The notes under the pieces: model-generated
The model's database searches: none
What the model saw: the letters and a program-made list of their open reading frames with translations, nothing else
Told to the model about the DNA's origin: nothing
Assembly (NCBI GenBank): GCA_023137195.1
Contig: JAGLPV010000032.1
Location: 1 to 35,229, forward strand
DNA from: Candidatus Aenigmatarchaeota archaeon
GTDB taxonomy: Archaea > EX4484-52
Direction: 5' to 3'
DNA length: 35,229 nt
Position numbers and translations under genes: made by a program
Shown: one piece after another, positions 1 through 35,229 of the stretch
Layout of the letters: each line of letters begins with the position of its first letter
How positions within the stretch are numbered: the stretch's first letter is position 1

Positions 1-131
1 ATTGATGCATTCCCTTGCATATCTCACAAGCAATTTGCCCTGTTCAAGCGTAAGCATAGATATAAATTGTTAAAAAAGATATAAAAGCATTTAAAGTTGT
101 CGAAAGAAAATATTTTATTCAATTCTATCGT

Positions 132-204
132 GGGTCGGTAGTCTAGGGGTTATGACGTCGCCCTTACAAGGCGAAGGTCGGGAGTTCAAATCTCCCTCGA
201 CCCA
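132..204 (+). tRNA. tRNA-Val (anticodon TAC)
   Basis: Acceptor GGGTCGG/TCGACCC with discriminator A, anticodon arm CGCCCTTACAAGGCG, T-arm GGGAGTTCAAATCTCCC; cloverleaf readable by eye; no encoded CCA. Confidence 0.93.
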
Positions 205-222
205 TTAAAAAGGAGTGAACAA

Positions 223-490
223 TGAAAGTTTCCTTACGGTGAGACTACTTTCAATGTTATAACCAAAGTTTTAACGAAAAGTACACCTTTGTTTATAACA
301 AAGGAATTTGCCCGATAAGAGCAAATTCCGCAGTGAACCCTTTATACTATAGAAAAGCGCGGTAACTTCGTAATCCCAGCGATTTTCATGGTGTTTTTTC
401 TGCACATGATTTTATATGACTGTAGAAAAAAGTCGTAAGCGTAAAAACCGCAGTGAACCTTTCCTTAATCTTCACACGCTTACGCTTTTA
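223..490. other. Cluster of five consecutive stem-loops (possible structured RNA or palindromic element)
   Basis: Inverted repeats: 223-229/247-253; 256-268/287-299 (GTTATAACCAAAG/CTTTGTTTATAAC, 12 of 13); 303-311/321-329 (GGAATTTGC/GCAAATTCC, perfect); 352-360/379-387; 434-442/476-484 (CGTAAGCGT/ACGCTTACG). Direct repeat CCGCAGTGAACC at about 328 and 448. Confidence 0.55.
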
Positions 491-603
491 CCCCAAACAC
501 AACTTTAAATTTCATCATCAACAACCAAATTACCCTATTTGTTTTTTTACTCGAACATCAATTAGAAATATTTAATAATCTATTTTTTATATAATATAAT
601 AAT

Positions 604-3600
604 ATGAAATCAAAAAAATATTTCCTGTCTTTTTTAATCATTTTAGTATTTGGATATTTTATATGGGCAAGCCCGACTATAATATTCGTCGACCCAACAC
701 CCTCGAATAATAATCATACATCCCACAACTGGGTATACATAAATATCACCTCTGGTGAAGACCTGAATCTGTCTTTGGTAGAATGGGGCAATTCTTCAGG
801 ATTTACTAATATTTCAATGAGTAATTCTTCAACAACAAACTGGTATGTAAATATAACCGATTTGTCAGATTATGCATATAATTACACTATTTTTGCTCAA
901 AATGCATCAGGGAGTTGGAATCAAAGTTATATAAGATACATCGCGGTTGATGCAGTTTCACCATATTATATAGATGGTTGTACAATCCTTAACAAATCCA
1001 ACTCAAAATATTATCTTACTACAGACATCATAAATGCAACAACTTCAAATTATGGTTGTCTTGATTTTGAAGATGGTTATAATATTACTCTTGACTGCCA
1101 GAACCATATTGTTGACGGCATCCAGGCAGATGGTACTGCTGGAATTTCTATAGTCCGTTTTGTTTCCGAGACTACAAACAACACTGTAAATAACTGTTAC
1201 TTATCTGATTGGAAAGATTATAATATTTATATATCCCTGTCTAATGGAAATAGTTTCAATAACATCACATCAACATCTGCAAGGATAGTTGGTATTATGA
1301 TGAGCGGATCGGATTACAACAACTTTACAAATGTAATTTCTTCATATACTGATATCCAAAGCGGTATTTATGTTGCATCTTCTGATTTCAACCGGTTCGT
1401 AAATGTTACAGCTAACTCAAATCCTGTAGGGGGTGTTCAATTAGGTGCTAGTGCAGTCTCAAATGTTTTCATAAACAGCACTTTCAACTCTAATGGTTAT
1501 CATGGCATATATCCATCTTATTCTGATTCAAATAATTTTACAGGCTGCACAGCGAACTATAATGTCCAATATGGTGCTTATTTATCTCGTGATTCAGACA
1601 ATAACATCATAAGAGATTCCACTTTCACAGGAAACCTACTTGGGGGTCTATATTTTGACGAGCTTAGCGGTGATGATCCTGAAAATAATCTGATATATAA
1701 CAATTTTTTCAATAATTCCGGAACCTATGGAAATATCCGTGTAGACAATAATATAATAAATGATAATTACATGAATACTACTAAAAAAATAGATGTCAAT
1801 ATATACAATTCTCTAAATCCGTATATCGGTGGAAATTATTATACAAATTCGACTGGTGATGATTTTTCAGATATTTGTGTTGATAGTGATTATGATGGTT
1901 TCTGTGATATAATCTATAATCACACTGTAGGATCTTCTGTTGTTATCGACTATCTTCCTTTGAGTGATGAATACATAGAAGGCTGGCCTTCTCCAACAAT
2001 AACAATCCAGTCCCCACTTAATCAAACATACAACACAAGCATAATCTGGTTCAACGTAACCCTAAACGAGCCAGGATCCTGGTGTGGTTATTCTTTGGAT
2101 GGTACCTCAAACAAGACAATGACAAATTCTTCCGGGAACTGGAACGCACAAAATAGTTCTATGACTAAAGGTTCCCATAATGTAATATTCTATTGCAATG
2201 ATACAGCAGGCAACATGAATAAGACAACATCCAGATACTTTGTAGTTAATGCAAGTGGACCTTTAATTTCAATAAATTCTCCAACTGCACAATCATATTC
2301 AACAAATATTATTAATTTGAACATTTCAATTACTGAACCCACTCTTGGATATACATGGTTCAACATAAATGATGGCTTCAATGATACACTATACAGATAT
2401 ATGTACCCTTTCTTTAGAGACAGTCATACAGAATCTGAAAATAATTGGTCTGAAGAATATGGAAATGGAGAAGTAATAATAAATCATATGGCAGATACGT
2501 CTGAAAGATGGTATGGAAATTCAAGCATAGCTTCCGGATTTATAGATAAGGGTGCTCATTCAGCTCCTTCTATATTTGAAAAAGATTCCATCTGGTATTG
2601 TATCACTGGTGATGCAGAGGGAAGAATTTTTGGTTATCAGTTAAATCAAACAAATTCTAAGTGGTATGAGAACGCAAGTATAGTTGCAGGACTTTCGGAT
2701 ATCGGAGATGACTCCACTCCTAATGTTTTTCAAAAGAACTCTACATGGTATTTAATTATGGGTGAAAAATGGGGTGCCCATTATGGCTATAACTGGACTG
2801 GCTCAACGTGGCAAAGTGATTCGTGTATAGTATCCGGATTAATAGATAAGGGTGGTTATTCGACACCAACAGTATATGAAAAAGATTCTAAATGGTATCT
2901 CATTTCAGGAGAGGTGGATGGTTTGTTTTATGGTTACCAATGGAATGAAACGAATTCAAGCTGGTATGAAAATACAAGTATAGTATCTGGACTTGTAGAT
3001 GTTGGCTCATTATCGTCACCAGTGGTATTTGAAAAAGACTCTGAATGGTATATGATTGCCGGTGAGAGTCATACAACATATAATGGTTACCAATGGAATG
3101 AAACGAATTCAAGCTGGTATGAAAATACAGGCATAATTTCAGGTATTGTCAGTAGTGGCTATTCAAAGCCCTCTGTTTATCTGAAAGATTCTATCCATTA
3201 TTTAATTCACGGAGTGATTTATGGTGGTCATTATGGTTTTCAATGGAATGTTCCAAATGATGAGATAACTCCTGTTGTGGGGGATTATTTTATAGGATTA
3301 AATAGAACCGGCTTAGGCACAATGGATTTAGTATATCACAAGTCTTATGATTTAAACTTAAATGCATCAAATTCAGAATTTATTGAATTTTGGTGGTATT
3401 CCACTGATGTTAGTGGGGATGATTATGGTGATGATTATATTTTACAAATATTCCTTTATACAACAAATAGTAGTAACTATTATAGAGAATCAAACAATAT
3501 AGGAGAAGATAACAATAATCCGAGAACTTGGAATCTTGCTCGTATAAACATATCTGCAATGACTACGACGGGAAGTCCATCTTTGGAAGATATAGATAGA

Positions 3601-4785
3601 ATTGACTTTAACATAAATCCCGAAATAGGTATGCTTACTGTTGGTTCTAAATTTGTTATAGATAATTTAAGATTTGTCGGAGTGCACAATCATTCTGAAT
3701 TTAATTTAAATCTAAGTCTTGCAGATGACACTTACAACATTTCAGTTTATTCTAATGATACATTAGGCAATATGAACTCGGAGTCTATAACATTTAAAGT
3801 TGATACAATAATGCATATAATATCAATCCTGTCTCCGACAAACCAAACCACTCTACCAGCAGGAACAACCCAAGCAACAATAAGCATAACAACAGATGAA
3901 AACGCCACATGCAGGTATTCTCCAAACGCATCTTTCAATTACTTAAATGGCACTAATTTTACGACAACAGGAGAGATGAATCATTCCTTTATCTATTCGG
4001 GATTATCTGATGGAAATTCCTATAATTTATATTACAAGTGCAATGACACTGCCGGAAATATAAACAACCACTCGACACATCATTATTTCGCTGTGGCTTC
4101 TGCCAGCAGCAGTTCCTCTTCTTCATCGAGTGGAGGAAGTTCTTCGTCTTCTTCATCAGGTGGTGTTGTAATTCCTCCAAAAGAATGTACTGTTGATAAC
4201 AATTGTTCATCAGACAAATATTGCCTGAAAGAGAAGTGTGTCCAAGTTAAATGCAAATGCGGAGTAATAGCAGCTCATAAATGTCTGGAATACGAATGTT
4301 GTTCAGATGATGATTGTGGAAACGAAGAAATATGCCAAGACAATATATGCACATCCGGTATTGAAAATGAAACAGCAAACGAGTCAATGACAAGTTCCGA
4401 TATAAAGGCGGAAGTATTGAACTTAATCGAAGAAACACAAGAAGCAATGAACGACGTAGAGAAATTATTAAACGATGTAGATGAAACAGGAAACATGACT
4501 CTTATAAAGGGAAAACTTGCAGAAGCGATTATATTGTACGAGAAAGAAAAATATGAAGAGTCAAAAGAAGTGCTATTTGAAGCAAGAGAGTTGATTAATA
4601 ATGCGCAGCTATTGGCGGAAAAAATGCAGAGAAACAGAATGGACTTCTATTTACTGTTTTGTAGTGCAAGTATTGCTTTTATTTTTATTATTATAATGAT
4701 TATCAAGAAAAAAATATCCGGTAAAAAATATAACGACGGTCTACTTGCCGACTTCTTTGGATTAAATAAACAAAATGAAGAATAG
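604..4785 (+). CDS. Large secreted/membrane-anchored surface glycoprotein with NosD-like right-handed beta-helix region, beta-propeller-like repeats, Ser-rich linker, Cys-rich module and C-terminal TM
   Basis: N-terminal signal-like hydrophobic segment; very many N-X-S/T sequons; periodic NNFT/NSNG.HGIY beta-helix text; about 5 repeats of 'SxxSGxxDxGxxSxPxVxEKDSxWYxIxGxxxGxxYGYQWN'; SSSSSSSSSGG linker; CxxDNNCSSDKYC module; C-terminal TM 'FYLLFCSASIAFIFIIIMIIKKK'. Confidence 0.8.
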   Translation: MKSKKYFLSFLIILVFGYFIWASPTIIFVDPTPSNNNHTSHNWVYINITSGEDLNLSLVEWGNSSGFTNISMSNSSTTNWYVNITDLSDYAYNYTIFAQNASGSWNQSYIRYIAVDAVSPYYIDGCTILNKSNSKYYLTTDIINATTSNYGCLDFEDGYNITLDCQNHIVDGIQADGTAGISIVRFVSETTNNTVNNCYLSDWKDYNIYISLSNGNSFNNITSTSARIVGIMMSGSDYNNFTNVISSYTDIQSGIYVASSDFNRFVNVTANSNPVGGVQLGASAVSNVFINSTFNSNGYHGIYPSYSDSNNFTGCTANYNVQYGAYLSRDSDNNIIRDSTFTGNLLGGLYFDELSGDDPENNLIYNNFFNNSGTYGNIRVDNNIINDNYMNTTKKIDVNIYNSLNPYIGGNYYTNSTGDDFSDICVDSDYDGFCDIIYNHTVGSSVVIDYLPLSDEYIEGWPSPTITIQSPLNQTYNTSIIWFNVTLNEPGSWCGYSLDGTSNKTMTNSSGNWNAQNSSMTKGSHNVIFYCNDTAGNMNKTTSRYFVVNASGPLISINSPTAQSYSTNIINLNISITEPTLGYTWFNINDGFNDTLYRYMYPFFRDSHTESENNWSEEYGNGEVIINHMADTSERWYGNSSIASGFIDKGAHSAPSIFEKDSIWYCITGDAEGRIFGYQLNQTNSKWYENASIVAGLSDIGDDSTPNVFQKNSTWYLIMGEKWGAHYGYNWTGSTWQSDSCIVSGLIDKGGYSTPTVYEKDSKWYLISGEVDGLFYGYQWNETNSSWYENTSIVSGLVDVGSLSSPVVFEKDSEWYMIAGESHTTYNGYQWNETNSSWYENTGIISGIVSSGYSKPSVYLKDSIHYLIHGVIYGGHYGFQWNVPNDEITPVVGDYFIGLNRTGLGTMDLVYHKSYDLNLNASNSEFIEFWWYSTDVSGDDYGDDYILQIFLYTTNSSNYYRESNNIGEDNNNPRTWNLARINISAMTTTGSPSLEDIDRIDFNINPEIGMLTVGSKFVIDNLRFVGVHNHSEFNLNLSLADDTYNISVYSNDTLGNMNSESITFKVDTIMHIISILSPTNQTTLPAGTTQATISITTDENATCRYSPNASFNYLNGTNFTTTGEMNHSFIYSGLSDGNSYNLYYKCNDTAGNINNHSTHHYFAVASASSSSSSSSSGGSSSSSSSGGVVIPPKECTVDNNCSSDKYCLKEKCVQVKCKCGVIAAHKCLEYECCSDDDCGNEEICQDNICTSGIENETANESMTSSDIKAEVLNLIEETQEAMNDVEKLLNDVDETGNMTLIKGKLAEAIILYEKEKYEESKEVLFEARELINNAQLLAEKMQRNRMDFYLLFCSASIAFIFIIIMIIKKKISGKKYNDGLLADFFGLNKQNEE

Positions 4786-4865
4786 AATTGAGATGTTTTT
4801 GACTTTTATAAAAGAAGAACAGATTAGTTTGCAATACTTTAAATAATTTTACTCGAAATCATAAC

Positions 4866-5384
4866 ATGCCCTTAGCAGTAACCCACGTAATATTAACAAT
4901 AATTATAGTTGACCTATATAGGGATTATTTTTTGAAAAACAAAGAACATTTCACTCTCCATACTGTTATGATTGCAGGCATAGGCGGTATTCTCCCGGAC
5001 ATAGACATTCCCCTTAGCAAACTCCTCGCCGTGTTTAATTACTTTCCCGGTTGGCTCCAGCATGGAGGCATAACCCACACAATTTTCTTCGGCATAATCT
5101 TCTTAATCCCTGCCCTTTACTTCTGGAAAAAACAAGACAAGACAAAAGCAACCTATTTTTTCGCAATAACATTCGGGATTCTGTTCCACATATTCCTTGA
5201 CTTCCTTTTGGGCGGCGGAAGATGGGAAGGAATAATGTTTTTCTGGCCAATCCTGGATCAGTCTTATAAAATCCATTTATTGCAGAATTTCGGCAGGGAT
5301 ATTTTCCTGTCTCTTGATGCAGTAATCCTTCTATTGTGGCTTTATCACGAGGAAGTGAAACATAAAATCAGTGATTTTATATAA
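4866..5384 (+). CDS. Membrane-bound metal-dependent hydrolase, YdjM/DUF457-like
   Basis: 172 aa, multi-TM, with GGILPDIDIPLS, HGGITHT and HIFLDFLLGGG motifs typical of the YdjM-like family. Confidence 0.7.
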   Translation: MPLAVTHVILTIIIVDLYRDYFLKNKEHFTLHTVMIAGIGGILPDIDIPLSKLLAVFNYFPGWLQHGGITHTIFFGIIFLIPALYFWKKQDKTKATYFFAITFGILFHIFLDFLLGGGRWEGIMFFWPILDQSYKIHLLQNFGRDIFLSLDAVILLLWLYHEEVKHKISDFI

Positions 5385-5415
5385 ATGTTTTTAAACAATT
5401 CCTCATTAACAGATT

Positions 5416-6348
5416 ATGGTAAAATGCTCTTTTTGTGACTCAAAGGCGATACTTGTGCGAAAATATGAAGGAATTGCCCTTTGCCAAAAACATTTCCTCC
5501 GTTCAGTTGAAAAAAAAATAAGAAAAACCATTCGCGTAAATAAACTGATAAAAAGAGGGGATGTGATTGCCCTTGGGCTGTCAGGCGGCAAGGATTCGAG
5601 TTTGCTTTGCTGGTTTTTGTCAACCATACGAAAAAGATACAGCATAAATATTGTTGCAATAACAGTAGACGAGGGTATTGGAAAATACAGAGAAAAAAAC
5701 ATAAAATGCGCAAAAGAACTCGCCAAAAAATATGGAATAGAACATCATGTTTTTTCTTTTAAAGAAGAGGTCGGGTTGAGACTTGAAGAGATAATGAAAA
5801 ATAAAGCAATAATTGAACAATGTATGAGTGCGTGTTCTGTCTGCTCTGTATTGCGGAGATATATATTAAATAAAAAAGCAAGAGAACTTGGGGCAAATAA
5901 GCTTGCAATTGCTCATAATCTGGATGATGAGAGCCAGAGTATTTTTATAAGCTATATCCGCGGAGATATACCTCGTGCTTTGCGCCTCGGACCGATTTCA
6001 CCTGAAAACGATAAATCAAAATTCATAAGAAGGATTAAGCCCCTTCTGGATATTCCTGAAAAAGAGACAGCTCTTTTTTCCATGCTAAAAAATTTTAAAC
6101 TGGTTTCCGGCGAGTGTCCGAATGCAAAATTTAGTTTCCGGTGGAAAGTCAGGGATATTATCCTGGGATTGGAACAGACTTCTCCGGGGACAAGATATTC
6201 GATAATAAAGAATTTTGAAAAAATAAGAGGGGTTTTGATTAAGGCACAGAAGAGCAAAACCAAACCATTGGTGTGCAAAATGTGCGGGGAGCCAACAAGC
6301 AAGGAGTATTGCAAATATTGCCAGATTATAAAATTAATAGGGAATTAA
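5416..6348 (+). CDS. tRNA 2-thiolation protein, TtuA/NcsA/CTU1-type ATPase
   Basis: N-terminal CxxC zinc motif, PP-loop SGGKDSS, CSVC central motif, C-terminal CKMCGEPTSKEYCKYC zinc motif. Confidence 0.87.
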   Translation: MVKCSFCDSKAILVRKYEGIALCQKHFLRSVEKKIRKTIRVNKLIKRGDVIALGLSGGKDSSLLCWFLSTIRKRYSINIVAITVDEGIGKYREKNIKCAKELAKKYGIEHHVFSFKEEVGLRLEEIMKNKAIIEQCMSACSVCSVLRRYILNKKARELGANKLAIAHNLDDESQSIFISYIRGDIPRALRLGPISPENDKSKFIRRIKPLLDIPEKETALFSMLKNFKLVSGECPNAKFSFRWKVRDIILGLEQTSPGTRYSIIKNFEKIRGVLIKAQKSKTKPLVCKMCGEPTSKEYCKYCQIIKLIGN

Positions 6349-6397
6349 CCATAGCTTTTTATAATTAATTAATAGGCAATAATTAAGCGATTTTATT

Positions 6398-6685
6398 ATG
6401 GCAGCAATAGAAACATACAAAAGAGGATATCATTCTACAGGGCGAGGACATCAGTCTACAGTAGTCTGTGGTTTCTGCGGAAAAATAGTTCCAAGATACA
6501 AATGTTTTATTGTATTTCGTGGATTCAGTATGGAAGCTGCAATAGTAAAAGAAATAGGCTCAAAAAATATCATCTCTAACAGGACAAAGGTTTATGTTTG
6601 TCCTGCATGTGCACGTAGTAGAGGAATAGTCCAGAAGAAAAATGAAGAAGGACTAAAGGTAAGCAAAAGGAGAAGGAGAAAATAA
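6398..6685 (+). CDS. 30S ribosomal protein eS26-like
   Basis: 95 aa; GRGHQSTVVCGFCGKIVPRYKCFI...KVYVCPACARSRGIV matches the eS26 zinc pattern CxxC...CxxC; basic tail RRRRK. Confidence 0.65.
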   Translation: MAAIETYKRGYHSTGRGHQSTVVCGFCGKIVPRYKCFIVFRGFSMEAAIVKEIGSKNIISNRTKVYVCPACARSRGIVQKKNEEGLKVSKRRRRK

Positions 6686-6740
6686 ACTTTTTTGTAGTAA
6701 TTATCCAAATCTATATATAAATTAACATATTATAGACTAT

Positions 6741-7679
6741 ATGAAATGCATATTTACTTTAATTATCATATTGATTTTATTTCCATCGTTTGTTTTTTCT
6801 TTAAATCAGACAAATGCGGATAATGAGACATTGAATCAATCTTTGACCATATCTCCCTTAGACATATCTCTGTCTGATTTGAAAATCGCTTATGAAAATG
6901 ATATTGTCATGATAACTATTTTTATTGAGAACGAGAACGAAGATTATGTTACAGTAAGCCCGGATATTGTATTTAAAAAAAAAAACTCTCTGTCTAATAT
7001 CCGCATGGAGGAGACTTATGAATACATTCTCGTGCCAAAAAAAACAACGCATGTTATTTTGAAATTCAAGAGCAATGTATTCTCGGACGGAATATATGAT
7101 GTTGAACTCAAATTAAAGGCAGAAGAAGAGATGATTACTGAAAAAGAATACATTCTGAGAGTCAACGGCACATACTTTATTTTGTCTGATAAAACAGATG
7201 ATGATGAGAAAAACACATCAACATCTGATTCTCTTTTTGCCAAAGCAGGATATTTTTTAGACAATTACGGGATTTATTTAATTGCAGTATTATTGATTGC
7301 TTTTGCCGGCAAATACATGAAGAGATTGAATTATGGCAGAGTTAAAAACATTATTCCAAAAAACATAAAAAGGACTAAAATGACATCTTTGCCTCAAAGA
7401 CAAGAGCCGGTTGATGTTATGCAAGAGCCGGTGCCAAAGAAAACCAGGACTGATTTTTCATCAAACAAGGCAAGGCGACAGATGCATGAACTGGATGAGT
7501 TGAAGTTAAAGGGATGGATTGATGAGAAAAAATACATTTCGCTGAGAAAGAAAATACTCTCTGTTGCAGATGTTAAAGGAACAATGCATGTGGGGGCAAA
7601 AAACAATGAAGAAACTCCCGGCAGGGAGAGTGGTGTTAAAATAGACAAACCATCCAACCCGGAGACATTAGGGCATTAA
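6741..7679 (+). CDS. Membrane-anchored protein with exported beta-sandwich-like domain, single TM and SHOCT-like cytoplasmic tail
   Basis: Signal peptide, extracellular region with beta-rich pattern, TM 'YGIYLIAVLLIAFAGKYM', tail 'RRQMHELDELKLKGWIDEKKYISLRKKIL'. Confidence 0.6.
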   Translation: MKCIFTLIIILILFPSFVFSLNQTNADNETLNQSLTISPLDISLSDLKIAYENDIVMITIFIENENEDYVTVSPDIVFKKKNSLSNIRMEETYEYILVPKKTTHVILKFKSNVFSDGIYDVELKLKAEEEMITEKEYILRVNGTYFILSDKTDDDEKNTSTSDSLFAKAGYFLDNYGIYLIAVLLIAFAGKYMKRLNYGRVKNIIPKNIKRTKMTSLPQRQEPVDVMQEPVPKKTRTDFSSNKARRQMHELDELKLKGWIDEKKYISLRKKILSVADVKGTMHVGAKNNEETPGRESGVKIDKPSNPETLGH

Positions 7680-7689
7680 AGAGACAATT

Positions 7690-9399
7690 ATGAAACTAAA
7701 TTTTTTAGATATGTTTAAGCCATATAAAAAAGATATAATAATATCTTTATTGCTTATTTTTTTGTTTGAAGCGATTAATTTGGTCAATCCTTTGATTTTC
7801 AAGGAGCTCATTGATTTGCTTATTTTGTTTGACAATACTAAATTAAACAAGATGATTCTGCTTGCAGGAGTAATGTTTGGAATACATGTGACGGCATCTA
7901 TTTTTTATTACTTTGAATCAAAATACATCTTTAAATCAATCTATAAGATTGAAAAGGAGATAAAGGAAAAAGTCCACAGGAAACTCCTGACGCTTCCTAT
8001 TTCTTATCATGAAAAGAGGAATATCGGCGGCGAGATATCAAAAATTCAAAGAGGGATGGACAGGATGATAGAGTTGTTCTATTCTATGCTTTTTGACTTT
8101 TTTCCTGTCTGTTTCAAGATAATTGTATCTACTATAATATTGTTGTCTGTCAATTTAAAGTTGGCAGCTATTTTTGTTTTTTTCATTCCCCTGTTTGTAT
8201 TTATCAGCTATCAGCATGACAGGAAATTGCAGCCCCTGCGGAAAAAAATCAATACAATGGATGAGGAGACTTATGCAAAAATGGGAGAGAATGTTGAAAA
8301 CATAAGGACTGTACAGTCGTTTTCACAGGAGAACAGGGAAATAGAAGAGTTTGAGATTATGCAGAGGTCCTTATTTGAGACAGCGAAATTTCGCATAAAT
8401 CTGTTCTTAAAGCACAATTTCTTCAGGAATATGATATTGAATTTCGGGAGGATTTTCTGTCTTGCTTATGGATTGTATTTGGCTCATCTTGGGCAAATCA
8501 GCCCTGGCAGTTTTGTGATGTTTTTGACAATTTCAGAGACCGTGTATTTGTCTTTGTACCATTTTTCCCGTTCAATCAACAACATCAGCGATAATGCAGA
8601 ATCAGTCCGGAGGATAAACGCGCTCCTGAAAGAAGATATGAAGATAAAGCAGATTGCCCGACCTATTAAAAGAAAATTGGATGGTATGGTGGATTTTAGG
8701 GATGTGTCTTTTTCTTATTCTTCCAAAAGTCCTGTTTTGAAAGACATTAGTTTTGTAGCTGAAAAGGGCAAGACTTTGGCGATTGTAGGTCCTTCGGGAG
8801 GGGGAAAATCAACAATAATCAAATTATTGTATCGTCATTTTGATGCAGGCAAAGGCAAAATTCTTGTTGACGGGATAGATATAACCTATTATAATCTTGT
8901 CAATTTCCGGTGGCAGATGGCAATTGTTCCACAGGAAGTAGAATTGTTTAATACAACAATAAAGAATAATATTTCTTATTCAAAGCCGATGGTAAGCGAT
9001 GAGCAAATCATAGATGCCGCAAAGATGAGTCATGTCCACGAATTTGTAAAAAACATGCCTAAAGGATATGACACTCTTGTGGGTGAAAAAGGGCTGAAAT
9101 TATCCGGCGGTCAGAGGCAGAGAATCGGCATTGCAAGAGCCCTGATAGTTGAGCCTGCGATACTTGTATTTGATGAGGCGACCAGTTCATTGGATAGTGT
9201 CTCTGAAAAAGCGATTCAAAGAGCAATAAAAGATATTTCCGGCAAATGCACAATGATAATTATAGCCCATCGCCTGAGCACAATAAAAAATGCAGATAAG
9301 ATAATTGTTATCGATGACGGGAGAATAGTTGAAGAAGGCAATCATAAAACACTGTCTGCAAAAAAAGACAGCCTTTACAATAAATTATATAAAGGGTAG
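7690..9399 (+). CDS. ABC transporter, fused permease-ATPase (ABCB/MsbA-like)
   Basis: Six-TM domain then Walker A GPSGGGKST, signature LSGGQRQR, Walker B ILVFDEATSSLD, H-loop IIAHRLST. Confidence 0.93.
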   Translation: MKLNFLDMFKPYKKDIIISLLLIFLFEAINLVNPLIFKELIDLLILFDNTKLNKMILLAGVMFGIHVTASIFYYFESKYIFKSIYKIEKEIKEKVHRKLLTLPISYHEKRNIGGEISKIQRGMDRMIELFYSMLFDFFPVCFKIIVSTIILLSVNLKLAAIFVFFIPLFVFISYQHDRKLQPLRKKINTMDEETYAKMGENVENIRTVQSFSQENREIEEFEIMQRSLFETAKFRINLFLKHNFFRNMILNFGRIFCLAYGLYLAHLGQISPGSFVMFLTISETVYLSLYHFSRSINNISDNAESVRRINALLKEDMKIKQIARPIKRKLDGMVDFRDVSFSYSSKSPVLKDISFVAEKGKTLAIVGPSGGGKSTIIKLLYRHFDAGKGKILVDGIDITYYNLVNFRWQMAIVPQEVELFNTTIKNNISYSKPMVSDEQIIDAAKMSHVHEFVKNMPKGYDTLVGEKGLKLSGGQRQRIGIARALIVEPAILVFDEATSSLDSVSEKAIQRAIKDISGKCTMIIIAHRLSTIKNADKIIVIDDGRIVEEGNHKTLSAKKDSLYNKLYKG

Positions 9400-9423
9400 G
9401 AGCATAATTAATTTGGAGGGAAT

Positions 9424-9816
9424 ATGTATAAAATTAAATTAAATACAGGAGCAAAGCAGGAATTAATCAATGTAACGGAGAGGGTTGAGCGAATTGTCTC
9501 TTCGTCAGGCACGAAAGAGGGTTTGTGTTGCGTGTATGTCCCGCATACAACAGCAGGACTGATAATCAATGAAAGCGCAGACCCTTCTGTTGCAGAGGAC
9601 ATCCTGTATTGTCTGTCAAAACTCGTAAAGGAAGATTCTGCATTCCGTCACGCAGAAGGGAATTCAACTGCACATATTAAATCCACTCTTGTGGGACCAT
9701 CAAAACAGGTATTTGTCCGGGACAATAAACTGGTGCTGGGGACATGGCAGGGTATTTTTTTTGCAGAATTTGACGGTCCAAGGAATAGTAGGGAGATTTG
9801 GGTGGATGTGAGATAA
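9424..9816 (+). CDS. YjbQ/UPF0047 family protein
   Basis: HTTAGLIINESADPSVAEDI...HAEGNSTAHIKSTLVGPS...LGTWQGIFFAEFDGPR is characteristic of YjbQ; SD-like TTGGAGGGAAT precedes the ATG. Confidence 0.92.
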   Translation: MYKIKLNTGAKQELINVTERVERIVSSSGTKEGLCCVYVPHTTAGLIINESADPSVAEDILYCLSKLVKEDSAFRHAEGNSTAHIKSTLVGPSKQVFVRDNKLVLGTWQGIFFAEFDGPRNSREIWVDVR

Positions 9817-9957
9817 GTCTCACCAAAATAGAATTTATGTATTTGTTTAGCTAATGTATTGTAGCGAATAGTGAAAATCCACAGAACTGTTGAAATCCAC
9901 AAGATTCTTGGCGATAACACAAGATAACCCAGTTTGAATTTATCTTCAAATCTCGTC

Positions 9958-9977
9958 TAATCTGTGTTAATCTGTGG
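9958..9977. repeat. TAATCTGTGTTAATCTGTGG motif (two copies of a 10-bp word)
   Basis: Tandem 'TAATCTGTGT TAATCTGTGG' in the AT-rich gap between convergent genes; reverse complement contains ACACAGATTA, a word I recognise from dispersed intergenic repeats in many prokaryotic genomes. Confidence 0.4.
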
Positions 9978-10044
9978 ATAAACTCAATTTCCTCTAAGTT
10001 CTATGAATTAATCGTGTGGTTTTCTAAACAAGTACGAATTTATC

Positions 10045-13000
10045 TTAATTTCTCAATATTTCTTTCACAGTATCCTCAAGAGCTATTATTTTAGGATAAT
10101 ATGTAGCTAAATCCAATTCTTTTGATTCCTGTCCACATAATGTTCCGACATTCACCAGGCAATATCTTTGCTCTGCTATCCATTGACCATTTACTGGGTC
10201 CGAGGTACATTCGACTTCATTAGCATCATGCTCTTCATCATTTTCTACGCCAATCCTGCCAGGGATAATTGTTTCATTTAATATCCTGTTTAGTTCGTAA
10301 ATTAGCTCTAGTTTTTCAAAATCTTCTATTGTTTTGTCTGTTTTTCTTAAGATTTCTTCTGCCTTCTGCTGTGCTGTCGAAATATCTGAAACAAGTGTGT
10401 TTATTTGAGAGATATTTTCTGACACATCATCAGTTGGTATTTCAACACAGAATCTTTTGGAATTAGGTGCATTTATATAATACTGAGTACAGTTGGTGTC
10501 TGTGTAATCCACCCAGTTAAGCCATTCAGCTCGTTTGCCGAGTGCATTTGTTGCAAGACCGTATTTATTCCCAATAAATATTATGTGTTCTGGTTTTGTT
10601 GCTTTTCCTGCGGGCACTATATTTACTATTATGTTTGTAGGTATAATATTGAATATGGTGTAGCTCTCTATTGTGGATAAATTTTCAACATCAAAACCAT
10701 CTTTATGTCCGCTGCTCCAATGGTCGCAGTCAAAAAGAGAGTATTTATAAGTTTTATTTGACAGAAAATAGGCGTGGTAGGTATATTCAACCATCCCTTC
10801 TACTTTTTCTTTTAAATCTCTTGTTGTTTCTAATGGTATATTTATAGTTTCTGTTTCGCTTTTCTTTAGTCTTGCGTATTGGTCTATGGCTGAAGAAATC
10901 AATGCAGCATCATCAAGGAATTCATTGTCTATGCCTGAAAGGGAGGCTGCATCTGTATCTGCACGGGAAGCAAGATATGTTGCGATAGTTCCAATTTGTT
11001 TTAATTTATCCATATCTATTTTCAAATCTGATTCGATTTCAGGTCCATCCAACCCGGAATTGTAATCAAAGCAGTGTTTTTTATCATCCCACCAGTCTAG
11101 GTCTTTTATCCAGTCCTTTGCATTTTTTATATAGCCTCCGTCGCAGAGATAATAATAATCTCTTTGCTTATCACAGCTAAGCAGTTCGTATTTGTCTTCG
11201 TATGTTACTGCCTGTGGACATTGTTTGAATTCCCTTGCATCGGCAGACATTGAATTTATTACACTGAACTGTGTTGTTGATTTAAGAGCATAGCTGTAGT
11301 CTATATGTGCTTTAAATGTATATTCTGCCAGGTCTATCACTTTGCTTACTGCCTCTGGCTTCAGTTGTATGGGACAGGAATAAACATTGCCTATTTCTGT
11401 CGAGAAACATCTCTGGCTTGTCCCGTGTAGTTCAACCCAGCATTTCTGGTAGTCCTCTTCTTGTTCGCAGTTTGAAAAAGAGCACCCCTGCTGACCTGTA
11501 GCATCATATGTAAATATATTGAAGTCTAATGGTATGTAAACAAGAAAATTATTCATCCTGACCGTTCCTGTATCTAAATTTAATGGGGTGATTACAAATG
11601 TAAATTTGTTGTCAGAAGATATTGGCATAGGGGTCATTGTTTTCATTGACACAGAGATTGGACCTGAAGCAGAAGTTGTTTCCATATTCTCTCTTTTTAA
11701 TTTTCCTTCTTTTATGAGTTCATCGTATTTGGCTTTACTTGCAAATTTCATAGTCCCCAGAGTATCCATGTGATAATCGTACACTGCTTTTGAAATTACG
11801 GTAAACCCTCCTGTGCAGGAAGCAGGAGTCCTTATATTGAACTCAATATTGACCGGTTGTTTTGGAGCAATTTTGTCTATTGTTGATGCCCCGGACAGGC
11901 TTACTCTTGCGATATTCATTGGATTGTACCATCCCTCTTCTTCACCGAAAATACCTGACCATAAGTCTTTTAGTCCAGGTATTCTATGTTTCTGGTTTGG
12001 AATATAAACAGATATTCTTACATTTTCCGCTGCCTTTTCTCCATCATTTTCCAGGATGATGGAGCCACCCCCGGAATCCCCGGAATAATAAGTTGTGAGG
12101 TATGTTTTCATCTCTTTTATTTTTAATGCCTTGGAAGAGACATCTTCTGACTTGTCTGTGCCTTCTTTAAAGAAATAATCCTGATACCATTTCATTGGAT
12201 CGGTTAATAAAAGCATTGTGCCGTTGAGTCCTTTTTTGATTGGATCTAAAAACGGCATTAATTCATTGGAACCCTGGTTTACTTTCATATCTGTGAGGAA
12301 TGTTATCTGAGAGAATATTGGGAAGATTACGAAAGCTATGGTTAAAAAGACGAAAATGTTTGAGAAAAAAGCCGCTACTCGTCTCCATATAACGCCCTTC
12401 TCATCAAAAAGAGAAGTTAAAATCGCTTGGGAAAATATTAGTGTGAAAACAAAAACAGTTACTGCAAAAAGAAACCATACTGGGTTAGTTAAAAATTGTA
12501 GACCTATAATTTTAATAAATATAAATGCGGTAATGGAAAAACTAATGCCTCCAGATGGTTTAGAAACAACCATTTTTGATATAATCCATCCTAAAACACC
12601 AAATCCAAGAGAGAGCATAAAAGACAATCTTGCAAACTGCCAGAAATAAATAGTATACATTAAAAAGAAAACTAATGGTATGGTATGGTCGTGTTCTACA
12701 ACAGAAGCTACTTTATTGCCCAATACTTCATGTTTTTGCATCAATACATTAATTTTATCTTCCTGTCTTTGAGCAAAACGTTTCAACTTGTTTTTCACGC
12801 CTGTCCTTGCGATATGTTTTTCTGCATATTCTTTGTGATTTTCTTCACTTTTAAGAATTTTATCGATAGCTGCTTGTTTTTCTTCATCACTAAGGTGAGA
12901 AGATTCAGATATTTTTTTGATTTTTTCTTTAATTTTTTTCGCTCCGATTGTTTTTTTACTATATATATTTACTTCCTTATTTTGGATTCTTCTTGCTTGT

Positions 13001-13215
13001 ATTTTTTTCTCATAAGCAATCTGAGGTACTGCTTTTTTCAGCATTTTTTTTAAAACAAGTAAGTCCTTTGGATCTGCATTCCTTACAGGCTCCCAGTCAT
13101 GGGCACGATAGCTTAATAATTGTTCATAGAGAGCAGACCATCTTTTGACCACATTATGCATTTCTTCCTCGTCTTTTTCCTTCTGTTCCTCTGCATTTCT
13201 TTGGTCATCGCCCAT
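10045..13215 (-). CDS. Large multi-domain membrane protein of unknown function (1056 aa)
   Basis: Charged coiled N-terminus, cluster of about 5 TMs (roughly aa 180-310), then a long Cys-containing presumably extracellular region. No family recognised. Confidence 0.75.
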   Translation of the reverse strand: MGDDQRNAEEQKEKDEEEMHNVVKRWSALYEQLLSYRAHDWEPVRNADPKDLLVLKKMLKKAVPQIAYEKKIQARRIQNKEVNIYSKKTIGAKKIKEKIKKISESSHLSDEEKQAAIDKILKSEENHKEYAEKHIARTGVKNKLKRFAQRQEDKINVLMQKHEVLGNKVASVVEHDHTIPLVFFLMYTIYFWQFARLSFMLSLGFGVLGWIISKMVVSKPSGGISFSITAFIFIKIIGLQFLTNPVWFLFAVTVFVFTLIFSQAILTSLFDEKGVIWRRVAAFFSNIFVFLTIAFVIFPIFSQITFLTDMKVNQGSNELMPFLDPIKKGLNGTMLLLTDPMKWYQDYFFKEGTDKSEDVSSKALKIKEMKTYLTTYYSGDSGGGSIILENDGEKAAENVRISVYIPNQKHRIPGLKDLWSGIFGEEEGWYNPMNIARVSLSGASTIDKIAPKQPVNIEFNIRTPASCTGGFTVISKAVYDYHMDTLGTMKFASKAKYDELIKEGKLKRENMETTSASGPISVSMKTMTPMPISSDNKFTFVITPLNLDTGTVRMNNFLVYIPLDFNIFTYDATGQQGCSFSNCEQEEDYQKCWVELHGTSQRCFSTEIGNVYSCPIQLKPEAVSKVIDLAEYTFKAHIDYSYALKSTTQFSVINSMSADAREFKQCPQAVTYEDKYELLSCDKQRDYYYLCDGGYIKNAKDWIKDLDWWDDKKHCFDYNSGLDGPEIESDLKIDMDKLKQIGTIATYLASRADTDAASLSGIDNEFLDDAALISSAIDQYARLKKSETETINIPLETTRDLKEKVEGMVEYTYHAYFLSNKTYKYSLFDCDHWSSGHKDGFDVENLSTIESYTIFNIIPTNIIVNIVPAGKATKPEHIIFIGNKYGLATNALGKRAEWLNWVDYTDTNCTQYYINAPNSKRFCVEIPTDDVSENISQINTLVSDISTAQQKAEEILRKTDKTIEDFEKLELIYELNRILNETIIPGRIGVENDEEHDANEVECTSDPVNGQWIAEQRYCLVNVGTLCGQESKELDLATYYPKIIALEDTVKEILRN

Positions 13216-13290
13216 AGTTATAGAAATATTTGTTTATTACATTTATATAGTTTTCAAGAAATAAAATAATAAAATATTGATATTATACTA

Positions 13291-14565
13291 CTAAGAATTT
13301 GCATTGTTTCGACATAATTTTTTAAGTTGCTTTTTTTCTCTTTTCCTTTTTTCATTATTATCTATTTCTATTCTTTCTTTTTGTTTATATATTTCCTTCA
13401 AGCAAACTTCCTCTAAACCTTTTAGACACAAATAATCTTTGTCATGTAAATAAAAATCAATAGTTGTCTTAAACAATCCAATATAGATTTCGTCTTTATC
13501 TAAATTTAAACTTTTTAAATTCTGAATGACATTTTTCATGGTTTTTCTGTAAATAAGTATTCGTTGGCGCAATTTTCTTGTTTTAAGAAGTTGTGCTCCA
13601 TCATTTACCAGCCAGATAATTACAGGAATATATGCAATTGTATTTTCAACAACCCTTTCTTTTTTTCTATCCATCTCGATTTTATTTGTCAAAATCTCTT
13701 TCATTGTTTTATATGGCTCGAGTTCAAAAACACTGGCGATATTATTTATGACCATTGTTATTCTTTCTAAACCAAAGCCCCCTGCTATTGGCCTTGGATT
13801 CAAATGAAGTAAAAATTTATTGCCATTTAGTTTGTCTTCAAAATTTTTTTGTGGTAGATTTAATTTTAAAGCAACTGTTTTTTTGAAATAGTCTTCTTTT
13901 ACAAAAACACCAATTTCTATCTTCTTATTCTTTATTTTATAATAAGGTTCTGATCTTACACCGGAAAAATTCTCTCTTGCATTAAGCACAATGCTATCTA
14001 GTCCAGATGGATCTACTCTGTCTATTTCACCACATGCAATTAGCTGATTATTTTTTATCCCTTGTTTTTTCCATGCATTTTTTGCTTCTTCATCGGACGG
14101 TATATAAATGCCTTCTTTTTGCATTTTTTTAAATTCCATCCCCTGACATGCTTTAGTTACATCAGATTTTAAATTAATTCCTTTCCCATATACTTTTCCA
14201 CCTTTCCAATATGCAATTTGAAGTTTATTTAAATTCAAACCACATTCTTCAAAAAAAGCAAAATTGTCAGCAATGACTTTTTCTCTAGGATACATATTCC
14301 AAGTAAGGTCTAAAAGCATCCAAAAAAACGGAAGATGTGTTTTATCAGGAGTATCAAAATGCCTGAAACATCTTTGACACACAGCATGCCCTTCCTTGTT
14401 AAAAGGAGTTTTATTTAATTTTTCATTAAACCAGTTAACGCCTCCGCTAATAGTAAAACAATGAGGAAAAACCGAATCAACCAATTTGTCCGGTTGTCGA
14501 ATAGACCATCCTCTTTTTTTCATAAATTTCAAATATTTTTTCTTGACTTGAATTGTGTTTATCAT
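13291..14565 (-). CDS. Stand-alone AlaRS-like class II synthetase paralogue (catalytic core plus helical domain, no editing or C-Ala domain)
   Basis: 'FTISGGVNWF...AVCQRCFRHFD...THLPFFWMLLDLTWN' aligns with AlaRS 'FTIASIADFQ...ISQPCIRLND...RHLTTFEMMAHHAFN' (motif 2 area); motif 3 'GGFGLERITMV'; 'VVENTIAYIPVIIWLVNDGAQLLKTRKLRQRILIYRKTMKN' aligns with AlaRS '[34 protein letters not shown]'. Ends at 424 aa. Confidence 0.72.
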   Translation of the reverse strand: MINTIQVKKKYLKFMKKRGWSIRQPDKLVDSVFPHCFTISGGVNWFNEKLNKTPFNKEGHAVCQRCFRHFDTPDKTHLPFFWMLLDLTWNMYPREKVIADNFAFFEECGLNLNKLQIAYWKGGKVYGKGINLKSDVTKACQGMEFKKMQKEGIYIPSDEEAKNAWKKQGIKNNQLIACGEIDRVDPSGLDSIVLNARENFSGVRSEPYYKIKNKKIEIGVFVKEDYFKKTVALKLNLPQKNFEDKLNGNKFLLHLNPRPIAGGFGLERITMVINNIASVFELEPYKTMKEILTNKIEMDRKKERVVENTIAYIPVIIWLVNDGAQLLKTRKLRQRILIYRKTMKNVIQNLKSLNLDKDEIYIGLFKTTIDFYLHDKDYLCLKGLEEVCLKEIYKQKERIEIDNNEKRKREKKQLKKLCRNNANS

Positions 14566-14603
14566 ATTATTATCTTACAATTATTTAAGAGTAATTTCAT
14601 ACA

Positions 14604-14675
14604 TTATTTTTGTTTTCCGTAATGTTGCCTAAAATCTCTGCTTTTAATTTGCCTCTTTATATTTTCTTTTACCAT
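14604..14675 (-). CDS. Candidate leader-type small ORF upstream of the AlaRS-like gene (MVKENIKRQIKSRDFRQHYGKQK)
   Basis: ATG preceded by TGGAGC on the minus strand; 23 codons; just upstream of the 13291-14565 gene. Too short for coding statistics. Confidence 0.2.
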   Translation of the reverse strand: MVKENIKRQIKSRDFRQHYGKQK

Positions 14676-14797
14676 GCTCCAGTAGTAACTTTATTATATA
14701 ATAAATAACAGAAAAACATATAAGCGTTAAATACAATGTATCTCCTAAAAAATTAAAAAATAACAAACCTTTTTATCCAAAAGTAGAAAACCGGATT

Positions 14798-14914
14798 TTA
14801 TTTCTTCGACACTTTGCCCATTTGCAGTTTTTTGTAATGCTTGATAAATTTGTCTGATTTTTTGATTATCTCTTCAATGAGTTTTTCATCTTTTTTCTTT
14901 TTGTTTTTAGGCAT
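14798..14914 (-). CDS. Candidate small basic protein, 38 aa (MPKNKKKKDEKLIEEIIKKSDKFIKHYKKLQMGKVSKK)
   Basis: Open frame in the otherwise empty interval downstream of the GluRS gene; amphipathic helical sequence rather than random. Below the ORF-track length cutoff. Confidence 0.4.
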   Translation of the reverse strand: MPKNKKKKDEKLIEEIIKKSDKFIKHYKKLQMGKVSKK

Positions 14915-15016
14915 AGACAAATATATTGATTAAATATTTAAGCGTTAATCAACCTTTTCCACAGGAGCACATATTTTATTTAAATTCTTCATTTAAGAAA
15001 AAATAATTTAGTTTCC

Positions 15017-16708
15017 TTACCTGTGCCCAAAATAAGCGCAAATATATTCTCCTTTCTTAACTAGATTCACAAATCCAACCCGCTCAAACTGGACAACCCC
15101 TTTTTCTTTAACCGCATTTTTCTCCATCCATCCCGAAAAAAGAGTATTCTTCTCATCAAGAAAAGATATTGGCACTGAATCCTTTTCACAGAGCCAGTGT
15201 ATAATCTGCATGCCTTTTTCTATTTCCCTACCACAATAGGATGCACTAATTAAATCTTTCTCAATTGCCTTTATTTTGACATTAAATAGCCCCTTAAGTC
15301 TTATTGTAATATCTTTTTTTTTCGCATTTTCAAGCAATTTCAAATCATCTGAAGTCAAAGAAACAGTTTCATCAAAATTAAGAGTCCTGTCTCCTCTCTT
15401 TTGGTCTTCCGGGTGCAAAGGTATTTTCACTGTTTTTATTTTTGGTGCATCTGTAATCTTCATCTTAATTGGATTTTTCACAAAAAAATACCTGTTTTTC
15501 TCCTCAACATATTTCTTGTTCATCGCATAAAGAATATCCAAAGATACATTGATGTCGCTTCTCTTCATCCCGTTGCTCATCACAAAGTCCACAACAGAGC
15601 GGGAATCTATCCCTCTTTTTGCCAAAGACTTTATGCTGTATGTTCTGGGATCTTCCCACGATACAAGTTTTCCTTCACCAATCAATTCAGATATTTTAGA
15701 TGTACTCTTCACTCCTTCAATCAAAAACTTTCCGGTAACTATATTTTGAGGCAATTTCCAGCCAAGATAATCATGCAAAAATTTATGCTTTTCTTCCCTG
15801 CCTAAAAAATCTATGCCTCTTATAACCTGTGTGACCCCGTCAAGGTGGTCCTGTACGGGAGATGCAAAATCATACAATGGCCATACTCTTGTATCTTTTA
15901 AATATGGGTGATTATTGTCTTTTTCCTCTATTATTCGAAAAATGGGAAAATCCCTCATTGCAGGATTCTTGTGCTTTATGTCTGTCTTCAATACAAGCAC
16001 AGCCTCTCCGCTTTTGTAGCCGGAAAACATTTTATCCCATCTTTCCTTATGGATGGATGATGGTTTATCCCTGCACGGGCATGCGATTTTCTTGTTTTTC
16101 AGCTCCCTGAACTTATCCATACATGTGCACACATAAGCATGATTTTTTTCAATAAGTTTTCCTGCCAACTCATAATAAATGTCGAATTTTGTCGACTGCC
16201 TGTAAACAAGGTCCGGCTTTATTCCGAGGTAGCTGATGTCTCTTTTTATCCAGTCGTAAGCTTCTTTTAACGGCACTTTTATCCTAGGATCTGTGTCCTC
16301 GAAACGCAGAATGTATTTTCCCTTGTATTTCTTCACATAATGCCAGTTAAGAAGAGCAATACGGCAATGCCCTAATGACAGAGGACCGTTCGGGTTCGGG
16401 GCAAATCGCATAACTACTTTGCCTTCATGCGCATCTATTAAATCAGGAAATTCTTTTTTTTCTTTTACCTGTTTTTTTTCTATTCTCAGGTTTTTTTCTT
16501 CAGCCATTTTTTGCTGTTCTTCAAAAGACAGGTTATTGATATAATCTGCGCATTCGTTCGCTGTTTTGCTTGTGCCTTTAAAATCTTTCCTGCATTCAGG
16601 AATACTTGCCATTGCAGAATTTAATACGGCCTTGTTGTTTGCAGTTCCTTTAAATCTCAATGCATTTTCAAGAGCAATCAAAATGATTTTTTCTTTTAGA
16701 TTAGACAT
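15017..16708 (-). CDS. gltX: Glutamyl-tRNA synthetase (archaeal/eukaryotic GlnRS-like type)
   Basis: RFAPNPNGPLSLGHCR (HIGH region), RFEDTDPR, KSTSKISELI (KMSKS-like), C-terminal beta-barrel region, N-terminal archaeal extension. Confidence 0.93.
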   Translation of the reverse strand: MSNLKEKIILIALENALRFKGTANNKAVLNSAMASIPECRKDFKGTSKTANECADYINNLSFEEQQKMAEEKNLRIEKKQVKEKKEFPDLIDAHEGKVVMRFAPNPNGPLSLGHCRIALLNWHYVKKYKGKYILRFEDTDPRIKVPLKEAYDWIKRDISYLGIKPDLVYRQSTKFDIYYELAGKLIEKNHAYVCTCMDKFRELKNKKIACPCRDKPSSIHKERWDKMFSGYKSGEAVLVLKTDIKHKNPAMRDFPIFRIIEEKDNNHPYLKDTRVWPLYDFASPVQDHLDGVTQVIRGIDFLGREEKHKFLHDYLGWKLPQNIVTGKFLIEGVKSTSKISELIGEGKLVSWEDPRTYSIKSLAKRGIDSRSVVDFVMSNGMKRSDINVSLDILYAMNKKYVEEKNRYFFVKNPIKMKITDAPKIKTVKIPLHPEDQKRGDRTLNFDETVSLTSDDLKLLENAKKKDITIRLKGLFNVKIKAIEKDLISASYCGREIEKGMQIIHWLCEKDSVPISFLDEKNTLFSGWMEKNAVKEKGVVQFERVGFVNLVKKGEYICAYFGHR

Positions 16709-16757
16709 AGTTGATTAAAAGAGAATTATATTTAAATATGTTGAGAATTATGTTTTT

Positions 16758-17252
16758 TTATCCAAACCAATCAACACAATCTTTTATTGATTTCAAAAAA
16801 CTTTTCTGGTTCCTGTCTAACTCTTCAATCAATTCTTCTTTAGAGAACCATTTTATTGCTTCAACTTCTTCCTTTTGAATTTTAAAATCTTCTATTTTTC
16901 TATCAATTGTTGCCGTGTACCATTGGCAAAAATAATTATACTTTGTCTTAACCCTTGCTTTGTGAGCTTTCTTAAATAGACGCTTCTTTAATCCGAGTTC
17001 TTCTTCAGCTTCTTTTTTTATATTAGAGTCGTATGTTTCTCCTTCCTCAACTGTTCCTGCAACGGCAGGTCCCCATTTCCCGGGACTGTGCTTTTTTGAA
17101 AAAGATCTTTGAGCTAAAAGACTTTCACCATTGGAATTTTTAATCCATAATGCAGAAACGCGGTAAATCTCTTCTCTGTTTAACTTGATTCTTTCCTTGC
17201 AGTTGATTATCCTGTCCTTCTCATCGACAATAATTATTTTTGCATCAACCAT
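16758..17252 (-). CDS. Nudix hydrolase (IDI/YfcD-like subgroup)
   Basis: Nudix box GTVEEGETYDSNIKKEAEEELGL preceded by 'SLLAQRSFSKKHSPGKWGPAVAG'. Confidence 0.87.
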   Translation of the reverse strand: MVDAKIIIVDEKDRIINCKERIKLNREEIYRVSALWIKNSNGESLLAQRSFSKKHSPGKWGPAVAGTVEEGETYDSNIKKEAEEELGLKKRLFKKAHKARVKTKYNYFCQWYTATIDRKIEDFKIQKEEVEAIKWFSKEELIEELDRNQKSFLKSIKDCVDWFG

Positions 17253-17463
17253 AGGATTACTAAAATTTTAAAATTATAAATTTATGGAAGGAAAACGCAC
17301 CATGGGTCGTATAACAAAAAGACTATTTTCTGGGAGTTGTCTTTTTGTATAATCTGTAAGCAAGAAGAGCAATTATTAAAACAGCAAATATCATTGCCGC
17401 CAAGAAAAAAATCGTTTAGAAAAACCAACCAAAACTTAATAATAATATTCCCTCCTTTGTTTC

Positions 17464-18507
17464 ATGAAGAAAAAATACTTTGCAGTCATACCGGGAAGCT
17501 TTTGCCCCCCTACAACAGGACACCTAAGCATCGTAAAAGAGGCAAGCGAAATATTTGACAAAGTAAATATTGTCTGTTCCAGAAACAGGTATAAAAAAGA
17601 TTACTGGTTCAGCCAGGAAGAATGCGCCGCAATGTGGCAGTCTATGGATTTGCCAAAGAATGCAAACGTATACACATTTGGGAAAATAAAAAAAATGTTT
17701 TCTCTCCCGTTCAAGGACTTTATTGTAATAAGAGGCATAAGAGACATAAAAAATATGCATGAAGAAAAAAGATCATTGCTGATAAGTCTGGAAGAATTCG
17801 GCGTCGATAAGTTTTTCTTTATCTTCGGAAAAGAGAAGCATAAAGACATATCTTCTGCTAAACTCCGGTACATGGCAGAATACATGGACTTAATTGGCAT
17901 GAAAGAGAAAACAAGCCCTCTTGTGATTTCATACCTGCTTGAAAAAGCTTTGAACATCAAAAAACTCTTTATCGTTTCCGGCAAGACGGGTTCGGGAAAA
18001 ACAAGGATTATAAATGAACTGTCAAAAAAACATCCGGTTGAATACATTGATGTAGATGAATTGGTAAGGGAATTGCATCCTATTGTCAAAGAACATTTCA
18101 ATGCAGATGATGTATTGTCTTTGGTAAAATCCAGACCGGATGAAGTAGCAGATTTTCTGGAGATTCCTTTGATTGAAAAAATACAGGAAAAACTAATAAA
18201 TTTGAAAAAATCAGGCCGACTGGACAAAGATACAATTTTGATGATAGAATGCGCCTATGGACTTAAATACAAAATATTCAAATACCTCGGCGGGAGGATT
18301 TTATACATAGACTCGTCCGAACTAAAGAAAAGAATAATTGAAAGAAAAACACCACAGCACATGGAATTTATCAACAAAATCCCGGGACTGAACAAGAGCA
18401 AAAAAATATGCTCCTCAAACAAACTTAATTTGATTGTCTTTAATAATGATGAGGAAATTGAAGAGGGAAAAATTGAAGAGCTTTATTTGGAATTAAAGGG
18501 ACAATAG
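17464..18507 (+). CDS. CoaD-like phosphopantetheine adenylyltransferase fused to CoaE-like dephospho-CoA kinase domain
   Basis: N-terminal 'IPGSFCPPTTGHLSIVKEASEIFDKVNIVCSRN' (TxGH), 'FIVIRGIRDIKNMHEE', 'ISSAKLR' (ISSTxxR-like); C-terminal P-loop 'VSGKTGSGKTR', 'YIDVDELVRELH' (CoaE DADxIAR-like), C-terminal 'SNKLNLIVFNND'. Confidence 0.78.
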   Translation: MKKKYFAVIPGSFCPPTTGHLSIVKEASEIFDKVNIVCSRNRYKKDYWFSQEECAAMWQSMDLPKNANVYTFGKIKKMFSLPFKDFIVIRGIRDIKNMHEEKRSLLISLEEFGVDKFFFIFGKEKHKDISSAKLRYMAEYMDLIGMKEKTSPLVISYLLEKALNIKKLFIVSGKTGSGKTRIINELSKKHPVEYIDVDELVRELHPIVKEHFNADDVLSLVKSRPDEVADFLEIPLIEKIQEKLINLKKSGRLDKDTILMIECAYGLKYKIFKYLGGRILYIDSSELKKRIIERKTPQHMEFINKIPGLNKSKKICSSNKLNLIVFNNDEEIEEGKIEELYLELKGQ

Positions 18508-19419
18508 ATTGCATGTCTTTTGCACATTGCCGCCGGTAAGATTCAAAATATCCTTTATATATTTTATAATCTCAACCACATTATACTGGAAAATGTCATC
18601 CCTGACTTCAAAATCATTTATCCATTCATCTGCTTTTTTATACAGCTTGTCTGCTTCAGCGCAGTCATTTTTTAAAAAAGCAAAAACAGCCGCCTTGTTG
18701 AAAGCAAAAATCTCATCAATCAAGGTTGCCTGCTTGTCAGCAAAAGGCTTTTTCAGCTCTGAAAGAAAGATGATTAAATCCCCGATTCTTTCTAATTTTT
18801 CGGCAGCCATCCTCAAATCCATATATCTTGTAAGGGATTCTTCTTCCTTCAAAAAATTCCAGTTTGAAAAATGCTTTCTTACATCCCTTATGAGAATAAA
18901 ATAAAAGGCAGACAACCGCTTGTCTGTCTCTTTTAATTCAGATTTTAATCTTTCTTTTTGCCGGGCATCAGAGGCGGAAAAAATCTCTTTTAATTTGTCA
19001 TACATGTTGCCTGTCAGGAAAAATATTCTCCTGAAGCATTTTTTCGGCGTGATTGTGTCGATGTCATAATTATTTACCTCTATGTGATGCTGGTCTTCCT
19101 CTATTATTTCCACGTTGATGAATTGCTCTAGGTAGTTGTGTATCTTTCTTGCCTGATTTTGGTTTTTTATCCGGATTGTAATAAAATCATATCCATATAG
19201 GTACAGCCTGAAAAAATCACGCTCGAATGATTCTTCATTGTAGAGGATTCCTTTTTGCGGGTGTTTTTTAGCGTGTTTTTGTCCTGAAAGCAAAAGCGTC
19301 CCGCTGGAGAGAACATCGTAATAAATCTTATCTCCCTTGCCTAGTTTGAATGTTTTTATCCATTCTATTGGTAGGGACACCAGATAAGAATTGCTTATTT
19401 TTTGTATTTTTCTTTCCAT
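18493..19419 (-). CDS. AbrB/SpoVT-type DNA-binding domain plus PhoU-like domain protein
   Basis: N-terminal 'MERKIQKISNSYLVSLPIEWIKTFKLGKGDKIYYDVLSSGTLLLS' swapped-hairpin AbrB pattern; helical PhoU-like C-terminus typical of archaeal PhoU homologues. Confidence 0.8.
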   Translation of the reverse strand: MERKIQKISNSYLVSLPIEWIKTFKLGKGDKIYYDVLSSGTLLLSGQKHAKKHPQKGILYNEESFERDFFRLYLYGYDFITIRIKNQNQARKIHNYLEQFINVEIIEEDQHHIEVNNYDIDTITPKKCFRRIFFLTGNMYDKLKEIFSASDARQKERLKSELKETDKRLSAFYFILIRDVRKHFSNWNFLKEEESLTRYMDLRMAAEKLERIGDLIIFLSELKKPFADKQATLIDEIFAFNKAAVFAFLKNDCAEADKLYKKADEWINDFEVRDDIFQYNVVEIIKYIKDILNLTGGNVQKTCNLLSL

Positions 19420-19430
19420 ATTAACACATA

Positions 19431-19457
19431 TTTAAACTAATTTAAACTATTTAAATA
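19431..19457. promoter_or_regulatory. Near-tandem 10-bp repeats TTTAAACTAA TTTAAACTAT TTAAATAT in divergent promoter
   Basis: Two copies of TTTAAACTAW in phase plus a partial third, lying between the divergent AbrB-PhoU and PanK-like genes. Confidence 0.45.
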
Positions 19458-19490
19458 TACTTTATATATGCCAAAAAAACATAATATCTT

Positions 19491-20333
19491 ATGGTCAAAA
19501 GCAATAAATTTGTCTCAATAGATGCAGGAGCAACAACCACCTGTTTTTACTCATCCTCTAAAATTATCACCAGAAGCACACGCAGTTTATTCGATATAAA
19601 AAAAAGGAAAATGAAAAACAACTGCCTTGAAATTTTTGAAGAATTAAAAACAAAAAAAATATACATGACGGGCGTCCTGAGCGATGTAATCGGGGAAAAT
19701 CAAACATTATTAAAAAAAATCAATGGAGAAGACATGAAGATACAATATGTCTCAGAAATAGATTCAATTGCAAAAGGCGCTTTATCATACATAAATAATC
19801 GCGCGGAAAATATAGAAACTGCCCTTATCGCCTCCTGCGGAACAGGACTGTGCCTTGTGTATTTTGATAAAGGAAAAATAACACATTTGGGCGGCAGTGC
19901 AATATGCGGCGGAACGCTCCTTGGCTCATTGCGGTTAATGCTAAGGCGAAAAATAAAAATTGAAGAACTGAAAAAATACACGCCGGAAAATTACAACCAT
20001 AGTATGGATTATGTTTTAAATGACTTTACGAAACAAACAATCGGCATGCTTCCGCCGGACACTACATTTTCAAATTTTGCAAATGTGAGCTATTATCCTA
20101 AAGAACAAAGCGAAGAGGAAATCATCTGCTCTGTGCTTAATCTTGTATCTGAAAATATAGTCTCAACAGCCAGTCTGGCAATCAAAAACACACCTGCAAA
20201 AAACATAATATTTACGGGAAATGTCATCAGATTTCCTTTTGTTGAAAGCGTGATAAAAAAATATTTGACTGATTTCAACCTGTACTTTGTAAAAGATTGT
20301 GCTGTCGTCGCAAGAGGATGCCTGATATCCTGA
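19491..20333 (+). CDS. Type II pantothenate kinase homologue (CoaW/PANK-like)
   Basis: 'SIDAGATTTCFY' (phosphate 1), 'YVSEIDSIAKGALSYI' (catalytic Glu region), 'ALIASCGTGLCLVYFDKGKITHLGGSAICGGTLLGSLRLM' matches CoaW '[37 protein letters not shown]'; 'LPPDTTFSNFANV' matches 'IPGDLTAANFGHV'. Confidence 0.8.
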   Translation: MVKSNKFVSIDAGATTTCFYSSSKIITRSTRSLFDIKKRKMKNNCLEIFEELKTKKIYMTGVLSDVIGENQTLLKKINGEDMKIQYVSEIDSIAKGALSYINNRAENIETALIASCGTGLCLVYFDKGKITHLGGSAICGGTLLGSLRLMLRRKIKIEELKKYTPENYNHSMDYVLNDFTKQTIGMLPPDTTFSNFANVSYYPKEQSEEEIICSVLNLVSENIVSTASLAIKNTPAKNIIFTGNVIRFPFVESVIKKYLTDFNLYFVKDCAVVARGCLIS

Positions 20334-20334
20334 T

Positions 20335-20877
20335 TTAATTTTTTATATTATTCATGACAGCTGCTGCAAATTCTTTTATTGCATTCGGACCATTTCCTGT
20401 GATGAAATGCCTGTCAACAACAACATCCTTGTTTACAAAAATCGCCCCTTTTGAATTCAGATATTCTTTCCCTGCCTGGAAAACTGTTGCTCTCTTGCTT
20501 GTCAGGAGACCTGCTCCTGCAAGGATTTGCGGGGCAAGGCAAATAGCGCCTATGGTTTTATTAAAGGCATGAGCAACCTTTGCAAGCCCGAGATAATTTG
20601 CATCCTTGTATAATTTGTGTTTTTCAACACCTTTTCCGCCTACAAAGACAACAGCATTATACTGAGATAAATCAATATTCATTATATCTTTTTCAACTTC
20701 AATGCTTCCGCCAAGTGCTCCATTTATGATTCCTGTTGCAGAAGAGGTAACCATGGTTGCATATCCATTCTCTTCGAATATTTTCTTTGTCTCAAATAAT
20801 TCTTCATCTCTAAAGTCAGATGGTGCAATAACCATCAGTATATTTCCCTTTATTTCAATTTCCTCGTTTGTTTCCAT
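20335..20877 (-). CDS. DJ-1/PfpI family protein
   Basis: 'AVVFVGGKG...IGAICLAPQILAGAGLL' nucleophile-elbow (AICLAP) and surrounding fold pattern. Confidence 0.92.
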   Translation of the reverse strand: METNEEIEIKGNILMVIAPSDFRDEELFETKKIFEENGYATMVTSSATGIINGALGGSIEVEKDIMNIDLSQYNAVVFVGGKGVEKHKLYKDANYLGLAKVAHAFNKTIGAICLAPQILAGAGLLTSKRATVFQAGKEYLNSKGAIFVNKDVVVDRHFITGNGPNAIKEFAAAVMNNIKN

Positions 20878-21014
20878 AATATTATCCCTTTTTTATGCAT
20901 TTTGGGAATTACGAGTGTTTCTTGTTTTTTGCTCAGTAAACCTGCCCAATAATGCAATGCTTATCAAAAATAAGCGTATATATTTATTTTCACAGTAAAG
21001 CATATAAATATAAC

Positions 21015-21159
21015 ATATCAAGTAAAAATCTTTCAGATTGATTTCTATTTGTTTCAATAAAAGAGTCTTACAATTAATACTACTTTTAATGTTGTAAATA
21101 AACTTCTTGTGAGATTTTACTGCTTATTTACAATGTGAAAGATTTTTTCATGTTGATAT
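21015..21159. other. Nested inverted repeat / multi-stem element
   Basis: Outer arms 21015-21035 (ATATCAAGTAAAAATCTTTCA) and 21136-21159 (TGAAAGATTTTTTCATGTTGATAT), enclosing TTACAATTAA/TTAATGTTGTAA and GTAAATAA/TTATTTAC hairpins. Confidence 0.5.
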
Positions 21160-21210
21160 CTAAAGTTCCTTATGAAATTATACACTTTATATACAATGAA
21201 CAAGTAGAAA

Positions 21211-21864
21211 TCATTCAACTGGTTTTGATTTATTCTTTTTGTTGTCCTTCAAAAACAAAAGAGGAAAAATTATATCGCTTGTACAACAGGGAACAATTAC
21301 TGCCAGGATTATGAAAATAAACACCGCCCCGATGTGATGCACCCATTCTGTCAGACCAAAAGAGATTAAATAAAGAATAGATGCCATGGAACTTATAAAT
21401 ACATGAGTAGAATGAGAAAAGATAGTGCTTTTTGTGGTTTTGGGAACAATCAAACCGGTAAAAATACCTACTGCCAAGAAAGGTAATATTATCTGGGGGT
21501 GTTCTAAAATACATATATGCAGATGCATTTTTACGCCAAGAAGAGTTCCTGCAATGAAAGGAATAACAATATCGCTTACTCCGCACACCACTACTGCGCC
21601 GAAAAACCCGATAACTACTGCTTTCAAAAGTTTTTTCTCGTGACGCCAGAACATTGCTGTGGTTGCTGTGGCACTAAAGAGCATATGCATGGGATGAAAG
21701 ACATGAAATAATAGACCTGCTCCTTTTGGAAAATTGTCGGCGTTCAATAAAACAGAAATGAAGCTAAGCAGTCCTAAAAGGATTATACCAAAAGCTACAC
21801 TAAAAATAGTATAAGGGAGATGCGCTTCCAACTCACTAATAATATGGTTGATTTGTTTTTTCAT
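21211..21864 (-). CDS. Polytopic membrane protein of unknown function, His-rich, possible internal duplication
   Basis: About 6 TMs; 'FHVFHPMHMLF', 'KMHLHICILEHPQ', 'EWVHH'; related half motifs 'VSDIVIPFIAG' and 'CTSDIIFPLLF'. Confidence 0.65.
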   Translation of the reverse strand: MKKQINHIISELEAHLPYTIFSVAFGIILLGLLSFISVLLNADNFPKGAGLLFHVFHPMHMLFSATATTAMFWRHEKKLLKAVVIGFFGAVVVCGVSDIVIPFIAGTLLGVKMHLHICILEHPQIILPFLAVGIFTGLIVPKTTKSTIFSHSTHVFISSMASILYLISFGLTEWVHHIGAVFIFIILAVIVPCCTSDIIFPLLFLKDNKKNKSKPVE

Positions 21865-21906
21865 GAGTATTTAAAGCAAATATGTTTTTTAAATTATGTC
21901 TTCTGG

Positions 21907-22824
21907 TTAAACCAGTTCCTTTGCAAGAATCATAGAAATATCCATGTTTGTATATTCCTGATTAATTGTGTTTGTAATATAAATCTTGTCGTATGCTTTC
22001 TTTATTCTCTCCAACCCCGTTCCAAGCACACCATGCGTTGCAAATGCAATTGTTTTTTTCGCTCCGGCGTCTTTTAGTTTTTGCGCAACCTGTGAAAGAG
22101 TCCCTCCGCTTTCAATCAGGTCATCGCATACACATATATTTTTTCCTGCCAGGTTTTTCAAATCAAGAGACCCGTCTTTCAATTCAATATTATATGAATC
22201 TATCCTTTTCTTGCCGAACCCATCCATATTAAGCCGTTTTTGCGCCCCAAAATCAGGAGCTATGAAAACAAACTTATCTGCATCATCGCCAAAATCTTTC
22301 TCTAGTTTTTCCCGGAATAAAGAGGTAATTGGGTTGATTATATTTTTTATTTTTCCTTCTGCCTTAATTTTTTTGAACCAGTCCTTATTTGAGCAATGGG
22401 CGTCAAAGACAGTTATTTTTTTCACGCTAAAATAATTGAGGTATTTTTCAATCATCTGCCTTGCGACATTTGCCTCTCCTGTTTTAAATTCATTGTCCTG
22501 CATTGCATAAGGCATGTATGTAAAAACCAGTTCAATGCTGTCTGCTGTGTTTTTTAAGATATAAAGCAATATTTCAAGCTCAAGAAGCGTATCATTTGTC
22601 TTGTTGTCTTTTGTCTGCCCGCTGAATACAACAGTTGTTGGATTGGCTTTAATGGAATCCATGTTCTCAAGGCGAAGATAACTCTCCCCGTCAGGGAAAA
22701 TGAATTTGCCTTCGTTATTGGGTAAAGGGTATGTAATATTATATTCAGAAGGACTTAAAATACCAGTTTGCTTTACTTTATCCAAAAGATGCTTTGCTGA
22801 ATTTGCAAAGATTATGTTTTTCAT
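21907..22824 (-). CDS. prs: Ribose-phosphate pyrophosphokinase (PRPP synthetase)
   Basis: 'FVFIAPDFGAQKRLNMDGFGKKRID', PRPP loop 'ICVCDDLIESGGTLSQVAQKLKDAGAKKTIAFATHGVL', 'TYMPYAMQDNEFKTGE'. Confidence 0.92.
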   Translation of the reverse strand: MKNIIFANSAKHLLDKVKQTGILSPSEYNITYPLPNNEGKFIFPDGESYLRLENMDSIKANPTTVVFSGQTKDNKTNDTLLELEILLYILKNTADSIELVFTYMPYAMQDNEFKTGEANVARQMIEKYLNYFSVKKITVFDAHCSNKDWFKKIKAEGKIKNIINPITSLFREKLEKDFGDDADKFVFIAPDFGAQKRLNMDGFGKKRIDSYNIELKDGSLDLKNLAGKNICVCDDLIESGGTLSQVAQKLKDAGAKKTIAFATHGVLGTGLERIKKAYDKIYITNTINQEYTNMDISMILAKELV

Positions 22825-22859
22825 ATTTTTATTGACAGGAATATTTTATAAAAATATGG

Positions 22860-23291
22860 TCATCCAAAAACAAAAATCAAAAACAGATACCTAAATAGCT
22901 TCCCGACAAATACAAAAAAAGCAAATGCCTTCAAATCAGACTTTACAAGCCCTGCAAACAATGTCAAAGCATCCCCTATGAGAGGAACCCATGAAAAAAA
23001 CAAGATAGGATTCCCATACTTGTCAAAGAGTCTTTTTGCTTTTTTTAGTTTTTCATCATCTGTCTTGATTACCCTGTGAAATATTGTTTTTCTACCCAGA
23101 CGACCCACATAATAGTTTGTAAGAGAGCCGAAAAAATTCCCGAAAGTCGCAACCATGAGTAGTAAGAACAAGTCAAGTGTTTGCGTATGGGCATATCCTG
23201 CCACAAGTACTTCGGAGCCAAATGGAAGGATAGTAGATGCAAGGAAAGACACTACAAACACATTTAGGTAATGATAGAATGCAGACAGCAT
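22860..23291 (-). CDS. YqaA/DedA-like small membrane protein (paralogue 2)
   Basis: 'LASTILPFGSEVLVAGYAH...GNFFGSLTNYYVGRLGRK...FDKYGNPILFFSWVPLIGDALTLFAGLV'. Confidence 0.85.
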   Translation of the reverse strand: MLSAFYHYLNVFVVSFLASTILPFGSEVLVAGYAHTQTLDLFLLLMVATFGNFFGSLTNYYVGRLGRKTIFHRVIKTDDEKLKKAKRLFDKYGNPILFFSWVPLIGDALTLFAGLVKSDLKAFAFFVFVGKLFRYLFLIFVFG

Positions 23292-23343
23292 TTATTTAAA
23301 TGATATTAAAACTTATAAATGATTATGCTTCCTACATTGATCT

Positions 23344-23775
23344 TTAGACTAAAGAATAAATCATGACAAAATAGACTACAAATTTGCCGACAAAAACAAA
23401 AAAAGCAAATGCCTTTATATCTGCCTTTACCAACCCAGCAACCAATGTAAGAGCATCTCCGAGGAAAGGAATAGTTGTAAGAAGTAATACAGGATTCCCG
23501 TATTTATCGAACACTTCTTTTGCTCTTTTCAATTTTTTCCTGTCTATTTTGATTATCCTTGAAAATATAGTTTTATGACCCAGGTAACCCACATAGTAGT
23601 TTGTAATAGAACCTAAAAAATTCCCTATTGTCGTGTTCATAAGCAGCAGGAATGGGTTCAGCTGTCCTGTATGTGCATATAATATCACAAGCGGTTCTGA
23701 ACCAAAGGGAAGAACTGTTGAAGCAAGAAAAGACATGATAAATACGTTGATGTGGAGATAAAATTCAGGAAACAT
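23344..23775 (-). CDS. YqaA/DedA-like small membrane protein (paralogue 1)
   Basis: Same length (143 aa) and motif set as 22860-23291; adjacent, same strand. Confidence 0.85.
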   Translation of the reverse strand: MFPEFYLHINVFIMSFLASTVLPFGSEPLVILYAHTGQLNPFLLLMNTTIGNFLGSITNYYVGYLGHKTIFSRIIKIDRKKLKRAKEVFDKYGNPVLLLTTIPFLGDALTLVAGLVKADIKAFAFFVFVGKFVVYFVMIYSLV

Positions 23776-23832
23776 TCAATCACATGAGATAAATCCTGTT
23801 AAAACTTATAAAACTAATATTATATCAATATT

Positions 23833-24870
23833 ATGAGTGTTGTGAAAAAAATACAGCTTCCAAAGCAGGTGCTTGTAGGAAACGATATTTTGGAAAATAT
23901 AGGTTCTATTCTATCAGAACTAAATACCGGCAAAAATATTGCAATTGTCTGTGGGCAAAGAACCAGGGATATTGTAGAAGAAAAAATAATTCCCTATTTG
24001 AAAAAAAGCAATGTGAAATATGAAATTTTCATGTGTGGTGAAAGTTCTGTCGAGCAAATAGAGTATATAAAAAATCAGGTGCAAAACAAATATAATCTTG
24101 TTTTCGGTGTAGGGGGAGGGAAAAACATAGATGTCGCAAAAGTGACAGCTCACGAACTAAATATTGATTTTATTTCAATACCTACTGCACCCACCCATGA
24201 CGGCATTGCCTCTTCCTTTGCCACCATCAAAAAAAGACAAAAGAAGTATTCTATTAAAACAAGACCGCCTCTTGCAATAATCTGTGATGTGGAAATCATA
24301 CAAAAAGCAGACAGGAGATTTTTTGCAAGTGGATTCTGCGATGCTTATTCGAACTTTATTGCAACTGCTGACTGGAATCTGGCAAAAAAAGACAATGATG
24401 AATATTTTGGAAATTATGCTTATGAACTTTCAAAAGTCTCATCACTCTTGGTTGCAAAAAACATAGACTCTATTATTGATAGGACATCGGATGGAACAAG
24501 AACACTGCTTGAGGCATTGATTAGCGGCGGCATTGCTATGGAGATTGCCGGCTCATCCCGCCCATGCTCTGGTTCTGAACACCTGTTTGCGCATGCCATG
24601 GGGGCTGAAAATATCAATCTTCTTCACGGGGAAGCTGTTGGTGTCGGAATGTTGGTTTGTGCATACCTTCATAAATACAACTGGCAGAATGTCAAAAAAA
24701 ATCTTAAAAAAGTAAACATCCCTTTGGACTTATTAAAGGACACAGAACGGATGAAAAAAATATTTGCGACTGCAAAACAAATGGGGATTGACAGAGGTAG
24801 GTACACGATCCTTGACAAGACAAAGGAAGAGGAATTTGTAGAGTGCCTTAATAAGGTCTGCAAAGAATAA
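23833..24870 (+). CDS. egsA: sn-Glycerol-1-phosphate dehydrogenase
   Basis: 'GVGGGKNIDVAKVTAHELNIDFISIPTAPTHDGIASSFATIKK', 'SGSEHLFAHAMGAENINLLHGEAVGVG'. Archaeal lipid hallmark. Confidence 0.95.
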   Translation: MSVVKKIQLPKQVLVGNDILENIGSILSELNTGKNIAIVCGQRTRDIVEEKIIPYLKKSNVKYEIFMCGESSVEQIEYIKNQVQNKYNLVFGVGGGKNIDVAKVTAHELNIDFISIPTAPTHDGIASSFATIKKRQKKYSIKTRPPLAIICDVEIIQKADRRFFASGFCDAYSNFIATADWNLAKKDNDEYFGNYAYELSKVSSLLVAKNIDSIIDRTSDGTRTLLEALISGGIAMEIAGSSRPCSGSEHLFAHAMGAENINLLHGEAVGVGMLVCAYLHKYNWQNVKKNLKKVNIPLDLLKDTERMKKIFATAKQMGIDRGRYTILDKTKEEEFVECLNKVCKE

Positions 24871-24877
24871 CTGCTTA

Positions 24878-25453
24878 TTACATCCCTACTTCATCTGCAA
24901 TGGATTTCATTGATTCAAGTGCAATTTCTATAAATTCAGCACGGGATAATCCTGTTTTTTCTATATCATTTATCAGAGTCCTGTCTACATTTGCGGCAAA
25001 TGTCTTGTCCTTGATTTTTTTTGTGATTGATTTGACTTTTACATCCTTTATCTTTTTGTCCGGTCTCATCAATACATAGGCATAAATCAGTCCGGTTATA
25101 TTCTCAGCAGCAGAAAGGGCAAAATCCAGTTTGCTTTTTCGCTCTATATTTAGATGCCCGAGATGCTCTGTATGCGTTTTAATAGCATAAAACATTTCAG
25201 GGATGTTGTATCCCTCTTCTTCTAATATCGCACATGTTCTCATACCGTGTTCTTTATAATCTCCCGAAATGACATCCATATCAAGATCATGCAAAAGACC
25301 GGTTATTCCCCAGAAATCCACGTCCTCTTCAAAATGCTTTGCAAGCCCTCTCATTATGACTTCTGTTTCCCTGCTGTGATTTTTCAGATAGTCCTGCGTA
25401 ATGTATTTTTCCAGCAAGTCTCGTGCTTCTTCTATTGTAATTTTTGATTTCAT
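24878..25453 (-). CDS. HD-domain phosphohydrolase family protein
   Basis: 'HSRETEVIMRGLAKHF...WGITGLLHDLDMDV...HGMRTCAILEEEGY'; start overlaps the upstream stop by 4 nt. Confidence 0.85.
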   Translation of the reverse strand: MKSKITIEEARDLLEKYITQDYLKNHSRETEVIMRGLAKHFEEDVDFWGITGLLHDLDMDVISGDYKEHGMRTCAILEEEGYNIPEMFYAIKTHTEHLGHLNIERKSKLDFALSAAENITGLIYAYVLMRPDKKIKDVKVKSITKKIKDKTFAANVDRTLINDIEKTGLSRAEFIEIALESMKSIADEVGM

Positions 25454-26775
25454 ATGTTGTTGAAGTCGCCGTCAAATTTTGTTGCTTTTATACTCCTGTC
25501 ATCAATATAATGGTAATTTCCTCCCCTGGGCTTATTGAATAGAACATAATGGTATTTGAATTCATGTTTGGCAAGCCATTTTTCTGTAATTTTCTTCATG
25601 TCATCTGTTCTTGATGTGAAAAAAGTAATGATATGGCCCTGTTCATACCATTTGTTGACCCTGTCTTTTGCTCCGGGGATTTCAGCAGCAGTTTTCATAC
25701 GATCCTGTTCTTCATTCGGGACATCTTCGCATAGAACTCCATCTATATCGATGACATAATTCTTCAGTCCTGCGCGCAGCTTGGGGCTTGCCAATTTACC
25801 GTCTGTTGTTTTTTCAAATAAATCCTGTGATTCAGTTTCATTGACAACATTTACCAGGATTCCTTTTTTAAGACCGTCGATTATCTCATGCGCAACATCA
25901 ATCGCTACATTTTCCTGCGCCTCTATCGTTGTCGCGCCAATATGAGGCGTTGCAAGAACTTCGTCCATATCCATCAGACGGCTTTCAACAAATGGCTCAT
26001 TTATCCATACATCTATTGCCGCACTGTTCACTTTTTTGCTTTTTATTGCATCGTAAAGTGCATCTTCATTAATAAGCCCTCCTCTGCCGGCATTTATAAT
26101 TCGTACACCATCTTTCATCATTGCAATCTGCTCTTTATCAATTATATTTTTTGTGCTTTCTATCAGGTGCACATGAAGCGATACAAAATCAGACTCTTTC
26201 AACAGTTCGTTTAATTCAACTTTTTTGACATTAAGATGCCTCATGTAGTCTGCTTCGATAAAAGGATCGCACGCAATTACATTCATGTGCAGTCCATTGC
26301 AGATTCCTGCCACGATTTTTCCGACTTTTCCAAGACCGATAATGCCAAGAGTTTTTCCTTTTAATTCAATTCCCATGAATCTTTTTTTGTCCCATTTTTT
26401 CTCATGCTTCATGAAAATGTCTGCTTTATGGATATTTCTGGATAAAGTAAGAATCATTGCAACTGTATGCTCTGCAGCGGAATTTACATTGCCAAAAGGT
26501 GTATTCATAACTGCTATGCCTTTTCTTGTTGCCGCATCAATATTGATATTGTCGTAGCCGACCCCGGCCCTTCCGATGAGTTTAAGCTTTGACGCCTTTT
26601 CAATGATATTTTTTGTGATTTTTGTACCTCTTACAATTATTGCGTCATACTGGTCTATTATTTTTATTATTTCTTTCTCGCTCAAATCCGTCTTCACATC
26701 CACACTCATATCTTCTTCTGCATTTATCATGTCAACAGCAGTATGAGATACCGTATCTAATATAATTACTTTCAT
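25450..26775 (-). CDS. D-3-phosphoglycerate dehydrogenase-like domain fused to C-terminal HAD phosphatase-like domain
   Basis: SerA core 'GRAGVGYDNINIDAATRKGIAVMNTPFGNVNSAAEHTVAMIL', 'LGIIGLGKVGKIVA', 'NAGRGGLINEDAL', 'ATPHIGATTIEAQENVA'; then HAD 'YVIDIDGVLCED...FFTSRTDD...YHYIDDRS'. Confidence 0.88.
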   Translation of the reverse strand: MKVIILDTVSHTAVDMINAEEDMSVDVKTDLSEKEIIKIIDQYDAIIVRGTKITKNIIEKASKLKLIGRAGVGYDNINIDAATRKGIAVMNTPFGNVNSAAEHTVAMILTLSRNIHKADIFMKHEKKWDKKRFMGIELKGKTLGIIGLGKVGKIVAGICNGLHMNVIACDPFIEADYMRHLNVKKVELNELLKESDFVSLHVHLIESTKNIIDKEQIAMMKDGVRIINAGRGGLINEDALYDAIKSKKVNSAAIDVWINEPFVESRLMDMDEVLATPHIGATTIEAQENVAIDVAHEIIDGLKKGILVNVVNETESQDLFEKTTDGKLASPKLRAGLKNYVIDIDGVLCEDVPNEEQDRMKTAAEIPGAKDRVNKWYEQGHIITFFTSRTDDMKKITEKWLAKHEFKYHYVLFNKPRGGNYHYIDDRSIKATKFDGDFNNI

Positions 26776-26786
26776 TTTATTCCTCC

Positions 26787-27893
26787 TTAAATATAATTTT
26801 GAAGTTCATTTAGATAATTCGCTAAATCTTCTTCCTGGATGTCTCCCATATGAGCAATCCGGAATGTTGTCTGTTTGCCATCTTCGTTTAGTTTTTCATT
26901 TAATTTCCTATATCCTGTGTCGAACAAATACCCTTTGTTTCCTATTTTTTGCTTGACGGCTTTAAGGTCAATGTTTTTAGTGTTTATTATACACGATACA
27001 GTATCTGACTCATATCCTGCTTCAGGAAACATTTCCATACCTCTTTTTTTTGCCCATGTTCTTGTCATCATTGCCATTTGCCTGTGCCTATTAAACCTGT
27101 TTTCCAGTCCTTCTTCATTTAAGATGTAATCCGTCTGCCTGTCAAGAGCATATAGATGAGAGATTGAAGGGGTGTATGGAGTTTGGTTTTTGTCATAGCT
27201 TTTTTTTAGTTCCAGCAGATCAAAATAATACCCGCGTCCCTTTATTGTTTTTGCCTTGTCGTATGCTTTTTGGCTAACTGATGCCAGCGCAATACCAGAG
27301 GGCAGTGCCACTGCCTTTTGACCGGATGTAAGACAAATATCTATTCCTAGCTTGTCCACTTCAATTTTTGTCCCGCCAAGCGAACTGACGGCATCTACTA
27401 AAAACAATACATCTGGATATTTTTTCATGACTTCTGAGATTTCTTTAAGAGGATTTAAAAGCCCTGTTGAGGTTTCGCAATGGGTTATGCATACAGCATC
27501 ATATTCATTGCTGCTGAGTTTTTCATCTATCCTTTCCGGCTTTATTGCAGAACCCCATTCAACATCAATTTTTTCTGCTTCTTTTCCACAGGCAAGAGCA
27601 ATACTATGCCATTTTTTGCCAAATGCTCCGCAAACGCAATTGAGAACTTTTTTTGAAACGCAGTTTCTGATAGACGCTTCCATGAATCCTGAGCCAGAGG
27701 ATGTAGAAATTAGGCAATCGTTTTGGGTATAAAATAATTGTTGAAGCTTTGGCTTTATCCGACCAAATAGCTGACCAAATTCTTCTGTCCTGTGACCTAT
27801 CATTGGCTTTGACATTTCATCTAAAATTTCTGCCCGGACTTCTGTGGGTCCAGGGATAAAAAGTTTTTTGCCAGACATATAGATTTGTGACAT
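26787..27893 (-). CDS. Class V aminotransferase (AGT/serine-pyruvate aminotransferase type)
   Basis: 'FIPGPTEVRAEILDEMSKPMIGHRTEEF', 'LVDAVSSLGGTKIEVDKLGIDICLTSGQKAVALPSGIALASVS'. Confidence 0.92.
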   Translation of the reverse strand: MSQIYMSGKKLFIPGPTEVRAEILDEMSKPMIGHRTEEFGQLFGRIKPKLQQLFYTQNDCLISTSSGSGFMEASIRNCVSKKVLNCVCGAFGKKWHSIALACGKEAEKIDVEWGSAIKPERIDEKLSSNEYDAVCITHCETSTGLLNPLKEISEVMKKYPDVLFLVDAVSSLGGTKIEVDKLGIDICLTSGQKAVALPSGIALASVSQKAYDKAKTIKGRGYYFDLLELKKSYDKNQTPYTPSISHLYALDRQTDYILNEEGLENRFNRHRQMAMMTRTWAKKRGMEMFPEAGYESDTVSCIINTKNIDLKAVKQKIGNKGYLFDTGYRKLNEKLNEDGKQTTFRIAHMGDIQEEDLANYLNELQNYI

Positions 27894-28016
27894 GAAAGTT
27901 TATATATTTATAACAGGTGATAAACAAAGAAATGTATGCAATAAGAAATATAAACGAGTTTCCCACAAGCGCGCATAAAAGCCAAACTTATAAAAAAATA
28001 ACCTGATTCTAAGAAT

Positions 28017-28754
28017 ATGGTAAAAAATAATAGAACTGAAGTCTATATTACAGAGAAATTAAAGCAGGGAAAACCACTTCATTTTACTTTACTTGATCCG
28101 GAAACGCTTAACACAAAAGAAGAGATAAAAAAGTGCATTGATTTTAAGACAGATGCATTTATGCTGGGCGGTTCTTTGAAAATAAATGAGGAGTATGCAA
28201 AAAATATGGTAAAGGCAATCAAGTCAATTGACCGGAACCTTCCGGTAATTTCTTTTCCAGGCAATACAAATGGTGTTTTTGATTGCGTAGATGCTGTTTT
28301 TTTTATGTCTTTGCTTAATTCAACAAACCCATATTGGATAACCGGAGCCCAGGCAATAAGTGCTTTTGATATAAAAACAAAGAAAATAGAGACGCTTTCT
28401 ATGGCATATATTATAATTGAACCGGGAGAGACTGTTGCATTTATTGGTGATGCAAAACCAATCCCTAGAAAAAAGCCGGAAATCGCATGTGCTTATGCAC
28501 TTTCAGCTCAATACATGGGCTTTAGTCTGGTATATTTTGAGGCAGGTTCGGGGGCAGATGAATCTGTGCCTCCAAAAATGATTGCCATGGCAAAAAAAAC
28601 AATAGATGTTCCTTTGATTGTTGGTGGAGGGATAAGAACCCCCGAAGCTGCAAAAGAAAAAGTGCTTGCGGGAGCAGATATTATAGTTACGGGAAATATT
28701 GTTGAAGACAACATAAACAGGTTGAAAGACATAATTAGTGTGATAAAAGAATGA
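28017..28754 (+). CDS. Geranylgeranylglyceryl phosphate synthase
   Basis: 'HFTLLDPETLNTKEE', 'FPGNTNGVFDCVDAVFFMSLLNSTNPYWITGAQ', 'YFEAGSGADESVPPKMI', 'PLIVGGGIRTPEAAKEKVLAGADIIVTGNIVEDN'. Confidence 0.94.
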   Translation: MVKNNRTEVYITEKLKQGKPLHFTLLDPETLNTKEEIKKCIDFKTDAFMLGGSLKINEEYAKNMVKAIKSIDRNLPVISFPGNTNGVFDCVDAVFFMSLLNSTNPYWITGAQAISAFDIKTKKIETLSMAYIIIEPGETVAFIGDAKPIPRKKPEIACAYALSAQYMGFSLVYFEAGSGADESVPPKMIAMAKKTIDVPLIVGGGIRTPEAAKEKVLAGADIIVTGNIVEDNINRLKDIISVIKE

Positions 28755-28889
28755 TTTCGTATTGGTATTTTATTTCCGACTAGTTTGGTAATTTTATTGA
28801 TTACTCTGTAGTTGATGAAACTTCTATCCGACCACATAAAAGCAAAAAAAGTATATGGTACAGCATTTCAAATGGTTATAAATTTAGCA

Positions 28890-30113
28890 TTATTGATATC
28901 TCAACGCATCAACAGGCTCTAAAGCTGCCGCCTGCTTTGCCGGCAAAACCCCTGAAACAACTCCTAAAATCGTAGAAAATGCAAGAGCACCGACAATCAA
29001 ATAAATATCATAATTCACGGTAAGCAAGTTCTGCTGCAAAACAACAACAGTTATATATTCTGCAGATTTGCTGATAGAATAGCCGATAATCACTCCCATC
29101 GCCCCACCAATAAACCCATATATTCCTGCCTCAAACAAAAAAACAGACAATATCTGGCTATCTTTTGCTCCTATTGCCTTCATTATACCGATATCTTTTG
29201 TACGCTCTATGATTGAAGTATACATAGTATTCATTATGCCCACTCCCCCTACTATCAGAGCAATAGATGCTATTGCAATCAACACAGCATTGACTACACT
29301 TAAAACCGAATCAACACTGCTCAACAACTGCTCTGTTGTCTGGACCTGAAAACTTTCCTCTCCTTCTTTCTCTCTTCTTTCACGCCTCAATTTCTTTTTC
29401 AGAATTTCAGCCAGAGCTGCAGGCTCTACATTCGGCTTGACTTTCACAAGAATTATATTATATTCGTCTTTTGTTCCGAATAATTCACTTGCTGCATCAA
29501 AAGTTATATAAACGCTTGAATCATCCTGGGAATTGCCGATTCTATCAACTATTCCGATGACAGTAAATGGTTTGTCCATTATATATATCTTGTCTCTTAA
29601 ATTTGGTCTTTTGTCAAAATAATCAGTATAGGCGATATCGTATCCAATCAATGTTTCCTTGTCATTTCCTGCTTTTAAATCACGACCTTTGAGTACCTCG
29701 AAAGATTCCATGTCTTTAAAAATCTCCTGCGTGTCATCTGTCGGAAGACCATTAACAAAACTGTATTTTGTTTTATCTTTATATTTTACAGCAACTGATT
29801 TAAAAGTCATCCCTCCTGCCAAATCGACCCCGCTTTGTTTTTTTATTATCTTTAGGTCATCTTCAGTCAATTTAGCTGCGGAAGTCATCATGTTCATCAT
29901 CCCGATGCCTCCTGCTCCCCCGGGCATAACCATAATCTTATCAGAACCCATTTTTTCAAACTCGTCATTGATGGCAGACCTCATACCATCTCCCAGAGAG
30001 ATTAAAGATACTACTGCCGCAATACCAATAAAAATGCCAATCATTGTCAGCCAGGAACGTATTTTCCTGTGTCTTATACTTTTGACTGCCAAACCGAAAA
30101 AATCAGCTATCAT
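28890..30113 (-). CDS. MacB/FtsX-type ABC transporter permease
   Basis: 'SIRHRKIRSWLTMIGIFIGIAAVVSLISLGDGM', periplasmic MacB_PCD-like domain, 'VGGVGIMNTMYTSIIERTKDIGIMKAIGAKDSQILSVFLFEA'. Confidence 0.94.
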   Translation of the reverse strand: MIADFFGLAVKSIRHRKIRSWLTMIGIFIGIAAVVSLISLGDGMRSAINDEFEKMGSDKIMVMPGGAGGIGMMNMMTSAAKLTEDDLKIIKKQSGVDLAGGMTFKSVAVKYKDKTKYSFVNGLPTDDTQEIFKDMESFEVLKGRDLKAGNDKETLIGYDIAYTDYFDKRPNLRDKIYIMDKPFTVIGIVDRIGNSQDDSSVYITFDAASELFGTKDEYNIILVKVKPNVEPAALAEILKKKLRRERREKEGEESFQVQTTEQLLSSVDSVLSVVNAVLIAIASIALIVGGVGIMNTMYTSIIERTKDIGIMKAIGAKDSQILSVFLFEAGIYGFIGGAMGVIIGYSISKSAEYITVVVLQQNLLTVNYDIYLIVGALAFSTILGVVSGVLPAKQAAALEPVDALRYQ

Positions 30114-30319
30114 AGCTATTAAAAGAATATAAATTATATAAATATAGTTACCCGGCAGTATCTTTTTTCTTTATAGCAAAACACATAAATAATCATAAAA
30201 TTTTCCCCCACGCAAAATACTACTTTTAAGCTTATTTTCTGCTTATACTTTATTCACAGAAGAAAATAATACAAAGAGATAATATCTGTATTTAGATAGT
30301 ATTTATGTATTTTGCTAGT

Positions 30320-30436
30320 ATATTCGACCGCAAAGAGCGGGTGAATATATTCGAAGACGCAAGTATAATTAGCAATATTGCGTCTGAGATTATATCACGT
30401 CACATTACTTGCATTACTTTTGTGTCGCGATATAAT
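30320..30436. other. Three consecutive long stem-loops
   Basis: 30320-30331/30337-30348 (ATATTCGACCGC/GCGGGTGAATAT), 30356-30366/30375-30384 (GACGCAAGTAT/ATATTGCGTC), 30389-30399/30426-30436 (ATTATATCACG/CGCGATATAAT). Confidence 0.55.
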
Positions 30437-30472
30437 TAGAATTGTCGCTTTCAAATGACTGCGCAAAAAGTA

Positions 30473-30769
30473 TTATTCTATATTTCCAAAACCCTGTTTT
30501 TTTAAGAACGCAATTACTTTTGGTTTCTGGTTTCCCTGTAGTTCTATCCTGTCTTCTTTGATAGTACCGCCGCATGCAAGATGCGCCTTTAATTTTTTGC
30601 CCAGTTCCTTTATGTTCACATCTTTTGTATTTATCCCGTCAACTATTGTTGCAAACTTTCCGAACCTTTTTTTTAAAGTAAAAACCTTTATGTTCTGCTG
30701 CTCCTTAAAAAGAGTATTGCAAATGCACAATTCTTTTGGCAAACCGCATTTACTACAAATATCCCCCAT
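30473..30769 (-). CDS. Translation initiation factor SUI1/eIF1 family
   Basis: 'MGDICSKCGLPKELCIC' zinc motif, 'KRFGKFATIVDGI', 'LKAHLACGGTIKEDRIELQGNQKPKVIAFLKKQGF'. Confidence 0.95.
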   Translation of the reverse strand: MGDICSKCGLPKELCICNTLFKEQQNIKVFTLKKRFGKFATIVDGINTKDVNIKELGKKLKAHLACGGTIKEDRIELQGNQKPKVIAFLKKQGFGNIE

Positions 30770-30792
30770 CTTTTTAGTATCCTCTTATTTTA

Positions 30793-31002
30793 TTATACTC
30801 TTTTTATGTCATTGACATTTATATATGTTTTTATTCTTGCAATTGTTTTTCTGATTTGAGATATTCTTCCCGGGTTTTCAGGAGGACTCCCGATTTGTAT
30901 TTTTCCGCGCTCCTTTAATAACTCAAAATTAAGATCATATAGTATTTTATCAAGTTCTTCCCTTGATTTCTGCTTTATTTCTGAATTTTTTAGTATTGCC
31001 AT
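30793..31002 (-). CDS. 50S ribosomal protein uL29
   Basis: 'MAILKNSEIKQKSREELDKILYDLNFELLKERGKIQIG...NPGRISQIRKTIARIKT'; start placed at the second Met of the ORF (MNYMAIL). Confidence 0.9.
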   Translation of the reverse strand: MAILKNSEIKQKSREELDKILYDLNFELLKERGKIQIGSPPENPGRISQIRKTIARIKTYINVNDIKRV

Positions 31003-31011
31003 ATAATTCAC

Positions 31012-31917
31012 TTAAATATCCTTTTTTGTTGTTTCTTTTTTATCCTCTGCTTTTTTTACACCTGTGTCCTCTTCTTTTTCTTCTTTTTTCGCTTTTTCCT
31101 TAGGGACTTCCTGTTTTTCGCTTTTTACTTCTTCTTTTGTTTCTGTAGTTTTAGCAGGTTCTTTTTTTTCTTCTTCTTTTACCGGTGCCTCGGGCTTCTC
31201 TTTGGTCTCTTCTTCTTTCTCTTTTACCTGTGCTTCCGGTTTTGTTGCCTCTTTGGATTTTGCATCTTCTTCAGCTTTGCATTTTTTTTCATGCTCTGCC
31301 ATTTCTTTTTTCAACTGTGTTTCCAGCACATTAATGTTCCTTTCAAGCTGCATTACATCAGGCATGACTTTCATTATAATTACTTTTATGCCAATTGCAC
31401 CTTGTTTTAATACGGCCAAAACTTTTTTCTTTTCAACGCATGTTTTTGCAGGATCTCCGCATTTCTTAAGATATCCACGATAGAATTTGTCTCCACGGCT
31501 TCTTGAACCGCTTATTTTACCTGTGACATTTATCTCGACTCCGATTGCCCCGGAAGACATTATCTTGTCGATGATAAAAGAAACAACTCTCTTGTGTTTT
31601 TTGCCCTGCTCCAGGGATCTCGCTATAAAATTAGCCATTAAGCTTGCATCAAGGTATGGATTGTCTATGCCATATACATCCATTTTAAGGTTTTTTATTT
31701 TGAATTTCTCATTGATTGTCTCTTTCAACTGCATCAATTTCGAACCCTTAAAACCCACTACTCTTGATGGTCTCTGGGTGTATATTAGAATATGCGTATA
31801 TAATGGTGTTTTTTTAATCACGCACTGGCTTATCTGTCCTTCTCCCAATTCTTTGGTAATAAACCGGTTCATCTCTTCTCTTTGTATCCCGTCTTTAATA
31901 AAATTTAATTCAATCAT
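31012..31917 (-). CDS. 30S ribosomal protein uS3 with long Lys/Glu-rich C-terminal tail
   Basis: 'TPLYTHILIYTQRPSRVVGFKGSKLMQLKETI', 'SRSRGDKFYRGYLKKCGDPA'; start revised to MIELNFIKDG (31917), which avoids overlap with uL22. Confidence 0.93.
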   Translation of the reverse strand: MIELNFIKDGIQREEMNRFITKELGEGQISQCVIKKTPLYTHILIYTQRPSRVVGFKGSKLMQLKETINEKFKIKNLKMDVYGIDNPYLDASLMANFIARSLEQGKKHKRVVSFIIDKIMSSGAIGVEINVTGKISGSRSRGDKFYRGYLKKCGDPAKTCVEKKKVLAVLKQGAIGIKVIIMKVMPDVMQLERNINVLETQLKKEMAEHEKKCKAEEDAKSKEATKPEAQVKEKEEETKEKPEAPVKEEEKKEPAKTTETKEEVKSEKQEVPKEKAKKEEKEEDTGVKKAEDKKETTKKDI

Positions 31918-31930
31918 AGTATCTGTTAAT

Positions 31931-32374
31931 TTATTTATAAATCTCCTCACACACAATTCCTATACTTGTATTTTTCCTTCTCTGTCCCCTTAAACTTACT
32001 TTTCTTCTCCTTGGGAACCTGAATCCTTTTGTAACAAATACATATTTAATCACCAGCTTATTTTCATCCAGTCCTTTGTCAATTGCATTTTTTTCCAAAG
32101 TATTGAGCAGGTTGTCAAAAGCAAGACATACTTCTTTTGGGTATTTTCCAACTACTCCTCCCTTTCTGTGTCCTGTGGATCTTCGGTATTTGGTAAATTC
32201 AATAGGCTCTTTCTGGGTAATAGCTCTTGTTAGTTTTTCTCTTGCCGGTTTTAATTTCATTCCTTTTATATTCCTTCCAACTTCAACAGAGTATTTTCCT
32301 GATAAAGCCAGGTTTTTTCCGTATACACGGCTGGTAGTCTTAGGGTCTGTTTCAATTGCATATGTTTTTGCCAT
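31931..32374 (-). CDS. 50S ribosomal protein uL22
   Basis: 'KLKPAREKLTRAITQKEPIEFTKYRRSTGHRKG...GKYPKEVCLAFDNLLNTLEKNA'. Confidence 0.94.
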   Translation of the reverse strand: MAKTYAIETDPKTTSRVYGKNLALSGKYSVEVGRNIKGMKLKPAREKLTRAITQKEPIEFTKYRRSTGHRKGGVVGKYPKEVCLAFDNLLNTLEKNAIDKGLDENKLVIKYVFVTKGFRFPRRRKVSLRGQRRKNTSIGIVCEEIYK

Positions 32375-32391
32375 AATATAATTATAATAAC

Positions 32392-32778
32392 TTATTTCTT
32401 TGCCACATTCTTACTTCCTCTTGTAGCTCCAAGTCCTGCTGCAGAATGAACTGTTCTTTTTCTTGTCTGTGTAAGTTCTCCCAGTCTGTGTCCAAGCATT
32501 TCATTTTGTATTATAACAGAGGTGTATTCTTTCCCCTGGTAAATACCTATTTTTTTCCCGACAAAGCAAGGTAAAACAGGAATGTATCTCAAATGCGTCT
32601 TTACATAATCATTTGGTCCTGCCATTCTTACTTTTTCAATAAATTTTTTCTCGTTTTCTTTTAATCCTCTTTTTATCAATCGTCTCTGTCTTGACTTCAG
32701 CATATTTGAAAAGTCGCCGATTGACAGTTTGTTTAATTCGTCGGGCGTCTTGCCCCTGAAGTGAAATTCTCTTGCCAT
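32392..32778 (-). CDS. 30S ribosomal protein uS19
   Basis: 'FHFRGKTPDELNKLSIGDFSNMLKSRQRRLIKRGL', 'KTHLRYIPVLPCFVGKKIGIYQGKEYTSVIIQNEMLGHRLGELTQTRKRTVHSAAGLGATR'. Confidence 0.95.
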   Translation of the reverse strand: MAREFHFRGKTPDELNKLSIGDFSNMLKSRQRRLIKRGLKENEKKFIEKVRMAGPNDYVKTHLRYIPVLPCFVGKKIGIYQGKEYTSVIIQNEMLGHRLGELTQTRKRTVHSAAGLGATRGSKNVAKK

Positions 32779-32847
32779 ATTATTAATGTATATTATTCTC
32801 TCATGTTTTTATCGTCTTTGTTGTGTTTAGCTAAATAACATTGAAAA

Positions 32848-32857
32848 CTTTTTAAAT
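32848..32857 (+). promoter_or_regulatory. TATA box of uS10 gene (CTTTTTAAAT)
   Basis: Centred about 25 nt upstream of the ATG at 32877, as expected for a leaderless archaeal transcript. Confidence 0.55.
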
Positions 32858-32876
32858 CTAATTACATACCATACTT

Positions 32877-33194
32877 ATGCAAATAGCAAGAATGAAATTG
32901 ACAAGCAATTCAATAGAGCCGTTAAATGAAACTACAGAGAAAATAATAAATCTTTCAAAAAAGTTCAATACAAAGATAAAAGGACCGATAATGTTGCCTA
33001 CAAGGAAGATGAAGATTGTTACAAGGAAAGCTGTTTCGGGTGACGGAACTTCCACGTACGAGAGATGGGAAATGAGAATTCATAAAAGATTGATAGATAT
33101 AAGCATGAATGAAAGAATTCTTAAGCACATTATGCGTCTGGAAATGTCTGATTCAGTAAATATTGAAATAAGATTGTTGGATAAAAAGATGTAA
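32877..33194 (+). CDS. 30S ribosomal protein uS10
   Basis: 'QIARMKLTSNSIEPLNETTEKIINLSKKFNTKIKGPIMLPTRKMKIVTRKAVSGDGTSTYERWEMRIHKRLIDI'. Confidence 0.95.
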   Translation: MQIARMKLTSNSIEPLNETTEKIINLSKKFNTKIKGPIMLPTRKMKIVTRKAVSGDGTSTYERWEMRIHKRLIDISMNERILKHIMRLEMSDSVNIEIRLLDKKM

Positions 33195-33236
33195 GTGTAC
33201 TATTAGTACAATGACATACCTATTAATAGAGAGAAC

Positions 33237-33450
33237 TCTCTTGTAGCTCAGTAGGTCGAGACGGAACCTTTTTGCGAAAAAGCTTCAGCAAAAAGCACAC
33301 AACCTCTGTAAGAGAGGTTGAATATCATAATCACAAGTAAAAAGCTCTTGTAGCTCAGTAGGTCGAGACGGAACCTTTTTGCGAAAAAGCTTCAGCAAAA
33401 AGCACACAACCTCTGTAAGAGAGGTTGAATATCATAATCACAAGTAAAAA
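33237..33450 (+). repeat. Two tandem 107-bp units, each starting with the tRNA-Asn 5' segment
   Basis: Units at 33237-33343 and 33344-33450, near-identical; both begin [T/G]CTCTTGTAGCTCAGTAGGT and abut the real tRNA-Asn at 33451, preserving the 107-bp period. Internal perfect hairpins CTTTTTGC/GCAAAAAG and AACCTCT/AGAGGTT in each unit. Confidence 0.93.
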
Positions 33451-33523
33451 GCTCTTGTAGCTCAGTAGGTAGAGCGCTTGGCTGTTAACCAAGTTGTCAC
33501 AGGTTCGAATCCTGTCAGGAGCG
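33451..33523 (+). tRNA. tRNA-Asn (anticodon GTT)
   Basis: Acceptor GCTCTTG/CAGGAGC, discriminator G, anticodon arm CTTGGCTGTTAACCAAG, T-arm CAGGTTCGAATCCTG. Confidence 0.94.
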
Positions 33524-33693
33524 TTTTAGCATATGCTTTAGAACCAAAAGTTGTGATAACATCTGATGTAATGGTAAATTCTGCAAAACATTACCATTAC
33601 TTACACTAAATATTTTTTGTGTTTTTATTAAATCCGCGGGATTTTTGCTTGAAGCAGAAAATAACCTTTTAAATCTTCCTTCAATCACATTTT

Positions 33694-34395
33694 ATGAAAA
33701 AAAATGATTTTATTGAAATTGACTACACAGCCAAGATAAAAAACACAGGTGAAGTTTTTGACCTTACCAGTGAAAAGAAAGCAAAGGAATTAAACATATA
33801 CAACAGCAAATATTCCTATCATCCGATAATCATAATTCTCGGTCAGGGATTTATATTGAAATCCCTTGAGGACAAAGTCTTCAAAATCGATGAAAAAGAC
33901 ATCGGAAAAGAGTTTACATTTGCATTTAAGCCGGAAGAGGCATTTGGTCCAAGAGAGCCAAAACTCATAAGGACATTTCCCTCTTCTTTTTTCAAGGCAA
34001 AGGACATGAATCCTGTTGTCGGACAGACAATTGATCTGGAAGATAAAAACGGCAAAAAAATGACAGGCAAAATAATGTCTGTTTCAGCAGGAAGGGTTCG
34101 TGTTGATTTTAATCATGTGCTTGCAGGAAAAGAAATAGAATATGATTTGACGGTAAACAAACTGTTCAAGACAAGAGAAAATAAAATAGATGCAGTGATT
34201 GAAATGTTTGTCCAGTCAAAATCAAAAGATGTAACAAAGCAGATAGACGGAAATGTTGTTACAATTAATCTCCCCTCAGAATTAGACAATGCAGTCATGA
34301 AACAATTGATTGCAAAATATTCAACAGAATTTATCGAAAAGATAGATGAAGTCAAATTTGTCGAAACATTTAAAAACGTGAAAGACAATAAATAA
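33694..34395 (+). CDS. FKBP-type peptidyl-prolyl isomerase (archaeal long/SlyD-like)
   Basis: 'FIEIDYTAKIKNTGEVFDLT', 'ILGQGFILKSLEDKVF', 'FAFKPEEAFGPREPKLIRTFP', IF-domain insertion, C-terminal archaeal extension. Confidence 0.92.
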   Translation: MKKNDFIEIDYTAKIKNTGEVFDLTSEKKAKELNIYNSKYSYHPIIIILGQGFILKSLEDKVFKIDEKDIGKEFTFAFKPEEAFGPREPKLIRTFPSSFFKAKDMNPVVGQTIDLEDKNGKKMTGKIMSVSAGRVRVDFNHVLAGKEIEYDLTVNKLFKTRENKIDAVIEMFVQSKSKDVTKQIDGNVVTINLPSELDNAVMKQLIAKYSTEFIEKIDEVKFVETFKNVKDNK

Positions 34396-34453
34396 TATTC
34401 AATACAATATCAATAACAATTATTGATTAGACAAGAAAGAAAAGAGGGGTAAA

Positions 34454-35229
34454 ATGGATTCTTTAATAGAAAATGTACTGGGAAAAGAAGAAGAAAGTGT
34501 AAACACACAGGAACAAAAAATACAGAATAGTATTTTGGAAGATAGTCCGAGAGAGATAATCGACTCATCTGTCCAGAAACAGCAGCAGGCAATTGACGAT
34601 GACCTGAGAACAATTTTAGAAAAAAGAAGGGCAAAAGTAAAAGTCATTGGCTGTGGAGGAGCAGGTAAGAACACACTAAACAGGCTTGCCGATGTGGGAA
34701 TCAAGGGCGCAGATACAATTGCAATCAATACAGATGCGCAGGATTTATTATACACACAGGCAAATGAAAAAATATTGATTGGTGTTGAGCTTACAAGTGG
34801 TCTTGGCGCAGGTTCAACTCCATCGGTTGGAGAAGCTTCTGCAAAAGAGTCAAGAGAAAGCATAAAAAGCGCAATCTCAAAAGCAGATATGACTTTCATT
34901 ACATGCGGTCTGGGTGGAGGAACAGGAACAGGATCCTCGCCAGTAGTTGCAGAGACAGCCAAAAAAAGCGGAGCATTGACAGTTGCTATTGTTACAGTGC
35001 CTTTCACAATGGAAGGAGCCCACAGGATAAACAACGCAAAAGAAGGTCTTGAAAAACTAGAAAGCAATGTAGATACTTTAATAGTAATACCAAACGACAA
35101 ATTACTGGAAATAGCACCGGATGTTTCAATAAACACAGCATTTAAGATAGCAGATGAAATTCTTGTAAATGCAGTAAAAGGAATTACTGAGATGGTAACA
35201 AAACCAGGTCTTATTAATCTTGACTTTGC
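34454..35229 (+). CDS. ftsZ: Cell division protein FtsZ (partial, runs off the window)
   Basis: 'KVKVIGCGGAGKNTLNRL', tubulin signature 'GLGGGTGTGSSPVVAE', 'VTVPFTMEG'; SD-like GAGGGG before ATG. No stop before the window end. Confidence 0.95.
   Translation, partial: MDSLIENVLGKEEESVNTQEQKIQNSILEDSPREIIDSSVQKQQQAIDDDLRTILEKRRAKVKVIGCGGAGKNTLNRLADVGIKGADTIAINTDAQDLLYTQANEKILIGVELTSGLGAGSTPSVGEASAKESRESIKSAISKADMTFITCGLGGGTGTGSSPVVAETAKKSGALTVAIVTVPFTMEGAHRINNAKEGLEKLESNVDTLIVIPNDKLLEIAPDVSINTAFKIADEILVNAVKGITEMVTKPGLINLDF

Follow-up and report, generated by a model that had tools for sequence, protein, structure and literature searches.

INTRODUCTION

Archaea are biochemically set apart by their own route to CoA, the standard enzymes of which are pantoate kinase (PoK), phosphopantothenate synthetase (PPS) and a dephospho-CoA kinase (DPCK) of the DUF359 type. 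In animals, the last two steps are joined in one polypeptide, COASY, in which a phosphopantetheine adenylyltransferase (PPAT) domain of the COG1019 type precedes a CoaE-type kinase. Fusions of PPAT with the arCOG04076/DUF359 DPCK are known in uncultured archaea, and Nanohaloarchaeota are among the groups without PoK and PPS (PMC6650551); in the literature searched on bacterial-type CoA synthesis in DPANN, this paper alone was directly relevant. The separate bacterial enzymes for the same two steps are CoaD (TIGR01510) and CoaE (TIGR00152), and Staphylococcus aureus CoaW and eukaryotic PANK belong to the Fumble family of kinases.

Here we describe two ORFs in a 35,229-nt stretch of archaeal DNA (the window), which are predicted to encode a CoaD-CoaE fusion and a type II pantothenate kinase (PanK). 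Like COASY, the fusion would place PPAT and then a CoaE-type kinase for the last two steps in one polypeptide, but its PPAT domain is a bacterial CoaD. Its two domains fall in the superfamilies of the separate bacterial CoaD and CoaE, from which the proteins of the window genus differ by being fused, in the order CoaD-CoaE, and by strong divergence. The window PanK shares with CoaW and PANK the glycine motifs, the nucleotide-binding Asp and the position of the catalytic Glu, whereas it carries an archaeal His for Arg113 of CoaW and is the most divergent copy of the set. The archaeal fusion of COG1019 PPAT with DUF359 joins the same two steps, but neither of its domains is related to CoaE or bacterial CoaD, and DUF359 lies at the N-terminus in two examples from the window's order:

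L045:5007-5918, minus strand: DUF359-PPAT fusion of genome G024
L046:1966-2892, minus strand: DUF359-PPAT fusion of genome G027

Adjacent PPAT and DUF359 matches were observed in G013 and G033, and G027 and G033 (the latter with 8% contamination) have matches for both kinds of fusion.

RESULTS

Two CoA genes on an archaeal contig

The window is the whole of contig C26 in assembly G000 (1.42 Mb, 57 contigs, ~85% complete). Its assignment to an archaeon in the original prediction agrees with a GGGP synthase scoring over its cut-off and with ribosomal proteins S3 and L22, all encoded in the window. G001, another genome from this genus, is 57% complete, and due to the degree of completeness of both assemblies gene absences in either are provisional. 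The two ORFs start with ATG at 17464-18507 and 19491-20333, and the features of the region are as follows:

17464-18507, plus strand: CoaD-CoaE fusion, predicted bifunctional phosphopantetheine adenylyltransferase/dephospho-CoA kinase, 347 aa (profile, PDB, fold, conservation)
17464-17913, plus strand: bacterial-type CoaD (PPAT) domain, residues 1-150 (TIGR01510, E=5.5e-17; PDB PPATs)
17512-17523, plus strand: TxGH nucleotidyltransferase motif TTGH, residues 17-20 (T17, G19 and H20 invariant in 8/8 fusions of the order)
17947-18504, plus strand: divergent CoaE-like P-loop kinase domain, residues 162-347 (hhalign E=4.6e-06; AF2 pLDDT 89; top Foldseek match DPCK 1jjv)
17980-18003, plus strand: P-loop GKTGSGKT, residues 173-180 (G173, G178 and K179 invariant)
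18049-18057, plus strand: Asp-x-Asp, D196 and D198 (D198 invariant in 21 archaeal CoaE domains)
18493-19419, minus strand: regulator-like gene with AbrB/MazE-like and PhoU-like domains, outside the pathway (PF04014 over cut-off, PF01895 just below)
19491-20333, plus strand: type II pantothenate kinase of the Fumble family, 280 aa (PF03630, NF009842, PDB CoaW)
19755-19757, plus strand: Glu89 of the type II PanK (invariant in 8 archaeal type II PanKs)

An operon of the fusion and PanK ORFs was ruled out by the minus-strand gene at 18493-19419, which lies between them; thus, the two are neighbours and not one transcription unit.

The N-terminal domain of the fusion

Pfam CTP_transf_like matched the N-terminal domain of the fusion at E=4.6e-08, and the bacterial CoaD model TIGR01510 matched residues 7-142 with 62 bits, below the curated cut-off of 103. 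The top PDB sequence matches were all bacterial PPATs (3f3m, 7e-10), and the PPAT active-site positions T17, G19, H20, K45, E101 and S131 are invariant in all eight fusions. Judged from its sequence, this domain is a bacterial-type CoaD and not a PPAT of the COG1019 type.

The divergent kinase domain

In the C-terminal domain, single-sequence HMMs recognised the P-loop alone, where the dephospho-CoA kinase model TIGR00152 matched at 0.002 over residues 171-204. The CoaE family PF01121 gave no match in G000 or G001, while the fusions of G012 and G030, two genomes of the same order, pass. Profile alignment with hhalign against archaeal CoaE ran end to end over 163 columns (probability 86%). Moreover, for the AF2 model of the domain, built on a 21-sequence archaeal CoaE alignment, the best PDB match in Foldseek was the DPCK 1jjv (E=7.8e-07, TM 0.67), and the highest TM-scores went to DPCKs (2if2, TM 0.71), with thymidylate and shikimate kinases next at lower scores. 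The CoaE-rich alignment steers the fold, so that the match to DPCKs is not independent, and since other kinases follow we take it as support and not as proof. With the G001 homologue alone, pLDDT in AF2 was 48 and the model matched nothing in PDB at E<=0.001, and a two-sequence profile searched against PDB with hmmsearch returned generic P-loops only. The CoaD-CoaE fusion that had been predicted is supported, its CoaE part by profile-profile alignment and fold but not by PF01121.

P-loop Lys179, Asp198 and Arg290 are kept in the window domain; D198 corresponds to the CoaE catalytic Asp, D33 in Escherichia coli. The middle region is shortened, and two residues that 19 other archaeal CoaEs have in common, the lid Gln and the Glu within PLLFE, are exchanged for others in just the window and G001 copies. 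DPCK activity is predicted for this sharply diverged CoaE-like domain and is likely, but we do not take it as established, mainly because the CoaE homologues TK1334 and TK2192 of Thermococcus kodakarensis are without DPCK activity (PMC6650551).

Distribution and origin of the fusion

G001 carries the fusion at full length, with about 59-60% identity to the window copy, and conservation of this kind argues that the fusion is not due to chance. One-ORF CoaD-CoaE fusions were found in 8 of 394 archaeal genomes, all from the window's order, and other archaea have coaE and coaD as separate, typically adjacent genes (G052, G073, G185, G220, G271, G288, G305, G321 and G338). The fusion is clearer in G012 and G030 than in the window; that of G012 passes both curated cut-offs (CoaD 151.5 versus 103.3, DPCK 88.8 versus 65.6). 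Those of G020, G021 and G033 have an extra C-terminal domain of ~200 aa:

L043:8936-10084, minus strand: CoaD-CoaE fusion of G012
L044:3357-4508, minus strand: CoaD-CoaE fusion of G030
L145:813-2612, minus strand: three-domain CoaD-CoaE fusion (third domain motif YHT...H...FAWWFHDS)
L146:2853-4613, plus strand: three-domain CoaD-CoaE fusion with the same motif
L147:4805-6715, plus strand: three-domain CoaD-CoaE fusion with the same motif

By eye, the third domain resembles an HD-type phosphohydrolase; it has no Pfam, no NCBIfam and no significant PDB sequence match.

Among a small sample of bacterial contigs with CoaD loci there was no one-ORF fusion, and the recognised CoaD ORFs were <=210 aa. 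In the CoaD tree the window and G001 copies sit on a very long stem of 3.45 changes per site, and an AU test for a single clade of all eight fusions (p-AU 0.106) did not confirm one clade. The module had been called eukaryote-like, a description that was not supported: the CoaD domain is bacterial and the fusion is restricted to one archaeal order, and both observations indicate that the likeness to animal COASY is convergent.

The type II pantothenate kinase

The ORF at 19491-20333 matches Fumble (PF03630) at E=1.2e-14, with 54.7 bits over a cut-off of 28.5, and its PDB sequence match is S. aureus CoaW (4e-10), in line with the type II PanK originally predicted. The equivalog model NF009842 gave E=1.3e-32 with 113 bits, below its cut-off of 234, as is the G001 copy with 191. 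The window copy retains features that do not vary among archaeal type II PanKs, namely the Asp that binds the nucleotide, the position of the catalytic Glu and the glycine motifs, and some motifs that are conserved elsewhere have changed in part. Glu89 aligns with the catalytic Glu of CoaW, E70, in a CoaW sequence checked solely against the PDB alignment. On the same CoaW sequence, a His invariant in 8 aligned archaeal type II PanKs sits at the position of Arg113.

Identity between the window and G001 PanKs is 29-36%, for comparison with ~59% for PanC and 46% for CoaBC between the two genomes. The end branch of the window copy in the PanK tree is the longest among archaeal type II PanKs (5.45 versus 1.5 for G001), and the copy could not be placed. 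It is the sole Fumble match and the sole PanK candidate found in G000. From these matches the ORF is a type II pantothenate kinase, with its activity predicted.

Other genes of the pathway

A full CoaBC is encoded elsewhere in G000, at C45:13190-13753 (PF04127, E=3.7e-55, with PF02441 matched too), in an overlapping operon of the order panB-panD, coaBC, panC, in which panB and panD form a single fused ORF:

L036:7497-8615 (G000, contig C45), plus strand: PanB-PanD fusion, ketopantoate hydroxymethyltransferase and aspartate decarboxylase (Pfam, PF02548 and PF02261)

The tetranucleotide composition of C45 correlates with that of the window at r=0.990. In G001, panC, coaBC and panK lie in this order in one operon, and this links type II PanK directly with CoaBC and with pantothenate. 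Bacterial PanC over the cut-off was found in 3 of 151 archaeal genomes, namely G000, G001 and G073. A PanE-type ketopantoate reductase was not found in G000, leaving a single gap in the pantothenate branch. None of these CoA genes was found in G002 and G003 of the same genus (71-75% complete).

Of the archaeal enzymes with which the original prediction had contrasted these genes, PPS (PF02006), a COG1019 PPAT over cut-off (NF001985) and a DUF359 DPCK were not detected in either G000 or G001. A type III PanK and a DPCK besides the fusion were likewise not found in either genome.

In three other genomes a TANGO2-family domain (PF05742) is linked to CoaBC. In G141 the two share one 652-aa ORF, ~200 bp from coaD, and in G033 and G008 a TANGO2-family gene directly adjoins coaBC:

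L042:7631-9586, minus strand: TANGO2-CoaBC locus of G141
L147:6741-9030, minus strand: TANGO2-CoaBC locus of G033
L151:85-2231, minus strand: TANGO2-CoaBC locus of G008

The function of human TANGO2 is not settled, and TANGO2 deficiency is responsive to vitamin B5 (PMC11179719), which makes a genomic link to CoA synthesis of interest.

DISCUSSION

We consider it likely, as one joint account, that one ORF encodes the first kinase, and the other the last two enzymes in fused form, of a bacterial-type pathway from pantothenate to CoA, which replaces the archaeal PoK/PPS, COG1019 PPAT and DUF359 DPCK in this lineage, and that bacterial CoaD and CoaE were fused in one order by an event separate from those behind animal COASY and archaeal PPAT-DUF359. 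What the assembly itself shows are the genes and their operons, the identities of the domains and the absences; from these we infer every enzyme activity, including that of the divergent C-terminal domain as a DPCK, and a direct passage of the intermediate from one fused domain to the other. Ketoisovalerate and aspartate would be converted to pantothenate by the PanB-PanD fusion, a ketopantoate reductase (no gene found) and PanC. Pantothenate would then be phosphorylated by the window PanK and carried to 4'-phosphopantetheine by the CoaBC of contig C45. The CoaD domain of the fusion would adenylylate 4'-phosphopantetheine to dephospho-CoA, and the CoaE-like domain would phosphorylate its 3'-OH to give CoA.

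The divergence of both window proteins bears on other readings. The fusion may be a working PPAT whose kinase has no DPCK activity and serves a structural or regulatory role or another substrate, with DPCK coming from an enzyme that was missed or is lacking from the assembly. The lost Glu and lid Gln, the shortened middle region, the very long branch and the T. kodakarensis homologues without DPCK activity (PMC6650551) favour this reading, but P-loop Lys, Asp198 and Arg290 are kept, the predicted kinase structure appears closest to DPCKs, G000 and G001 yielded no second DPCK, and both species retain the full domain, so that we regard it as unlikely. A window PanK that is degenerate or changed in substrate, being now a regulator or some different ASKHA kinase, with pantothenate phosphorylated by an unrecognised kinase, would fit the longest branch of the archaeal type II PanKs, the partly altered motifs and the score below the NF009842 cut-off; it is nevertheless improbable, as the Asp for nucleotide binding, the position of the catalytic Glu and the glycine motifs are preserved, and this is the sole Fumble match in a genome without a detected type III PanK. 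A NadR-like NMN adenylyltransferase/ribosylnicotinamide kinase would have the identical order of nucleotidyltransferase and P-loop kinase, but this identity was rejected for the fusion, since the best that NadR models reach is E=0.001-0.002, within the TxGH region, compared with 5.5e-17 across the domain for CoaD, the C-terminal domain aligns to CoaE with DPCKs as the nearest folds, and the fusions of other genomes in the order are unambiguous CoaD-CoaE; we give it hardly any credence.

The original prediction had joined PanK acting on scavenged pantetheine with the fusion, giving CoA from two polypeptides and bypassing CoaBC in a scavenging lifestyle. Activity of type II PanK on pantetheine is plausible, and the nearness of the two genes is in keeping with such a route. 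The CoaA kinases of E. coli and Bacillus subtilis are promiscuous and accept pantetheine (PMC11487621). However, G000 encodes CoaBC, PanB-PanD and PanC, in one operon, and the G001 PanK shares its operon with CoaBC and PanC. Thus, there is no bypass of CoaBC and no need to scavenge pantothenate, since synthesis of the latter is encoded except for the undetected ketopantoate reductase. Pantetheine salvage by the window pair is very improbable.

Salvage of pantetheine or phosphopantetheine may have better candidates than the window in other genomes. Type II PanK occurs with a COG1019 PPAT, and no CoaBC or PPS was found, in G048, G069, G089, G109 and G129 (96-99% complete) and G148 (91%) of family f22; G048 additionally carries DUF359. 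G139 of family f64 (93% complete) likewise has type II PanK and PPAT without CoaBC and PPS, a gene set that one would expect where PanK salvages pantetheine:

L010, L011, L013-L016 and L018: type II PanK and archaeal PPAT loci of the f22/f64 genomes

G012 (93% complete), which may be a better candidate as well, G030, G020 and G021 have CoaD-CoaE with no CoaBC or PanK detected, and are possible phosphopantetheine scavengers. A further scenario, which we put forward tentatively and on which we would not rely, is a separately evolved CoA synthase that was fused once in the order and then remodelled, by change of the kinase lid and the PLLFE Glu in the window genus and by addition of the HD-like domain in G020, G021 and G033. 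Where a genome of the order shows no CoaBC and no PanK, as in G012, this synthase would by itself turn scavenged 4'-phosphopantetheine into CoA, a single protein sufficing.

On our preferred reading of a bacterial-type pathway with an independent fusion, the same two steps have been joined three times over, each time from different parts, in COASY, PPAT-DUF359 and CoaD-CoaE, and this suggests a benefit in coupling the last two steps of CoA synthesis. An archaeon with PanK need not be a scavenger, as CoaBC and pantothenate synthesis are retained here. From pantoate onward, the lineage appears to have swapped the archaeal CoA route for bacterial genes.
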